DNA of 64,000 nucleotides from Thermoplasmata archaeon (GTDB lineage Archaea; Thermoplasmatota; Thermoplasmata; Methanomassiliicoccales; Methanomethylophilaceae): the NCBI GenBank assembly GCA_015063125.1, contig SUTB01000002.1, forward strand, positions 90,720 to 154,719, read 5' to 3'. A program made the translations under genes and the position numbers. The notes beneath the pieces were generated by a model, which had not been told where the DNA came from, ran no database searches, and saw only the letters and a program-made list of their open reading frames with translations. Shown here piece by piece: positions 1 through 64,000 of the stretch (positions are counted from its first letter, which is position 1; every line of letters starts with the position of its first letter).

Positions 1-2
1 AC

Positions 3-530
3 CAGATGGAGGCCACCAAGGAGGTCGCCAGGATGCACATGCGCGACTTCGGCATCTTCACCGCTGAGGACATGTCCATGTTCATCGGCAGCAGGATGTC
101 GGTCACACGCAGGGTACTGAGGGAGCTGGAGGACGAGGGAATGGTGAAGAAGGGATTCTTCGTCGCCGACGATCCCACTCTCAGATGGATGCTGGCCAAG
201 GACGTCGGGAAGACCAGTCGCAGGGCAGGGGAGTCTTTCATCCTGAACTCGCAGGACAACCTTCACGCCTATCTCCGCGACATGATCAAGAGGGAGGTCG
301 GCTCCACCAAATCCGTGATCTTCGCCAACAACAAGATCATAGGCTCCTTCCAGGGTAAGATATGCGCCTCCGGAGCGAAGGTGGAGGAGTTCGAGGGATC
401 CGACCGCGCCAACCGCATGATGAAGGAGGCGGCGCAGTCTTTGGGAACCAGGTTGGACACCAAGAGGGACCGTGAGGACGAGGATTGGGACGTCTCCGAG
501 TTCTACACCAAGGTCAATACGGGTGCATGA
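3..530 (+). CDS. C-terminal part of a winged-helix-containing protein (5' end outside window)
   Basis: The frame is open from the first bases of the window, so the Met at base 6 may be internal and the true start probably lies upstream. Residues about 5-65 have the charge pattern of a winged helix (RRVLRELEDEG, then a hydrophobic wing), which suggests DNA or RNA binding. The last 30 residues are strongly acidic and basic without a motif I know. The gene ends in UGA with no close downstream partner on this strand. I do not recognise the family and give no function. Confidence 0.5.
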   Translation, partial: QMEATKEVARMHMRDFGIFTAEDMSMFIGSRMSVTRRVLRELEDEGMVKKGFFVADDPTLRWMLAKDVGKTSRRAGESFILNSQDNLHAYLRDMIKREVGSTKSVIFANNKIIGSFQGKICASGAKVEEFEGSDRANRMMKEAAQSLGTRLDTKRDREDEDWDVSEFYTKVNTGA

Positions 531-620
531 GCTAGCCGGCTCTAGCCAACGGTTCAAGGTCGGTTAATTGTATTTGAAAAATAGTCAAGCATTTTATACT
601 CAAACAATTTCGAATCCAGC

Positions 621-1016
621 ATGAAGATCCCCTGCGAGATAATTGTATGGTATATTCTCCCGATAATCCGCAGGGAGATTGCCAACGAATTGGTCAACGT
701 ACACCACATGACTCAGGCCGAGGTGGCACGTAGGTTCAACGTCACAGATGCTGCTATCTCCCAGTATCTCAAGAAGAAACGCGGGGACAGCGCCATCATC
801 GAGGAGAGCGAGGCCTATGCGGAATTCCAGGCATCCATAAGGGAATCTGCCAGGCGCATAGTTGTTGAGGATGCGGACTTCGAACTGGAGCTCTGCAGGC
901 TCTGCGGAACGGTGCGCAACTCGGGTCTTCTGAACGAGGTGAGCCTCAAGCAGACTGGCGACACTTCTGCCAACTGCAATGACATGGGTTGCGCGATCGC
1001 GCCTGTCAAGAAATGA
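621..1016 (+). CDS. COG2522-type archaeal XRE-like transcriptional regulator
   Basis: This 131-residue protein matches what I know of the archaeal COG2522 family: an N-terminal stretch of the form MKIPCEIIVWYILP followed by a helix-turn-helix (MTQAEVARRFNVTDAAISQYL, about residues 30-50) and a C-terminal pair C-x2-C (CRLC) plus a later Cys, possibly binding a metal. It is expected to be a DNA-binding regulator; the target is unknown. A TATA-like element (cattttatac) lies about 30 bases before the start. The 3' end overlaps the convergent glycosylase gene by 11 bases. Confidence 0.75.
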   Translation: MKIPCEIIVWYILPIIRREIANELVNVHHMTQAEVARRFNVTDAAISQYLKKKRGDSAIIEESEAYAEFQASIRESARRIVVEDADFELELCRLCGTVRNSGLLNEVSLKQTGDTSANCNDMGCAIAPVKK

Positions 1017-1809
1017 AATCGGCGTGATACAGGAACTCTTGAGCATATCCTGCATATTCCCCGAACTTCTCACGTCCGTATGCGGAGACCGCCTTGTAGT
1101 TGCCGGTCACGCCGTAGATGTCCTCCATGACCTTGGATATCCTGGCGTCTATGGGGAAGGCCTCCATGTGCTCGAATGCGAACAGCGCCACGCAGTCAGC
1201 CACCTTCGGCCCGATGCCGTTGATGTCCTGAAGGGCGACAACGCATTCCTCATAATTCATCTCCGAAAAGGATTCCACATCGATGTCCCCGGACTCCACC
1301 CTCTCGGCGAGGGTGACGAACCTCGATTCCCTGAAACCGAGCCTGCATTCCGCTATACATCCGCATCCGTCCAGGATCTGCTTGGGCGTGGGGAAGCCGT
1401 GCCTCCTTCCCAGATCATCCCCGAAGTGGTCGCAGACAGATTCAACCATCTGACCTATCCTCTTGACGTTGGCGTTGGTGGCTAGAAGATATGTGGCCAG
1501 GCACTCCCAATGGTCCTGGCGGAGTATGCGCATGCCTGGACATCTGTCCGCCAGGGATGCTACGTACTCATCCCTCTTGGAGATCTCGGAGATGATGGTC
1601 TCCAGATCATCGTCCCCTCCGAGGTATCTGGTGATCCCCTTGCGGTCATCCGAACCGATGACCTCCACGGATGTGGGGGATATCTGCTTCATGGTAATGA
1701 TCTGGTTCCTCCAGACACCTTCCCAGCTGCCGTCGTCCAGCTTATGCCAGCGGTGGGCCTGTCCGCATCCCAATGTGGGGTCCAGCGATACCTCCAGATC
1801 GATCCTCAT
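1006..1809 (-). CDS. 8-oxoguanine DNA glycosylase (OGG1/AlkA-type, HhH-GPD)
   Basis: About 267 residues, the usual size of an OGG1-like glycosylase/lyase that excises 8-oxoguanine. A helix-hairpin-helix is visible as DINGIGPKVADC, whose Lys sits where OGG1 has its Schiff-base lysine, followed by FPIDARI with the catalytic Asp. The N-terminal 110 residues fit the OGG_N beta domain. I start at Met 11 of the longer frame (base 1809) because the ten extra residues look unrelated. It is divergent from an endonuclease IV gene that would process the abasic product, so the two form a base-excision-repair pair. Confidence 0.85.
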   Translation of the reverse strand: MRIDLEVSLDPTLGCGQAHRWHKLDDGSWEGVWRNQIITMKQISPTSVEVIGSDDRKGITRYLGGDDDLETIISEISKRDEYVASLADRCPGMRILRQDHWECLATYLLATNANVKRIGQMVESVCDHFGDDLGRRHGFPTPKQILDGCGCIAECRLGFRESRFVTLAERVESGDIDVESFSEMNYEECVVALQDINGIGPKVADCVALFAFEHMEAFPIDARISKVMEDIYGVTGNYKAVSAYGREKFGEYAGYAQEFLYHADFIS

Positions 1810-1866
1810 GGTTACCCGATATCGCTTCCAGATAATCATTTATTCGGTCAGGGACATCGCCCCCGC

Positions 1867-2679
1867 ATGATGAGATTCGGTCCCGCAGGATACCCCTCGG
1901 CAGGAAAGACGCCTGAAGGCTCCCTTGAGTACACCAAAGGCTTGGGCCTCAACGCTTTGGAGGTGGAGTTCGTCCGCGGAGCCCGCATCAGTCCCGAGAG
2001 GGCGCAGGCGGTCGGAGCGAAGGCGAAGGAGCTCGATATCAGGCTCAGCTGTCACGCACCATATTTCATCAGCTTCAACTCAGACAGCATGGAGACGCGT
2101 GACAAGAGCATCAGCTGGGTGATGGATACCGCACGCGCCGCCCACAACCTCGGAGCCTACATCATAGTGATACACGCCGCTGCCTACGGCAAGACACCGG
2201 AGACTGCACTCCCAAATGTCATCTCAGGACTGTCCAAATGCAAGGACATGTTGGATGACGAGGGCATCAAGGATGTGACCCTCGGTGTGGAGACCATGGG
2301 AAAGCTCGGACAGTTCGGAACGCTCGCAGAGATCGGCAAGGTCATGGACGAGGTCGACGGGGTCCACCCGGTACTGGATGTAGCTCACGTCCACGCCAGG
2401 GGCCACGGGTACCTGAAGACCGAGGAGGACATGAAAGGTCTCATCGACGAGTTCTTCCCCCTTGCAGGGGACATAGCCCATTTCCACATCAGCTGCATAA
2501 AGTACGGCGACAAGGGAGAGATCTCCCATCTGCCTCTGGAGACCAAGGATCCCGACCTCCAGCTCCTTGCGAATGTTCTCGCGGACACCAAGCAGGAGTG
2601 CAACTTCATCTGCGAATCGCCGCTGATAGAGAAGGACGCCGTGGTGTTCAGGGACATGTTCCCCAAGTACCGTCAGTGA
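1867..2679 (+). CDS. nfo: Endonuclease IV / Nfo-like AP endonuclease (TIM barrel)
   Basis: A 270-residue xylose-isomerase-like TIM barrel. Metal-site motifs of endonuclease IV appear in order: CHAPY, VIHAA, GVETMG, LDVAHVHARG, HFHIS and ICESP, supplying the His, Glu and Asp ligands of the trinuclear zinc site. The enzyme should nick 5' to abasic sites. The frame is open further upstream to base 1510, but that part overlaps the opposite glycosylase and is a shadow; tandem ATGs at 1867 and 1870 are the likely start. It probably works with the adjacent glycosylase. Confidence 0.85.
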   Translation: MMRFGPAGYPSAGKTPEGSLEYTKGLGLNALEVEFVRGARISPERAQAVGAKAKELDIRLSCHAPYFISFNSDSMETRDKSISWVMDTARAAHNLGAYIIVIHAAAYGKTPETALPNVISGLSKCKDMLDDEGIKDVTLGVETMGKLGQFGTLAEIGKVMDEVDGVHPVLDVAHVHARGHGYLKTEEDMKGLIDEFFPLAGDIAHFHISCIKYGDKGEISHLPLETKDPDLQLLANVLADTKQECNFICESPLIEKDAVVFRDMFPKYRQ

Positions 2680-2804
2680 ACGGTAACGCTGTGCGCTCCA
2701 TTGTACTTTCTGATTTCGTCAATGGACAGATATCCTCTGACGTTGGACGGATTCGGCCATATCATTTTATCCTTTCAAAGCGATGTTAAGTTGGGTGTTA
2801 CTGG

Positions 2805-4274
2805 TTGAGGGAGGTCAGGGATTATCTGTCGGAGGTGAGTAAGACTACTTTGCCTATCGCAATTTTCATCCTTGCGATCGACACCTTGACCGTAGGCACC
2901 AACCCCGAGCAGTTCGCTATCGAGCTGCTATGCGTCATGTTGGTCATAACCGGGTTCTCCCTGTTCCTGTACGGGGTGGACATAGGAGTGATCCCCATGG
3001 GGAGGGTCGTGGGTTCCGAGATATCCCACAGGAAATCCGTCCTGCCGATGATCCTGATCGTGTTCGTTATCAGTGTCGTCGTCACGGTGGCCGAGCCGGA
3101 TGTGACCGTTTTCGCATCCACGGTCGATCTGTTGTTCCATGATGTGAACTACGGTATGCTGATAGCATCCATCGCCGTCGGAGTGGCGGTCATGCTCGTG
3201 CTCGCGGCTCTGAGGATCTATCTGAATTACTCCATGAAGAAACTGATCACGATAGGTTATGTCATCGTTATCATCCTGGGGCTCGTGGTCCCCAAGTACA
3301 TCCTGGGGATAGCTTTCGATTCGGGAGGGGTCACCACCGGCCCGATAACCATCCCCGTCCTCATGGCATTGGGAATGGGAATAGGGATGGCCACATCCCG
3401 CAGCTCCGATCCGATGAATAGCTTCGGGATGGTCGGGTTGGCATCGATAGGCCCGCTGATAACGGTCATGCTCTACGGTCAGTTAGCCGGAATATCGGAC
3501 CTGATGACCCCCGTCGCCGCCGCGGAGATCGACGACATCAGCAAGGAGACCCTGATCCGCTATCTATCGGAGGCATTCGTGGACACCCTGGGTTCGGTCA
3601 TACCGCTTCTCGTGATATTCCTGCTCCTGCTGAAGTTCTATCTCCACGGGACTTGGCACGACGTGAGGATCACGTTAGCGGGAATGGGGATCACCATGGC
3701 GGGGATGGTGTTTTTCCTCACAGGCGTCTATGCCGGTTTCATGCCCATGGCCCAGGAGACCGGGGTCTACCTGATCCAACACGGAGCAGGGATATGGATA
3801 CTTGCCATAGGACTCATCCTGGGATTCCTGGTCATCGCGGCGGAGCCCGCGGTGAAGATCCTGGGATCGCAGGTGGAGAGCGTATCCAGGAACATGATAA
3901 CATCGAAGACGATAATGATAGTCGTCGGTATCGGGGTATCTGTGTTCGTCGGAATAGGCATGTACGCCATGTCGCAGGGCTGGATGTCCATATACTACAT
4001 CCTGCCGATATATGTCGTGGCTTTGGTCATGCTGTGGTTCATGGACGACAGTCTCGTGGGAATCGCTTACGACGCGGGAGGCGTGGCCACCGGACCCATG
4101 TCCGTAGCGGTCATAATGTCCATGTACGCGGCGATGGCAGAGGAGCTGGGCGGGGATATCGCATCGGAGAATGCGTTCGGAGTCATCGCCCTGATAGCCT
4201 TAGCGCCGATCATTGCATTATCGATAATGGGAATCTATATACGTCTGAAAAGGAAATCAATTAACAGGAACTGA
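2805..4274 (+). CDS. DUF1538 family integral membrane protein (two repeats)
   Basis: A 489-residue protein with about twelve hydrophobic segments arranged as two homologous halves. Each half ends in a copy of the same motif (FDSGGVTTGP near residue 175 and YDAGGVATGP near residue 425), the hallmark of DUF1538. The family is an uncharacterised transporter-like membrane protein. Start is TTG at 2805: an in-frame stop lies 18 bases upstream and no ATG fits. A PII-like gene follows after 4 bases, an arrangement known for this family and suggesting PII-type control of the transporter. Confidence 0.8.
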   Translation: MREVRDYLSEVSKTTLPIAIFILAIDTLTVGTNPEQFAIELLCVMLVITGFSLFLYGVDIGVIPMGRVVGSEISHRKSVLPMILIVFVISVVVTVAEPDVTVFASTVDLLFHDVNYGMLIASIAVGVAVMLVLAALRIYLNYSMKKLITIGYVIVIILGLVVPKYILGIAFDSGGVTTGPITIPVLMALGMGIGMATSRSSDPMNSFGMVGLASIGPLITVMLYGQLAGISDLMTPVAAAEIDDISKETLIRYLSEAFVDTLGSVIPLLVIFLLLLKFYLHGTWHDVRITLAGMGITMAGMVFFLTGVYAGFMPMAQETGVYLIQHGAGIWILAIGLILGFLVIAAEPAVKILGSQVESVSRNMITSKTIMIVVGIGVSVFVGIGMYAMSQGWMSIYYILPIYVVALVMLWFMDDSLVGIAYDAGGVATGPMSVAVIMSMYAAMAEELGGDIASENAFGVIALIALAPIIALSIMGIYIRLKRKSINRN

Positions 4275-4278
4275 GACG

Positions 4279-4614
4279 ATGGAAACTAATCAGAACATGG
4301 TGATGATAGTCTCGATGGTCGACAAGAGCGTCGCCGACGAGGTTGCATCCCAGGTGTACGAGATAGCGCAATCCAAAGTGTCTATTTTCTACGGATCCGG
4401 AAAGACCGATGAGAGAGGCTTCCTCGGGGTTCGGTTGAACGACGAGGTCGTCGAGATCGTCTGCGTGGTGGACCATTCCATGGTGGATGACATCACGAAG
4501 CTCATATCGGAGGTCGGCCGCATGGACGAGCTTGGTAAGGGATACATCGTGAAGATCCCGTCCGTCACGTTCATGGGTCCTACGCCCAAGGCCGAACCCA
4601 AAGCCGACCAGTAA
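4279..4614 (+). CDS. PII-like signalling protein paired with DUF1538
   Basis: A 111-residue protein with the length and alternating hydrophobic/charged pattern of the PII ferredoxin-like fold (MVMIVSMVDKSVADEVASQV for the first beta-alpha unit; VEIVCVVD for a core strand). It lacks the classic GlnB T-loop uridylylation site, so it is PII-like rather than GlnB. It directly follows the DUF1538 membrane protein and ends in UAA. By analogy with PII-transporter pairs it could gate that protein in response to a small ligand. The ligand is unknown. Confidence 0.65.
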   Translation: METNQNMVMIVSMVDKSVADEVASQVYEIAQSKVSIFYGSGKTDERGFLGVRLNDEVVEIVCVVDHSMVDDITKLISEVGRMDELGKGYIVKIPSVTFMGPTPKAEPKADQ

Positions 4615-4692
4615 GTCCTTCTGGTATCAGCGCTTTATCAGCCCTAACGACCAGAGGATATCAGCGTGAGCACTCTCGACATACCGTCCGAG

Positions 4693-4704
4693 CCTATTTT
4701 ATAC
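4693..4704 (+). promoter_or_regulatory. TATA box of tRNA-Thr
   Basis: An AT-rich element (cctattttatac) ends 25 bases before the first base of tRNA-Thr, the normal archaeal spacing for TFB/TBP-directed initiation. Confidence 0.6.
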
Positions 4705-4728
4705 GGTGATAATATCACTAGCCTTGAG

Positions 4729-4803
4729 GCCGCTGTGGCTTAGTGGTATAGCATCTGATTCGTAATCAGAAGGCCGAGGGTTCAAATCCCTTCAGCGGCT
4801 CCA
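4729..4803 (+). tRNA. tRNA-Thr (anticodon CGT)
   Basis: A full cloverleaf can be folded by eye. The acceptor stem GCCGCTG pairs with CAGCGGC, the anticodon arm is TCTGA-TTCGTAA-TCAGA with anticodon CGT, and the T arm is GAGGG-TTCAAAT-CCCTT. The discriminator is T and CCA is encoded. No intron. It lies tail-on to the convergent thiC gene. Confidence 0.95.
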
Positions 4804-4821
4804 TCCTCTTCTTCAGACCTT

Positions 4822-8161
<3,340 letters not shown>

Positions 8162-8165
8162 TACC

Positions 8166-10673
8166 ATGGACGAGGAACAGCAACCCACAAAGAGGATAAT
8201 CAACCAGACGGTCGAGCAGGAGATGCAGCGCTCCTACATCGACTACTCCATGAGTGTCATAGTAGGACGTGCCCTTCCGGACGTCCGTGACGGACTGAAG
8301 CCGGTCCACAGGAGGATCCTGTACGCGATGGACCAGATCGGTCTCACCTACAACAGGCCCCACAAGAAGTCCGCCACAGTTGTCGGAGAGGTTTTAGGAA
8401 AGTATCACCCCCACGGCGATTCCGCCGCGTACGAGGCGATGGTCAGGCTCGCGCAGCCCTTCTCCCTCAGGTATACTCTGGTGGACGGACAGGGTAACTT
8501 CGGTTCGGTCGACGGAGACTCGGCCGCGGCCATGCGTTACACAGAGGCCAGGATGACCAAGATGGCCAGCGATCTCCTGCTGGATCTGGACAAGGAGACC
8601 GTGGACATGGTGGACAACTACGACGGTTCCCTGAAGGAGCCTTCCGTCCTCCCGTCCAAGTTCCCCAACCTGCTGGTGAACGGATCCGACGGTATCGCCG
8701 TAGGAATGGCGACCAAGATGCCGCCCCACAACCTCACCGAGGTCTGCAACGCCATCACATACACGATCGACAACCCCGAAGCGACCGTGGACGACCTGAT
8801 GCAGTACGTCAAGGGTCCCGATTTCCCCACCGGAGGAACCATCTACGGACTCTCCGGAATCAGGTCCGCATACGAGACCGGAAAGGGAAAGCTCAGGGTA
8901 AGGTCCAAGGTCCACTTCGAGGACATGGACAACGGAAAGACCAGGATCATCGTCGACGAGATCCCTTACCAGGTCAACAAGGCCATGCTGATTATCCAGA
9001 TCGCCGACCGCGTGAAGGACAAGGAGATCGAGGGTATCACAGATCTCAGGGATGAATCCGACAGGCACGGAATGCGCATAGTCATCGAGCTCCACAAGGA
9101 TGCGATCCCCAACGTCGTCCTCGAGAACCTCTGGAGGAAGACCAACATGGAGATCACCTACGGTGTCATCAACATCGCACTGGTGGATAACAAGCCCGCC
9201 CTCCTCGGTCTGAAGGAGCTCATCGTCCAGTACATCAAGCACAGGAAGTCCGTCGTCACCAGGAGGACGCAGTACGAGCTGGACCAGGCGGCGAAGAGGT
9301 TCCACATACTCGAGGGTCTGATGAAGGCCATCAACATGCTGGACGAGACCATCGCGCTCATCCGCGAATCCGCGGACGGAGAAGCGGCCAACCTCGGACT
9401 GCAGAATCTGCTGGGCATCGACCAGGAGCAGGCCAAGGCCATCCTGGACATGAGGCTCCAGAAGCTGACCGGACTCGAGTTGGACTCCATCAAGCAGGAG
9501 TACGAGCAGCTGAGGATCCTGATGGATGACTTGAAGGACATCCTCGCCCACGAGCAGAGGGTCCTGAACATCATCAAGGACGAGCTCAAGAACATGTCCG
9601 AGACCTACGGAGACGAGCGCCGCACCGAGATCGATCCCAACGAGATCGATGCTGATGAGGAGGACCTGATCCCCAACGAGAAGGTCGTCGTCACGGTCTC
9701 CAATGACAACTACATCAAGAGGATCCCGCTGAACACCTACAGGGCGCAGTCCAGGGGCGGAGTCGGCCTCACGGCTATGCAGACCAAGGAGGAGGATCAC
9801 GTGGCAGCCATGTTCGTCATGATGTCGCACGACTACATCCTCTTCATCACCAACAAGGGACGCATGCAGTGGCTGAAGGGATACAGGATCCCCGAGGGAA
9901 GCAGGCAGGCCAAGGGTAAGCCGATCGTCAACCTGATCCCCGATCTGGAGGAGGACGAGAAGATCATCAACTCCATCACAACCCACGACTTCCCCGACGA
10001 CAGGTACCTGGTGTTCTGCACCAGGAACGGACTGTTCAAGAAGACCGTGATGTCCGCATACGGAAACGTCAGGTCCAGGGGAATCAAGGCCATCAAGCTG
10101 GACGAGGGCGACGAGCTGATCGGAATGGGAATCACCGACGGTGAGGACCAGATCATCATCGCATCCGCAGGCGGACAGGCTGTTAGGTTCGACGAGACCG
10201 ATGCCAGGCCTCTCGGGCGTGACACCATGGGAGTCAAGGGAATGACCCTCTCCAACGGTGACAGGGTCGTGTCCATGGCAGTGGTGAAACCCGGCGACAA
10301 GCTGCTGACGGTGTCCGAGAACGGATACGGAAAGATCTCCGACGTGGACGATTACCGCAAGACCAAGCGCGGAGGAAAGGGAGTCATCACCATCAAGACC
10401 GACGAGCGCAACGGAAACGTCGTGAGCGTCAGGAAGGTCGTCAACGGCGATGAGCTCATGCTGCAGTCCAAGAGCGGAAAGATCATCCGCATGCAGACCG
10501 ACAGCATCCGTGAGACCGGACGCAACGCCAAGGGAGTGAGGGTAATGGACATGCGCGACGGCGACAAGATCATCGCTGTCGAGCCTGTCATGGCCGAGGA
10601 TGCGGAGCCCGAGGACATCGAGGCTCCCGCCGAGGCGGCCCCAGCACCCGAGGGCGGAGACAAACAACAGTGA
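8166..10673 (+). CDS. gyrA: DNA gyrase subunit A
   Basis: An 835-residue protein with the GyrA breakage-reunion domain. [20 protein letters not shown] opens the winged-helix core, and the catalytic Tyr lies in AMRYTEARM. The later QSRGGVG matches a GyrA box, which separates true gyrase from topoisomerase IV, and the C-terminal half shows the repeated beta-pinwheel blades (for example [18 protein letters not shown]). The tail is acidic. Start ATG 8166 follows the gyrB stop by 4 bases. A strong hairpin follows the stop codon. Confidence 0.97.
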
Positions 10674-10708
10674 ACCTGAAAGGGGGCTCAAGCCCCCTGG
10701 AAAGGTTC
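10672..10708 (+). terminator. Hairpin after gyrA
   Basis: Outer arms GAACCT and AGGTTC enclose a perfect inner stem AGGGGGCT-CA-AGCCCCCT, followed by an A-run. The structure begins at the gyrA stop codon and ends just before the tRNA-Phe promoter, so it probably terminates or stabilises the gyrBA mRNA. Confidence 0.6.
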
Positions 10709-10715
10709 AAAAAGG

Positions 10716-10725
10716 CTTATAAATA
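10716..10725 (+). promoter_or_regulatory. TATA box of tRNA-Phe
   Basis: cttataaata is a near-consensus archaeal TATA box 24 bases upstream of the tRNA 5' end. Confidence 0.7.
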
Positions 10726-10748
10726 GAATGTCCATAGGGGGAAATTGC

Positions 10749-10824
10749 GCCGTGGTAACTCAGTTGGGAGAGTGCGTGACTGAAGATCACGAAGTCGCTG
10801 GTTCGAGCCCGGCTCACGGCACCA
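10749..10824 (+). tRNA. tRNA-Phe (anticodon GAA)
   Basis: Acceptor GCCGTGG pairs with TCACGGC (one G-T pair), the anticodon arm is CGTGA-CTGAAGA-TCACG with anticodon GAA, and the T arm contains GGTTCGAGCC. The discriminator is A and CCA is encoded. Confidence 0.95.
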
Positions 10825-10856
10825 TCTCTTCTATCATATCGTTTTGAGGCCATCTC

Positions 10857-11033
10857 ATGGAACCCGACCGCATCTTCATAAACTTCCGCGAGGAGAGCAT
10901 GACGATGATGCAGGTCATAAACAAGGTGGCCGAGCTGCAGAAGCAGTATCCCGAGTACGAGATCTTCATGGACGGAGACGCTTACGCTATAGTCGGAAGG
11001 AGGAGGAAGGAGCGATGGGAAGGGGAAGGATAA
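10857..11033 (+). CDS. Small 58-residue ORF translated into the DUF531 gene
   Basis: The frame begins MEPDRIFINFREESMTMMQV and ends in KERWEGEG followed by UAA. A Shine-Dalgarno-like TTTTGAGGCC lies just before the ATG. The stop codon falls 18 bases inside the downstream DUF531 gene, so the two would be translationally coupled. Composition is protein-like: a beta strand, a helix rich in Glu/Lys, then a second strand (YEIFMDGDAYAIVG). No family recognised. The ORF fills the whole space between tRNA-Phe and DUF531, which supports it being real. Confidence 0.6.
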   Translation: MEPDRIFINFREESMTMMQVINKVAELQKQYPEYEIFMDGDAYAIVGRRRKERWEGEG

Positions 11034-11554
11034 CCATAGGTCTGTACAACTCCTACGATCAGAACTTCAGGGAGCCTCACAGGCGCATCATCGCACGCGC
11101 AGGGGACCTCGCCATGGCCTTCGATATGAATCTGGCTCTTTTCGGTTTCCCGATCCCGGAGGACACCCGCACGCCGGTGGAGGTGGCCAATTGGATCGCC
11201 GGAACCACCAGCATCGGCCATCACGGCGACTACTTCGTGGACCTCGCCGAGAAGGGGCGCTTCCAGAAGTACCCCTATCCCTCAAAGGGTTTCCCTCCGC
11301 AGCTCGGCGAGCCCGTGCTCACCACATGCAGGGCCGAGGAATCCAAGAAGGTGACCGTTGGGCAGCTCACAGACATGGTGGAGAACGGCCAGAGCATCCT
11401 CCTTGTGTTCGGCATAGGCCCGCACGGAGTGCCCAAGGATGTCATGAAGATCCCGAGATACAACTTGGACATCACCACCGGGGGATTCTCGTTAGAGACA
11501 TGCGCAGCCCTCGGATCCGTGGTCGGGGCGCTATACTCCAAGCTCAACTACTGA
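11015..11554 (+). CDS. DUF531 family protein
   Basis: A 179-residue protein that I match to the archaeal DUF531 family, of unknown function. Visible features are an N-terminal GRGRITIGLYNSYDQ strand region, a central helix IARAGDLAMAFDMNLALFGFP, and LLVFGIGPHGVPK, which looks like a ligand-binding loop. The start is chosen at MGRGRI (11015), because the longer frame upstream overlaps the small coupled ORF out of frame. An RNA-methyltransferase-like fold has been my thought for this shape but I cannot show it. Confidence 0.65.
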   Translation: MGRGRITIGLYNSYDQNFREPHRRIIARAGDLAMAFDMNLALFGFPIPEDTRTPVEVANWIAGTTSIGHHGDYFVDLAEKGRFQKYPYPSKGFPPQLGEPVLTTCRAEESKKVTVGQLTDMVENGQSILLVFGIGPHGVPKDVMKIPRYNLDITTGGFSLETCAALGSVVGALYSKLNY

Positions 11555-11780
11555 CCGCATTCCAGTCACTTCATCTGGGATCAATGCGGCACTCTTACCC
11601 ATAATCCGGCTTGGCCGTTGGCAAGGAGAGAAGAACATGGGCATGAACTAAATTCTGTTCAACCCATCTAACAACGTCAATATTTCACGAGAGCATAACC
11701 TAGGAAGACCTCATCGATACCCTACACTATGTCGTTCCTCAACACGTGAACCCCCTGGATAGAAGGCTTCGTCATGACCA

Positions 11781-11790
11781 ATTTTATTAT
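11781..11790 (+). promoter_or_regulatory. TATA box of the polyprenyl synthase gene
   Basis: attttattat sits about 24-33 bases before the ATG at 11814, which would make the transcript leaderless or nearly so. The rest of the 259-base gap after DUF531 shows nothing I can name. Confidence 0.55.
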
Positions 11791-11813
11791 AATACCGAGC
11801 GCATCCGTGGCCT

Positions 11814-12773
11814 ATGGCTGAGGGATCTCGCGGCTGGCAAGATGTTATCTCCGATGATCTGGTGGAAGTTTCCAAGATCATGCGTGAGGCCACCCGCGAC
11901 GGGAATGCGGAGGTGCAGGAAGTCATGGACTACGCACTCGATTCTCCCGGCAAGCTCATACGTCCCTCTATGGTCCTGCTCGTGTGCAATGCATGCGGTA
12001 AGAAGCCCGACATCCATGCCAAGAAGTACGCCGCAGCGGCAGAGCTGGCACACATGGCCACACTGATCCACGACGACATCAACGATGAGAGCGAGAATCG
12101 CCGCGGGAAGCTTGCGACGTACAGGAAGTACGGTGTCCGCAAGGCACTCACAACTGGGGACGTCATGCTGGTCAAGGCGATGTCCCTGTTCGATTCAAAC
12201 CCTCAGCTCCTGCAGAGCATTATCGACATGGGCTCGTCCCTGGCGGACAGCGAGTTCCTCCAGTACAACCACAAGTTCGACCTGGACATCCTCGAGCAGG
12301 AGTACTATCAGGTCATCTCTGGTAAGACAGCGGCCTTCCTGGCCGAATGTGCAAAGACCGGCGCCATAGCAGCAGGTGCATCCGACGAGCTCATCGAGGA
12401 GATGGGACGCTTCGGACAGCTGTACGGCATGGCATTCCAGATAGCGGACGACCTCATAGACATGTTCGGTTCCGAGAAGGTCTCCGGTAAGACGGCTATG
12501 AGGGACCTCAGCGAAGGGGTCATAACACTGCCCACAATCCTTGCCATCCGCGACGTCAAGATCGGCAACAAGATCCGCGGAAAGATCAAGAAGGGAGCCT
12601 CTCTGGACGAGATCCGCGATATGATCCTCCAGACTGAGGCCGTGGATGACTGCAAGCTGATCATCAAGGACTATGTAGATGAGGCTGTGGACTGTCTTTC
12701 CGTTATCCCCGACAGCGAGTACAAGACCTCGCTAATACAGCTGGCCGAGCTCAACCTGAACAGGCTGAGCTGA
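11814..12773 (+). CDS. trans-polyprenyl diphosphate synthase (archaeal lipid precursor)
   Basis: A 319-residue all-alpha isoprenyl synthase. The first Asp-rich motif is HDDINDESENRRG and the second is FQIADDLID; both bind the Mg-diphosphate of the allylic substrate. GKLIRPSMVLL gives the IPP-binding Lys-Arg region. Small residues (Ala, Thr) lie four to five positions before the first motif, which in this family favours chains longer than C15. It probably makes geranylgeranyl or longer diphosphates for ether lipids. Product length cannot be fixed from sequence alone. Confidence 0.85.
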   Translation: MAEGSRGWQDVISDDLVEVSKIMREATRDGNAEVQEVMDYALDSPGKLIRPSMVLLVCNACGKKPDIHAKKYAAAAELAHMATLIHDDINDESENRRGKLATYRKYGVRKALTTGDVMLVKAMSLFDSNPQLLQSIIDMGSSLADSEFLQYNHKFDLDILEQEYYQVISGKTAAFLAECAKTGAIAAGASDELIEEMGRFGQLYGMAFQIADDLIDMFGSEKVSGKTAMRDLSEGVITLPTILAIRDVKIGNKIRGKIKKGASLDEIRDMILQTEAVDDCKLIIKDYVDEAVDCLSVIPDSEYKTSLIQLAELNLNRLS

Positions 12774-13790
12774 TCAGTAGTGATCGTACAGTATGTTTCC
12801 GGGTTCTAACAGTACCCCGTCGCCCTTCTGGACGCTTCCGACTACCTCGGCGTTCTGATACTTCTTCGCGATCTGCTCAGCATCCTCGGCAGGGGCGATT
12901 ATGGTGAATCCCATGCTCATGTTGAGGGTCTGGTAGATCTCCTTGTCCTCGACCTCTCCCAGCTCCTGGAGCTTGGTGAAGATGGGCGCAGGCTTGACGG
13001 GATCGCTGATGACGTACTGGAGTCCCTTCCTCATACGGAGGATGTTCCTCAGTCCGCCGCCGGTGATGTCGACCAGTCCGTGGACGTTGAAGTTGGAGGT
13101 GATCTCGAGGACCTGCTTGACATAGATCTCTGTGGGTGTGAGGAGCTCTTCTCCGATGGTCTTGGACAGACCGGATACCTTGTCGTTCCAACCGATGTTG
13201 TTGGCCTCTACGATCTTCCTTGCCAGTGTGAGTCCGTTCGAGTGGATTCCGGAGGATCTCAGGGATACGATGAGATCACCCTCCTCGCAGGTGGATCCGG
13301 TGATAATCTTGTCCTTCTCCACGTATCCGAGGCAGGTTCCCGAGAGGTCGACGCCGTTCACGATCTCGGGGAGGACGGCTATCTCCCCTCCGACGATCTC
13401 CATGTTGGACAGCTCCGCACCCTTCTGGAGTCCGATACCGATCTCCTTGGTGATGTCCTCGTTGGGCTTGTCGATGGCGATGTAGTCAACGAAAGAAGTG
13501 GGCTCCGCGTTCACGCAGATGGTGTCGTTGACGTTCATGGCGATGCAGTCTATACCTACGGTGTCCCATTTGTTCAGGGCCTCGGCGATCATGAGCTTCG
13601 TACCGACACCGTCTGTGGCGAGTGTGATGTACTTGTCTCCGAAATCGATCAGGCTTGCGAAGAGTCCGGGCATGCGGACGTTCTGACCGATGCCATCCCT
13701 CTTGTACTCCAGCTTGTCGACCAATGCCTTGATCGCGTTCGATTTCTGATCGATGCTCACGCCCGATTTCTCGTAGGTCCAACCGCTCAT
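12774..13790 (-). CDS. purM: Phosphoribosylformylglycinamidine cyclo-ligase PurM
   Basis: A 338-residue PurM/AIR synthetase, the fifth step of purine synthesis. Typical segments are YEKSGVSID at the N-terminus, LATDGVGTKLMIAEA, GIDCIAMNVND, VGGEIAVLPEIV and SSGIHSNGLTLAR. It uses the FGAM made by the PurS-PurL-PurQ complex whose genes lie at 59-62.4 kb, so the pathway is split across the window. The gene is tail-to-tail with the polyprenyl synthase gene (stop codons adjacent). Its promoter probably holds the TATA-like run near 13829. Confidence 0.95.
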   Translation of the reverse strand: MSGWTYEKSGVSIDQKSNAIKALVDKLEYKRDGIGQNVRMPGLFASLIDFGDKYITLATDGVGTKLMIAEALNKWDTVGIDCIAMNVNDTICVNAEPTSFVDYIAIDKPNEDITKEIGIGLQKGAELSNMEIVGGEIAVLPEIVNGVDLSGTCLGYVEKDKIITGSTCEEGDLIVSLRSSGIHSNGLTLARKIVEANNIGWNDKVSGLSKTIGEELLTPTEIYVKQVLEITSNFNVHGLVDITGGGLRNILRMRKGLQYVISDPVKPAPIFTKLQELGEVEDKEIYQTLNMSMGFTIIAPAEDAEQIAKKYQNAEVVGSVQKGDGVLLEPGNILYDHY

Positions 13791-13857
13791 CGTGATCCTC
13801 TGGAGAAGGGTATGGATAGAGGGTTTTTATGGGTTGGGATTGTGCTCTGGAAAAGCT

Positions 13858-14259
13858 TCACATGAGATCCGTCAGCTTGACGGTGTCTAGATAGTCGGAC
13901 ATGATATCGTCCAGCTTCTTCCACATGGGAAGGGTCTTGCAGGTGTCCGCCTTGGGGCAGACGAATCCTCCAGTGAGGCATGCCACAGGGGCCATCTGGT
14001 CCTCGGATACCCTGAGGATCTCGCCGACCGTATACTGGTCGGCAGGCTTGGACAGCTTGTAACCGCCGCCCTTGCCTGCCACACCGGTCACCAGACCGGA
14101 TTCCTTTAGGTTCGGCATTATGGATTCCAGGTACTTGAGGGACAGTTCCTGTCTCTCGGCGATATCCTTCAAAGGGACGGTGGCGCCCTCGCCCTGCTCG
14201 GCCATGTCAAGCATCACGCGCAACGCGTACCTTCCTTTTGTGGATACCAGATAACTCAT
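13858..14259 (-). CDS. Rrf2-family regulator with IscR-like Cys triad
   Basis: A 133-residue Rrf2 protein: N-terminal winged helix (STKGRYALRVMLDMA, LKDIAERQELSLKYLE, GKGGGYKLSKP wing) and a linker with C94, C101 and C107. That spacing resembles the three cluster-ligating Cys of IscR, so it may sense Fe-S status or thiols. It is the last gene of the metY-cysK operon, one base after the cysK stop, and the palindrome between metY and metA is a plausible site for it. CymR, which controls cysteine metabolism, is the alternative functional model. Confidence 0.85.
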   Translation of the reverse strand: MSYLVSTKGRYALRVMLDMAEQGEGATVPLKDIAERQELSLKYLESIMPNLKESGLVTGVAGKGGGYKLSKPADQYTVGEILRVSEDQMAPVACLTGGFVCPKADTCKTLPMWKKLDDIMSDYLDTVKLTDLM

Positions 14260-14260
14260 T

Positions 14261-15187
14261 TCATGCCTCGAACAGTGCTGTGGACAGATACCTCTCGCCC
14301 GTGTCGGCGAATATCGCGACGATGTTCTTGCCCTCGTTGGCGGGATCCTTCGCCAGCTGGATGGCCGCAGCCAATGCCGCTCCGGCGGAGATCCCTACGA
14401 GGATGCCCTCGGTCTTTCCAATGAGTCTACCGTTTATGAATGCATCGTTATCCTCTACGGCGATGACCTGGTCGTAGATCCCGGTATCGAGGGTGTCGGG
14501 GACGAATCCCGCACCGATTCCCTGTATCTTGTGAGGCCCGGTCTTGCCCTCGGAGAGGAGAGGTGATCCCTTGGGCTCCACAGCCACGACCTTCACGTTC
14601 GGGTTCTTGGATTTCAGATACTTCCCTGTTCCCGAGATTGTACCTCCGGTACCGACTCCGGCCACCAGGATGTCGACCTTCCCGTCCAGATCCTTGTAGA
14701 TCTCCGGGCCGGTCGTCTTGAAGTGGATCTCGGGGTTGGCAGGATTCACGAACTGTCCGGGTATCACAGAGTTGGGGATCTCCTTCACCAGCTCCTCAGC
14801 TTTCGCAACTGCTCCCTTCATTCCCTTGGCCCCCTCTGTAAGGACCAGTTCTGCCCCGTAAGCCTGGATGAGCTTGCGGCGCTCGATGGACATGGTCTCG
14901 GGCATGACCAGTTTGATCTTGTAGCCGCGGGCGGTCGCTATCGATGCCAGGGCGATACCGGTGTTCCCGGAGGTCGGTTCGATGAGGACAGTGTCCTTGT
15001 TTATCTTTCCCTGCTTCTCCAGTTCGTCGATCATCGCCTTCGCGATCCTGTCCTTGACGGAACCGGCCGGGTTGAAGAACTCTATCTTACCGTAGATGTT
15101 GGCCTTCAGCCCCAGCTCCTGTTTTATCCTCTTGAGCTCCACCAGGGGAGTTCCTCCGATCGTTTGATCTATCGATGTGTACAGCAT
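14261..15187 (-). CDS. cysK: Cysteine synthase (O-acetylserine sulfhydrylase)
   Basis: A 308-residue fold-type II PLP enzyme. The PLP lysine is in PAGSVKDRIA, the substrate loop is EPTSGNTGIALA, and the phosphate-binding glycine loop is VGTGGTISGTGKYL. Start is Met at 15187 (MLYTSIDQTIGGTPLVELK); the frame upstream overlaps metY and is not used. It lies 5 bases after metY and 1 base before rrf2, so the three are one transcript that assimilates sulfide into homocysteine and cysteine. Confidence 0.93.
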   Translation of the reverse strand: MLYTSIDQTIGGTPLVELKRIKQELGLKANIYGKIEFFNPAGSVKDRIAKAMIDELEKQGKINKDTVLIEPTSGNTGIALASIATARGYKIKLVMPETMSIERRKLIQAYGAELVLTEGAKGMKGAVAKAEELVKEIPNSVIPGQFVNPANPEIHFKTTGPEIYKDLDGKVDILVAGVGTGGTISGTGKYLKSKNPNVKVVAVEPKGSPLLSEGKTGPHKIQGIGAGFVPDTLDTGIYDQVIAVEDNDAFINGRLIGKTEGILVGISAGAALAAAIQLAKDPANEGKNIVAIFADTGERYLSTALFEA

Positions 15188-15192
15188 GTATC

Positions 15193-16488
15193 TCACTCTT
15201 TGACTGCTTCGAATCCTTGTTTGAGGTCGTTTATGATATCGTCTATGTGCTCCGTTCCGATCGACAGGCGTATGGTCGTCGGTTTGATCCCGCATGCCAG
15301 CAGATCCTTCTCGTCCAGCTGCGAATGCGTCGTGGATGCGGGGTGTATCACCAGGGATTTCACGTCCGCCACGTTGGCCAGGAGGGAGAACAGCTTCAGC
15401 GATTCTGTGAATTTCTTCGCCGTGTCCGCATCCCCTTTGATCTCGAAGGTGAATATCGATCCAGCTCCTTTGGGGAAGTACCTGTCGTAGAGCTCCTTCT
15501 TCTTTCCAGTCTCCAAAGAGGGATGGTTGACCTTGGCCACCTGAGGATGGTTCTTGAGGAACTCCACCACCTTCAGCGCGTTCTAGTTGTGACGGTCCGT
15601 ACGGAGGGACAGCGTCTCCAATCCCAACAGCAGGAGGAAAGAGTTGAACGGTGAGATGGCGGCTCCCTGGTCCCTCATGAGGGTGGTGCGTATCTTCACG
15701 ACGAATGCCGCCTTGCCGACGGCTTCCGTGAACACCACTCCGTGGTAGGACGGATTCGGTTTGGAGAGAGTCGGGAACTTGTCGTTCTGTGCCCAGTCGA
15801 AGTTGCCGCTGTCGACTATCACACCTCCCATCGCCACACCGTGACCGCCGATGAATTTGGTCGCGGAGTGCACCACGATGTCCGCTCCGTGCTCTATCGG
15901 CCTGAAGACCGAAGGAGGGCTGAACGTGCTGTCGACGATCAGAGGAATCCCGTTCTCATGCGCTATCTTGGAGATCGCATCGATATCGGCGACATCGGAG
16001 TTGGGGTTCCCCAGCACCTCGGTGTACAGCAGCTTGGTGTTCTTCTTGATCGCTTTCCTGAAGTTCTCGGGATCGGAAGGGTCGACGAAAGTGGTCTCGA
16101 TGCCCTGTTCCCTGAGCGTGTTGGCCAATAGATTGAATGTACCCCCATAGAGGTTGGTAGATGCGACGACATGGTCGCCTGCCAAGGCTATGTTCTGTAT
16201 GGCATACGTTATGGCCGAAGAGCCTGACGATGTCGCCAGAGCCGCCACTCCTCCTTCCAAAGCTGCAATTCTCTCCTCCAGTACGGAAGAGGTGGGGTTC
16301 ATGAGCCTTGTGTAGATGTTACCGGGTTCGGTGAGTGCGAAGCGTCCTGCCGCAGTCGCCGAGTCCTTGAATACGTAGGATGTGGTCATATAGATGGGTA
16401 CAGCGCGGGAGTCGGTCGCAGGATCGGCCTCCTCCTGACCAGCATGTACCTGCAGTGTCTCGAGTTTGTATCCATTCGGTGTTGTCAT
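15193..16488 (-). CDS. metY: O-acetylhomoserine sulfhydrylase with in-frame UAG (possible pyrrolysine at residue 302)
   Basis: The frame runs from 16488 (SD-like GGTGAACC before the ATG) to 15193 with a single in-frame TAG at 15585-15583. Read through, it gives 431 residues, the normal MetY length, with normal sequence on both sides (SLRTDRHN, then [13 protein letters not shown]). Relatives have Glu or similar between these, as in RH-x-E-NAL, so one base change explains the codon. The PLP lysine is in [10 protein letters not shown]. No other gene annotated here ends in UAG. Suppression by pyrrolysine is the preferred reading; a nonsense mutation or sequencing error is the alternative. The product makes homocysteine from O-acetylhomoserine and sulfide. 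Confidence 0.8.
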
Positions 16489-16527
16489 TGGTTCACCAAA
16501 GGCTATAACAAGAATGTTGGATAAAAA

Positions 16528-16548
16528 CCTACCTATTAAATTGGTAGG
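16528..16548. promoter_or_regulatory. Palindromic operator between metY and metA
   Basis: CCTACC (16528-16533) and GGTAGG (16543-16548) form a perfect 6-bp inverted repeat around a 9-base AT spacer that is itself largely palindromic. It lies between the divergent metY and metA genes, about 40 bases from each. The dyad shape suits a homodimeric winged-helix regulator such as the Rrf2 protein encoded in the same operon. Confidence 0.5.
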
Positions 16549-16593
16549 AATTACTAAATACGCAGTTTGGGTTGAGGTGGATAGGTGGAGCAG

Positions 16594-17520
16594 ATGCCGA
16601 TCAACATACCCGACGGACTCCCGGCCTTCAAGGCCCTGGAGGATGAGAACATATTCGTGATGAAGGAGACGAGGGCTCTAAGTCAGGATATCAGGCCTCT
16701 TAAGATAGGAATATTGAATCTTATGCCTACGAAGGTGGAAACCGAGATTCAGCTCATGAGGCTACTCAGCAACACCCCTCTCCAGATAGACATCACCTTG
16801 CTGATCCCGGCGACACATGATTCCAAGAACACCTCCCACGAATACCTGGAGAGGTTCTACAGGACATTCGATGACATCAAGGAAGGCAATCTGGACGGTC
16901 TGATCATCACCGGGGCCCCGCTGGAGGACATCGAGTTCGAGGAGGTGGATTACTGGGATGAGCTCTGTGCTATCATGGATTGGTCCAAGACGCACGTGAC
17001 CACCACCATCTACATCTGCTGGGCGTCACTTGCCGGGCTCTACCACAACTACGGCATCGGGAAGCAATCCCTTCCTGCCAAGAAGGCGGGTATCTTCGGA
17101 TATAGGAACACGATGCCCAGCGAGCCTCTCATGAGAGGGATCGACGACATCTTCAGAGTGCCTCAGTCTAGATACGCCACTGTCCTAGCGGACGATATCC
17201 TCGCCTGCCCGAAGCTCCACATCGCAGCCATCGACGACAACAGGGATGTGGCTGTCGTGATCTCCGACAACGCGGAGATCTACATCACGGGGCACATGGA
17301 ATATGACCTCAACACTCTGGCCAACGAATATCAGAGGGATGTCGCAAAAGGAATAACCCCGGCCTTCCCGGTGAACTACTATCCGGGTGACGATCCCCAG
17401 TTCGACCCTATACTGAGCTGGAGGAGCTATTCCACATTGATTTTCACCAATTGGCTGAACTATTATGTCTATCAGCTCACGCCTTACGACATCGGCAAAG
17501 CCGGAAAGATCAGAGGATGA
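16594..17520 (+). CDS. metA: Homoserine O-acetyltransferase (MetA family)
   Basis: A 308-residue MetA/MetXS-family acyltransferase. Starting at MPINIPDG (16594) the numbering matches the family: nucleophile Cys142 in [13 protein letters not shown] and the specificity residue 111 in TGAPLE is Glu. Glu111 is known to favour acetyl-CoA, while Gly favours succinyl-CoA. The His-x-Glu of the active site is in GHMEYD. An upstream in-frame GTG at 16585 is possible but less likely. Acetyl specificity fits the divergent metY, which needs O-acetylhomoserine. The stop overlaps the iscS start (ATGA). Confidence 0.9.
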
Positions 17521-18707
17521 CGATTATGCAGAACGTATATCTTGATAATGCAGCGACCGCACGCATGAAGAAAGAGGCAATGGATGCCATGCTCCCGTAT
17601 TTCATGGACGAATACGCGAATCCGTCCAGCATCCACGCGATGTCAAGGAACCCCAGGGCGGCGGTGAAGAAGGCCAGGGAGCAGATAGCGTCATGCATCA
17701 ATGCGGACCCGTCGGAGATATTCTTCACTTCAGGCGGTACCGAATCGGACAACTGGGCTCTGATCTCCGGAATGGAGATGCTGGAGAAGAAGGGAAAGCA
17801 TCTGATAATCTCCACCATAGAGCACCATGCGATCCTGGAGACCTCCTACTATCTGGAGAAGAGGGGATTCGAGGTGACGAGAGTCGGGGTTGATTCCGAT
17901 GGAATCATCAGAATGGATGAGTTGGAGAAGGCCATCAGACCGGATACAGTTCTGATCTCGGTGATGACAGCGAACAATGAGATCGGTTCCATACAGCCTA
18001 TCGCGAAGATAGGGAAACTCGCGCATGAGAAGGGCATCCTGTTCCATACGGATGCGGTGCAGGCATTCGGACACATCCCGCTCGATGTCAAGTCAATGGA
18101 CATAGATATGATGAGTGCCAGCGGTCACAAGTTCGGTGCACCCAAAGGTGTTGGCTTCCTTTACGTGAAGAAGGGGATCAGACTGCCTCCGTTCATGCAT
18201 GGAGGGGAGCAGGAAGAAGGCCGCAGGGCAGGTACGACGAACGTTCCCGGCATAGTCGGGATGGGAGTCGCAGCCGAGATCTCATGTAGGGAAATGGCCG
18301 ACAACGCGACAAAGCTCACGGAACTCCGCGATCATCTCATCGACCGTGTCCTTACCGAGATTCCGTATTCTAGGCTCAACGGTTCAAGGGACAAGAGGCT
18401 TCCAAGCAACGCGGACTTCAGCATCGAGTTCATCGAGGGGGAGTCCATGCTGATGAGCCTGGGCATGAAGGGTGTTTTCATCTCAACAGGATCCGCATGC
18501 GCATCGGGATCGCTCGACCCTTCCCATGTGCTGTTGGGGATCGGACTTCCGCACGAGATAGCCCATGGTTCCATCAGGGTATCGATACCGGAGGGCACCA
18601 CAATGGAGCAGATAGACTATGCGGCCGACTGTTTGAAGCAGACTGTCGAGAGCATGAGGGCCATCTCTCCGCTATATGACGATTTTATCAGAAAACAGAG
18701 GGAGTGA
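17517..18707 (+). CDS. iscS: Cysteine desulfurase (IscS/NifS type)
   Basis: A 396-residue class V aminotransferase-fold PLP enzyme that removes sulfur from cysteine. VYLDNAATARM opens the protein, the PLP lysine is in SGHKFGAPKGVGF, and the persulfide-forming Cys is in STGSACASGSLDPSHVL. The start overlaps the metA stop by four bases, and iscU follows directly, so sulfur assimilation and Fe-S assembly are coupled. This IscS/IscU pair resembles anaerobic bacterial versions rather than the SUF-only systems of many archaea. Confidence 0.93.
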   Translation: MTIMQNVYLDNAATARMKKEAMDAMLPYFMDEYANPSSIHAMSRNPRAAVKKAREQIASCINADPSEIFFTSGGTESDNWALISGMEMLEKKGKHLIISTIEHHAILETSYYLEKRGFEVTRVGVDSDGIIRMDELEKAIRPDTVLISVMTANNEIGSIQPIAKIGKLAHEKGILFHTDAVQAFGHIPLDVKSMDIDMMSASGHKFGAPKGVGFLYVKKGIRLPPFMHGGEQEEGRRAGTTNVPGIVGMGVAAEISCREMADNATKLTELRDHLIDRVLTEIPYSRLNGSRDKRLPSNADFSIEFIEGESMLMSLGMKGVFISTGSACASGSLDPSHVLLGIGLPHEIAHGSIRVSIPEGTTMEQIDYAADCLKQTVESMRAISPLYDDFIRKQRE

Positions 18708-18709
18708 AC

Positions 18710-19150
18710 ATGTACGACGGAGAATACAGCGACAAGGTGATCGACCACTTCACCAACCCCAGGAATGTCGGGGAGATCGAGAATCCCTCGGGAGTGGGAA
18801 CTGTCGGAAACGCGAAGTGCGGGGACATAATGAGGATCTTCCTAGACATCGATGAGAACGGAATCATCAGGGATTGCAAGTTCAAGACCTTCGGGTGCGG
18901 AGCAGCCGTCGCCAGCAGCAGCATGGCCACAGAGATGGTCAAAGGCAAATCCGTGCAGGAGGCCATGGAGATCACCAACAAGGCGGTAATGCAGGCTCTG
19001 GACGGACTCCCTGTTGTCAAGATACACTGCTCCCTTCTGGCGGAGGAAGCAATCCATGCGGCGCTTTGGGATTACTGTCAAAAGACAGGCACCGTAATCG
19101 AGGGATTGAAACCTCCAAAGGCGGACATCAACGACGAGTGCACCATATGA
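18710..19150 (+). CDS. iscU: Fe-S cluster scaffold IscU/NifU N-domain
   Basis: A 146-residue scaffold. DKVIDHFTNPRNVGEI is the family opening; the three cluster ligands are in NAKCGD, FGCGAAVASSS and HCSLLAEE. The conserved Asp next to the first Cys is present. I start at MYDGEYSDKV (18710); an in-frame GTG at 18704 overlapping the iscS stop is also possible. It should receive sulfur from the adjacent IscS and pass clusters to apoproteins. Confidence 0.92.
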   Translation: MYDGEYSDKVIDHFTNPRNVGEIENPSGVGTVGNAKCGDIMRIFLDIDENGIIRDCKFKTFGCGAAVASSSMATEMVKGKSVQEAMEITNKAVMQALDGLPVVKIHCSLLAEEAIHAALWDYCQKTGTVIEGLKPPKADINDECTI

Positions 19151-19641
19151 ACGGAGACGAACTGTTCTCCAGGGTGATCACCACCATCCAGGAGATGTAT
19201 CTGAAGATCGGGGATTCCTACGGGAGCGTGTCGCTCTACTATCCTTTCGAGAGCGATGATCCCATCGAGGATGAGTTCCGTCATGCCGCAGCCGATTTCC
19301 CGGAGATGTTACTGGAGAGGCTGCCACAGCGTCTGAGGGTGACAGTCAGCGAGAAGGATTGTGTCCACATATCGAAGATGCCCGTCAAGGAAACCATCAG
19401 GGACATGGTGACGATCACCAAAGGCGGGACAGGCATCGATGCCGTGAAGGAATACATCGGCAGCAGGTATCCGGATTCCAAGATGGTGAAGTCGGGCTAC
19501 ATCGATTTCGACTGGATACTGACTTTCCCTGAAGGGCTGGATGACGATGTGTACTGTCTTTCAGAAGAATTGGGACGGGTGACCTATCACAGGTTCTCCA
19601 AGGAAGAGTATCTGGCCTTGGGATTCGAGATCCCGGAGTGA
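19147..19641 (+). CDS. Uncharacterised protein of the isc operon (DUF3877-like)
   Basis: A 164-residue soluble acidic protein whose ATG overlaps the iscU stop (ATGA), so it belongs to the metA-iscS-iscU transcript. It has alternating strand/helix character, with DWILTFPEGLDDDVYCLSEELG near the C-terminus and a single Cys there. From memory it resembles DUF3877 proteins in size and style, but I cannot confirm this. Position suggests a role in sulfur transfer or Fe-S assembly; that is inference only. Confidence 0.55.
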   Translation: MNGDELFSRVITTIQEMYLKIGDSYGSVSLYYPFESDDPIEDEFRHAAADFPEMLLERLPQRLRVTVSEKDCVHISKMPVKETIRDMVTITKGGTGIDAVKEYIGSRYPDSKMVKSGYIDFDWILTFPEGLDDDVYCLSEELGRVTYHRFSKEEYLALGFEIPE

Positions 19642-20820
19642 TCACAGTACGTTCAGCAGGACCGTCAGCACGCTGACGTTGATGAGGTCCATGAAGACCC
19701 CTCCTATGAGCGGCACTATGAAATAGGCGACCGGGGCGGGACCGTTCTCCGATATCATCGCCTCCACGTTGGCGACGGCGTTCGGCGTCGCACCCATACC
19801 GAACCCCATTGTTCCCGATACCAGTGCGGCCGAATCGAAGTTGGCACCGGTGAATCTGAACACCAGATGGTAGGCGAAGATGCTCAGCGCCACCGTCTGT
19901 ATGAGGAGGGTGATCACCATCACGGCCGCCAGATCCGCCAGCTGCCACAGCTTGATGGACATGAGGGCCATGGAGAGGAACAGACTGAGGCAGACCCATC
20001 CTATGGTCTCGATCTCCTTGTTGGGCAGGGTGAAACCGAGGACATCGGCTACATTCCTGACGATTATCGCCACGATCAATGCCCCCAGATAGGTCGGCAA
20101 TGCAATTCCGACCATGCTCAAGGCATCGTTGATGAGGGTTCCCAGACCCATACAGATCACCAGCAGAAGGAAAGCGACCAGGAATTCATGCGGTGATATG
20201 ATCCTCTCCTTCATCTCCTCCTTTTCATCGATCTCTCCTTCGGAAACGAGATTGTGTTTCTTCACAAGGCGCCTTCCAAGGGGTCCGCCCAGCATACCTG
20301 CTATGGCTAGTCCGAACGTTGCGGCCGCTATGGCAACGACATCGCCTCCCACGAGTCCGTAGTCCTCCACAAGGACCTGGCCGTAGGCTGCTGCCGTTCC
20401 GTGACCGCCTGTTAACGATATCGAGCCCAGGGCCAATCCGTACTTGGGGTCCAGGCCGAACGTGCTCACGCTCACGATGCCTATGACATCCTGCATGACG
20501 ACCATCATGAGGGCCAGGATGACCATGACCACGAGGATCCTGCCGCCGGACTTCAGCATCTTGAAGGATGCCATGAAACCCACCGAGCAGAAGAACACCC
20601 TCATGCAGATGTCCTTGATCGTCTCGTCGAAGGTGATCTCGGCCACGTTCCCGGAATGCAAAATCAGCATCGCCAGCGAGAAGATGAGTCCGCCTACCAC
20701 CGCTGCGGGTATGCAGAACTTCCTGAGCGTAGGGATCTTGTTGATGAGGTATCCTCCGAAGACTAGAACTATCGCACCGATGGCGGCGCTTTGATACATA
20801 TCGAACTGCAGTTCTATCAC
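19642..20820 (-). CDS. gltS: Sodium/glutamate symporter GltS
   Basis: A 392-residue membrane protein with about ten to twelve hydrophobic segments. GltS signatures are visible in both inverted halves: SLTGGHGTAAAYG in the first and GTMGFGMGATPNAVANVEA in the second, forming the substrate/Na sites. Start is a GTG at 20820 with GGAAGTGCC upstream; the longer frame would run back toward the neighbouring flavoprotein gene. It imports glutamate with Na+. It abuts the convergent isc gene with no spacer. Confidence 0.88.
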   Translation of the reverse strand: MIELQFDMYQSAAIGAIVLVFGGYLINKIPTLRKFCIPAAVVGGLIFSLAMLILHSGNVAEITFDETIKDICMRVFFCSVGFMASFKMLKSGGRILVVMVILALMMVVMQDVIGIVSVSTFGLDPKYGLALGSISLTGGHGTAAAYGQVLVEDYGLVGGDVVAIAAATFGLAIAGMLGGPLGRRLVKKHNLVSEGEIDEKEEMKERIISPHEFLVAFLLLVICMGLGTLINDALSMVGIALPTYLGALIVAIIVRNVADVLGFTLPNKEIETIGWVCLSLFLSMALMSIKLWQLADLAAVMVITLLIQTVALSIFAYHLVFRFTGANFDSAALVSGTMGFGMGATPNAVANVEAMISENGPAPVAYFIVPLIGGVFMDLINVSVLTVLLNVL

Positions 20821-20852
20821 GGAGGCACTTCCTTTGGATACACCACAAATCG

Positions 20853-21359
20853 TCAGTTGATCGATGCACCGAGGTCGTGGGCCTGTTGGGTCCCTCCGGA
20901 TCCCAGTACCTCTCCGAGGCTGTTCCATCCCACGCTGTCCACGAAGTTCCTGTACCAATCCACCGACAGGTCATACTGCGGATCGTCCGATGTCATCAGC
21001 AGGGCGCAGTCCCTCTGGCAGGCCTCGAAGCCGTATTTGGAGAACATCGCGAACAATCTGTCGACGGTGGTCTTGAGGGGTCCGGCCACTCCCAGGAAGT
21101 ACACAGGCGAGGACAGGACCACGACATCGCACTCCTTGAATGCGTCGTAGATCTGAGTCATCTCATCCTTCTGAGCGCATGGATCCGCATTGCGGGTGCA
21201 TCCCATGCATGCGAGGCATCCGCGGATGTTCATGGTCTGGAGATAGAACTCCTTCACCGTGTTCCCGGACTCCTTAGCCCCTTTGGCGAAAGATTCCACA
21301 AGGGCGGCCGTGTTGCCGTTCTTCCTTGCCGCCGCATTCAGTATGATGATGTTGGACAT
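20853..21359 (-). CDS. NADPH-dependent FMN reductase / iron-sulfur flavoprotein-like
   Basis: A 168-residue flavodoxin-fold protein. The FMN phosphate loop is AARKNGNTAALV, and VVLSSPVYFLGVAGPLKTTVDRL is the flavin ring loop typical of the NADPH_FMN_red family. A Cys-rich stretch CLACMGCTRNADPC recalls the compact cysteine motif of methanogen iron-sulfur flavoproteins, which carry a 4Fe-4S cluster and an FMN. Start at MSNIIILN (21359). A role in oxygen or disulfide detoxification is typical of the family; the partner is unknown. Confidence 0.8.
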   Translation of the reverse strand: MSNIIILNAAARKNGNTAALVESFAKGAKESGNTVKEFYLQTMNIRGCLACMGCTRNADPCAQKDEMTQIYDAFKECDVVVLSSPVYFLGVAGPLKTTVDRLFAMFSKYGFEACQRDCALLMTSDDPQYDLSVDWYRNFVDSVGWNSLGEVLGSGGTQQAHDLGASIN

Positions 21360-21844
21360 GATGGAGGGTGATGGAGATGTTCGCATATAATCTATTCAGG
21401 GGAATTATTCATACTCGAATTGTAATGGGATATCTACAATTATCCAATACTTAGGTATAACCTCACTTATGCTGAGTTCTGATAACGAGGTCTGACGCAA
21501 TATTGTCTGGCTGATCTATTTCAGTCGCTGGCTATTCATATAATCATAGTTATCAACTCGATGCATAAGTGAGGTTGATAAAACAGGGAGTGGGGACCAC
21601 TTCTGTTCCATTATCGTCTGTAATGTCTATCATCCGTCTTTTGTTTTAATCGTTAATCGATTATAATCGATTATAATCAATAAATTGTCATAATCGACAG
21701 GTTCAGGACTGTTCAAAAATTCTAAATTTTCAGAATTTTTTACTATTACAGACGATTGTAATTATCATATTGCAAATGTTATTTTTTGAAAATCTTGTAG
21801 TCATATACAAAATTTTCAAATAATCATATCCCTTACTCCTCAAC
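21360..21844. other. AT-rich non-coding block with nested inverted repeats
   Basis: No gene is visible in these 485 bases. They hold several perfect repeats: a 14-bp inverted repeat (21459-21472 with 21563-21576, starting AACCTCACTT), a 12-bp inverted repeat (21613-21624 with 21745-21756, ATCGTCTGTAAT), a 9-bp hairpin (21715-21723 with 21732-21740), another 9-bp pair (21785-21793 with 21812-21820), and five TAATCG or TAATCA units between 21648 and 21696. This could be a regulatory or iteron region for the ATPase gene, a structured RNA, or the end of a decayed mobile element. Confidence 0.5.
21584..21604 (+). repeat. 21-nt direct repeat, copy 1
   Basis: Identical to 23197-23217. The core GTGGGGACCAC is itself a dyad (GTGG-GGA-CCAC). 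The two copies bracket the DUF4143 ATPase gene. Confidence 0.85.
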
Positions 21845-23071
21845 ATGATCCCCCGTACCATCTATCCGCACATACTGGAGAGCATCAGGAACAAACCCGT
21901 CACGCTGATAACCGGCGCCAGACAAACTGGCAAGACATTCCTATGCAGAGAGATACACGAGACAATGGGGATCAATTATGTCACACTGGCAGACAGACAG
22001 GAAAGGGAATTGGCGAATAAGGATCCCGATGCGTTCCTGAAGATACACGGCACCCCGCTGATAATAGACGAGATACAAAAAGCAAAGAGTCTTTTCGATT
22101 CGATAGAAGCTGCCGTCGACAAGGCGATATTCGAGAGAAAAGACAGCAAAGGGATGTACATCGTCACCGGAAGTCAGGCATACAAGCTCATGGAGGGCAT
22201 TTCCGAATCCTTGGCTGGAAGGGTCGGGATAATACGCATGTCCCCTCTGAGTATAAGTGAGATTGAGGGTCGCGAGAACAGACCGTTCATACCCGACCCT
22301 ATCGTAGCAAATTTCCGTAAGATCGACAAGGATGTGTCATCGGTATATGCGGACATTTATCGTGGGAGCTTTCCTGAACTTTACGACAATAAAGACCTGA
22401 AGACACACACATTCTATGCGGATTACGTGGACACGTACATCGCACAGGATGTCATGGAGATCATCAATCTAAGGGACCAGCACAAATTCTTCAATTTCAT
22501 GCAGGTCCTCGCTTCCCTTACAGGGCAGGAATTGGTGGAGAGTACGATTTGCAACTCAGCAGGCATCAACTCACGCACCCTGAAGGAATGGCTGAGCGTA
22601 CTGGAGGCAGGAGAGATAATCAGGCTCATGCAGCCGTACAACAGCGCATCCACTGTGAAGAGGGTGACCAAACGCCCTAAGATATACTTCCGCGATACCG
22701 GTCTGGCATGCTATCTCACCAGGATAACGGATCCCGATACGCTGATGGCCAGTTATCTGAAGGGCCCCATGGCGGAGACGTACATCGTCAATGAGATAAT
22801 CAAGACCTATACGAACGAGAGGGAGAATGCCGCATTCTACTACTATCGCAGTTCGGACGGGAACGAGGTCGATCTTCTAATCCAAAGGAACGGAGAGATA
22901 AATCTCATAGAATGCAAAGGCGGGATAGAGACGAATGCTTCCGATGTCAATGCATTCGGTAGACTGGGGGAAACGAAGGACAAGATCGGACCTTCCTGCA
23001 TCGTATGCATGACGGAGACGCCCTATCCTGTGAAGAAGGATGTGTATGCTATCCCGGTCACATCTATCTGA
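21845..23071 (+). CDS. AAA_14/DUF4143 P-loop ATPase
   Basis: A 408-residue ATPase with Walker A TGARQTGKTF at about residue 24, Walker B LIIDEIQKA, sensor VTGSQAY, and a C-terminal DUF4143 region ending in a restriction-endonuclease-like patch (GNEVDLLI then LIECKGG). Such proteins are common, poorly understood and often sporadic in gut bacteria and archaea. Codon usage is richer in A-ending codons than the neighbours, and the gene sits between AT-rich spacers and 21-nt direct repeats, so recent acquisition is likely. Function unknown; defence or mobile-element roles are guesses. Confidence 0.8.
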   Translation: MIPRTIYPHILESIRNKPVTLITGARQTGKTFLCREIHETMGINYVTLADRQERELANKDPDAFLKIHGTPLIIDEIQKAKSLFDSIEAAVDKAIFERKDSKGMYIVTGSQAYKLMEGISESLAGRVGIIRMSPLSISEIEGRENRPFIPDPIVANFRKIDKDVSSVYADIYRGSFPELYDNKDLKTHTFYADYVDTYIAQDVMEIINLRDQHKFFNFMQVLASLTGQELVESTICNSAGINSRTLKEWLSVLEAGEIIRLMQPYNSASTVKRVTKRPKIYFRDTGLACYLTRITDPDTLMASYLKGPMAETYIVNEIIKTYTNERENAAFYYYRSSDGNEVDLLIQRNGEINLIECKGGIETNASDVNAFGRLGETKDKIGPSCIVCMTETPYPVKKDVYAIPVTSI

Positions 23072-23196
23072 CCTCAAAAACATTGGTTGCTGTGATCTTT
23101 TGGTTACAAAAACTGGTTAAACAGATGTCTTACAAACGTTGTCATAGTCATATGATTGCTCTGATTAGCTAGAAGTACCAGACATAAATTCCAAAT

Positions 23197-23217
23197 CAGG
23201 GAGTGGGGACCACTTCT
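23197..23217 (+). repeat. 21-nt direct repeat, copy 2
   Basis: Exact copy of 21584-21604, located 125 bases after the ATPase stop codon. The flanking bases differ, so the identity is confined to the 21 nt. Confidence 0.85.
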
Positions 23218-23261
23218 TCTCAGTACCCCATTTTCGTGCAGAGTGCCGTTTTGGGCTCTGT

Positions 23262-24164
23262 TTAACGAGTATCACTTCTAAAAGTGCTCAAAATAAGGTC
23301 ATCAAATCCCCTATTTCTGAATCCGATGATCACCCCTGCAGCGATCAACCCCATCCCGATGATCTCCTCGACACCTGCGGATTCTCCAAGTAGCAGCATC
23401 GCAAATAGGACTGCCGATGCAGGCTCGATGTAATCGCATATCGCTACGGTCTGAGCCTCTATCCTTCCTATGGATGTGAAATACAGGAAACATCCGAAAC
23501 CAGTATTCAGCAGACCTAGGATAAGGAGCGGAATCATATCTCCGATATCGATCGATGAGGGCAGATCTCCCTTAATCGTCAGGAATGTGAGAACAGTGAG
23601 GAACGCCACAGTCATCTGGACGGTCGGATTCTCCAGATTGCCTTCTGACATGGCCATCTTGTTGAATATGACCATGCTTACGTAAGCGACTGCAGTCATG
23701 AAACCGCAATAATACCCCCATGTTGACCCTCCGGATTCGAGTCCTGTGACGCTCATAAGGATGGCCCCCGCCATCACAAAGGTGAAACCAGCCAACCGGT
23801 TCAATGCCATCTTCTCATGGAATAACAACGGTGCCAATCCCATCAAGATCGCCGGGCCGCAACAGTAGATGAGTGATGTCGTGCCTATGCCTATATCTCT
23901 ATAGGCCTCGTATTGGAACATCCAGCTGACTCCCATCGATGCTCCAGAGATGATGAGCATCATCGCAGCCCTCTTGTTTCTCATTATCTGGAATCTGCCT
24001 TTCAGCAACATGAACACTGAGAGCAGCATGATAGAACCCAACAGCGTCCTGACCAGAACTATCTGAGTGCTGCCCATGTCTGTGATGTATGCGGCTACTA
24101 CGCCATTGGTACCGAACAGTAGCAAGGACACGATGTAGGTGCTAAATGACCTTCTGTCTTCCAT
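23262..24164 (-). CDS. EamA/DMT-family transporter
   Basis: A 300-residue membrane protein with ten predicted helices in two EamA repeats. The characteristic proline-containing helix ends are visible at YCCGPAILMGLAPLLFHEKMALNRLAGF and IEPASAVLFAMLLLGE. Start chosen at MEDRRSF (24164). Substrate unknown; the family exports amino acids or metabolites. It is divergent from a LysR regulator 76 bases away, the usual bacterial arrangement, which suggests LysR-controlled export and joint transfer from bacteria. Confidence 0.8.
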   Translation of the reverse strand: MEDRRSFSTYIVSLLLFGTNGVVAAYITDMGSTQIVLVRTLLGSIMLLSVFMLLKGRFQIMRNKRAAMMLIISGASMGVSWMFQYEAYRDIGIGTTSLIYCCGPAILMGLAPLLFHEKMALNRLAGFTFVMAGAILMSVTGLESGGSTWGYYCGFMTAVAYVSMVIFNKMAMSEGNLENPTVQMTVAFLTVLTFLTIKGDLPSSIDIGDMIPLLILGLLNTGFGCFLYFTSIGRIEAQTVAICDYIEPASAVLFAMLLLGESAGVEEIIGMGLIAAGVIIGFRNRGFDDLILSTFRSDTR

Positions 24165-24240
24165 AATTACATAACAAAAACAGATGTTTATTAATATATC
24201 ATACAAAATTCAGATATTAACTATAACCTGGTCGGATAAG

Positions 24241-25101
24241 ATGGACAACACGCTGAAGATCAGAGCATTCGTTGTAACAGTGGAGTGTGGAAGCTTCACT
24301 ATGGCCGCAAAGAGACTAGGGTGTGCGCAATCAGGCATCAGCAGGATGATCTCAGACTTGGAGAAGGAATGGAACGTAACCCTTCTGGAACGCGGTCGCG
24401 GAGGGGTGTCGCTAACTCCGGAAGGAGAATCCTTACTCCCCTATGCTCGTTCCATGTGCTCAGCGCAAGAGGAGATAGAGAACAGGGTCTCCGAGATCAA
24501 CGGACTGGTCAAAGGCAAGATACGCATCGGGACATTCTCGAGCGTTGCCACACACTGGCTTCCAAAGATAATCAGCATGTATCGCCGCGACCACCCAGGT
24601 GTGGAGTACGAACTGCTCCTGGGAGATTATACCGAGATAGAATCTTGGGTCAGGGAAGGCAGGGTGGATATGGGTTTCACCCGTCTCATCCCAGATATGG
24701 ATCTGGAGACGGAAGTACTGGCGAGGGACAGACTGATGGCGGTTGTCCCCGAAGGAGATGAAAGGGAATGCGTCCCGCTGTCGGAATTGGCGGAAGGTCC
24801 GTTCATGCTCCTGGAGAAGGGTGCGAAGGCGGAGATCTCGGAGCTCTTCGAGACCAACGGATTGAGTCCTAACGTAGTCTTCACCACTTGGGACGACTAT
24901 GCTGTCATGTCGATGGTCGAGAACGGGTTGGGGGTCAGTATACTTCCAGAACTGATCCTCCGTAGGATACCGTATAGGGTCTCGGTATTGCCTTTGGATG
25001 TACCTGCGTACAGAGACATATGTTTGATAATGCGTGACAGGTCTAAACTTCCAGCAGCATCGAAGAGTTTCATCGGATACCTAAAATACCGTCAGCTTTG
25101 A
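24241..25101 (+). CDS. LysR-type transcriptional regulator
   Basis: A 286-residue LTTR. The N-terminal winged helix is clear (LKIRAFVVTVECGSFTMAAK, then AQSGISRMISDLEKEW) and the periplasmic-binding-like effector domain follows (GKIRIGTFSSVATHWLPKII onward). The frame is open 19 codons further, but ATG 24241 fits the family start. It should control the divergent EamA gene in response to a small molecule. LysR proteins are uncommon in archaea, so this pair was probably acquired. Confidence 0.88.
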   Translation: MDNTLKIRAFVVTVECGSFTMAAKRLGCAQSGISRMISDLEKEWNVTLLERGRGGVSLTPEGESLLPYARSMCSAQEEIENRVSEINGLVKGKIRIGTFSSVATHWLPKIISMYRRDHPGVEYELLLGDYTEIESWVREGRVDMGFTRLIPDMDLETEVLARDRLMAVVPEGDERECVPLSELAEGPFMLLEKGAKAEISELFETNGLSPNVVFTTWDDYAVMSMVENGLGVSILPELILRRIPYRVSVLPLDVPAYRDICLIMRDRSKLPAASKSFIGYLKYRQL

Positions 25102-25340
25102 CTTGCCATGATAACTAGATTCTGTTCATCAAAACTGATTACGATAATCCTCGATCAAAAGGTCATCCTTTAATGACCGAATCTAGGTTCTGGACCAGCA
25201 GAGTACCACGTGGTAGGAAAGAAGCAAGCATCTTCTTGTCCAAAGATGAAAAAAGAAATGGAGGCGGCCGTCATGAATACGGATATGGGGGTGCGGAACG
25301 CTTCCGACAACCTTAATATGAGAACCCCGTAACCAGATTC

Positions 25341-26024
25341 ATGGCCGACCTACACGACCGTTGGGTTGCAGAGAGGAGGAACGAGCACTACTACAAGCTC
25401 GCCAAGAAGCTCAATTACCGCTCCAGGGCATCCTTCAAGCTCATCCAGATCGACGAGAGGTTCGGTATTTTCAAGGAAGGCGACTCAGTTGTGGACCTGG
25501 GAGCATGTCCCGGAGGATGGTGTCAGGTCGCCCAGGAGAGGACCTGGCCCAACGGCCATGTCATCGGTGTCGACCTGAGGTACATCAAGCCCATGGACGG
25601 TGTGGAGTTCATCATCGGCGACATCACCGAGGATTCCACCATGAGGGAGCTCCTCAACAGGTTCCACGGGAAGGCGGACGTCGTCCTATCCGATATGGCG
25701 CCCAATATCGCCGGCCATTATTCAACCGATCACGCCAGATCCATCAATCTCTGCATGTTCGCTGTCGATGTCTGCGACCGCATCCTGAAGAAGGAAGGGA
25801 AGCTGGTCATGAAGGTCTTCATGGGAGACATGTTCGATTCGCTGAAGGAAGAGCTTGAGAAGCGCTTCCAATCGGTTAAGGTCCATTCGCCGGATGCGTC
25901 CAGACCTACATCTTCGGAGGTCTATGTGATCGCCCAGGGATTCTACGGTAAATCCGTCAAGCTGAAGGATGTCACCGAGAAGGAGAAGAAGCCGGAGTTC
26001 ACGGTCAAAGGCGGATTCATATGA
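25341..26024 (+). CDS. rlmE: 23S rRNA Um2552 methyltransferase RlmE/FtsJ
   Basis: A 227-residue Rossmann-fold 2'-O-methyltransferase. The SAM loop is VVDLGACPGGWCQVA, the catalytic tetrad Lys is in YRSRASFKL, Asp in LSDMAPNIAGH and Lys in KLVMKVF. It should methylate U2552 in the ribosomal A-loop. The C-terminal tail of about 25 residues is Lys-rich, as in archaeal members. A TATA-like ccttaatat lies about 25-30 bases upstream. Its last codons overlap the next gene (ATGA). Confidence 0.9.
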   Translation: MADLHDRWVAERRNEHYYKLAKKLNYRSRASFKLIQIDERFGIFKEGDSVVDLGACPGGWCQVAQERTWPNGHVIGVDLRYIKPMDGVEFIIGDITEDSTMRELLNRFHGKADVVLSDMAPNIAGHYSTDHARSINLCMFAVDVCDRILKKEGKLVMKVFMGDMFDSLKEELEKRFQSVKVHSPDASRPTSSEVYVIAQGFYGKSVKLKDVTEKEKKPEFTVKGGFI

Positions 26025-26641
26025 AACCTACTAAGATCGTCTGCATCGGATGGAACTACAAGTCGCACGTCTCCGAGCTCAAGTCCAAGCTCCCTGAGGT
26101 GCCTACGATATTCTTCAAACCCACCAGTTGCTTGATTGGAGACGGTGACGAGATAGTGATCCCGGAAGGTGTGACGAATGTGCAGCACGAGGTGGAGCTG
26201 GCACTCATCTACGGAAAGGACTGCAAGGACGTCTCTGAGAAGGACGCGATGTCATACATCTCCCATGTAGCTGTTTTCAATGATGTGTCCGCCAGGGATA
26301 TGCAGTGGAAGGCACGTGATGAAGGCAACACATGGGATTTGGCCAAGGGCATGGACACCTTCGGACCGATGTCCGATCCCGTGCCGATCGAGAATGCAGG
26401 CGACCTGCAGAACCTAGAACTCGAGCTGACGGTCAACGGCGAGGTCAGGCAGAAAGGCAACACCGCCAACATGATCTTCACCCTGCCATGGATGGTCTCT
26501 TACGTCTCCAGGTACATCACGATGTACGAGGGCGACATCCTAATCACGGGCACACCTGAAGGTGTATCCGAGATCAAGCCCGGTGACACCGTCGTAGCGA
26601 AAATTCAGAACGTGGGCACTCTGACCAACAAGGTCAGATGA
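26021..26641 (+). CDS. Fumarylacetoacetate hydrolase family protein
   Basis: A 206-residue FAH-fold enzyme, the short form. Metal ligands are in the pattern QHEVELALIYG (two Glu) and the downstream FNDVSARDMQ; the substrate-pocket Lys-Gly is in DLAKGMDTFGP, and ITGTPEGV is the family C-terminal motif. Substrate is probably a 2-keto or acylpyruvate compound; oxaloacetate decarboxylase or acylpyruvase activity is known in relatives. It is translationally coupled to rlmE without an obvious functional link. Confidence 0.85.
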   Translation: MKPTKIVCIGWNYKSHVSELKSKLPEVPTIFFKPTSCLIGDGDEIVIPEGVTNVQHEVELALIYGKDCKDVSEKDAMSYISHVAVFNDVSARDMQWKARDEGNTWDLAKGMDTFGPMSDPVPIENAGDLQNLELELTVNGEVRQKGNTANMIFTLPWMVSYVSRYITMYEGDILITGTPEGVSEIKPGDTVVAKIQNVGTLTNKVR

Positions 26642-26644
26642 ATA

Positions 26645-29389
26645 TCAATCCCAGAATCTCTTGTTCTTCGCGAAGAGTATCTCCGCATTCATGATCTCTC
26701 TGAGGAACTCATCCTCGTCAGTGTGCAGTGTACGAAGGATCCTGGCCGCTGTATCCGGGCCGATACCTCTTCCCGCCAGTACAAGGGCTGCCCTGTTGCC
26801 TTGTTCAGCGATGAGATTCGCATTGCGGCTCATCTTCTGGAGGTCCAGCTTCTCCTGTTTAGAAAGGGCGGGTTCCTTGATCAGCTTCACCGTATCCCTC
26901 TCGTAGTTCTTCAGAGCTGCGATCATAACTCCTCCGCACTGGGGGCATCTGAACTTCTTCGGGGCATCCCCGACCCTGAACCTGGTCTGGGAACCGCAGT
27001 GCATGCAAGATGCGAAAAGGATCTCATCCTCCAGCCTCTTCTTCAGCGCCATCAGGATGGAATGGTCCGCACGCACAGGCTGCATCAGTTCCTTCGATCT
27101 CGTGATCCCTTCTAGAGCGATATGCGACAGCCTCTGGACCTTCATCTCTATCTCGCCGTCGGCGATCATCTTCACGACCTTCTCGGTGTTGGGGATGTCC
27201 AGATCCTCCCACAGGACCTTGTTAATCGCCTCGGTGTAAGCCGGGGTGTCCTTGTGGAGGTCGAACAGCCTTCCGAAGTTCATGAAACGATGGTCCGCCT
27301 CCTTCTCCACGATACCGAACTTCTTCGCCACGTAGACGAATCTCCATCTCAGGAACGATGAGTTGAGGATGGTCATCCTGGCCAACGCCTCCACGGTTCC
27401 CGGTTTGACGGATCTGATGGTGTTCATCATGGTGTCCTTGTCCACGTATCTGGGCAATTCGAGGATGATGCGGTAGGGATCGGTCGTCACACCTATGGAT
27501 TCTCCAAGACGTGCGCTCAGGAGAGCTGAGTAGATCTTCCCCAGAGTCTCGTTCACCCTGCTCCCGAAACAGCAGTTGACTATCGCCATCTGCTGGGCCA
27601 TGTCTATCGTGACCATCTTGTCGGTGGGCATGATCGATTTCTCGTCCTGTTCCGCGAAGTACTGCTTCAGGACCCTCACGCATCCTTCGTCGCCGGGATA
27701 TTCGCCGAAGTTCCTGAGCCTCCTCATCCTGCCGACCTCCATGGCGATCTCGAAGGGAACAGGGATATCCGATCCCACCCAGTTCGGGACTGAACCAACC
27801 TCCTTGGCCTCCTCGACCAGGATCTCGTCCTCCCTCATCTCGACTATGCGCCAGGTGCGTCCTTTGGCGATGAACATGGCGTATTCCTCGGCGAACGATG
27901 CGACGAAGCTTTCGTCCAGCGTACCGATTATTGCCCTGGTCCCGATATCGCGGATAAGATACGTCCTCTCGTCAGGGATCATCGAGATGTTGTCGTAGAA
28001 GTAGTTCATTCCCTTCTTGGAGCGCTTGAAGGTGTTGCCGTCGTCGAAGACCATCTTGATGCTCTTCAGCTGCTCCAGCACATCCAGCATCTGACCCATG
28101 GTCAGGTTCCTGAATGGATAGGCGTTCCTCATGACCTTGTAGGCTAGCTCCTTGTCCATAGCGCCGCTCATGGTCATGGCGATGAGCTGGTTGGCCACCA
28201 CTGATAGCGGGCATTCCCTGCCCTCGAAGAACTCCAGCTCCTTGGAGTCTGATTTCCTTGCGACGACCATGGCCTCCGCCACCTCGTCAGGTGCGGTAGC
28301 GATTATCTTCGCCCTGATGACCTCCCCGATCCTGTGGCCGGCACGTCCAGCGCGCTGAATCATACGGGAGACCTGTCTGGGGGAATTGTATTGGATCACC
28401 ATCTCCGTGGTACCGACATCTATTCCCAATTCCAGGGACGATGTGCAGATGAGGCACTTCACGTCCCCTCTCTTGAAGCGGTCCTCCATCTCCATTCTGT
28501 TCTCCTTGGACAGGGATCCGTGGTGGACCTCGATCGATATGTTGTCATCCCAAAGGTGGTAACGGGCGGCGAGCCACTCGGCCGTCTCCCTGGTGTTCAC
28601 GAAGAACAGTGTGGAATTGCCGCTCTCGACTATCTGTCTGGCTCTCTTCATCACCGCCAGTATGTCGGGGTCGCTCTGGAGCTTGTCGATGAGCTCCGAA
28701 TCCTTATCGGCAGGCTCTGGGCTCTCGACCTTTATGTCGAATTCCCTGAAGGTGTCATGCTTCCTCACGACGACCTCCCTGTTGTTGCCCGCCAGGAAAT
28801 TCGCTACATTCTCGATGTTACCTACGGTGGCGGAAAGGCCGATCCTCTGATAGTTGCCCGCCAGGAGCACCAGTCTTTCAAGACCTACGCTCATCTGGGC
28901 CCCTCTCTCGGTGTTGGCCAGCTCATGTATCTCGTCCACGATCACCCATTCCACATTCTTCATGTGCTGGGCGAGCCTCTTGCCGGTGAACATCACCTGG
29001 AGGGTCTCCGGAGTGGTGATAAGGATCTCCGGGGGATGCTCGGACTGCTTGTTCCTCTCGGCTTGGGATGTGTCCCCGTGCCTCACGCCAACCGTTATGC
29101 CCAGTTCCCTGCCGTAGTCCTCCATCCTCTTCAGCATGTCCCTGTTCAGGGCCCTGAGGGGAGTGATGTAGATGCATCTGATCCCGGGCTTCCCCTGCGA
29201 TCTCTTGATCATCTCCAGGATGGGCAGGATGGCAGCCTCCGTCTTCCCTATTCCGGTCGGGGCCACGAGAAGCAGGTTCTCTCCCCTGATGATCCTGGGG
29301 ATGGAGTCGGCCTGGGGAGGTGTCGGTTCGGTTATCCCCTTCTCCGCCAGGACGCGTACGATGTCGGGGCAGAGTTCGGGGAATGTCAT
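26645..29389 (-). CDS. lhr: Lhr-type DEAD/DEAH superfamily 2 helicase
   Basis: A 914-residue helicase. In order: Q-like TPPQADSIP, Walker A VAPTGIGKTEA, motif II VDEIHEL, motif III LSATVGN, motif V TSSLELGIDVG and motif VI QRAGRAGH, then the Lhr winged-helix and beta regions. The C-terminus adds a zinc ribbon (CMHCGS and CPQCGG) and a helix-hairpin-helix (LAGRGIGPDTAARIL). It is the archaeal Lhr arrangement, implicated in DNA repair. It lies convergent to the FAH gene and upstream of the hdrD terminator. Confidence 0.88.
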   Translation of the reverse strand: MTFPELCPDIVRVLAEKGITEPTPPQADSIPRIIRGENLLLVAPTGIGKTEAAILPILEMIKRSQGKPGIRCIYITPLRALNRDMLKRMEDYGRELGITVGVRHGDTSQAERNKQSEHPPEILITTPETLQVMFTGKRLAQHMKNVEWVIVDEIHELANTERGAQMSVGLERLVLLAGNYQRIGLSATVGNIENVANFLAGNNREVVVRKHDTFREFDIKVESPEPADKDSELIDKLQSDPDILAVMKRARQIVESGNSTLFFVNTRETAEWLAARYHLWDDNISIEVHHGSLSKENRMEMEDRFKRGDVKCLICTSSLELGIDVGTTEMVIQYNSPRQVSRMIQRAGRAGHRIGEVIRAKIIATAPDEVAEAMVVARKSDSKELEFFEGRECPLSVVANQLIAMTMSGAMDKELAYKVMRNAYPFRNLTMGQMLDVLEQLKSIKMVFDDGNTFKRSKKGMNYFYDNISMIPDERTYLIRDIGTRAIIGTLDESFVASFAEEYAMFIAKGRTWRIVEMREDEILVEEAKEVGSVPNWVGSDIPVPFEIAMEVGRMRRLRNFGEYPGDEGCVRVLKQYFAEQDEKSIMPTDKMVTIDMAQQMAIVNCCFGSRVNETLGKIYSALLSARLGESIGVTTDPYRIILELPRYVDKDTMMNTIRSVKPGTVEALARMTILNSSFLRWRFVYVAKKFGIVEKEADHRFMNFGRLFDLHKDTPAYTEAINKVLWEDLDIPNTEKVVKMIADGEIEMKVQRLSHIALEGITRSKELMQPVRADHSILMALKKRLEDEILFASCMHCGSQTRFRVGDAPKKFRCPQCGGVMIAALKNYERDTVKLIKEPALSKQEKLDLQKMSRNANLIAEQGNRAALVLAGRGIGPDTAARILRTLHTDEDEFLREIMNAEILFAKNKRFWD

Positions 29390-29404
29390 GAAAAACGTAA
29401 GATA

Positions 29405-29420
29405 GGGGGCCGGAGCCCCC
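29405..29420 (-). terminator. Hairpin downstream of hdrD
   Basis: A perfect stem GGGGGC-CGGA-GCCCCC lies between the hdrD stop and the lhr start. It probably ends the hdrD transcript. Confidence 0.55.
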
Positions 29421-29437
29421 TTTGATATGTTCGGGTT

Positions 29438-30658
29438 TCAGGCTTTGTCCGCTGCGGGCTCTTCGGGTTTGGGCGCGGTGACCTCGAGGAGGACCTGTGA
29501 GAGATCCATGACCTTGATGGGCGAGCCGATCTTCTTAGCGGCCTGGCTGAGGTTCAGGGCACAGAAGGGACAGCAGCTGACGAGGACGTCCGCTCCGGTC
29601 TCCTCCGCATCGTGCACCCTCTCGATTCCGATGTTGAGAGCGAAATCGGGGTATGTGCTCTTGTATCCTCCTCCGGCACCGCAGCACCTGGAGTTCTCCC
29701 TGGACCTCTCCATCTCGACGAACTCGACGCCCTTGATCTTCTTGAGGACGTTCCTGGGTGCGTCGTAGATACCGGAGTGCCTTCCGAGGTGGCAGGGGTC
29801 GTGGTATGTGACCTTGTGGTTGAACTCGTTGTTCAGCGGGAGCTTCCTGTCGTTGATGAGCTGCTCCACGTACTGAGAGAAGTGGTAGACGTTCTGTCCG
29901 GCCTTCGCATAGAACCTTCCGAAGTCGCAGGAGACTGTCTTGTAGCATCCGGAACAGGTCATGACCATGTCCTTCGCTCCCATTCCATCCGCCTTCTCGA
30001 CGTTGTGCTGGGCGCAGTCTGTGGACTCCTTCTCGTTTCCTGTCCTGATGAGGGGTGACGAACAGCACCACTCGTCGGGTCCGAGGCAGTTCATCTGGAC
30101 GCCTGCACGGTCCAGGACCCTGACTCCGGCCTGTGCGATGTGCTGCATCCTGTAGGATCCGGTGCATCCTGCGAAGAAGATGACGTTCGCAGGGACGTGC
30201 CTCTCGACTTCCTCGGGCCACCATGCATCCCTCTTCGAGTCGGGCTCGTTGTAGGGGTTGTGGTTGGCGTGGATGCTCTTTCCCATCATGACCGCTGCGG
30301 GCATGGGTCCGATTCCGATCTCCACCATCCACTTCCTCATCGTCTCCCAGAGGTCGACGAGGCGGATCTTGGCGTGACAGACAACCTCACAGTTTCCGCA
30401 TCCTGTGCACTTGTACATGGCGTCAACGAACTCGGGGCTGAGTGATACGGGCCTTCCGAGCATCTTGTCCATTCCGCCGCGTCCCATCAGGTCCAGCTGC
30501 TTGAGGTAGTAGATCTTTCCCCTGGGGGTGACTGAGTCCCAAGGTGTCTGGGCGTGAGCCTCGCAGACATCGATACAGTATCCGCACTGAACGCACTGTG
30601 TGAGTTCCTGCGAGATCTGAGGCATGTTTATGATTTTGAGTCCCATTAATTCTGGCAT
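29438..30658 (-). CDS. hdrD: Heterodisulfide reductase subunit D-like protein
   Basis: A 406-residue HdrD-type protein, which reduces the CoM-S-S-CoB heterodisulfide in methanogens. Two 4Fe-4S motifs (CVQCGYCIDVC and CTGCGNCEVVC) are followed by two CCG domains with the non-cubane cluster cysteines (CCSSPLIRTG and SRCCGAGGG, CCPFC). Start is ATG 30658, preceded by AGAGGAATAAGA. HdrE is not adjacent; Methanomassiliicoccales are known to carry HdrD copies without HdrE that may couple to an Fpo-like complex. This is the clearest methanogenesis gene in the window. Confidence 0.85.
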   Translation of the reverse strand: MPELMGLKIINMPQISQELTQCVQCGYCIDVCEAHAQTPWDSVTPRGKIYYLKQLDLMGRGGMDKMLGRPVSLSPEFVDAMYKCTGCGNCEVVCHAKIRLVDLWETMRKWMVEIGIGPMPAAVMMGKSIHANHNPYNEPDSKRDAWWPEEVERHVPANVIFFAGCTGSYRMQHIAQAGVRVLDRAGVQMNCLGPDEWCCSSPLIRTGNEKESTDCAQHNVEKADGMGAKDMVMTCSGCYKTVSCDFGRFYAKAGQNVYHFSQYVEQLINDRKLPLNNEFNHKVTYHDPCHLGRHSGIYDAPRNVLKKIKGVEFVEMERSRENSRCCGAGGGYKSTYPDFALNIGIERVHDAEETGADVLVSCCPFCALNLSQAAKKIGSPIKVMDLSQVLLEVTAPKPEEPAADKA

Positions 30659-30786
30659 TCTTATTCCTCTTGGAGCGGGGGTGCTCCGGATGTAATGGAT
30701 GTTCCACCGATTCACCTTATTTAGTATTATAGGGTGGGATCGGCAATCCCGGCCGTCTGCGGGACGTTGTAATGAGAATAAATGAG

Positions 30787-30795
30787 ATTTATATC
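30787..30795 (+). promoter_or_regulatory. TATA box of the COG2865-like gene
   Basis: tttatatct lies 21 bases before the GTG start at 30816, suggesting a leaderless or near-leaderless transcript. Confidence 0.5.
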
Positions 30796-30815
30796 TGTAC
30801 AGCCATCATGTCCCC

Positions 30816-31985
30816 GTGAAGAGCGTCTACGATGATTGGACAGGGAACGTCGTCCCCGAAGCGGACATGCGCAGCTTCGACCCGGAGGCATTGAGAGCAA
30901 TCAGGGCGACCTATGTGTCCGAGCATTCCGAGCACAGGGACGAGATCGCCGGCATGGACGATCAGGAGTTCCTGTCCCGCATCGGAGTCCTGAAGAGGGG
31001 CAAGGTGACGGTGGCCTCCATGATACTCATGGGAAAGGCGTCAGAGAGGGTGATCCCCTCCACCGTATGCATCAGATGGAAGCTCCTTGACGTGGACGGC
31101 TCTGTAGTCGATACCCGTACTGTGAACGGCTCCATGGTATTGGCCATAAGGAAGGTCGCATCCATCATCAGCAACTCAACGGTGAAGATAGAATCCGATG
31201 AGGGCCAGACATTCGTCAGCACTTACCGTGTCGCATCCCTCACGGAGGCGATGTTCAACGCCTTGCAGCATCAGGACTACACCATGGGGGGGACCATAGA
31301 CGTTATCGAGCGCGAGAACGAATCCGTGACCGTGATGAGCAAAGGATCCTTCCCGGAAATGCAGCCGGAGTCCTTCGTAAAAGGTCAGAATCAGACCATG
31401 GCCTCCAGGAATGCCTTCCTCATCAAGGCCATGACCGAGATAGGCCTGGTGACCAATTCCGGTGCCGGTATCCGCAACTTCTACCTCTCCCAGATGCACA
31501 AGCATTTCCCCTTGCCGCATTTCACCATAACCGACGATTCCGTCTCAGTCACATTCCCGGGAAGAAGGGAAGGAGCAGTGGCGCGTGCGTTGGACATCCA
31601 TTCGAACATGTCCGTGCAGGACATCCTGGACCTCGACCGTTTGGATTCAGGGAGGTACATCCCCGACAGGAGGATGCAGGCGCTGATCTCAGAGGGACTG
31701 GTCACGGTCTATGACGGGGTCCCCTGCATAAACCTCTCCCACGAGGATCCCTCGTCCCGTTTCAGCAAAGGTTCCGATCAGAGCGCTGTTTTGAATCTGA
31801 TCAAGGAGAATGGCTCGGTCACCCGTGCGGATGTGGTGGACGTTCTGAGATTCAGGGACAGGAAGGGACTGACAGACGAGCAGCTGTCGGTCAAGGCCAC
31901 TAACATCCTCCAGAATCTTAGGAAGGACGGCAGGGTGAGGAAGTCCGAGGGCAGCACGCGTTCTGCCAGGTACGAGCTCATCTGA
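30816..31985 (+). CDS. COG2865-like regulator lacking the AlbA_2 domain
   Basis: A 389-residue protein. Residues about 20-230 resemble the C-terminal part of AlbA_2/Schlafen-type predicted regulators: the segment ADMRSFDPEALRAIR follows the AlbA_2 domain in relatives, and SNSGAGIRNFY-like TNSGAGI marks the GHKL-like HATPase_c_4 region. The last 150 residues contain winged helices. The usual N-terminal AlbA_2 domain is missing because the frame starts at a GTG with stops upstream. It may be a truncated or reduced version. The 3' end overlaps the convergent transporter by 8 bases. Confidence 0.6.
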   Translation: MKSVYDDWTGNVVPEADMRSFDPEALRAIRATYVSEHSEHRDEIAGMDDQEFLSRIGVLKRGKVTVASMILMGKASERVIPSTVCIRWKLLDVDGSVVDTRTVNGSMVLAIRKVASIISNSTVKIESDEGQTFVSTYRVASLTEAMFNALQHQDYTMGGTIDVIERENESVTVMSKGSFPEMQPESFVKGQNQTMASRNAFLIKAMTEIGLVTNSGAGIRNFYLSQMHKHFPLPHFTITDDSVSVTFPGRREGAVARALDIHSNMSVQDILDLDRLDSGRYIPDRRMQALISEGLVTVYDGVPCINLSHEDPSSRFSKGSDQSAVLNLIKENGSVTRADVVDVLRFRDRKGLTDEQLSVKATNILQNLRKDGRVRKSEGSTRSARYELI

Positions 31986-32877
31986 ATGCGGTGTCCTTCC
32001 TGGTGTTCAGCATTATCACCGATACCAGGATCAGAGCTATACCGAGTACGTTCATCCACCCGAACTCGTCGCCGACGATTATGCTGAGGACGGTAGCGAC
32101 CATCGGCTCGACGAACGCTATTATGGATGCCTTGCCGGCCTCCATGCCCCTCAGTCCGGTTGTGTAGAAGAAGTACGGCAGGATCGTGGACACTATGCCC
32201 AGTCCGAGCACATTGAGCAGGATATCGGTATTCATGCAGGCTCCCAGGACATATGGCACATCGGTGAACGGCACCAGGCATAACGTTGCGACAAGGAACG
32301 TGTAGAACAGCACCGTTAGCAGACTGTACTTCTCCAGTGCGTACTTCCCGAATATCGAGTAGAGGGAGTAGCCGAATCCGGCCAGCACTCCGAACGCGAT
32401 TCCTATGTTGAGGTCGCCGAATCCTAGGCCTGTGGTGAAAACGCATCCGATGAACGCGATGACCAGTGCCAGCACCTTGTTCTTGGTCATCTTCTCCTTG
32501 AACAGTATGGCCGACATGACGACCACGAAGCACGGCGCGGTGTACAGCAGGACCGATGCCGTGGAAAGCGAGACCATCTGCTGCGTCGTGAAGTACATGA
32601 TGTTGAAGAACACGATGCTGAAGAGACCCGTGCCCACGAACATCCATATGTCCCTGGGCTCTATTCTGAGTTTCTTTTTGTCTACCGAGAGTATGACAAG
32701 GAACATAGCAACCAGTGTGATGAGGCACCTCGTGAAGGTCATCTGCAGAGGGGACACGTCGTATGCGTAGAGAGAACGTGTGAAGATCCCGATGATTCCC
32801 CAGAGCGATGCACCTATCATGACGTATATCGCTGGAAGGAGATCGGACCTCATGCTATCGTTCCTGCGAACGGTCAT
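31978..32877 (-). CDS. EamA/DMT-family transporter
   Basis: A 299-residue ten-helix membrane protein with two EamA repeats; the second repeat has FVEPMVATVLSIIVGDEFGW, the usual signature. Met 1 (32877) or Met 9 (32853, MRSDLLPAIYV) may be the start. It is a second transporter of this superfamily in the window, only distantly like the one at 23.3 kb. Substrate unknown. It stands alone, convergent with the regulator gene. Confidence 0.8.
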   Translation of the reverse strand: MTVRRNDSMRSDLLPAIYVMIGASLWGIIGIFTRSLYAYDVSPLQMTFTRCLITLVAMFLVILSVDKKKLRIEPRDIWMFVGTGLFSIVFFNIMYFTTQQMVSLSTASVLLYTAPCFVVVMSAILFKEKMTKNKVLALVIAFIGCVFTTGLGFGDLNIGIAFGVLAGFGYSLYSIFGKYALEKYSLLTVLFYTFLVATLCLVPFTDVPYVLGACMNTDILLNVLGLGIVSTILPYFFYTTGLRGMEAGKASIIAFVEPMVATVLSIIVGDEFGWMNVLGIALILVSVIMLNTRKDTAFR

Positions 32878-33008
32878 GATAATAAATATTCAACGATGGC
32901 TGGGTTCATCAGATGGTTCGATAATTTGAACTATGTGCCAGCGTTTGATTATTAATCAAATAATTGACTAAAAATCCAGTAATTAATATTTGTTAAATTG
33001 TTATATGA

Positions 33009-33362
33009 ATGAGCATGTCCAAGAATCCGCCGCCGGCATACGACCCGGTGTCCCATCAGATTCTTGAGTATCTGCTCGATCATGATGAGGCTAAGGCATC
33101 AGACCTTTTCCATCTAGCGACCTGGAGGGCACTGGAACCCCGTTTGAACCAACTGATAGCGGACGGGCTCCTGACGATGAGGACGATGGAGACCGGGAGG
33201 AAGATCAGGTTCTTCTCGCTGACGATGAAAGGACATGTATGCGCTGTCCTCTCACGTTTGCTCATCAGGACATATCGCGGTCAGTTCAAGTTCGAGGATA
33301 TGGAGTTCATAGAGCAGGTGGACGGGCTGGAGAAGTTCACGAGTCCCCAGTCGAAGAAGTGA
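33009..33362 (+). CDS. Winged-helix transcriptional regulator
   Basis: A 117-residue protein with an MarR/ArsR-like winged helix: YDPVSHQILEYLLDHDEA, a recognition segment WRALEPRLNQLIADGLL, and a wing TGRKIRFFSLT. A C-terminal helix may dimerise. The upstream 130 bases are very AT-rich (attaatatttgttaaattgttatatg) and probably contain the promoter. Two more in-frame-adjacent ATGs (33005, 33015) lie near; 33009 is chosen without strong evidence. Target unknown. Confidence 0.7.
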   Translation: MSMSKNPPPAYDPVSHQILEYLLDHDEAKASDLFHLATWRALEPRLNQLIADGLLTMRTMETGRKIRFFSLTMKGHVCAVLSRLLIRTYRGQFKFEDMEFIEQVDGLEKFTSPQSKK

Positions 33363-33390
33363 TAGGACTCAATCTCGCAGGTTTTACAGT

Positions 33391-34257
33391 TCATTCGTTT
33401 TTCTTCAGGAATGATTTGCATCTGCTGTAAAGGTCATCGGTGGGCTGTAGGTCTGCCCATCCATCCTCGGCCATCCTTATGGTGAGCCCAGTCCTCTCGG
33501 AAACCTTTTGGATATCTCTCTCGAAACCTTCCCTGTCGCCGATCCCGGTATCAATTTTCAGTATGTGCTCGTAACCGCCCAGAGAGAGCAGCCATCTCAT
33601 GTAGCCGTCGCGTCCTGGAGCTATCCCTAAAGCTTCCCTCATCTCGTCGGTGAGGCTGGCCTCAGTGGCAGCGGACTCGGCCTGATCTGCCTCCATGAAC
33701 TCGTCGTAGTTGGTGGCCATTGCAGGGAATATGTACAGATGTCCGGTGTACTTCTTCTGGAGCTCTATGTACTTGGGCCCTCCGGCGATGTTTATCCCCA
33801 CGCAGTCATGACAGAGCTTGCCTTCCTTGTCGCAGAACATCGCGCCAGGTTTGTAGCCCTTTTCACTGCACCACTTGGGGATGTTCCATTCGAAGTTACC
33901 GCAGGTCCCCAGATAGAATCCTATGCCGTCCACGAAGGGCTGCATCTCCTCGGTGATGTCCTCCACGGTCTTCTTCAGTTCATCAGGTTTGGAATGGAGT
34001 CCGAGGTTGATCATGTAGATGATGATGGTGAACCTGTCCTGTTCCGGAACGAAGTTCCTGGAGATGATGTCGTTCCATGGAACGAGCCTGTAGCTCTGGC
34101 CGATGCCTTCCAGTTTGTTCTTGATGGAGGTGTTGTGATCGTTGTCGATAACGATGATGTTCTTCTCCTCGGGATCCTTGCCCAGAGTGTAGATCAGATT
34201 GTCATCGGTCATGGGGCAGACTATCAGTCCGAGGACTCCAGATGTCATGATCATCAT
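33391..34257 (-). CDS. DUF1638-like protein
   Basis: A 288-residue soluble protein. GLIVCPMTDDNLIYTL at the start, a mid-region NLGLHSKPDEL and FYLGTCGNFEWN resemble the DUF1638 pattern, a family often encoded near methyltransferase and corrinoid-protein genes in methanogens and acetogens. Several Cys (C-x-G-N, GAMFCDKEGKLCHDC) could bind a metal. No methyltransferase gene is adjacent here. Function unknown. Confidence 0.5.
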   Translation of the reverse strand: MMIMTSGVLGLIVCPMTDDNLIYTLGKDPEEKNIIVIDNDHNTSIKNKLEGIGQSYRLVPWNDIISRNFVPEQDRFTIIIYMINLGLHSKPDELKKTVEDITEEMQPFVDGIGFYLGTCGNFEWNIPKWCSEKGYKPGAMFCDKEGKLCHDCVGINIAGGPKYIELQKKYTGHLYIFPAMATNYDEFMEADQAESAATEASLTDEMREALGIAPGRDGYMRWLLSLGGYEHILKIDTGIGDREGFERDIQKVSERTGLTIRMAEDGWADLQPTDDLYSRCKSFLKKNE

Positions 34258-34293
34258 TACATGAATGTCGTAGATAAAGGCATCCTCAATTCA

Positions 34294-35322
34294 TCAGATG
34301 AGATCGAAGTAATCCTTGAACCATCTCTTCGTCTGGCGGATGAGCTCTGACAGCATGAACGATATCTTTCCTTGACCGGCAGGCCTCTCCCTCTTCTCTT
34401 CGATCGGGATCCTCTCGATCCTATCCGCACCGACATGGCTGGCCATCCAGGCCAGCAGTTTGTTCTCGTATTCCCACAGATGCCTGATGTGCCTGTTCAG
34501 TATATGGATGACATAGAAGAACAGGAACGAGAAGTACAGGCCGACGACCATGAGTATGGGGTTAACTTCCGGAATGTTGAAGCCCAGACCGTTCGCGTAT
34601 CTGATGCTGAATCTCAGCACAGTTGTCAACACTAGGGAGACGACAATCAAAGCGACCTGGATCTCCACCTTCTTCTTCATCGTGCTGGGTTTCATCGGTT
34701 CGGGGAATCCTTTGCTGTCAAAGGTCCCTTTCAGCAATTCCGTGAACCTGCATAGGATGTCATCTATCTTGTTTAACTTGTAAACGCCGAACAGACTGGT
34801 GATGCAGAGGTTGGCGGCTGTGATCCCGAGGACGATGATCTCCGGGGTCTTGAACTGGCCGTCTCCAGAACCCGAACGGAAATCCAATATGAAGAAACTC
34901 AGGGCCATCATCGCCACCATGGCGGCGAATATGAGGAACGAGACCATCCTTCCCCATACGATGCGCTGAGAGGCCACATCATCTGCCAGCAACCTGAGTT
35001 CTCTGGAATCCTTGTCGTTGTCCTCCACGAACTCGCATAGGGCATCGGTCCACACTATGGTACGGTCCGTATGCAGCTTGATGGATTTCATCAGCACATA
35101 GGTGATGAATGCCGCATCCATGGAGAAGAACAGTGCGATCAGGTATTCGCCTGCATCCGAAAAACCGAACCACACCCCTGATTCGATATAGAGCCTGACG
35201 ATCAGGAGTACGATGAAACTCAGGGAACCGGGGATTATCAGCAGCAACACTAACGGATTAATCGATATGTCCTTACCAGCACGGCGTAGAACGCAATCGA
35301 GGAATCTGTCCTCTGCCGACAT
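34294..35322 (-). CDS. Membrane protein of unknown function, next to the peptide operon
   Basis: About 342 residues with three groups of hydrophobic helices: residues 20-75 (two segments), 125-185 (two segments) and 225-275 (two segments), and a basic C-terminal tail. I start at the second Met (MSAEDRF, 35322). No family recognised. It shares a short divergent spacer with another orphan membrane protein, and both lie directly beyond the SpoIIE end of the RiPP-like operon. An immunity or sensor role is possible but unsupported. Confidence 0.6.
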   Translation of the reverse strand: MSAEDRFLDCVLRRAGKDISINPLVLLLIIPGSLSFIVLLIVRLYIESGVWFGFSDAGEYLIALFFSMDAAFITYVLMKSIKLHTDRTIVWTDALCEFVEDNDKDSRELRLLADDVASQRIVWGRMVSFLIFAAMVAMMALSFFILDFRSGSGDGQFKTPEIIVLGITAANLCITSLFGVYKLNKIDDILCRFTELLKGTFDSKGFPEPMKPSTMKKKVEIQVALIVVSLVLTTVLRFSIRYANGLGFNIPEVNPILMVVGLYFSFLFFYVIHILNRHIRHLWEYENKLLAWMASHVGADRIERIPIEEKRERPAGQGKISFMLSELIRQTKRWFKDYFDLI

Positions 35323-35377
35323 GCCCATAATGGTACGATATTTTTAATTGTAAATAACCATTTTTGAGCCGATTGGC

Positions 35378-35911
35378 ATGGAGTTGGGCGGTGAAAGGAC
35401 CAGTATTGCGAGGATGCCTCGTATCCTATACTTGGTGGAAATATGCCTGGCCTACGTTCTGTCGTTCAACATCTACAAGTTCAGCGTTCTCTCGTATGGG
35501 CTGGACCTGTCCACGCTGGAGTCCTCTGTAAGGTACCTTTACATCCTGGGCTCAACCATCATCTCATCGGAGATGACCATAAGGACTATGGTAAAGCTGT
35601 CCTCGGCCCAGAAGAGGTCCTGGCAGCTGGCCAACAAGACCATGATCCTGCAGATATTCCTGGTCCTTCTGAACGGTTATGTGTTCGGGAACTGGGCAAG
35701 GAACCCGTTGATCCAATCCGAGGTCCCATTCGTATTCGTCTGCATCCTCTGCATGCTCATCATGTTCCTTCCGCATGTGAGGAAGTACTACACTCCTCCG
35801 ATGGTCGGCACTACCGAGGCCAAGAAATGGATCCCCTACATTCTGTGGGATTTCACCAAGGACAGCAGGTACCATTACGTCTTCGGTTACGATGATGACA
35901 AGAAGTCCTGA
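35378..35911 (+). CDS. Small orphan membrane protein convergent with the peptide operon
   Basis: A 177-residue protein with four probable membrane helices (IAR-MPRILYLVEICLAYVLSF, the segment near SSVRYLYILGSTIISS, ILQIFLVLLNGYVFG and VFVCILCMLIMFLP) and a soluble acidic C-terminus ending DDDKKS. It is tail-to-tail with the SpoIIE gene, 18 bases apart. Not recognised. Given its location, a self-protection function for the exported peptides is a testable guess. Confidence 0.6.
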   Translation: MELGGERTSIARMPRILYLVEICLAYVLSFNIYKFSVLSYGLDLSTLESSVRYLYILGSTIISSEMTIRTMVKLSSAQKRSWQLANKTMILQIFLVLLNGYVFGNWARNPLIQSEVPFVFVCILCMLIMFLPHVRKYYTPPMVGTTEAKKWIPYILWDFTKDSRYHYVFGYDDDKKS

Positions 35912-35929
35912 ACGTCGAAGATCCGGACA

Positions 35930-37795
35930 TCAGAAATGCTTCTTGAGGGTCAAGATGTTGGTTCCGTCCCTGTATTCGTATGAGCTCTCTTCCATGATGC
36001 TATTGACGATGATCAGGCCGAGTCCGCCTGCGCGCAGGTCGGTCTCTCCCTCTTCGAATGCATGATTTTCGACCTCTAGCTGATTGAAGGGTTTAGCATG
36101 ATCGATTATCGTCAGGACGAACCCTCTGCTCTCGTCATCGAAGGACAGACGCACCAGGATCTCGCCGCCGTTGTTCTCGTACCCGTACTTGATAATGTTG
36201 GACAACAGCTCATCGCCGACTATGACCATCTGCTTCCTGAAATCCTCGGGGAATCCGTGCTCGTTACCGAAGACCTCGATGTATTCCAGCATCTCAGGGA
36301 TGTTATCGATCTTGGCATCGAAACTCCTCTCCTCGAAATAGTCCTTGTTGGCGTGATACTTCACGGTGAGAAGGGTGATGTCATCGCTCTGAGGTGCATC
36401 CCCGACGAAATCCACCAGATCATGCTTTATCGCGTCATGGAGTTTGATGACGGACTCATGGACCTGACCGTTCATCGTGTTCAGAAGTCTCTCGTCCCCG
36501 TAGAAATCGCCATCGGTATTCCTGGCCTCGGTCACACCGTCGGTGTAGAGGGTCATGCTCTCCCCAGGATTCAGAACGACCTTCTCATCGACGATGAAGG
36601 TCTTATTGAAGCATCCCAGCATGATCCCGGGGTTGCATTTCAGATAGCGGTAGTTCCCGTTGGAACCGATCAATACCGGGTTGTGTCCCGCATTGGCGAA
36701 CACTATATCCCCGTTCCTCTTGTCCAGGATGGCCAAGAAACAGGTCACGAACATGCTGGCGGAGTTACCCTTCTTGATGGAATCGTTTATCTCATTCAGG
36801 ATCTGGGAAGGAGTCTTCCCTACTTTCGCGAAGTCCCTGAAGGCGGTGATGGTCTTCATCATGAACATGGCTGCCGGAACTCCCTTGCCAGAAACATCTC
36901 CGATAAGGAATGCGAAATGGTCCTTGTCGATCTCCAGATAATCGTAGAGGTCTCCACCGACCTCTTTCGCAGCCTTCAGCTCTGCGACGATCTCGATGCC
37001 TTTTATCGACAGATTCTTCTTGGGCAAGGTCTCCATCTGGATCTTCTTGGCGACTTCCAGCTCGGTCTTGCCCTTTTCAACCTCGTTGCTGGCGTTGACC
37101 TCATCCGCTAGGAGGGTCTTCGTCCTCTTGTTGAGATACATCACTCCGGCGAACAGCAGGATGATGAACAGCAGCCTTCCTCCCAGATACGCAGTCAGTA
37201 TCACGTTGAATCTGTTCTCTCCAGCTAAGGCCAGGGCATCCAGGTATTGCTGCCTTCCCTCCGGTGTGTCCGGATAGATGTCAGGCAGAAGTTCGTTGTG
37301 GATGGTAGCGCTGAGAACATCGACCTGACCAGAAAGGAGGTTGGAATCGTATTCTCCATAGAACACTCCCAGATACAGACAGCATATCATCGCTGTGATG
37401 ACGGTCACGAAGACGATCATGCAGACCCGGGGATTGTAATAATGCCCTGTAAGAGCGATACAGACGGCCCACCCAAGTATACCATGCTTCGGCATTATGA
37501 TGTTCAGGATAGATATGGACAGGATGAACAGGAACAGCACATAGTACTTGAACAGGGGATTGTAGAGATGCTTGCTCTTGTAGAACAGCATGGGGGTGAG
37601 CAGCAACACGACCACGATTGGAAGGATCGTTATCGTCAAATTGTATGTGAACTCTCCGACCTTGAACACGTTTGGGATGTAGGCCATCCACACCAGGATT
37701 GCCAGGGCCGCGGCCAGGAGCAGGACCAGGCACATGTGTCTGTTGGCGTCGGCCTCATTCTTCGCATACGGACTTAGATGTCCATCGTCGGTCAT
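35930..37795 (-). CDS. Membrane SpoIIE/RsbU phosphatase fused to an RsbW-like kinase domain
   Basis: A 621-residue protein. Residues 20-200 hold about six membrane helices with one large external loop. A coiled segment (TLLADEVNASNEVEKGKTEL) leads to a PP2C/SpoIIE phosphatase (GGDLYDYLEI, FLIGDVSGKGVPAAMFM, FANAGHNPV, LYTDGVTEARN, SDDITLL, about residues 255-480). The last 130 residues are a GHKL RsbW-like domain (N box DELLSNIIKYGY, then IIDHAKPFNQLE and GGLGLIIV). It lies 15 bases after the STAS gene, its predicted substrate/partner. Such partner switches control sigma factors in bacteria; archaea have none, so the output here is unknown. GTG at 37804 is an alternative start. Confidence 0.85.
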   Translation of the reverse strand: MTDDGHLSPYAKNEADANRHMCLVLLLAAALAILVWMAYIPNVFKVGEFTYNLTITILPIVVVLLLTPMLFYKSKHLYNPLFKYYVLFLFILSISILNIIMPKHGILGWAVCIALTGHYYNPRVCMIVFVTVITAMICCLYLGVFYGEYDSNLLSGQVDVLSATIHNELLPDIYPDTPEGRQQYLDALALAGENRFNVILTAYLGGRLLFIILLFAGVMYLNKRTKTLLADEVNASNEVEKGKTELEVAKKIQMETLPKKNLSIKGIEIVAELKAAKEVGGDLYDYLEIDKDHFAFLIGDVSGKGVPAAMFMMKTITAFRDFAKVGKTPSQILNEINDSIKKGNSASMFVTCFLAILDKRNGDIVFANAGHNPVLIGSNGNYRYLKCNPGIMLGCFNKTFIVDEKVVLNPGESMTLYTDGVTEARNTDGDFYGDERLLNTMNGQVHESVIKLHDAIKHDLVDFVGDAPQSDDITLLTVKYHANKDYFEERSFDAKIDNIPEMLEYIEVFGNEHGFPEDFRKQMVIVGDELLSNIIKYGYENNGGEILVRLSFDDESRGFVLTIIDHAKPFNQLEVENHAFEEGETDLRAGGLGLIIVNSIMEESSYEYRDGTNILTLKKHF

Positions 37796-37810
37796 AATGA
37801 ACACGTGTAA

Positions 37811-38104
37811 TCAGAGCTTTTCGATCTTGAGAAGATTCTGGAAACCTACCATCTCTAGGATGGAATAGATGTCCTTGGGGACGTTGATCAGTGAAGTGTC
37901 ATCGCATTGCTGCTTCAATCTGACGATTATCCTCAGTCCCGCCGATGATGTGTATTTGAGGTCCTTCAAATCCAGGACGATGGCCTCGTAGGTGCTACTG
38001 GCCATTACGCTCTCTATCTCCTTCTCCGCTTCTTCCGAATTGGAGGAATTCAGTTCCCCTTCCAGGAAGAAGGTCAGGGTACCATTCTCTATGGTGTGCT
38101 TCAT
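37811..38104 (-). CDS. STAS-domain anti-sigma-antagonist-like protein (RsbV type)
   Basis: A 97-residue single STAS domain. The strand-helix pattern and the phosphorylatable serine context LKDLKYTSSAGLRIIV match RsbV/SpoIIAA. Its start overlaps the upstream ABC gene stop (ATGA) and the SpoIIE/RsbW protein follows, so phosphorylation by the RsbW-like domain and dephosphorylation by the SpoIIE domain can be predicted. The downstream target is unknown; it might act on the transporter or the maturase directly. Confidence 0.88.
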   Translation of the reverse strand: MKHTIENGTLTFFLEGELNSSNSEEAEKEIESVMASSTYEAIVLDLKDLKYTSSAGLRIIVRLKQQCDDTSLINVPKDIYSILEMVGFQNLLKIEKL

Positions 38105-40290
38105 GCTCTCCCCTCGCTGTTCAATCTCTGTCTCTCGACCAGTTCGGCGAATCTGCCATTTCTGTCGATGAGGGTCTGATAGTCGCCCTCTTCGATGATC
38201 CTGCCGTCCTCGAGCATGATGATGCGGTCCGCATTCATAATCGTTGACAATCTATGAGCTATGACGATCCTCGAGCAATTGAGCTTCTGGATGGATTCAG
38301 TGACCTTTTTCTGCGTTTTGTTGTCCAAAGCGCTGGTCGCCTCGTCGAAGATCAGGATCTTCGGTTTGTGCACGACGGCCCTGGCGATCATTATCCTCTG
38401 CTTCTGTCCTCCGGAGATGCCGCCCTGTCCTTCGGATATGATGGTCCTCATGCCCATCGGCATCTCCCTGATGTCCTCGGCCAGATCCGCGATCTCCGCC
38501 GCCTCCCAGGCATCCTTCTCCTTCAGATCCGGAGCGGTGATGAGGATGTTGGACATGATATCGGCGTGGAAGAGGGTTCCGTTCTGGATGACCGAACCTA
38601 TGTTCCTCCTCAAAGAGGTCAGGTCGATGTCCTTGATGTTGATGCCGTCGTAGAGAATCTCTCCGCTCTCAGGTTCCTCGAATCCGAGCAGCAGCCTCAC
38701 CAATGTGGATTTGCCGCATCCGCTCTGTCCGACTATGGCGACGTACTCTCCCTCCTTGACGGTCAATGATATGTCATCCAGGATCAGCTGGCCGTCCTCC
38801 TCGTATCTGAACGAGACATCCTTCAGTTCAATGTTGCCGGACACCGATTCCAGCTTGATCTTGTCGCTGTTGTTCTCCGGCTCTGTGGTCATTATGGGCC
38901 TGGCCATCTCGAAGAGAGGCTGGGCGGAGAACACAGCTCCCAATATTTGACCTAGGTTGAGGAATGCGGCTGTGATGAGACCGTAGCTGGTGATGAAGGC
39001 CACGTAGTTACCGACCGGGATGTTGTTCTCTGCGGCCATCAGGTAAAGGACGATGCTTCCCACCAACGTGATGAGCAGAGAGATCGCAGCGTTCAGTTTG
39101 AGGATGAGCGGAGGGTTGTATGTCACCTTCGTGGCCCTGAGGTACGCCCTGGTCCATTTGGCGAACGCCCTCTTCTCGGAACCGGACAGCCTGATCTTCT
39201 GTATGCCGTTGATGATCTCGTAGGTCACTCCGTCCTCCTTGGAGGACAGCTCGAGCACCTTCCTGGTATGGCTCCTCTGGACATACGAGATGTAAACCGA
39301 GAATTCCAGCGATACCACCTCTATGATCACCACAGGGATGATCAGCACGGGTGCGAAGCTGAACAACTGGACGATATAGGCCAGCGACATCACGAACGAC
39401 AGCAGCGCTATCGACATCTGGTTGACGATCAGGTTCGACAGCATCCCGACGCTGTTGAACCTGGCGGTGAGCTCTCCGGTGTTGTACTGCTTGAAGAACG
39501 ACGTAGGAAGGCTCAGAATGCGCATCATCGTCGCTTCCTGTACCGAACGGTCTATCCTTATGGCGACGCGGGAGTTGATGAAGGCCTTCGCCGCATTGAT
39601 GATCAGCAGACCGGTCGCTGTGGCGATCAGATATATGGATACACTGATGAATTGGTCCATATCCTTCGAACCAACGACATCTCCCGTCATCAGCTTGATC
39701 AGGTAAGGCAGAAGGAGCCCGACCCCGGTTGCAATGATCGACAGGAGAATCACCAGGGCTATGTCCGTTGGACGGATGGCTTTGGATATGTAGCTGGCGT
39801 ATTCCTTGAATGAGACCTTCGTCTTGGGAAGAGGCCTGTAGAAGCTGTACGCCTCCAACTCGAGCCTGTTGACGAGATTGGCATCGATGGTGGTCTTCTT
39901 TCCGGTCTCGTGGTTCACGTAGTAGTAGCTCTTCGTTCCCTTGGGGAAAATGACCACCGGGCTGTTCGAGACGATCGTGAAGATGAGCAGCGGGCATTCA
40001 TCATCGCCGGCGTACGAGTCGTCCAGCATTATCTTGCGGTACTGTACGTCGTACTGGCCGAGAGCGTAGTTGAGCTTGTCCGTGAAATCTGTAATGTTCG
40101 TCGGGATGTCCGTCATCTGGTGGTTGAAGTAGGAGAGGATCTGCGATATCGCGTAGTTCTCCCTGGCGGCCTTCTCGCTCAGATCGGTCGGATCAGCAGC
40201 CTCCATCCCGGCCAGTGACTTGAAGGATTCCTTGAGCAGTTCATCGTCTAGCTTCTTCCTTTCCTTCAACTGATCCTCGAACCAACCCAT
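38101..40290 (-). CDS. NHLM-type ABC transporter, second subunit (no peptidase)
   Basis: A 729-residue ABC half-transporter. Residues 1-155 are a soluble domain unlike C39 peptidase (no Cys-His pair), then six membrane helices (about 165-450) and an ATPase: Walker A GQSGCGKSTL, signature GISGGQKQR, Walker B ILIFDEATSALD, H loop IVIAHRLS. This layout matches the second subunit of NHLM bacteriocin export systems (TIGR03797-like, from memory). A strong SD (GGAGGTGAGG) precedes the ATG, 12 bases after the C39 transporter. It probably pairs with that protein as a heteromeric exporter. Confidence 0.85.
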   Translation of the reverse strand: MGWFEDQLKERKKLDDELLKESFKSLAGMEAADPTDLSEKAARENYAISQILSYFNHQMTDIPTNITDFTDKLNYALGQYDVQYRKIMLDDSYAGDDECPLLIFTIVSNSPVVIFPKGTKSYYYVNHETGKKTTIDANLVNRLELEAYSFYRPLPKTKVSFKEYASYISKAIRPTDIALVILLSIIATGVGLLLPYLIKLMTGDVVGSKDMDQFISVSIYLIATATGLLIINAAKAFINSRVAIRIDRSVQEATMMRILSLPTSFFKQYNTGELTARFNSVGMLSNLIVNQMSIALLSFVMSLAYIVQLFSFAPVLIIPVVIIEVVSLEFSVYISYVQRSHTRKVLELSSKEDGVTYEIINGIQKIRLSGSEKRAFAKWTRAYLRATKVTYNPPLILKLNAAISLLITLVGSIVLYLMAAENNIPVGNYVAFITSYGLITAAFLNLGQILGAVFSAQPLFEMARPIMTTEPENNSDKIKLESVSGNIELKDVSFRYEEDGQLILDDISLTVKEGEYVAIVGQSGCGKSTLVRLLLGFEEPESGEILYDGINIKDIDLTSLRRNIGSVIQNGTLFHADIMSNILITAPDLKEKDAWEAAEIADLAEDIREMPMGMRTIISEGQGGISGGQKQRIMIARAVVHKPKILIFDEATSALDNKTQKKVTESIQKLNCSRIVIAHRLSTIMNADRIIMLEDGRIIEEGDYQTLIDRNGRFAELVERQRLNSEGRA

Positions 40291-40302
40291 CTCCTCACCT
40301 CC

Positions 40303-42483
40303 TCATCCATTTGTTACCAGATCGTAGTAGCATCCCTTGACTGCCATGAGCTCGTCATGGGTGCCGCGTTCGACTATGTGCCCCTTGTCCAGAACCACGA
40401 TGAGGTCAGCATCCCTGATCGTGGACAATCTGTGTGCTATGACGATGGTGGTAATGCCCCTTGCCTTGATGGCGTTGACGACCTCGTACTCGGTCTTGGC
40501 GTCCAAGGCGCTCGTCGCCTCATCCAGTATTATCAGGCTGGGGTCGCTGGCGAGTGAGCGGGCGATCTCGATCCTCTGCCTCTCCCCTCCGGAGAAGTTC
40601 TTCCCGCCTTCCAACACGAGGGAGTTGTACCCTCCCTCCCTGCTCATGATAGTGCTGTGGATCTGAGCATCGTTGCAGGCCATGATGACCTCGTAGTCAG
40701 CTATCGATTCATCCCACATCTTGATGTTGTTGTTGATCGTGTCCTCGAACAGGGTTATCTCCTGATCCACGACGGCTATCGATGATGTGAATATCTCGTG
40801 GTCGATCTCGCTTATCCTCTGTCCGTTGAATATTATGTCCCCGCTCCATGGCGAGTACAGTCCGGAGATAAGTCTGGAGACCGTCGATTTACCGCTCCCC
40901 GTGGAACCGACTATCGCGACCTTCTGACCCTGCTGGACCTCCAAACTGAAGCCCTCTATGGTAGGCTTGTCCATTATTGAATAGCCGAAAGTCAGGTCCC
41001 TGACCACGAGGTCGCCTCTGATCTTGGAGGCGTGGTCAGTGGGTATCTCCCTGATGACGTTCTCATCCAGAGGGTTCTCCAGGACATCGTCCACCCTCTC
41101 CATCTTGGTGCGCATCTCCTGCAGTGTCTGCCCGCTGGACACGACGGTCATGGCAGGTGACATGAACAGGCTCATCAGACCCTGGAAGGTCACGATGGCA
41201 CCGACTGTGAACTGGTCGTTCATGGTAAGGTATATTCCGAGGATCAGGACCGCATAGTTGGCCATCGTAGAGATGAATGAGGGCAGAAGGCCCAAGGTCG
41301 CATTGATCCTGGCCATCTTGAACTTCCCTTTGACCACATCGTCCTGCACTGCGGACCAGGATGCGAAATAAGAGGATTCGGAACCGTTCGATTTGATGGT
41401 CTCCACCATCTCGATGCCTTTGGAGGTCATCGCAGTCAGATTGGCAGCGTCACGTAATTGGACGCGCGAGACGTTCACCCTGATCTTGGAGATGTACTGT
41501 GAGATGAAGATGTTCAGGACGATCGCGGAAACCCCTACGAGCGTCAGAATCCAGCTTTGTCTGATCATGAAGAACAGATAGACGATGATCATGATGGCGC
41601 TGTACATCAGCGGGGCGAAGACGTTCACCATAGTCTCCGCTATAGTGGCGTTCTCCGACTGGCGCCTCTGCAGGTCCCCTACCATCCTCTGGGAGAAGAA
41701 CTCTATCGGCAGCCTCAGGATGGTCCACATGTATGTCTTGGAACCGGCTATGTCGAGCTCGCCCCTGATCTTGTACTGGTAGAGGGATTGGATCATCTTC
41801 AGTATAACTTGGAACAACCCGACTCCTGCTATGATCAGAATGAAAGGTAGAAGCCATCCCGGATCCTCGCCGCCCAGCACCTTATCGATGAATATCCTGT
41901 CCATCAGCGGATTGACCACGCCGGCCAGGTTGATGAGGATCGCCGTGATCGAGAAGAATGCGACTATCTTCATGTTCCCCTTGAGCCTCTTCTTGGCGAA
42001 ATCGATGACCGATTTCCTCTCTCCGCTGGGAACGAAATCCTCACCTGGTTCCAATTCGAGGTAGATCCCGGTGTACATCTCGTCGAAGGTCTTCAGGTCG
42101 ACCTTGACCAGTCCTTTCGCGGGGTCGTTGATTATGGCCTTGTTCCCTTTGAAACCGTTGAGCACGACGAAGTGACCGCCGCTCCAGTGTATGATCGCAG
42201 GGAATTTGCCCTTCTCTTTCAGCTTCTCGATGCCGCAAGCGAACCCCTTGGTCTTGAATCCATACTTCTGGGCGGCCTTGAGGATGTTCTTGGCGTTGCT
42301 CCCGTTGCGTGAGACGCCGCAATCGACCCTCAGCTGCTCCAGCGGGACCCATTTGCCGTAATAGGCCATGACCATAGCTAAGGATGCAGCTCCGCACTCG
42401 AGTGTCTCGAGTTGCATGATGAGCGGAGTGCTCGCTACCCCGGAAGTTTTGGGCTTCCTCACCTTCTTAGCTTTAGCCACCAA
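40303..42483 (-). CDS. Peptidase-containing ABC transporter (C39, NHLM/PCAT type)
   Basis: A 726-residue exporter that should cut leader peptides after the Gly-Gly-type site and export the core. The C39 domain shows oxyanion Gln24, nucleophile Cys30 (LETLECGAASLAMV), His104 (GGHFVVLNG) and Asp120 (INDPAKG), so all catalytic residues are present. Six membrane helices and an ATPase follow (GSTGSGKSTV, FSGGERQRIEIA, LIILDEATSALD). Start is TTG 42483 or GTG 42480, with AGGTG 8-11 bases upstream. It lies 109 bases after the radical SAM gene and immediately before the second ABC gene. Confidence 0.92.
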   Translation of the reverse strand: MVAKAKKVRKPKTSGVASTPLIMQLETLECGAASLAMVMAYYGKWVPLEQLRVDCGVSRNGSNAKNILKAAQKYGFKTKGFACGIEKLKEKGKFPAIIHWSGGHFVVLNGFKGNKAIINDPAKGLVKVDLKTFDEMYTGIYLELEPGEDFVPSGERKSVIDFAKKRLKGNMKIVAFFSITAILINLAGVVNPLMDRIFIDKVLGGEDPGWLLPFILIIAGVGLFQVILKMIQSLYQYKIRGELDIAGSKTYMWTILRLPIEFFSQRMVGDLQRRQSENATIAETMVNVFAPLMYSAIMIIVYLFFMIRQSWILTLVGVSAIVLNIFISQYISKIRVNVSRVQLRDAANLTAMTSKGIEMVETIKSNGSESSYFASWSAVQDDVVKGKFKMARINATLGLLPSFISTMANYAVLILGIYLTMNDQFTVGAIVTFQGLMSLFMSPAMTVVSSGQTLQEMRTKMERVDDVLENPLDENVIREIPTDHASKIRGDLVVRDLTFGYSIMDKPTIEGFSLEVQQGQKVAIVGSTGSGKSTVSRLISGLYSPWSGDIIFNGQRISEIDHEIFTSSIAVVDQEITLFEDTINNNIKMWDESIADYEVIMACNDAQIHSTIMSREGGYNSLVLEGGKNFSGGERQRIEIARSLASDPSLIILDEATSALDAKTEYEVVNAIKARGITTIVIAHRLSTIRDADLIVVLDKGHIVERGTHDELMAVKGCYYDLVTNG

Positions 42484-42530
42484 AAATGAACACCTGTTCT
42501 TAAAATGGCGAAGAAAATGAAACTATGTAA

Positions 42531-42583
42531 AATCGACGTACTGACCGCTGTTTTGCTACGATCATTCTAAAGAAAAGTCGATT
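42531..42583 (-). promoter_or_regulatory. Inverted repeat in the maturase-exporter gap
   Basis: AATCGAC (42531-42537) and GTCGATT (42577-42583) are perfect 7-bp arms with a 39-base loop, in the only long spacer of the operon. It could be an mRNA processing or attenuation hairpin, or an operator for a second promoter. Confidence 0.3.
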
Positions 42584-42592
42584 ATGGGCCCC

Positions 42593-43987
42593 TCAGATGT
42601 CCAGGGGGTTGATCAATTGCCATTCCTTGAGCGAATCGGTGATCCTCTCATACCAACCGTTCTCGAAGAAGATGCATTTGCTGATGTCCTCGTGATAGAA
42701 GTCGCTGTCAGGCGAATACAGCAGACCCAATGCCGGACAGCCTCCGGTGCAGGCCTTGTAGTACTTGCAGTCTGCACATTTGTCGTTCTTCATTATCTGG
42801 ACCAGAAGAGGCGCTACGGCCACGTCGAGATAGCGGCTGTTCCTGATGAGGTCCTTGAGAGGAGTCACTAACAGATTCCCCAGGCTGATCCCCTTGTCCA
42901 TGAGATAGCCGGACATCTGCAGGCACGGAACGACATCCCCGGTGCTGGTCACGGCGATCATGCCGCGGTTGCTCTTGCACATGGGGATGCGGATGTTGAA
43001 CCTATCCTTGCTGCACGATACGGGGACGAGTTCGTAGTTCTTGAACCTGGGGACCATCCTGATGAGCTGCCAGACCTCCACGTTCATCTTCAGACCCGAA
43101 GCCATGTACTCTTTGGAGAACTCCGTCATGCGCTCATAGTACTCCTCTATCGTGAGACTCGAGTGCGGGGAGGACTTCTCCCATCTGGGCGCTTCGGTGG
43201 TCCTGATGATCCTCATGTTCTCCACCCCGAGCCCGTCGAGCAACCTTGCCGTATCCATCATGACATCGACATTCTTGCGGTTCACCTGGACCTGGGCCAT
43301 GACTCTGAAGCCGTTACTTATGCAGAGCTCTATGGCCTTGATCGCCAGCTCCTCCGCCTTCGGATTCTGTCTGATCCAATTGTGATGGCCGATGCCGTCG
43401 AACGATATCTTGATCACCGGTCTGCATCCAATCTCTTTGAAAGCATCTAGCATGCTCTGGTCTATCAGCACCCCGTTGGTGTTGAGCTCGAAGATATGCA
43501 TGTTCCTCTCGTAGATCGCCCTGACGATGTCCAGGAACCTGCGGTGCACCATAGGCTCTCCTCCAGTCACGGTGAAGGCATGGACGCCGATGTCCCTGGC
43601 TTGGTCCAGGATGTCCATTATCTGCTCGTAGGAGAGCTCGCTGTTGAGCGGTGCGTTGTCCATCGCATTGAAGCAATGGAGGCAGTTCATGTTGCACCGC
43701 CCGGTGATCATCAGATTCATCCTCGGGAAATAGAGGTTATCGTATTCCTTCAGAGCTGACCACTCACTCGGGCCATCGCCTTCGCTGCATACTTCAATGA
43801 ATCCCTTGTCGATAAGTCTGTTCACAAGAGGATCCGTTCCGATATCATGTTCGCCGTCGCACTTCAGGAGCAGTCCGAACTCGTCTTTGGAGACTCTCAA
43901 GGCCAGATCGGTGCCTTTCTTGTACACGGCACCGTCTAAGTATTTCCATTTCCTCAGTGCGATGTTCTCTTTTAGACGGTAGAACAT
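42593..43987 (-). CDS. Radical SAM/SPASM peptide maturase
   Basis: A 464-residue enzyme. The radical-SAM cluster motif is CNMNCLHC (C98, C102, C105). The C-terminal SPASM region shows CSKDRF, a Cys before KSNRG, DVVPCLQMSG and CADCKYYKACTGGCPALG with a last Cys near the end, giving ligands for two auxiliary 4Fe-4S clusters. Residues 1-85 are a small PqqD-like leader-recognition region. I start at MFYRLKENI (43987); the longer frame runs back into the precursor gene. It follows the second precursor by 41 bases and should modify the precursor cores. Thioether or C-C/C-N crosslinks are typical; the exact chemistry is unknown. Confidence 0.9.
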   Translation of the reverse strand: MFYRLKENIALRKWKYLDGAVYKKGTDLALRVSKDEFGLLLKCDGEHDIGTDPLVNRLIDKGFIEVCSEGDGPSEWSALKEYDNLYFPRMNLMITGRCNMNCLHCFNAMDNAPLNSELSYEQIMDILDQARDIGVHAFTVTGGEPMVHRRFLDIVRAIYERNMHIFELNTNGVLIDQSMLDAFKEIGCRPVIKISFDGIGHHNWIRQNPKAEELAIKAIELCISNGFRVMAQVQVNRKNVDVMMDTARLLDGLGVENMRIIRTTEAPRWEKSSPHSSLTIEEYYERMTEFSKEYMASGLKMNVEVWQLIRMVPRFKNYELVPVSCSKDRFNIRIPMCKSNRGMIAVTSTGDVVPCLQMSGYLMDKGISLGNLLVTPLKDLIRNSRYLDVAVAPLLVQIMKNDKCADCKYYKACTGGCPALGLLYSPDSDFYHEDISKCIFFENGWYERITDSLKEWQLINPLDI

Positions 43988-44028
43988 GGTTTCACATGGG
44001 ATCTTTTGTTCGGATCCGTTCGGTACTT

Positions 44029-44307
44029 TCAAGAATATTGCAGGAGGCCGTTGTACTTGGTACCGCAGCCTTTGCACTCATAGTAACCGATACCGTCGTT
44101 CATGGTCTCGATGTATTCGGTGCATCCGCATTTGGGACAGACAGGGAGGACTCTTGTGTCACAGCTGCCGGTAACGGCCGCCATCTGTTCATCGGTGAGC
44201 TCTACGCCTTCCGCCTTGGCCAATGCCAACAACTCCGCCGTGGATCCACATTTCTTGGCCAGTTCGAGCTGTTCCTCGGTCAGACCTTTCAGCAATTCCG
44301 ATTTCAT
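44029..44307 (-). CDS. RiPP precursor peptide 2 (Nif11-like leader, zinc-ribbon-like core)
   Basis: A 92-residue precursor. The leader (1-48) has LTEEQLELAKKC, ELLALAKAEGVELTDEQ and ends AVTGS, the Nif11/NHLP-type cleavage motif with Ser instead of the second Gly. The predicted 44-residue core has six Cys at 49, 57, 60, 62, 78 and 81, arranged as CPKCGC and CKGCG. An ideal SD (CAGGTGATT) precedes the ATG. It is 22 bases after its paralogue and 41 before the maturase. A small zinc-ribbon protein with a leader-like front is the main alternative. Confidence 0.8.
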   Translation of the reverse strand: MKSELLKGLTEEQLELAKKCGSTAELLALAKAEGVELTDEQMAAVTGSCDTRVLPVCPKCGCTEYIETMNDGIGYYECKGCGTKYNGLLQYS

Positions 44308-44329
44308 TTAGAATCACCTGACAGAATCA

Positions 44330-44608
44330 TCATTTGTATTGGAGCATGCCGTTGTACTTGGTACCGCAGCCCTGACATTCGTAGTATCCTACGCCACCGT
44401 TCATGGTCTCAGTGAACTCGGTACATCCGCAATTGGGACAGACAGGATTGACTTCCGTATCACAGCCGCCGGTCACTGCGCCCAACTGCTCTTCCGAGAG
44501 CTCCACGCCCTCTCTTTTGGCAATGGACAGCAGCTCTTCCATACTCCTGCAGTCCTTGATCATCTCTTTCTGTTCCTCGGTCAGACCTTTCAATAGCTCT
44601 TCCCTCAC
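44330..44608 (-). CDS. RiPP precursor peptide 1 (Nif11-like leader, zinc-ribbon-like core)
   Basis: A 92-residue paralogue of precursor 2; an ungapped comparison by eye gives about 65 identical positions. The leader ends AVTGG, a canonical double-Gly site, then a 44-residue core with Cys at 49, 57, 60, 62, 78 and 81 (CPNCGC, CQGCG). Start is GTG 44608 with GGGGGAT upstream, so this first gene of the operon has its own ribosome site. The core keeps YYEC, GCGTKYNG and a C-terminal LQY. The retained length, Cys pattern and cleavage site in both copies argue for selection on the whole peptide. Confidence 0.8.
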   Translation of the reverse strand: MREELLKGLTEEQKEMIKDCRSMEELLSIAKREGVELSEEQLGAVTGGCDTEVNPVCPNCGCTEFTETMNGGVGYYECQGCGTKYNGMLQYK

Positions 44609-44645
44609 GGTTATCCCCCGCTATAATTATGCATGCAGCTATTGG

Positions 44646-44654
44646 AATTATATC
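44646..44654 (-). promoter_or_regulatory. Putative promoter of the RiPP-like operon
   Basis: Read on the minus strand, GATATAATT lies about 40 bases before the first precursor start. Initiation about 25 bases downstream would give a short leader containing the GGGGGAT ribosome site. Confidence 0.4.
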
Positions 44655-44815
44655 AAACTGTTGTTTTGAAGCACGGTAAACGTGTTTTTGTGTTAATTCT
44701 CGACTGCACCATCAGAACGGCATTATTATGGGTCTAATGGTGGACGCGTGAGTCTCGGCTTAACGACCCCCTTGGACAAGTTTTTTTGTAAAATTCTGAC
44801 CCCACAACTACCTTC

Positions 44816-44844
44816 TTTATTTAAGTCGAATGATATCGTATCAT
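44816..44844 (+). promoter_or_regulatory. TATA box and palindromic operator of the DUF5678 gene
   Basis: tttatttaa (44816-44824) is about 22 bases before the ATG. Between them ATGATA-TCG-TATCAT (44830-44844) is a perfect dyad covering the expected start of transcription, as in autoregulated two-gene modules. Confidence 0.5.
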
Positions 44845-44845
44845 C

Positions 44846-45043
44846 ATGAGTAAGTCAGGCGATGCATTCATGAAGCTTGATAAGACCCTTTACGAGGGCG
44901 AGTTCGTCGGCATGTGTGAAGGTGTTATCGTAGCGCACTCCAAGTCGTTCGACGAGGTCTATGATGCAACCGTCAAAGCTTGCGGCAACAAATATGTTCC
45001 TTTTGTGACTCAGGTTCTACCTGCGGAATGCATGCTTTTGTGA
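44846..45043 (+). CDS. DUF5678 family small protein
   Basis: A 65-residue protein with the DUF5678 pattern LYEGEFVGMCEGVIVAHSKSF followed by a helix and VPFVTQV. The family is widespread in archaea, of unknown function, and usually sits just upstream of a retropepsin-like protease gene, as here (4 bases apart). A toxin-antitoxin-like or regulated-proteolysis pair has been suspected from this pairing; that is inference. The start is probably leaderless (TATA at 44816). Confidence 0.75.
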   Translation: MSKSGDAFMKLDKTLYEGEFVGMCEGVIVAHSKSFDEVYDATVKACGNKYVPFVTQVLPAECMLL

Positions 45044-45047
45044 TAGC

Positions 45048-45475
45048 ATGACGATGAACTTCAGATTCCTGGATTCATCCAGCCCTAATGGGACTACCAG
45101 TAAGCGTCCATACGTCCTCGTCAGATTCTTTCACAACGACAAGGAATTGGAGCAGTATGCTCTGATCGATAGCGGTGCTGACATGAGCGCTATGGATTAC
45201 AGGTACGCCACTAAATTAGGGCTTGACCTAACAGGAAAAAGGTGAAGACATTCGGCGTATCTGGTCCGGTCGAGTCCGTCGTCACCAGGATTCATGTGGA
45301 GATCTCCAAGGGTCATGAGCATTACGTTTATGAGATCCCCCTCCGTGTGCTTTTCTCAGAAACGGAATTCTTCGCCCCTACGCTCTTGGGCAGACAGGGT
45401 TTCTTTGATAAATTCGTCATTACCATTGACGAATCCGAGCAGAAGATCAAGCTGAAGCACAATGGTCAGGAATGA
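45048..45475 (+). CDS. Retropepsin-like aspartic protease split by a -1 frameshift
   Basis: Two frames join into one clan AA protease. Frame 1 (45048-45245) carries the catalytic ALIDSGADMSAMD. Frame 2 (from GTG 45242 to 45475) carries GVSG, PLRVLFSE and LLGRQGFFDKF, the second half of the fold. They meet at GGAAAAAGGTGA, where a -1 slip on the A run gives a continuous product of about 141 residues; the stop and GTG also overlap (GTGA). It may be a programmed frameshift, a coupled two-chain enzyme, a mutation or a base-call error. Confidence 0.65.
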
Positions 45476-45541
45476 GTTAACCGTTGTAAGGTCGTCTCTT
45501 ATTTTGTGTCCATGAGAGTAAGTCATATGACATGAAAAAGT

Positions 45542-45555
45542 GGTGGGCCCTACCG
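45542..45555 (+). repeat. Left att-like repeat (copy of tRNA 3' end)
   Basis: GGTGGGCCCTACCG is identical to 48170-48183, the 3' end of the CAT-anticodon tRNA gene. Similarity stops after 14 bases, as expected for an attachment site left by an integrated element. Confidence 0.6.
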
Positions 45556-45749
45556 AAACCAAATCTCACTGAGCCAGATCACAGAAAAATATTCTATAAA
45601 GAGTCGAATTTCTGGCGATAAAAATGCCGTGGGGAACACAGAGGGAAGAATTCCTCGTAGCGTGGGTCCGGTTTTAAGCGCTCGATCTGAGAACAACGAC
45701 GGCCGTACAGCCGTTCCCTTAACATTGCACTCAGAGCGAGGTAATCAAT

Positions 45750-46427
45750 ATGAAAGCGAAAGCTAGGTATGGGCCCTACAAGGCCGGGAGCAGCAGGAAG
45801 AACAAGAGGACCAAGGTCAGGAATCTTGTGTCCTTCGAGAAGGGGAACATCAGGATATTTCTCAGACAGATAACGCCATTCGACGAGGTTTCTGAGGAGT
45901 ACGTCCAGCCCTTCCTAAGGTTGGTCTCTTTGGTTGACGGCAAGTATGCGAGGATTCCTTCAATCGATCGGTTCCGGACTGTCGATGAAGGAGGATTCAG
46001 GATTGGAGTACTCAGCCCCTTTGAAACCGGAAGCTATCCAGGAGGCGAGCGAATGAGCTCAGAGGAGGAATTCATCCAGGAAGCTCAAGAGAAGCTTGGG
46101 GTCCCACAGCCGGTATCGAAACCTCCCATGAGGCTGCCGTTGAACAAGTTTCATTACGGCCGCCTCTTCGCCAATTTCACATTGGTGGCAGACTATGACA
46201 TCAAGAATCAGGAGTACAACCCTCCGGAGCCCAGACTGAACACATCTATGGGGGAGAAGCGCATTTGGCTTCCCACAGATCCGGAGGTCATCAGGCTTTT
46301 GGGCGAGTACTTCATCACAGTCGGAAAGACGATGGAGGATCTCAAGTTCCCTACCAAGGAAGTCTATATCGAGGAGATCAGGAGGATCCTGATGTCATGC
46401 GGGTGTGTGGTGAAGGATGGGAATTAA
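45750..46427 (+). CDS. Hypothetical protein within the tRNA-bounded element
   Basis: A 225-residue soluble protein, start MKAKARYGPYKAG with a basic first 25 residues, then mixed alpha/beta. Pro-rich segments (GVPQPVSKPPMRLP; YNPPEP) and a C-terminal CGC are visible. I recognise no family. It ends in UAA, unusual in this window where UGA dominates, and it lies between the two att-like repeats. The 274 bases before it show no gene, only the left repeat. Confidence 0.55.
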   Translation: MKAKARYGPYKAGSSRKNKRTKVRNLVSFEKGNIRIFLRQITPFDEVSEEYVQPFLRLVSLVDGKYARIPSIDRFRTVDEGGFRIGVLSPFETGSYPGGERMSSEEEFIQEAQEKLGVPQPVSKPPMRLPLNKFHYGRLFANFTLVADYDIKNQEYNPPEPRLNTSMGEKRIWLPTDPEVIRLLGEYFITVGKTMEDLKFPTKEVYIEEIRRILMSCGCVVKDGN

Positions 46428-46600
46428 GAGATGCTGCCTGACTTGCGCATACTTCCCAGGATTCAACGAGGACGGATTCTACATGCGGTTCATAGTCGCG
46501 GATTCTCTCCAAGGGTCCCAAGGCGATCAATGACGATCTTCTTGGTCCCCTTCGAAAGACAGTACTTGTCGGGACCCTCTTCGGGATGAACTCCATAGGC

Positions 46601-47668
46601 TCAGGCCGCTGCGAGCTCTAGTCTGATAGGATGATCATAGTCCATCGTCTGGCCGGTGCGGAGGTAGAGGGTGGCCGTCAGGTCCTCGGTGTCGTAGACG
46701 ATCGACCATCTGGTGTAATGGGAAAGGTCGGAGCTATCCTGCTTGACAGATACCAGCACGTCCTTGACCCGGTCCTCGTCCATGACGTCCGATGCGTCCA
46801 GGGCATCCCTTATGATATCGTACCTTTGTTGGCTGCTCTCGGATATGGGAACTCCAGTGCCGGGGTAGATGTAATGGTTAGTCATCAGTTCGGTGGGTGT
46901 CGCCTTGATCCTCCCGTCGATGACCTCGATCGCCCTGGAATCGCCAGATGTGTCGGTGACTAACAGATGGTAGCATCCCTCGGCCCTCAGGCTGTAATCC
47001 TGCAGGAGATCCACGGCCTTCTCGGCGGAGTCCGCATGGTCGAGTATGATCCTCAGGGCGCAGGTCGTGAAGATTGGCGTCTTACCCGACATGTCCATCT
47101 CACTGACGTTGTGCACCATGTTGACGCAAACGAAGACGCCCTTCTCGTTGACACCGTCCAGAGGGATGTACGGGGCCGCGTTCAGCCTGACATCGGCGGG
47201 CAGCTTGCGATAGTCCTCGTCGGTGTCCACGAACATCCTCATGTCGACGAGGCTCATGGACCGGTAGCAGCCGTCCGCATGGGTGTAGACCACCGCGGGC
47301 ATGCTGTATCTGTAATCGAAGTTCCTGCCCACGAGGTATCCGGAGCCGTCGGCATCGGTCGCCTCGAAGACGGAACAGTTCCCGGGGATGACGCCGTTGA
47401 TGTACCGCCCGCACGTCACGTTGTCCTTGAGATATTCGTAGAAGTCCGTCAGATCCAGATCGGACGAGCCGTGCCTGAGGTAGTCCTCGAATCCGTAATC
47501 CCCTGTCATGTCTATGTAGGCCAGTTTGCCATCGGCATCCACCTTCACTTCGAAGATGACGGTCTGGTCGTCGTCCGGTACAGCGGTGGACAATACCAGC
47601 GCAACGACCGCCAAGGCGATCAGGATGGCAAGGGCTATGATGCCCCTCGTTCTTGTGCTCATGGGCAC
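46601..47668 (-). CDS. Membrane-anchored choloylglycine-hydrolase-like Ntn hydrolase
   Basis: A 355-residue protein with an N-terminal signal anchor (residues 7-29) and an Ntn-hydrolase domain. The expected nucleophile is the Cys of NGVIPGNCSVFEA, freed by autoprocessing, followed by GYLVGRNFDYRYS (conserved Arg and Asp), GVNEKGVFVCVNMV (Asn) and a late TRWSIVYD (Arg). This pattern fits linear amide C-N hydrolases, including bile salt hydrolases and acylases. The outward location suits hydrolysis of host or environmental amides. Bile salts are one candidate substrate, unproven. It lies inside the tRNA-bounded element. Confidence 0.7.
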   Translation of the reverse strand: MPMSTRTRGIIALAILIALAVVALVLSTAVPDDDQTVIFEVKVDADGKLAYIDMTGDYGFEDYLRHGSSDLDLTDFYEYLKDNVTCGRYINGVIPGNCSVFEATDADGSGYLVGRNFDYRYSMPAVVYTHADGCYRSMSLVDMRMFVDTDEDYRKLPADVRLNAAPYIPLDGVNEKGVFVCVNMVHNVSEMDMSGKTPIFTTCALRIILDHADSAEKAVDLLQDYSLRAEGCYHLLVTDTSGDSRAIEVIDGRIKATPTELMTNHYIYPGTGVPISESSQQRYDIIRDALDASDVMDEDRVKDVLVSVKQDSSDLSHYTRWSIVYDTEDLTATLYLRTGQTMDYDHPIRLELAAA

Positions 47669-47724
47669 GGTATGGGCTTCAGCATAGAAATTAATACCCT
47701 TCCCTGGCGCTGTTCCCTCCTCTG

Positions 47725-47997
47725 ATGGTCAAGTCGGGATTCGTCACGATGGAGACCATCAACAAGAGGAAGAGGAGCGTCGAGAAGATCATCGGCGAGA
47801 GGCTCGCTCTCAAGGACGCCCGCCGCGCCTACGGGCAGAGGATGTTCGACCGCGGGGTACCCATCGAGAGCGTATCCTATGCAATGGGGCACGACTCGAT
47901 CAAGACCACGCAGAAGTACTACGCGAACTACCGCGAGGAATCCATCCTAGACAACATCTATGACGTCATGAGGGGCAGGTCTGAGAGCATGCCCTGA
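47725..47997 (+). pseudogene. Tyrosine recombinase C-terminal fragment
   Basis: A 90-residue frame matching only the catalytic C-terminus of a tyrosine integrase: LKDARRAYGQRMFDRGVPIE (Arg), SYAMGHDSIKTTQKYYANY (His and the nucleophilic Tyr). The N-terminal two thirds are missing and an in-frame stop lies 30 bases upstream. It sits 175 bases from the tRNA gene, pointing at the right att-like repeat, so it is the remnant of the integrase that inserted the element. Confidence 0.7.
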
Positions 47998-48169
47998 TCC
48001 ATAGTAGTGCGGGCACACCGGCCGGGCGACAACTGTTGTTGGGCTCAGATTCCAGAAATCGAGCCCGCAACAGTCCAACTCGGCCGAAAACCGTCACTTT
48101 CCATCCGAAAAAACACGGACAGCATCTTAGTTGAGCCCATTTTAAATTATGTCATTGACATAAAAAAAA

Positions 48170-48183
48170 GGTGGGCCCTACCG
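48170..48183 (+). repeat. Right att-like repeat within the tRNA 3' end
   Basis: This copy of the 14-base repeat covers the tRNA acceptor 3' strand and part of the T stem. Insertion here regenerates the tRNA 3' end, the classic archaeal integration mode. Confidence 0.6.
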
Positions 48184-48245
48184 GGTTCGAACCAGTGACC
48201 ACTCGGTTATGAGCCGAGCGCTCTACCTGACTAAGCTAAGAGCCC
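48172..48245 (-). tRNA. tRNA with CAT anticodon (Met elongator or Ile2)
   Basis: On the minus strand the acceptor GGGCTCT pairs with AGGGCCC, the anticodon arm is CTCGG-CTCATAA-CCGAG, and the T arm contains GGTTCGAACC. CCA is not encoded; a T run follows the discriminator. The CAT anticodon could be elongator Met or lysidine/agmatidine-modified Ile; I cannot tell from sequence. The gene borders the integrated element. Confidence 0.92.
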
Positions 48246-48340
48246 ATCGGACGTCGTTAAACCGATTATACATAATAAATTATCGAACGGGCGCTCTTAG
48301 AGGGGTTTTTCCTAAATACGGGCATCATCTTACGGCACAT

Positions 48341-49528
48341 ATGGAGAAAGGGACCCTGGAAGAGTTGCTGGGTGACAATTATAACAACATCCCCACCAGG
48401 ACGCTAGTGCTGTACATTCTGTTCCTGGCCTTGGCCATAGGCATATCGGCCAACGACCTGTTCTTGGGAAGGATAGACCAGCTGATCCTGTCGGTCCCGA
48501 TATCCGTTATGCTGGCCATAGCGATAATCACCGATCGCAAGGTCGCACACGTGCCCCCTCTCCTGATTCTTATCATGATGATCGCCCTCCTTCTGGTCGT
48601 CATCTCGAGCGCGTTCAAGGACCAGCACTATCTGATAGACATTGCATCGAGCATGCTCACCGGAGTATGCCTCATGCTAATGGGGCAGGTCGTCGTGTAC
48701 ACGATGCTTCATTCCTCCCCGGAGAAGCAGCAGGACAACAAGCTCTTCATCTACTCCGCAGGGTTCAGCATAGGGATGACCGTTCTGCTGATAATGTTCG
48801 TCGCAGAGAGCGTCTACTATCACTTCCAGGAGTATTCGGGATTCGAGCTCTGGAACATGACGATGTACGTCATCTATGCGATCATCGGTGCGGCTATAAC
48901 CGCCGCTCTCAGCGAGCTCGGTCTGGACAGGGTCGTAATCAACAGCGGCATCAACAGGAGCCTCGAGGTGTATTCCGACAGCGTGTACTCCAACGAGCTT
49001 GCGAGGGAGGAGGCGCTGAAGATCATCACCTCGGGAGAATCCGAGAAGCTGGAGTTCAAGTCCACGATCACCACGAACATTCAGACTGGAGAGAACGACA
49101 AGAGGATGGAGAAGGCCGTTCTGAAATCCATAGTCGCGTTCCTTAACACCACCGGAGGCATCCTGATGATAGGCGTCTCCGATGACGGTTCGATCTACGG
49201 CGTGGATGAGAAGGAGTTCGACAGCAGGGACAAGATGAACCTGCATTTCACACACATGATATCGTCGAAGATCGGTGACGAGTTTTTTCCCTACATCTCC
49301 TTCAGGGTGATAGACATGGAGGATGGTAAGGCCATCATCCGCGTAGACTGCTCCAAATGCAAGAAGCCTGTGTTCCTGAAGGACGGTAAGACCGAGGAGT
49401 TCTATGTCCGCTCCGGACCCTCCAGTGTCATGCTGACAGGATCAAATCTCGTGAACTACGTCAACAACAAATCCAAGAAGAGCAGGCAGAGCGTCGTCCG
49501 CGGATTGATCTCCGACCATGAGGAATGA
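48341..49528 (+). CDS. Membrane protein with C-terminal AlbA_2 (Schlafen-like) domain
   Basis: A 395-residue protein. Residues 15-240 hold about six to seven membrane helices. The C-terminal 150 residues are an AlbA_2 domain: GESEKLEFKSTI, a Lys/Arg patch, IVAFLNTTGGILMIGVSDDG and a final EEFYVRSGPSSVML. AlbA_2 is usually soluble and fused to regulators, so the membrane fusion is less common. Start ATG 48341 is chosen because the upstream frame crosses the tRNA gene. Function unknown; membrane-coupled nucleic acid or nucleotide sensing is a guess. Confidence 0.75.
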   Translation: MEKGTLEELLGDNYNNIPTRTLVLYILFLALAIGISANDLFLGRIDQLILSVPISVMLAIAIITDRKVAHVPPLLILIMMIALLLVVISSAFKDQHYLIDIASSMLTGVCLMLMGQVVVYTMLHSSPEKQQDNKLFIYSAGFSIGMTVLLIMFVAESVYYHFQEYSGFELWNMTMYVIYAIIGAAITAALSELGLDRVVINSGINRSLEVYSDSVYSNELAREEALKIITSGESEKLEFKSTITTNIQTGENDKRMEKAVLKSIVAFLNTTGGILMIGVSDDGSIYGVDEKEFDSRDKMNLHFTHMISSKIGDEFFPYISFRVIDMEDGKAIIRVDCSKCKKPVFLKDGKTEEFYVRSGPSSVMLTGSNLVNYVNNKSKKSRQSVVRGLISDHEE

Positions 49529-49593
49529 ATCGATGGGTCCGCCCATATGAATGGGATGAAGAACAGGACAGAAGTCGGTGGTGGAAAAGATAA

Positions 49594-49669
49594 TGGCGCC
49601 GCCGCACGGATTTGAACCGAGGACCTTGTGATTAACAGTCACACGCTCTACCTACTGAGCTACAGCGGC
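49594..49669 (-). tRNA. tRNA-Asn (anticodon GTT)
   Basis: Minus strand: acceptor GCCGCTG pairs with CGGCGGC, anticodon arm TGTGA-CTGTTAA-TCACA with anticodon GTT, T arm GGTTCAAATCC, discriminator G and an encoded CCA. Confidence 0.95.
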
Positions 49670-49731
49670 TTGGTAGTAATGCGTGGAATGATGGACTCAT
49701 ATTAAAAGTATTCGTAGAGCCCATTCAGACG

Positions 49732-50037
49732 TCAGATTTGGGACAGAAGTTCCTCGACTTTTGAGTACAGGCCCTTGACGTATTCAGAGATGTTCTTCAG
49801 GAACTCATCGTACTTCTCGGTGACCATTGCCCCTTCCTGGGTGGCCATTATGATGCCTTCCTTCTCCAGCAGCTTGAGCGAGTACCTCACCTTGTGCTTC
49901 GGTATCCCTGTCATGGCCGAGAGCTTGATCAGTCCGATGGGCTGGTTCAGCTTCACCGTCTTGAGGATCATTATGTGCCTCTCAAGCAACGCAAACTCCT
50001 CTGAAATGGATCCGATCGGTTCCTTCTCCTCAGCCAT
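49732..50037 (-). CDS. Small winged-helix regulator
   Basis: A 101-residue protein starting MAEEKEPIGS. A winged helix spans residues 20-75 (LLERHIMILKTVKLNQPIGL, then GIPKHKVRYSLKLLEKEGII and a short wing), followed by a C-terminal helix, probably for dimerisation (EKYDEFLKNISEYVKGLYSKV). Archaeal small regulators of this shape are common in Thermoplasmata. Target unknown; no operon partner is close. Confidence 0.7.
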   Translation of the reverse strand: MAEEKEPIGSISEEFALLERHIMILKTVKLNQPIGLIKLSAMTGIPKHKVRYSLKLLEKEGIIMATQEGAMVTEKYDEFLKNISEYVKGLYSKVEELLSQI

Positions 50038-50106
50038 ATGAAAACCTAATGTCAATTAGAATGTATAAGAAATTGGGTTTGAAAAGGTCTCAGTAGAGGT
50101 ACGTAC

Positions 50107-50274
50107 TCATCTTCCGTACCAGTTCTGCTTGCCCCACTTGCCGTAGTTGGTCCACCATCCCTGGATGAGTGATCCGCAGCAGTCGAGAGCCTTCTGCTCT
50201 CCCTCAGCACCCTTGTAGACCTTGTAGCAGTTGAGACACTGCCACCTGAGCTCGGGTTCCTTGGTCTGTTTCAT
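50107..50274 (-). CDS. 55-residue zinc-knuckle-like small protein
   Basis: The likely start is MKQTKEPELRWQCLNCYKVY (50274); the frame is open upstream but without protein character. Features are CLNC near residue 15, DCCGSLIQGWW and an aromatic, glycine-rich C-terminus (NYGKWGKQNWYGR). One CxxC plus a CC pair could bind zinc or an Fe-S centre. Composition differs strongly from random sequence. Not recognised. Confidence 0.55.
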   Translation of the reverse strand: MKQTKEPELRWQCLNCYKVYKGAEGEQKALDCCGSLIQGWWTNYGKWGKQNWYGR

Positions 50275-50483
50275 GCACTGATGATTAGGAAGTCGGTTAA
50301 TAAGGATTTGGATGGGAAGGCTGTCCATATTATCCATTAAAGTTGATTTCAGGGACTGAATCGGTCGATAATTCCATCGATACGTCGTTTGACGACCGGT
50401 CTTTTGCTGGACCACGTTAACAGTTGTCTATTTTTGTCCAATAATGGTAAGAAAAACTGGATTATATGCGATTTGGCACACAC

Positions 50484-50493
50484 CTTATTTATA
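50484..50493 (+). promoter_or_regulatory. TATA box setting a leaderless start
   Basis: ttatttataa lies 25 bases before ATG 50518, which places transcription start on that ATG. This decides against the earlier in-frame ATG at 50497. Confidence 0.55.
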
Positions 50494-50517
50494 AACATGA
50501 CTCCATTAACTACGTTT

Positions 50518-51018
50518 ATGAACAGAATAAAGGTCATCAACGAACCGTCCGAGCTGGTTCCCATGCTCAGGTCCGTTGATACACCTATCAAAAGAGAGGT
50601 GTTGAAAGAGGTGACCTTGGAGTGGAGGACTGCCGACGAGATCGAGGAGAAGTTCGGTCGCGAGGGCAGGGATGCTATCATCTTCTTCGAGAAGATGAAG
50701 CTCGTAGAGATGCGCTGGCTCTCTAAGGACGGAGGGTATCCGTCAAAGTCCTATCACACATACTACACCTCATTCAATATCAACGCTCAATGGCCGGTCT
50801 ACGAGATCAGCGATGTCCTCACGGCCGCCATGATGAGCGATGAGGAGTACTCCGACATAGAGTCCAAGATCCTCGCTGAGGTGGGCAAGGACGGGAAGTT
50901 CTCGGGAGATGTCGCCGAGACATTAGGTCTGTCCTCGACAATGCTGAAGAGCCTTGTCCGCAGATCCGTCAAGATGGATTACCGCGGGCACAGGATAGAG
51001 CTCATCAAAGAAGAGTGA
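50518..51018 (+). CDS. ArsR-like winged-helix regulator upstream of trm56
   Basis: A 166-residue protein with an N-terminal winged helix (SVDTPIKREVLKEVTLEWRT, DEIEEKFGREGRDAIIFFEK) and a second helical domain in the C-terminal half (SDIESKILAEVGKDGKFSGD, then a recognition-like LGLSSTMLKSLVRR). Such two-part regulators are common in methanogens of this group. It is one base from trm56 and heads a three-gene operon. Target unknown. Confidence 0.7.
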   Translation: MNRIKVINEPSELVPMLRSVDTPIKREVLKEVTLEWRTADEIEEKFGREGRDAIIFFEKMKLVEMRWLSKDGGYPSKSYHTYYTSFNINAQWPVYEISDVLTAAMMSDEEYSDIESKILAEVGKDGKFSGDVAETLGLSSTMLKSLVRRSVKMDYRGHRIELIKEE

Positions 51019-51019
51019 G

Positions 51020-51535
51020 ATGTCCGACATTTGGATAATGAGAATCGGCCACCGTCCCGAGAGGGACAAGAGGGTGACCACCCATGTCGCATTGTCATCC
51101 AGGGCATTGGGAGCCAAGGGCATATACGTCGACACGTACGACCCGGTGCTGGAGGAGAACATCCGCAGCGTCGTGGACAGGTTCGGAGGGGACTACGCCA
51201 TCAAGACCGGCGTGACCTGGAAAGAGGCCACCAAGGACTTCAAGGGAAAGATAGTCCATCTGACCATGTACGGCCAGCAGGTAGTGGATGCCATCCCCAA
51301 GATCCCCAAGGGCGAGGACATAATGATCATCGTCGGCGCATCCAAGGTGCCTTTCGAGGTCTATGAGCGTGCAGACTTCAACGTCTCTGTCGGCAACCAG
51401 CCCCATTCGGAGATCGCAGCGCTGGCCATATTCCTGGACCGTTACACCGAGGGCAAGGCCCTTTACGAGGACCGCCACGGCAAGATGACAGTGATACCCA
51501 ACGAGAGGGGGAAGACAGTTGTCAATTCCGAGTGA
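51020..51535 (+). CDS. trm56: tRNA (cytidine-56 2'-O)-methyltransferase Trm56
   Basis: A 171-residue SPOUT-fold protein found only in archaea. Motifs: IWIMRIGHRPERDKRVTTHV at the N-terminus, IVHLTMYGQ, MIIVGASKVP, and the knot VSVGNQPHSEIAALAIFLDR. It methylates C56 in the T loop of tRNAs. Start ATG 51020 follows the upstream stop by one base. The 3' end overlaps the next gene by 17 bases. Presence of this gene is strong evidence for an archaeon. Confidence 0.9.
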   Translation: MSDIWIMRIGHRPERDKRVTTHVALSSRALGAKGIYVDTYDPVLEENIRSVVDRFGGDYAIKTGVTWKEATKDFKGKIVHLTMYGQQVVDAIPKIPKGEDIMIIVGASKVPFEVYERADFNVSVGNQPHSEIAALAIFLDRYTEGKALYEDRHGKMTVIPNERGKTVVNSE

Positions 51536-52097
51536 CCGCGAGTGCATCGAGTTCCTCATTGACAGCGGTTGTAAGAAGAGGGTCATAATCCACTGCTGCA
51601 CAGTGAGGGCAGTTGCGGACGAGATCTCAAGCAGGATAACCTCGGCCAACAAGGACCTGGTAACAGCCGGAGCGCTCCTTCACGACATAGGCCGCGCCAA
51701 GGATCACACGATATTCCATGCCTACATAGGATCCCAGATGGTGGAGGAATACGGTCTCCCGAAGGAGCTGGTGGACATCGTCCGCAAGCACACCGGAGCT
51801 GGTCTGGACGACGAGGATGTGGAGGAGATGGGCCTTCCGCCAGGGGATTACATGCCCAGGACGATCGAGGAGAAGATCGTCGCCCATGCTGATAATCTGG
51901 TGAGCGACAACAGGGTGGTTAACCACAACCATTCGGTGTCCAAGCTGATCAACAAGGGGGCGTTCCGCGGAGCGGACAGGATAGAGTTCCTGCACATGGA
52001 GCTCTCCGACCTGTACGGCCAGGACCTCGACGTCATGCCGAAGAAGATCGGTGAGTATCCCAAGCTGAAGACGGTTGACGAGTTCGTGCTGGAGTGA
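51519..52097 (+). CDS. HD-domain phosphohydrolase (TIGR00295-like)
   Basis: A 192-residue HD protein. The first metal His is in VIIHCCTVRAVADEI, the HD pair in GALLHDIGRAKDH, and further ligands in FHAYIGSQM and IVAHADNLV. Start is a TTG at 51519 within trm56, the only start giving the family N-terminus. It belongs to a conserved archaeal family of unknown substrate, probably a nucleotide or phosphate ester. Coupling to trm56 may hint at a tRNA-end or nucleotide role. Confidence 0.8.
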   Translation: MSIPSDRECIEFLIDSGCKKRVIIHCCTVRAVADEISSRITSANKDLVTAGALLHDIGRAKDHTIFHAYIGSQMVEEYGLPKELVDIVRKHTGAGLDDEDVEEMGLPPGDYMPRTIEEKIVAHADNLVSDNRVVNHNHSVSKLINKGAFRGADRIEFLHMELSDLYGQDLDVMPKKIGEYPKLKTVDEFVLE

Positions 52098-52202
52098 ACG
52101 TTACGAAATGCATCCCGGCAGCGTCAGCTATGGACGGCTTCACCGATGGGACTGAGTGGTGCTTTTTATTAGTAGAAGGTATCTCGCATCCAGTGATAAA
52201 AA

Positions 52203-52514
52203 ATGGTGACCGAACTCAACGAGACCAACTTCGACAAATTCGTGGATGACAACAAGCTCGCTATCATCGACTGCTGGGCACCCTGGTGCGGACCCTGCAG
52301 GAGGATGGGGCCCATCATCGAGGAGCTCGCAGAAGAGCTCAACGGAAAGGTCGGAGTCGCAAAGCTCAACACCGATGAAAACCAGGGAATCGCTGTGAGG
52401 TTCCAGATCAATGCCATCCCCACTCTTCTCATCTTCAAGGACAAGGTCCTCGTCCAGGAGCTCGTAGGACTCAGGCCCAAAGAGGCGATCCTCGAGGTCG
52501 TCAACGGACTCTGA
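52203..52514 (+). CDS. trxA: Thioredoxin
   Basis: A 103-residue thioredoxin of standard length. The redox site is WCGPC (Cys29, Cys32), with the buried Asp in IIDCW, the cis-Pro in INAIPTLLIF and the C-terminal helix. It is 2 bases from a thioredoxin-reductase-like gene, so the two form a dedicated pair. A TATA-like gctttttatt lies about 35-45 bases upstream. Confidence 0.95.
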   Translation: MVTELNETNFDKFVDDNKLAIIDCWAPWCGPCRRMGPIIEELAEELNGKVGVAKLNTDENQGIAVRFQINAIPTLLIFKDKVLVQELVGLRPKEAILEVVNGL

Positions 52515-52516
52515 AC

Positions 52517-53407
52517 ATGGAGACTGACGTTCTGATAATAGGATGCGGGCCTGCCGGACTGCAGGCCGCCATCCATTCTTCACGCAAGAAGGCCAGCACA
52601 CTGGTCGTGGGTAAGGTAATCAACAGTTCCGTCCACGGAACTGAGATCGAGAACTACCTGGGTGCATCCAGCGACGGTGACACGATCCTGTCGGAGGGAG
52701 TGGGCCAGGCGCGTTCGTTCGGTGCCGAGTTCCTCGATCAGAACATCGTGACGTCGGGTAAGGACGGGGATTCCTTCGTCTTCACGACCGACGACGGTAC
52801 CGAGATAAGGTCCAAGGCGGTCATCATCGCCACAGGCATCTCCAGGAAGAAGCTGGGCGTACCTGGAGAGAAGGAGCTTTTCGGCAAGGGCGTTAGCTAC
52901 TGTGCCGTCTGCGACTGCAATTTCTACAAGGGTCGCAGGGTCGTCCTGGTAGGCAACGAATCCGAGGCCGCGGTATCCGCAAAGCTCATGACATCCTATG
53001 CCTCGGAGACCTGCTGGGTGGCATGGGACCTGACGGCCAACGACGCTGTCGTTACGGCAGCATTAGATGCGGGCGTCAGGATGTACACCTCCAGACCGAA
53101 ATCCATAGACGGGAACGGCAAAGTGGAATCCATAACCCTCCAGGACGGGACGGTCATCCCCACTGACGGAGTCTTTATCGAGCTCGGGGCCAAATCCGCT
53201 GCCGACATAGCGATGGACCTCGACGTCATGCCGGAGATGGACGATTCCATAAAGGTCGATGCAGAGTGCAGAACATCCGTTCCCGGGGTCTTCGCCTGCG
53301 GGGACATAACCGGTAAGCCGTGGCAGGTGGCGAAGGCTGTCGGCCAGGGTTGCGTGGCCGGCCTCAACGCGGCCGATTTCGCCAAAGGTAATTCAAATGA
53401 CGGTTGA
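52517..53407 (+). CDS. trxB: Thioredoxin reductase-like flavoprotein with atypical NADPH site
   Basis: A 296-residue protein with FAD motif IIGCGPAGLQAA and the redox pair CAVC (Cys129, Cys132) plus Cys134. The C-terminal FACGDITGKPWQVAKAVGQG is typical. However, the second Rossmann loop reads LVGNESEAA instead of GxGxxA, and the HRR-type NADPH phosphate contacts are absent. This suggests another electron donor. Deazaflavin (F420H2)-dependent thioredoxin reductase is known in methanogens; ferredoxin is another option. Its 3' end overlaps the next gene by 11 bases. Confidence 0.85.
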   Translation: METDVLIIGCGPAGLQAAIHSSRKKASTLVVGKVINSSVHGTEIENYLGASSDGDTILSEGVGQARSFGAEFLDQNIVTSGKDGDSFVFTTDDGTEIRSKAVIIATGISRKKLGVPGEKELFGKGVSYCAVCDCNFYKGRRVVLVGNESEAAVSAKLMTSYASETCWVAWDLTANDAVVTAALDAGVRMYTSRPKSIDGNGKVESITLQDGTVIPTDGVFIELGAKSAADIAMDLDVMPEMDDSIKVDAECRTSVPGVFACGDITGKPWQVAKAVGQGCVAGLNAADFAKGNSNDG

Positions 53408-53909
53408 CGACCTGGTCACAGGAATGCTCAGGGAGGAGGGTGGATTCCAGATCGCCCTCAGGAACATCCTGGAGGACGAGATGCACATGTCCCTAAACGA
53501 GTTCTGCCAGGCATCCGGAGTATCACAGAGCACCCTCTACAAGGTCATGGAGGGGGAGAGGGAGCCCAATCTGCGCACGGTGCGTCAGGTCATCAAGGCT
53601 CTCAAGATGCTCAACAAGACCGATGATTCACGTTTTATCGCCATCATAGCCGCATCCACTGCTTTGGAGAACGTTCCGAGCAGCCTGATCATAGGCGGCC
53701 ATCGTATCAATGTCCACCAGTACCCCGTGGCGACCCTCGAGGATGCCATAATCGCAGCCGTCCGTGCAGAGAGGGACGGTGCTTTGGGTCTCGTGTGCGC
53801 ACCTATCGTCGCCCCTACGGTGGAGAAGATCCTATCCATACCCGTTTCCCGTGTGATACCCACCTCTAGTGTGCAGGTGGCCATCGAGAGGCTGACCGAG
53901 AACCTTTGA
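53397..53909 (+). CDS. COG1709-type XRE transcriptional regulator
   Basis: A 170-residue archaeal regulator. Helix-turn-helix: MSLNEFCQASGVSQSTLYKVMEG, followed by a ligand-like C-terminal domain (VATLEDAIIAAVRAERDGA, GLVCAPIVAPTVEKIL). The start overlaps the trxB stop, so it is co-transcribed with trxA-trxB and may control them. It resembles the COG1709 family. A short stem CACTG-CAGTG at 53927-53943 followed by a T run lies just downstream and probably ends the operon. Confidence 0.8.
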   Translation: MTVDDLVTGMLREEGGFQIALRNILEDEMHMSLNEFCQASGVSQSTLYKVMEGEREPNLRTVRQVIKALKMLNKTDDSRFIAIIAASTALENVPSSLIIGGHRINVHQYPVATLEDAIIAAVRAERDGALGLVCAPIVAPTVEKILSIPVSRVIPTSSVQVAIERLTENL

Positions 53910-53926
53910 AAATAACACGGCTTAAG

Positions 53927-53949
53927 CACTGTGTTTAACAGTGTTTTTC
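53927..53949 (+). terminator. Short hairpin with T run after the trx operon
   Basis: CACTG and CAGTG form a 5-bp stem with a 7-base loop, followed by five T residues. A weak but well-placed terminator. Confidence 0.45.
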
Positions 53950-54050
53950 TTACGATTTTTATCATCGAATTTAAGGTCTTTGGCATCGCTAATTAACGTC
54001 CTACCTTAACCTTTAAAATCATCAACCGCTATAGTGGAGGCTGGTATCAG

Positions 54051-54500
54051 ATGTTTGAGCTTCAGGTGGTTAGCAACACACCCATGAGCGGGGTTACCGA
54101 CGTCAATGTCGTCGCGGAGACTTTCCTCGTTCAGATAGGCTATCTGCCCAAGGGCTACGATCCCAAGACCGGGGCCGTGACCATACGCGAGAGCGTTCCG
54201 TACCGTCTTTTCATGGATTATCTGATGGCCTTCCCGTCCAAACCCTGGACAGTAGAGGAATTGGCGGTTCTTCTCGATACCACGAAGCCGACCATCTACA
54301 GGCACATCAACAAGCTGAAGTCGATGGACCTGCTGGAGGCCATGGATGTGGAATACAACGACCAGATTCGCAAGGGCTACCGCATAAGGTTCGGGGACAT
54401 CGTCAAGGCATGGAGCTTCACCGAGGCCAATGTCACCATGGCCATGGAGAACTACCGCAAGACAGTGATTCACTTCCAGGAACTCATGGCCCAGAAGTGA
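54051..54500 (+). CDS. Winged-helix regulator upstream of elp3
   Basis: A 149-residue protein with an unusual N-terminal 45 residues (ELQVVSNTPMSGVTDVNVV) ahead of a winged helix (PYRLFMDYLMAFPSKPWTVE, then LDTTKPTIYRHINKLKSMDLL). A TATA-like cctttaaaatc lies about 35-45 bases upstream. It begins a three-gene operon with a small protein and Elp3. Target unknown. Confidence 0.65.
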   Translation: MFELQVVSNTPMSGVTDVNVVAETFLVQIGYLPKGYDPKTGAVTIRESVPYRLFMDYLMAFPSKPWTVEELAVLLDTTKPTIYRHINKLKSMDLLEAMDVEYNDQIRKGYRIRFGDIVKAWSFTEANVTMAMENYRKTVIHFQELMAQK

Positions 54501-54505
54501 TTCGC

Positions 54506-54751
54506 ATGGATGGGGAGTTCTCGGTTTCTGTTGGGTCCAAGTATCGCGTCAACTACGGTGACGAGGAGCTCACCGTCGGAGTTTTCAAAGGTTATTCCGC
54601 AATAGGATCCGAGACGGCGATGGTCTTCCAGCTCGACGACGGCGTCATCAGATTCATCAACCTCGCCCAGATCATCTATCTAGACCTTCTCGAGGCCGCT
54701 CCCAAGAAGCCCTCCAAGAAGAAGGAAACCGGCAGCGTGTACTATGGATGA
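54506..54751 (+). CDS. Small beta-rich protein coupled to elp3
   Basis: An 81-residue protein starting MDGEFSVSVGSKYRV. It alternates beta strands (YRVNYGDEELTVGVFKGYSA, TAMVFQLDDGVIRFINLAQI) in a way that recalls a small Sm-like or KOW barrel, with a Lys/Pro-rich tail. It overlaps the elp3 start by 8 bases, and a GTG at 54497 is an alternative start overlapping the upstream stop. Function unknown; RNA binding is a guess from the shape and partner. Confidence 0.6.
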   Translation: MDGEFSVSVGSKYRVNYGDEELTVGVFKGYSAIGSETAMVFQLDDGVIRFINLAQIIYLDLLEAAPKKPSKKKETGSVYYG

Positions 54752-56285
54752 GCGCATCGTCTCTTTGTCCGAGGAGATCATCGCAGCGGTGAAGAGCCAG
54801 ACTGTCAAGGATCGTGACGAGCTTCAGAACTTCAAACTCAAACTCTGCAAGAAGTACGGCCTTGAACAGGTCCCTATGAACTCCGAGATATTGGCGAACG
54901 TCCTACCGGAAGACCGCAAGCTTCTCACACCCTATCTGATCAAGAAACCGATGCGCACCATGAGCGGAGTGGCCGTGGTCGCTGTCATGTCCTCACCGTT
55001 CGACTGTCCTCACGGGAAGTGTGCGTACTGTCCCGGAGGGGTAGCGAACAATTCCCCCCAGTCGTATACAGGTAAGGAACCTGCAGCAAGGCGTGCTGGA
55101 AGGAACGATTTCGATCCGTACAGACAGGTCATGGACCGGATAACGCAGCTGACTGAGATCGGCCACCAGACCGACAAGATAGATCTCATCATAATGGGAG
55201 GGACGTTTACCTGCAGGGATCCTGAATACCAGGAATGGTTCGTGAGGAGATGCTTCGATGCCATGAACGGCGTGGATTCACTCACTCTCGGCGAGGCTCA
55301 GGCTCTAAATGAGCTCTCAGAGCACAGATGCGTCGGATTGACAGTGGAGACCCGTCCAGATGTCTTCGATGATGCCCAGATAGGGCGCTCCATGAGACTC
55401 GGGGCAACAAGGGTGGAACTAGGAGTGCAGATCCTGGACGATGATATCTTGGACCATGTCGACCGTGGCCACCGCACCGACGTAGTCCGCGACTGCACCA
55501 AGAGGTGCAAGGACCACGGACTGAAGGTATGCTACCATCTCATGCCTGGACTTCCGGGCTCATCGCCGGAGCACGATCTGGAGTGCTTCCGTAAGGTATT
55601 CGATTCGTCGGACTACCGTCCGGACATGCTGAAGTTCTATCCGACACTTGTCGTCGAGGGGACCAAGGTGCTGGATTGGTGGAAGGAAGGCTCGTACAAG
55701 CCATTGGACACCGAAGAGGCCGTCGATCTCCTGTGCAGGATGAAGGAGACCGTACCGGAGTACGTCAGGATTCAGCGCATCCAGAGGGACATCCCCGTTC
55801 CTCAGATCACCGCAGGGATCATGAAGAGCAACATCCGCCAGCTGGTGGCCGAGGAGATGGAGAGGCGCGGAAGACCGTGCAGGTGCATACGCTGCAGGGA
55901 GGTAGGGCACAGGGGAATCACCCTCGACGATCCTGACAAAGTGCAGCTCAAGATCACAGAGTATGACGCCAGCGGAGGAAAGGAGTACTTCGTCGCCATG
56001 GAATACGAGGATTCCATAGTTGGTTATGTAAGGGTCAGGATAGATTCGAATCCTGTGGCCACGATCAGGGAGCTGAAGGTATTCGGAAAGATCGTATCCA
56101 TAGGCGAGGACGGAGAGGACTGGCAGCACAGAGGATACGGCAAATCCCTCGTACGTGAGGCCGAGCGCATCGCCAAAGACAATGGGAAATCGGGGATACG
56201 TGTGACCAGCGGTGTGGGAGTCAGGCAGTATTATGCATCGCTGGGGTTCGCCAAGGAATTGCCGTATATGCAGAAGGGCCTCTGA
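54744..56285 (+). CDS. elp3: Elp3 tRNA uridine-34 modification enzyme (radical SAM + GNAT)
   Basis: A 513-residue archaeal Elp3. The radical-SAM motif is CPHGKCAYCPGG (C-x4-C-x2-C), followed by EPAARRAGRNDFDPY and CYHLMPGLPGS. The CRCIRCREVGHRG zinc motif sits before a C-terminal acetyltransferase domain (GYGKSLVREAERIAKDNG acetyl-CoA loop). It installs cm5U-type groups on wobble uridine and acts alone in archaea without the other Elongator subunits. It overlaps the small beta-rich gene. Confidence 0.92.
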   Translation: MDERIVSLSEEIIAAVKSQTVKDRDELQNFKLKLCKKYGLEQVPMNSEILANVLPEDRKLLTPYLIKKPMRTMSGVAVVAVMSSPFDCPHGKCAYCPGGVANNSPQSYTGKEPAARRAGRNDFDPYRQVMDRITQLTEIGHQTDKIDLIIMGGTFTCRDPEYQEWFVRRCFDAMNGVDSLTLGEAQALNELSEHRCVGLTVETRPDVFDDAQIGRSMRLGATRVELGVQILDDDILDHVDRGHRTDVVRDCTKRCKDHGLKVCYHLMPGLPGSSPEHDLECFRKVFDSSDYRPDMLKFYPTLVVEGTKVLDWWKEGSYKPLDTEEAVDLLCRMKETVPEYVRIQRIQRDIPVPQITAGIMKSNIRQLVAEEMERRGRPCRCIRCREVGHRGITLDDPDKVQLKITEYDASGGKEYFVAMEYEDSIVGYVRVRIDSNPVATIRELKVFGKIVSIGEDGEDWQHRGYGKSLVREAERIAKDNGKSGIRVTSGVGVRQYYASLGFAKELPYMQKGL

Positions 56286-56303
56286 TGATTTTGCGGTGAG
56301 TTC

Positions 56304-56594
56304 ATCTCTCAGAGTTTTTTTTTCATTCACCTTTTCATAAACTTTTGATCTCATCGGTTCTTCTAAACCCATTATACCAAGAGCCTCGTCGATCGTGATG
56401 TCTAAAGAATCCATTAGATTCAAGGTCACTTTGGAGATTTCTTCTATAATAGTTTCTGAAGCTTTCTCCATAGCCTTCTCCATAACCTTCTCCATTGCAA
56501 TTTTCTCAGCAACAGGGATAGCCTTCTCCAGTGCTCTGTTGTAAGCTTCGCGATTGCGATAGTTCTCCAATTCCTCATCCAGGGTAAGTGTCAT
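56304..56594 (-). pseudogene. Remnant of an Rpn/PD-(D/E)XK-type transposase C-terminus
   Basis: The first 97 residues of a minus-strand frame look like the C-terminus of Rpn-family recombination-promoting nucleases: Glu/Lys heptad-like repeats (EKVMEKAMEKASE) then LMDSLDITIDEALGIMGL. The nuclease domain is absent and the frame runs on without a stop into antisense of elp3, so this is a decayed fragment. The rest of 56286-56724 is AT-rich and empty. Confidence 0.5.
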
Positions 56595-56724
56595 GTGTTC
56601 GCCTCCAGATCCCTGGATAAAAAATCATTGGTTTGGATATTATAATTGATCGCCAGCTCGTCACTACTCGTTCTCAGACAATTCGTTTGGAGAACACGGT
56701 GTTTATAGCATTTTAATAATCAAA

Positions 56725-58920
56725 TTAGCCGTAGAACGGTATGTTATCCCAAGATGCACGGCGTTTCTTGATGTCCTTGCCCATCTTCTCGTAGTTGGCG
56801 AACATATTGGAATCCACGGAGGGTGAAATCTTCTCCAAAGCTGCCATGAAATGGTCCATGGTGATGTACTCGGAATCATGGTCCTCGCGATATGCAACCA
56901 ATCCCGCTTCCCTGCAGAGCGCTGCGAGATCCGCCCCGACATAGCCGTCGGTCTTCGATGCTACGAATTCTAGATCGACATCCTTCAGAGGCATCTTGCG
57001 TGTGTGGACCTTGAGGATGTGCCAGCGTGCTTTCTCATCAGGCTTTCCAACGAGGACGAGCTTGTCGAATCTTCCAGGCCTCAGCAGTGCGGGATCGATC
57101 ATGTCCGGGCGGTTGGTGGCGGCCATGACCATGACGTTGTTCAGGCTCTCGACGCCATCCATGGATGTGAGCATCTGTGCGACGACCCTCTCCCACGAGG
57201 ATCCATCCTCGCCTCCGCGTATCGGGGCTATCGAATCTATCTCGTCGAAGAAAATGATGCACGGGGCCATCTGTTTGGCCCTCTTGAAGATCTGGCGGAT
57301 CGCCCTTTCGCTCTCTCCCAGCCATTTGCTTGCAACCTCGGGTCCGTTGACAGTGATGAAATTGGCTCCCGCCTCGTTGGCGATGGCCTTGGCGATCAGA
57401 GTCTTACCGGTTCCCGGGGGACCGTATAGCAGGACTCCCTTGGCAGGTTCGATGCCCAGTCTTTCGTAGGATTTGTTTCCCTCCTCGGGGATGAACGCCT
57501 CCTCGATCTGGGCGCGGACATCATCCAGTCCGCCCACGTCTTCCCATGTTACCTTGGGGATCTCCACCAGGACCTCCCTCATTCCGCTGGGCTCCACTTC
57601 GGTGAGTGCATCCTTGAAGTCGTTCAGCGTGACCTTCATGTCCTCGAGGACGTCCATCGGGATGGGCTTGTCCAGGTCCAGATCTTTCATGTGAGACCTG
57701 ACGCATTTCATCGCGGCCTCTCTGCACAATGCAGCGAGATCGGCACCGACGAATCCCTGCGTAAGTCCTGCCAGAGCGTCCACGGACACATCTTCAGTCA
57801 ACGGCATGTCCCTCAGGTGGACATTCAGTATGTCGCAGCGCGCTTTGCGTCCCGGTATGCCTATCTCGATCTCCCTGTCGAACCTTCCTGGTCTCCTGAG
57901 GGCGGGATCGATCGAATCCTCCCTGTTCGTGGCTGCAACGACTATGACATTCCCTCTGTCACCGAGTCCGTCCATCAGGGTCAGGAGCTGTGCTACGACG
58001 CGTCTCTCGACCTCGCCTGCGACCGAATCCCTGTTGGGGGCTATCGAGTCTATCTCATCGAGGAAGATTATGCTGGGGGTGTGGTCCGAGGCCTCCTTGA
58101 AGATGTCCCTCAGCCTCTCCTCGCTCTGTCCGTAGAACTGTCCGATGATCTCGGGTCCGCGGACCGAGAACAGGGTAGCCCCGGATTCGTTGGCCACAGC
58201 CTCCGCTATGAGTGTCTTTCCGGTTCCCGGGGGACCGTACAGGAGGACTCCCTTGGGAGCGCCTATCCCGAGCCTCTCGAAGAGCTCCGGGTGCTTCAAC
58301 GGCAGCTCCACCATCTCCCTGATCCTCTTAAGCTCGTCGTCCAGTCCTCCGACGTCATCGTACGTGACCTTCCCTCTGGCAGTCCTCTCGGTCTGCTTCT
58401 GGGCCATGTCCTTGACAGTGAACTTCGTCTTCTTGGTGACGATAACCGGACCTCTGGGGGTTGTGGATGCGACATTGAATGTGGACCTGTTCCCCATCAG
58501 CGCCACGTTGGGGACTATGATGTCCGTCCCCATCATCAACGGTCTGCCCTGCAGACCAGATTTGAAAATTTCCTCTATGTCCTTGCCGAAGCGGATCTTC
58601 TTCCCTTCGGGGATGTTGGGGTACAGCATGACCGATTCGGCCTCCGCGGGGATGCATTTCTTCACCGTGACGTTCTCGTCTATGCTCACCCCGGCGTTGG
58701 TCCTGGCCAGTCCGTCGATGGCTATCAGGCCCTGGCCTTCCTGGTCTATCCCGCAGGGGAAGACCTTGGCCACGACAGACCTCTTTCCGATTATCTCAAC
58801 GGTGTCACCTAGCTCCAGACCGAGCTTGCGGCGGGATGCTGAATCCATCCTTGCACGGCCGTATCCCGACTCCGTCTGACGTTCGGGCATCGCCACCTTG
58901 AGAACAATCGAATCTGCCAT
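56725..58920 (-). CDS. Cdc48/VAT-type AAA+ ATPase
   Basis: A 731-residue tandem AAA+ unfoldase. N domain (double-psi barrel) residues 1-180, then D1 (Walker A GPPGTGKTLIAEA, Walker B IIFLDEIDSIAPNR, Arg finger region ALRRPGRFD) and D2 (GPPGTGKTLIAKA, IIFFDEIDSIAPIR, LLRPGRFDKL). Aromatic pore loops follow in each ring. It forms a hexamer that threads substrate proteins to the proteasome. The very C-terminus is NIPFYG, with no long HbYX tail. Stop is UAA. Confidence 0.93.
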   Translation of the reverse strand: MADSIVLKVAMPERQTESGYGRARMDSASRRKLGLELGDTVEIIGKRSVVAKVFPCGIDQEGQGLIAIDGLARTNAGVSIDENVTVKKCIPAEAESVMLYPNIPEGKKIRFGKDIEEIFKSGLQGRPLMMGTDIIVPNVALMGNRSTFNVASTTPRGPVIVTKKTKFTVKDMAQKQTERTARGKVTYDDVGGLDDELKRIREMVELPLKHPELFERLGIGAPKGVLLYGPPGTGKTLIAEAVANESGATLFSVRGPEIIGQFYGQSEERLRDIFKEASDHTPSIIFLDEIDSIAPNRDSVAGEVERRVVAQLLTLMDGLGDRGNVIVVAATNREDSIDPALRRPGRFDREIEIGIPGRKARCDILNVHLRDMPLTEDVSVDALAGLTQGFVGADLAALCREAAMKCVRSHMKDLDLDKPIPMDVLEDMKVTLNDFKDALTEVEPSGMREVLVEIPKVTWEDVGGLDDVRAQIEEAFIPEEGNKSYERLGIEPAKGVLLYGPPGTGKTLIAKAIANEAGANFITVNGPEVASKWLGESERAIRQIFKRAKQMAPCIIFFDEIDSIAPIRGGEDGSSWERVVAQMLTSMDGVESLNNVMVMAATNRPDMIDPALLRPGRFDKLVLVGKPDEKARWHILKVHTRKMPLKDVDLEFVASKTDGYVGADLAALCREAGLVAYREDHDSEYITMDHFMAALEKISPSVDSNMFANYEKMGKDIKKRRASWDNIPFYG

Positions 58921-59006
58921 CGGGTAACCCGATGTTTTATTAGCTCATAAATGTGGCTACAGCCACCCACCAATCCCTTTTATCCACGCACGCGATAGGG
59001 ATGTTT

Positions 59007-59246
59007 ATGGCTGTACTAGAGATCAGAATCGAGCTCAAGAAAGGCGTTGCCGATCCTGAAGGCAAGAACACTAAGAAGACATTGGAATCCCTCGGTTTCG
59101 AGGGGCTCGGCGAGGTCAGGTTCGTCAAGCTCTTCGAGGTGGAGGTGGACCTTCCTCCCGAAGAGGCCAAGAAGGCTGGGGAGGAGATGTGCAGGAAGCT
59201 CTTGGCGAACCCTGTCATCCAGAACTACAAGGTCGCAGTGAGATGA
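59007..59246 (+). CDS. purS: Phosphoribosylformylglycinamidine synthase subunit PurS
   Basis: A 79-residue PurS: AVLEIRIELKKGVADPEGK, then ALESLGF-like TLESLGFEGLGEVRFVKLFE and the closing NPVIQNYKV. It bridges PurL and PurQ in the archaeal/Gram-positive FGAM synthetase. Start 59007 is chosen on family length; ATG 59001 is also in frame. purL follows after 4 bases. Confidence 0.92.
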   Translation: MAVLEIRIELKKGVADPEGKNTKKTLESLGFEGLGEVRFVKLFEVEVDLPPEEAKKAGEEMCRKLLANPVIQNYKVAVR

Positions 59247-59250
59247 TTCA

Positions 59251-61578
59251 ATGGCAGATCTGATGATCAAGCGCGATGTCCCCTTCCCGCTCTACGATGT
59301 CGCAATCCTAGATGCCACGGACGACCAGCTGAAGCAGGTCTCCGCAGACATGGCCTTGGGATTGTCCGTGGACGAGATGAAGGTGGTCCGCGATTATTTC
59401 AAGAAGGAGGGTAGGAACCCCACAGATGTGGAGCTCCAGTCCCTCGGACAGGCATGGAGCGAGCACTGCTGCTACAAGAGCAGCAAACCCATCCTCAAGG
59501 AGTTCGTATTCGGACTGGACAGGGAAGATATCCTCTCCAGGGGAGATGCCGGGGTCATGGTCTTCGATGACGACTACGGCTACTGTCTGAGGATAGAGAG
59601 TCACAACCACCCCTCTGCTGTCGAGCCCTACGGAGGCGCAGCGACGGGAATCGGAGGAATCCTGAGGGATGTCGTGTGCATGGGAGCGCAGCCCATCGGT
59701 CTGGCGGATCCCCTGTGCTTCGGACCCATAGACTACAGCGGGGAGATCCCTCCGGGAACAAAGCACCCCAGATACCTTGTCAACGGTGTCGTGTCAGGAA
59801 TCAGGGACTACGGTAACCGCTGTGGTATCCCTACGATAACAGGCGGATTCTTCTTCGATGAGAAGTACACAGGCAACTGCCTCGTGAACGTGGCATGCCT
59901 CGGAATCGTAAAGAGGAAGGACCTGGCCAACAACTTCGCCGGAGGACCCGGCGAGGTAATGATCCTCATCGGAGGACGCACCGGACGTGACGGAATTCAC
60001 GGAGTCAACTTCGCATCCGCGGACCTTACAGCCACCTCGGATGAGGACTCCAGAGGAGCCGTCCAGCTGGGAGACCCCATCACAAAGGAACCGGTCATGC
60101 ACGCATGCTTCGAGGTCAACGCCAAGCATCTCATCACCGGAATGAAGGATCTCGGAGGCGGAGGACTGAGCTGCGTCGTCGGAGAGATGGCGCTGGAAGC
60201 CGGATGCGGAGCGGATGTGGACCTGGAGAAGGTCCCGCTCAAGGAGCCCGGACTCGCACCCTGGGAGATATGGGTGTCGGAGTCGCAGGAGCGTATGATG
60301 TGCACCTGTAAGCCCGAGAACGTGGAGAAGGTCCTGGAGATTTTCGATATGTGGGATGTGCTGGCCACACCCGTGGCAAGGACCACTGATATTAGGCACA
60401 CCCGCCTGTTCTGGGAAGGAGAGCTCATCTTCGACATGGACCTGGAGTTCCTCACAGGAGGACCGGTCTACAACAGGCCTTACACGCTGCCCAAGGTGTC
60501 CTCCAAGCAGAACGAGAAGTTCCCCAAGCTACCCTCTGACAAGGAGGTCATCCTCAAACTGCTGTCCGATTTCAATGTAGCATCCAAGGAGTGGGCCATC
60601 AGGCAGTATGACCACGAGGTCCGCGCCAGCACGGCCATCCACCCGATGGTCGGAAAGCTCAACGAGACCGGTCCCGGAGACGCGTCCGTTCTCCTGCCGG
60701 TGCCCGGAAGCAAGAGGGGACTGGCAGCCGCAGTCGGCTGCAACCCTTGGTTCTGCGAGGCAGACCCCTACAAGGGAGGAATGGCGGCCATCGATGAGAC
60801 CTGCAGGAACATCGTCGCCGTAGGCGCGATGCCCAACGCATTCACGGACTGCCTCAACTTCGGAAATCCCGAGATCCCGGAGAGGCTCGGAGTCTTCAGG
60901 GAGGCGGTCAGGGGATTAGGCGAGATCGCCAGGGAGCTCAACATCCCGATCCCCTCAGGAAACGTCAGTCTCTACAACGAGGCCCCGGGAGGGAAGCACA
61001 TCCTGCCCACGCCCATGCTGTTGGGATGCGGAATCATCGACGACGTGACCAAAGCCGTCACCGCCGACTTCAAGAGGGCCGGAAGCTGCATATTCATAGT
61101 CGGAAAGACGAAGGACGAGATGGGGGCATCCCTGCTCTTCCGCAAGTTCGGAGGAGTGGAGGGAGAGGTCCCCGGAGTCGACATCCCTGCGCTGAAGAGG
61201 AACATGGCCAATCTGCTGAAGGCGATGGACAAGAGGCTCGTCCTCAGCTGCCACGACTGTTCCGACGGAGGACTCGCCGTGGCCGTGGCCGAGATGTGCA
61301 TCTCCGGTCAGATCGGAGCGGAACTCGACCTTTCAGCCATGGAGGGCGAGCTCAGCAGGAAGCTCTACTCCGAGAGCAACAGCCGTTGGATCGTCGAGGT
61401 CGACGGCAAGGATGCGACGGAGTTCACCAAGATCATGGGCGACGATGCCCAGATAATCGGAATCACCAAGGGTGATGAGTTGAAGATCAAGGACAACGGA
61501 ACGGTCATCACCGTCGAGGAGATGAGGAAGGCCTGGAACGATCCCATTTGGAACATCATGGGAGGTGCTTCCCAATGA
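59251..61578 (+). CDS. purL: Phosphoribosylformylglycinamidine synthase subunit PurL
   Basis: A 775-residue small-type PurL synthetase. SLGQAWSEHCCYKSSK, RIESHNHPSAVEPYGGAATG, MGAQPIGLADPLCFG and the second-half SCHDCSDGGLAVAVAEM are family motifs binding FGAR and ATP. It makes FGAM with ammonia from PurQ. Start ATG 59251 lies 4 bases after purS and the stop overlaps purQ (ATGA), so purSLQ is one transcript. Confidence 0.95.
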   Translation: MADLMIKRDVPFPLYDVAILDATDDQLKQVSADMALGLSVDEMKVVRDYFKKEGRNPTDVELQSLGQAWSEHCCYKSSKPILKEFVFGLDREDILSRGDAGVMVFDDDYGYCLRIESHNHPSAVEPYGGAATGIGGILRDVVCMGAQPIGLADPLCFGPIDYSGEIPPGTKHPRYLVNGVVSGIRDYGNRCGIPTITGGFFFDEKYTGNCLVNVACLGIVKRKDLANNFAGGPGEVMILIGGRTGRDGIHGVNFASADLTATSDEDSRGAVQLGDPITKEPVMHACFEVNAKHLITGMKDLGGGGLSCVVGEMALEAGCGADVDLEKVPLKEPGLAPWEIWVSESQERMMCTCKPENVEKVLEIFDMWDVLATPVARTTDIRHTRLFWEGELIFDMDLEFLTGGPVYNRPYTLPKVSSKQNEKFPKLPSDKEVILKLLSDFNVASKEWAIRQYDHEVRASTAIHPMVGKLNETGPGDASVLLPVPGSKRGLAAAVGCNPWFCEADPYKGGMAAIDETCRNIVAVGAMPNAFTDCLNFGNPEIPERLGVFREAVRGLGEIARELNIPIPSGNVSLYNEAPGGKHILPTPMLLGCGIIDDVTKAVTADFKRAGSCIFIVGKTKDEMGASLLFRKFGGVEGEVPGVDIPALKRNMANLLKAMDKRLVLSCHDCSDGGLAVAVAEMCISGQIGAELDLSAMEGELSRKLYSESNSRWIVEVDGKDATEFTKIMGDDAQIIGITKGDELKIKDNGTVITVEEMRKAWNDPIWNIMGGASQ

Positions 61579-62393
61579 AGGCGGAGGATGTCAAGGTATG
61601 CGTCATACGCATCGAAGGAACGAACTGCGAGGACGAGATGGCCAACGCTTTCAAGATGGTCGGAGCCCAGGCGGAGAAGGTCCATTTGAAGCAGCTGCTC
61701 GGTCAGGCCCCTGCAGAGATGAGGCGCAGTCTGGAGGACTACGACGCACTCGCATTCCCCGGAGGATTCTCCGCCGGAGACTACGTACGTGCAGGTGCGA
61801 TATTCGCGGCTAGGATCAAGGCCGGTATCGGCAGCGACGTCAAGAAGTTCGTTGAGTCGGGCAAGCCCGTCCTCGGAGTCTGCAACGGATTCCAGATCCT
61901 CGTCGAGATGGGACTTCTGCCCGCAATCGAGGAGACCATGTCCGCAGAGCCCCAGGCGGCCCTGTACAACAACGTCTCCGGAAGGTTCGAGTGCCGCCCC
62001 ACGATCCTTAGGAACGACAACAGGGGCAAGTGCGTATTCACAAGCAAGGTGCCTGCCAAGAAGACCCTGATGATCCCCTCCGCTCACGGAGAAGGGAACC
62101 TGATGAGCATGGATCCTGATTTCGTGCAGAAGCTGGAGGACAACGACCAGATCGTCTTCAGGTACGTCCGTCCCGATGGTTCCGACGCCGATTATCCGTG
62201 GAACCCCAACGGTTCCCCCTCGGACATCGCGGGAATATGCAACCCTGCCGGTAACGTCATGGGAATGATGCCCCATCCGGAGCGTGTGATGACAAGGTTC
62301 ACCCACCCTGACTGGACAAGGGGATACGACACGGAGGAAGGAGACGGCAGATGCGTCTTCGAGTCCGTGATGAAGTATCTCGAGAAACTCTAA
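61575..62393 (+). CDS. purQ: Phosphoribosylformylglycinamidine synthase glutaminase PurQ
   Basis: A 272-residue class I glutamine amidotransferase. The oxyanion loop is AFPGGFSAGDYVRAG, the nucleophile is in LGVCNGFQILVEMG and the His-Glu pair in MMPHPERVM. It supplies ammonia to PurL. Start overlaps the purL stop by four bases. The gene ends in UAA and is followed by a GNRA-loop hairpin. Confidence 0.95.
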   Translation: MKAEDVKVCVIRIEGTNCEDEMANAFKMVGAQAEKVHLKQLLGQAPAEMRRSLEDYDALAFPGGFSAGDYVRAGAIFAARIKAGIGSDVKKFVESGKPVLGVCNGFQILVEMGLLPAIEETMSAEPQAALYNNVSGRFECRPTILRNDNRGKCVFTSKVPAKKTLMIPSAHGEGNLMSMDPDFVQKLEDNDQIVFRYVRPDGSDADYPWNPNGSPSDIAGICNPAGNVMGMMPHPERVMTRFTHPDWTRGYDTEEGDGRCVFESVMKYLEKL

Positions 62394-62397
62394 ACGG

Positions 62398-62415
62398 GAC
62401 GGGGGCGACCCCGTC
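62398..62415. terminator. Bidirectional hairpin between purQ and ribK
   Basis: GACGGGG-GCGA-CCCCGTC is a perfect 7-bp stem with a GNRA tetraloop, lying exactly between the convergent stop codons of purQ and ribK. Confidence 0.65.
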
Positions 62416-63072
62416 TCACAGTTTTACTTTCACGTCTATCCTGTCGCCGTCGCTTAGGCTGAGGGTTCTCCTCACGCTGCAAGGCGCTATGATCTCCAGG
62501 ATATCAACGTAATGCGACCTCTCAGGCACGATGATGGCGCATTCGATGTTGTGGATGGATGCCTTGTATGCGATCACGTTGCCGAAGCTTCTGCCCTCGT
62601 TGGTGAAACCGTCGATCATGATCCCGGCGGTGTTCCTGACGATGTCGATCTTACCGATCTCCTCGGGGTAGATGCGGACGTTGAAGGTTCCCTGGAAGGG
62701 GCTGAACCCGAGCTTCTCCTTGAACTGCTTCAGGTAGCCTTCCTGACAGATGTAGTAGCCGCCCTCGCCCATTCCCGATGCGACCTCCCCATGGATGTTG
62801 AGGTGGTCGGTGCGCTCGAAGATACGGCGGTATTCGGTGTACTCCTTCTTCATGAGCTCGACACCTTTGGGAGTGATCTTGATGCGCTGTTTTCTGGTCC
62901 CCAGGTCCCTGGTGATGTAACCGTCATCGATCAGTTCGAGGATTCTCTTGGATGCGGATTGCTGACTCATATCGAGCGAATCGCCCAATTCCCTGGAGGA
63001 AATGGATATGTAATCATCCAGTGCTCCCAATAAAGCCAACTTGCGGAGGGCGAACGCAAACTTCTCATCCAT
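62416..63072 (-). CDS. ribK: CTP-dependent riboflavin kinase RibK with N-terminal winged helix
   Basis: A 218-residue archaeal RibK that makes FMN using CTP. The winged helix (residues 1-85, SQQSASKRILELIDDGYITR) is followed by the kinase barrel: GEVASGMGEGGYYI, GFSPFQGTFNVRIYP and ERSHYVDILEIIAP. The fused helix-turn-helix suggests autoregulation by flavin, as seen in some archaeal RibR/RibK proteins. The 100 bases upstream contain only a terminator. Confidence 0.9.
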   Translation of the reverse strand: MDEKFAFALRKLALLGALDDYISISSRELGDSLDMSQQSASKRILELIDDGYITRDLGTRKQRIKITPKGVELMKKEYTEYRRIFERTDHLNIHGEVASGMGEGGYYICQEGYLKQFKEKLGFSPFQGTFNVRIYPEEIGKIDIVRNTAGIMIDGFTNEGRSFGNVIAYKASIHNIECAIIVPERSHYVDILEIIAPCSVRRTLSLSDGDRIDVKVKL

Positions 63073-63140
63073 GTTTTCGGTATACTATTCTCTACCAATA
63101 AAAAAGTTGATGAGCTTAATCTAACAAAATTAGATGTAGG

Positions 63141-63164
63141 AAAAAGGGCCCTTTCGGGCCTTTT
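63141..63164 (-). terminator. GAAA-loop hairpin with T run
   Basis: On the minus strand AAAAGGCCC-GAAA-GGGCC then CTTTTT forms a stable GNRA-capped stem and T run just after the stop of the small membrane protein at 63173. Confidence 0.65.
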
Positions 63165-63172
63165 GAAGTTTC

Positions 63173-63541
63173 TCAGATGACCCTGTTGGTGTCCACGTAG
63201 CTCTTGGTGGATCCCATGCTGCCGATGGCGACGCAGAGGATTCCGAGAATTACGAGAATGATAGCCAAGATGGGCATCATCGCACCGTAGATGGCTGCGA
63301 TGACCGTGAAGGCCACTGTCAGTGCGGAGAGCACGACGACTGTGGATCCCTTCACAGGGCTGTAGGAGGAGAAGCATCCTGCAACGGCGAAGAACACCAT
63401 GGAGACAACCATGTTGATTCCGACGAAGGGGGTGCACTCAACCGTTCCGTCCCAGGCGTATGCCATGGAAGCGAACGCGATGATAGCACCTACGAATGCT
63501 ACTCCCATTCCAATCTTCATTGTGTTGGGCATTGCGCTCAT
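63173..63541 (-). CDS. Small four-helix membrane protein
   Basis: A 122-residue protein with four hydrophobic helices (MKIGMGVAFVGAIIAFASMA, GINMVVSMVFFAVAG, VVVLSALTVAFTVIAAI and PILAIILVILGILCVAI) and short loops; the first loop after helix 1 (WDGTVECTP) probably faces outside. Not recognised. It follows the DUF998-like gene by 32 bases and probably shares its transcript. Confidence 0.6.
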   Translation of the reverse strand: MSAMPNTMKIGMGVAFVGAIIAFASMAYAWDGTVECTPFVGINMVVSMVFFAVAGCFSSYSPVKGSTVVVLSALTVAFTVIAAIYGAMMPILAIILVILGILCVAIGSMGSTKSYVDTNRVI

Positions 63542-63573
63542 TTTATTACCGTCCTGTTATCGGGTTACCTATT

Positions 63574-64000
63574 TTAACCCTTACTGAAAGCCAGCGAGAG
63601 GCTCTGGGTGATCATCCAGATGCACATGGCCAAGACTGCTATTACCTCGATTCCGCCGAGCTGGAATCCAGGCATCGAGGCGAAGACGATGACCACGAGA
63701 GCTCCGGTTGCTGCAGCGCTGACGACTTTTCCTGAGCGATAATCAGTTATTGCACTGATGATGACCGTGATGAGGATCAGGAAGAAGTATGTGCAGGCAA
63801 TGGGGATGTGGTAAGCCGTGTCCTTGGTGAACAAGCCGATAGCTGCGAGCAGAATTCCACAGAAGAACAGTACGACCGCTCCTCCGCATGCAGCCCCTTC
63901 ATAGGCCTTGATTTTTCCAATCGAATGGATGACGACAAACAAACCTGCGATCATGCAGGTGTAGTTGAATATGTTGGCCGCAAGAGCCGAGTGCGATATG
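63574..64000 (-). CDS. DUF998-like membrane protein (start beyond the window)
   Basis: The frame is open across the right edge: reading past the Met at 63954 gives the segment HSALAANIFNYTCMIAGLFV, which matches the DUF998 pattern of an asparagine-containing second helix. Four to five hydrophobic helices follow in the 126 residues after that Met. The family is of unknown function. Its true start lies outside the window. Confidence 0.6.
   Translation of the reverse strand, partial: ISHSALAANIFNYTCMIAGLFVVIHSIGKIKAYEGAACGGAVVLFFCGILLAAIGLFTKDTAYHIPIACTYFFLILITVIISAITDYRSGKVVSAAATGALVVIVFASMPGFQLGGIEVIAVLAMCIWMITQSLSLAFSKG

Follow-up and report, generated by a model that had tools for sequence, protein, structure and literature searches.

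Most RiPP maturases described so far work on cores without a fixed structure. Nif11-leader/NHLM export systems (Haft et al. 2010, PMC2887384; TIGR03798, TIGR03796, TIGR03797) combine an acidic GG leader, with a shared ELS/TxExL...GG end, with a hypervariable core and a C39 ABC1 plus ABC2 exporter. Sactipeptides and ranthipeptides, such as ruminococcin C (PMC8188230) and PapB products (PMC9413430), pair a SPASM maturase with a Cys-rich, leader-borne substrate. These features recur in the window, by which we mean the whole stretch of 64,000 nucleotides analysed here, and the locus it contains is composed of parts of known kinds, namely Nif11/NHLM export (PMC2887384), SPASM maturases and zinc ribbons. 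The host is a gut archaeon of the Methanomethylophilaceae; its nearest named relative, RGIG4496, comes from roe deer and was the one true relative found when genome contigs were scanned with narrow patterns. On balance, with slightly better than even confidence, we favour a reading in which the locus would produce secreted zinc-ribbon peptides by a RiPP-like pathway of clostridial origin, the maturase acting at or near the first core cysteine (C1) and a metal sitting on the knuckles.

The gene run and its precursors

The features of the locus are as follows; the knuckles are ribbon-like as judged from the Cys alignment and, for core B, a Pfam match.

44330..44608, minus strand: precursor B, 92 aa, GTG start; leader 44465-44608, GG site, 44-aa core 44333-44464
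44462..44464, minus strand: C1 of core B, directly after GG, invariant in 13 cores; proposed maturase target
44429..44440, minus strand: putative first zinc knuckle of core B (CPNC)
44366..44377, minus strand: putative second zinc knuckle of core B (CQGC)
44029..44307, minus strand: precursor A, 92 aa, ATG start, AGGTGAT ribosome site; leader 44164-44307, GS site, core 44032-44163
44161..44163, minus strand: C1 of core A, directly after GS
44128..44139, minus strand: putative first zinc knuckle of core A (CPKC)
44065..44076, minus strand: putative second zinc knuckle of core A (CKGC)
42593..43987, minus strand: radical SAM/SPASM maturase, 464 aa (PF04055 and PF13186)
40303..42483, minus strand: C39 peptidase/ABC exporter of NHLM ABC1 type (TIGR03796, 836.3 bits, cut-off 853.3; PF03412, 4.5e-33)
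38101..40290, minus strand: second exporter subunit of NHLM ABC2 type (TIGR03797, 684.1 bits, cut-off 709.4)
37811..38104, minus strand: STAS protein, anti-sigma-antagonist-like (PF01740, 4.6e-13), overlapping the ABC2 gene by 4 bases
35930..37804, minus strand: membrane protein with SpoIIE phosphatase and RsbW-like HATPase_c_2 domains (PF07228, 1.4e-51; PF13581, 2.8e-20)

Read along the minus strand from 44608 to 35930, the order is B, A, maturase, ABC1, ABC2, STAS and SpoIIE-HATPase, and a single transcript for the whole run is plausible because the gaps between the genes are short (22, 41, 109, 12, -4 and 6 bases). Both exporter genes share this run with the precursors and score just under their curated cut-offs.

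An earlier note on this DNA had described two tandem precursors of a RiPP-type pathway, each a leader plus a core, and that description stands. The two open reading frames are real, lying 22 bases apart on the minus strand, and align without gaps over their 92 residues at 71% identity (65/92, with the GTG of B read as M). Six Cys occupy the same places in both cores (C1, C9, C12, C14, C30 and C33), and CPxCGC is followed by CxGCG, with 17 residues separating the two CxxC motifs. The suggestion of a recent duplication under selection holds in part: purifying selection fits the divergence between the copies (dN 0.215, dS 1.79), whereas recency is unsupported because a dS of about 1.8 is near saturation. 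Nor are all six Cys kept, C14 being Ser in the nearest relative and variable across the family.

The leader of B ends in LSEEQLGAVTGG, with the L-12, L-7, V-4 and GG of C39 substrates, and that of A in LTDEQMAAVTGS, with M at -7 and a GS site. The recognition pattern L-12, L-7, V-4 was described for a C39 domain, LahT150, that cleaves at GA and GS (PMC6363468). In the Nif11 leader test, B scored 13.3 bits against TIGR03798 (cut-off 32.3) and 15.4 against PF07862 (cut-off 23.8), A gave no match, and a clostridial relative from the same precursor group reached 29.8 bits (E 5e-7). Both copies are present in L080, from a second genome of the species, at 6475-7054, and compared with those of the window they carry four nonsynonymous changes and not a single synonymous one; for the maturase, the two genomes differ by two nonsynonymous and 13 synonymous changes. 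These small counts hint that the precursors may evolve faster than the maturase within the species.

The start of the maturase (MFYRLKEN) is fixed by its homologues; a longer reading frame, starting at 44077, overlaps precursor A. The protein carries CxxxCxxC at C98-C105 and seven SPASM Cys, the latter conserved in 12 sequences. No NCBIfam equivalog was matched above its cut-off (StsB, 76 of 625 bits; PapB, 67 of 340 bits), and relatives of the maturase score similarly against these models. An N-terminal RRE, PqqD-like by eye, was considered and set aside, the first 80 residues of three homologues matching no Pfam family. The maturase is linked to the precursors by adjacency, its gene lying 41 bases from precursor A, and by co-occurrence.

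Several open reading frames flank the run. Two membrane proteins adjoin it at 34294-35328 (344 aa) and 35378-35911 (177 aa), as also in L010; they match no Pfam family above threshold and are possibly immunity genes or vertical neighbours. Two adjoining frames at 45048-45475 together resemble a retropepsin-type protease by eye (LIDSGAD). They are split at GGA AAA AGG TGA, which by eye may be a frameshift or programmed slip, and are found again in L080 (5608-6035). A 225-aa frame without a family match at 45750-46427 is represented by two frames in L080 (4618-5333).

Relatives in archaea and Clostridia

The maturase occurs in 3/147 genomes of the order: the window genome, another from the same species, and G012, which belongs to the genus. 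All three archaeal genomes that carry this exporter have retained it. Gene order is the same in L080 and in L010, from another species of the genus. This recurrence, together with the Cys-fixed shuffles described below, indicates that the precursor pair is more than a chance pattern. G012 shows this order and has one precursor with five Cys (CGC replaced by CGS), and a lone further precursor elsewhere that joins the same leader to a different core (YCDPGPGGCIKEKEPEA). Comparison of L010 with L011 shows leaders that stay while cores diverge.

The closest relatives are clostridial. L115, the nearest bacterial match, shares 61% identity in the maturase, 66% in ABC1 and 57% in ABC2; it has no adjoining precursor, there being one elsewhere in its genome (L158). 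In the ABC1 tree the two archaeal exporters are nested inside Clostridia with strong support, well separated from the C39 exporters that this archaeal family otherwise has, and the maturase tree pairs the archaeal maturases with the same bacterium, L115. Since the archaeal exporter is nested inside Clostridia, the simple reading of these trees is that the whole cluster was transferred from Clostridia into the archaeon. Searches of viral contigs found no relatives of the maturase or precursors, and those of plasmids gave nothing closer than generic radical SAM proteins (~25% identity) and NHLM exporters (~38%). The C39 exporters of other Methanomethylophilaceae (L063-L079) were rejected as relatives, belonging to a different clade at about 30% identity, most of them with other precursors. 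Those of L066, L067, L068, L069, L070, L074 and L077 lie by short reading frames with leader ends like YAELSEDEMEYDGG; most of the cores are hydrophobic and glycine-rich, and look like unmodified bacteriocins.

Searching Clostridia with the maturase alignment yielded further members. Nif11-leader precursors adjoin the maturase in L159, L178, L179, L181, L182 and L184, and each of these loci includes ribbon cores; L178 also carries SpoIIE, STAS, HATPase and both exporter genes. L180 stops at a contig edge, no precursor was found at the maturase locus of L185, and L168 and L183 hold distant maturase homologues with other core types. The view that such cores are rare in RiPPs is thus not supported, NHLM-type clostridial loci carrying them repeatedly, as one of several core types. 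A second type, in a run of paralogues (L181 3784-6905, L182 3091-3522), has about 9-11 Cys, starts with GGC and ends in CxxC...WxCNN. At L168 8870-11650 the distant maturase homologue lies by a 182-aa reading frame, in which a Cys comes after GS, and by a 268-aa serine protease-like protein, in what may be a variant layout of the same system.

Ribbon cores and the cut-site cysteine

The likeness of the cores to zinc ribbons, raised in the earlier note, is borne out by Pfam, PDB profile and fold matches. Core B alone exceeds the gathering score of PF12760 (26.8 vs 25.4 bits), and its other Pfam matches are Lar, RRN7 and TFIIB-type ribbons with one domain of unknown function. Ten shuffles of the core with the Cys held fixed matched no Pfam family, and therefore the ribbon signal is more than CxxC spacing; the Pro/Gly residues of the knuckles and the strand pattern also agree with zinc ribbons beyond Cys spacing. 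When the PDB was searched with a profile built from 13 cores, the matches were zinc fingers and the zinc ribbons of ribosomal proteins, RNA polymerase and TFIIB (S27ae, RpoM, RPA12, TFIIB, L37ae). AlphaFold2, given three input sequences, predicted three strands in ribbon order (pLDDT 78.6), and nearly all Foldseek matches to this model were zinc ribbons or zinc fingers (TFIIB-type, ZifS, aIF2-beta, TFIIS, RPB9), none of them significant (E > 0.1). By these comparisons the core is zinc-ribbon-like in more than its Cys spacing.

The score of core B against PF12760 is also what would be expected of an ordinary zinc-ribbon protein that stays inside the cell and has a GG motif by chance. We consider this explanation highly improbable, given that the ends of the leaders agree with the C39 recognition pattern, that the genes lie in one run with a C39 exporter, and that cores diverge behind constant leaders. 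The same core without a leader or maturase had been named as the mark of an ordinary zinc-ribbon protein. That check has a partial answer: ribbon cores were found in loci without this maturase (L117, with two copies, L160, L161, L162 and L120), but all stand behind GG leaders. Zinc-ribbon proteins of the ordinary, leaderless sort give only weak matches to the precursor profile (E 1e-2 to 1e-5) and do not qualify as homologues of the peptide as a whole.

The 13 ribbon cores were drawn from maturase loci or genomes, the other twelve being 18-77% identical to core B. Exactly five of their columns are invariant: C9, C12, C30 and C33, which form the knuckles, and C1, at or near the cut site. In a pattern scan, a Cys no more than four residues from the G-run was present in 26/34 precursors from maturase loci or genomes against 4/27 elsewhere (Fisher p 1.9e-6, a value only indicative because the rule was found post hoc and many precursors are paralogues, 12 of the 34 in L181). 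The four precursors elsewhere that do have such a Cys all adjoin another radical SAM gene. Of those within it, eight of the 34 lack C1, and one L184 core is also without a proper second knuckle. When loci were scored by hand, a cut-site Cys was present in 10/10 with the maturase (window, L010, L159, L168, L178, L179, L181, L182, L183 and L184) and in 0/10 without any radical SAM gene.

The two features come apart in both directions. C1 is kept in cores with no ribbon (L179 6995-7213, GGGCITSTEIPDD; L168 11102-11650, GSCGTPSDD; L011 2039-2242), and none of the ribbon cores from loci without this maturase has a cut-site Cys. Ribbon and C1 thus appear to be separable, with C1 going with the maturase, and the pattern suggests that the enzyme acts on C1 and not on the zinc-ribbon Cys: action at or near C1 is favoured because C1 tracks the maturase and ribbons in loci without this maturase lack it. 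Hence the alternative posed in the earlier note, that the peptide either binds a metal or has its Cys crosslinked, looks false, since the knuckle Cys resemble a metal site and a separate cut-site Cys tracks the maturase. C1 could instead serve the protease or some other function.

SPASM enzymes also make sactipeptides, in whose Cys-rich hairpin cores pairs of Cys can lie close together. It is conceivable, and in our judgement unlikely, that the maturase links several core Cys, knuckles included, to backbone or side-chain carbons, giving a metal-free hairpin scaffold of sactipeptide or ranthipeptide kind. The full SPASM domain is like that of maturases in both classes, and Cys-rich cores with GG export are typical of such peptides (PMC8188230, PMC9413430). 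The knuckle and strand pattern nonetheless resembles ribbons beyond Cys spacing, CxxC...CxxC cores stand behind GG leaders in loci without this maturase, and the 13 aligned cores hold no conserved acceptor residue.

The maturase-free genes also bear on a further explanation, an unmodified, secreted zinc-ribbon microprotein, with the radical SAM enzyme acting elsewhere or on the leader only. In its favour, leader-plus-ribbon genes without this maturase accompany, in L117, an exporter with STAS and SpoIIE beside it. We nevertheless give it little credence, for the archaeal maturase gene is 41 bases from A and retained in every one of the three exporter genomes, and C1 tracks the maturase. Still less probable, indeed very unlikely, is a secreted metallophore, scavenging or donating zinc, copper or iron and not acting as a structured effector. 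Four to six thiols in 44 residues would suit that function, and copper-binding RiPPs, bufferins and methanobactins, exist (PMC12452194, PMC3621798). However, the cluster genes examined include no recognised metal transporter or metal regulator, the fold is reminiscent of structural zinc sites, and these loci carry several core types, of which the ribbon is one.

Proposed pathway and comparison with known systems

Returning to maturase action at C1 of a metal-holding ribbon, we propose that both the radical SAM/SPASM enzyme and the C39 exporter would recognise the Nif11-like leader. The maturase would modify the precursor at or near C1, most likely by a thioether to a nearby residue, which is our best guess because SPASM enzymes commonly form thioethers. 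The knuckle Cys (C9, C12, C30 and C33) would stay free and hold one metal ion, probably zinc, in a short beta ribbon. The C39 domain would cut after GG or GS, and the ABC pair would export a peptide of ~44 residues starting with the modified Cys. STAS, SpoIIE and HATPase are a classical partner-switching set. Archaea are not known to have sigma factors, so the module encoded here should act on another partner, presumably export or maturation. STAS and SpoIIE sets also adjoin clostridial NHLM exporters (L111, L117, L178, L183). As to role, an inter-microbial peptide is our default guess.

More tentatively, and with appreciably less than even confidence, the locus may represent a RiPP type in which the N-terminal Cys of a folded ribbon that holds a metal is altered by a SPASM enzyme, giving a chemical head group on a variable scaffold, and which a methanogen acquired from Clostridia along with a partner-switching module that would there have to work without sigma factors. 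A zinc ribbon as core, if true, would make a prefolded metal protein a natural product, and the C1 rule would offer a one-residue prediction of the modification site. The cluster is also a clear case of an entire peptide-export pathway passing from bacteria to an archaeon. That it has a STAS/SpoIIE module where sigma factors are absent suggests that such modules may control export or maturation directly. Zinc-ribbon RiPP cores, the C1 rule and the combination of this leader with SPASM enzyme and ribbon were not found described in the literature searched, which was thin on subscription journals.

Among named peptide families the closest appears to be TIGR04165, small Cys-rich peptides of methanogens regarded as likely radical SAM targets, on the strength of a single weak match: a clostridial core from L181 matches over most of its length (E 0.0088; 16.3 bits against a cut-off of 60), whereas the window cores do not match. 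SCIFF, with six Cys in forty-five, has a similar Cys count and was set aside by eye, its leader and CxxC pattern being different. Methanobactin and the bufferins are ribosomal, exported and use Cys-based metal ligands, as is proposed for the window peptides; their maturases and ligands are different and they have no ribbon fold. Unlike sactipeptides and ranthipeptides, the window has a maturase outside the named families and cores with zinc-ribbon knuckles but no conserved acceptor, and its thioethers are hypothetical. Known zinc-ribbon domains (PF12760 of IS1595, TFIIB, TFIIS/RPB9, L37Ae, ZifS) have the CPxCG...CxxCG knuckles and three strands in common with the window cores; they are cytosolic, whereas the ribbon here is a core behind an export leader. 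The Nif11/NHLM systems differ from the locus in degree and in kind: its leader reaches 13.3 bits where 32.3 are required and its transporters fall just below their cut-offs, and the host is an archaeon, the core zinc-ribbon-like and the maturase a radical SAM/SPASM enzyme.
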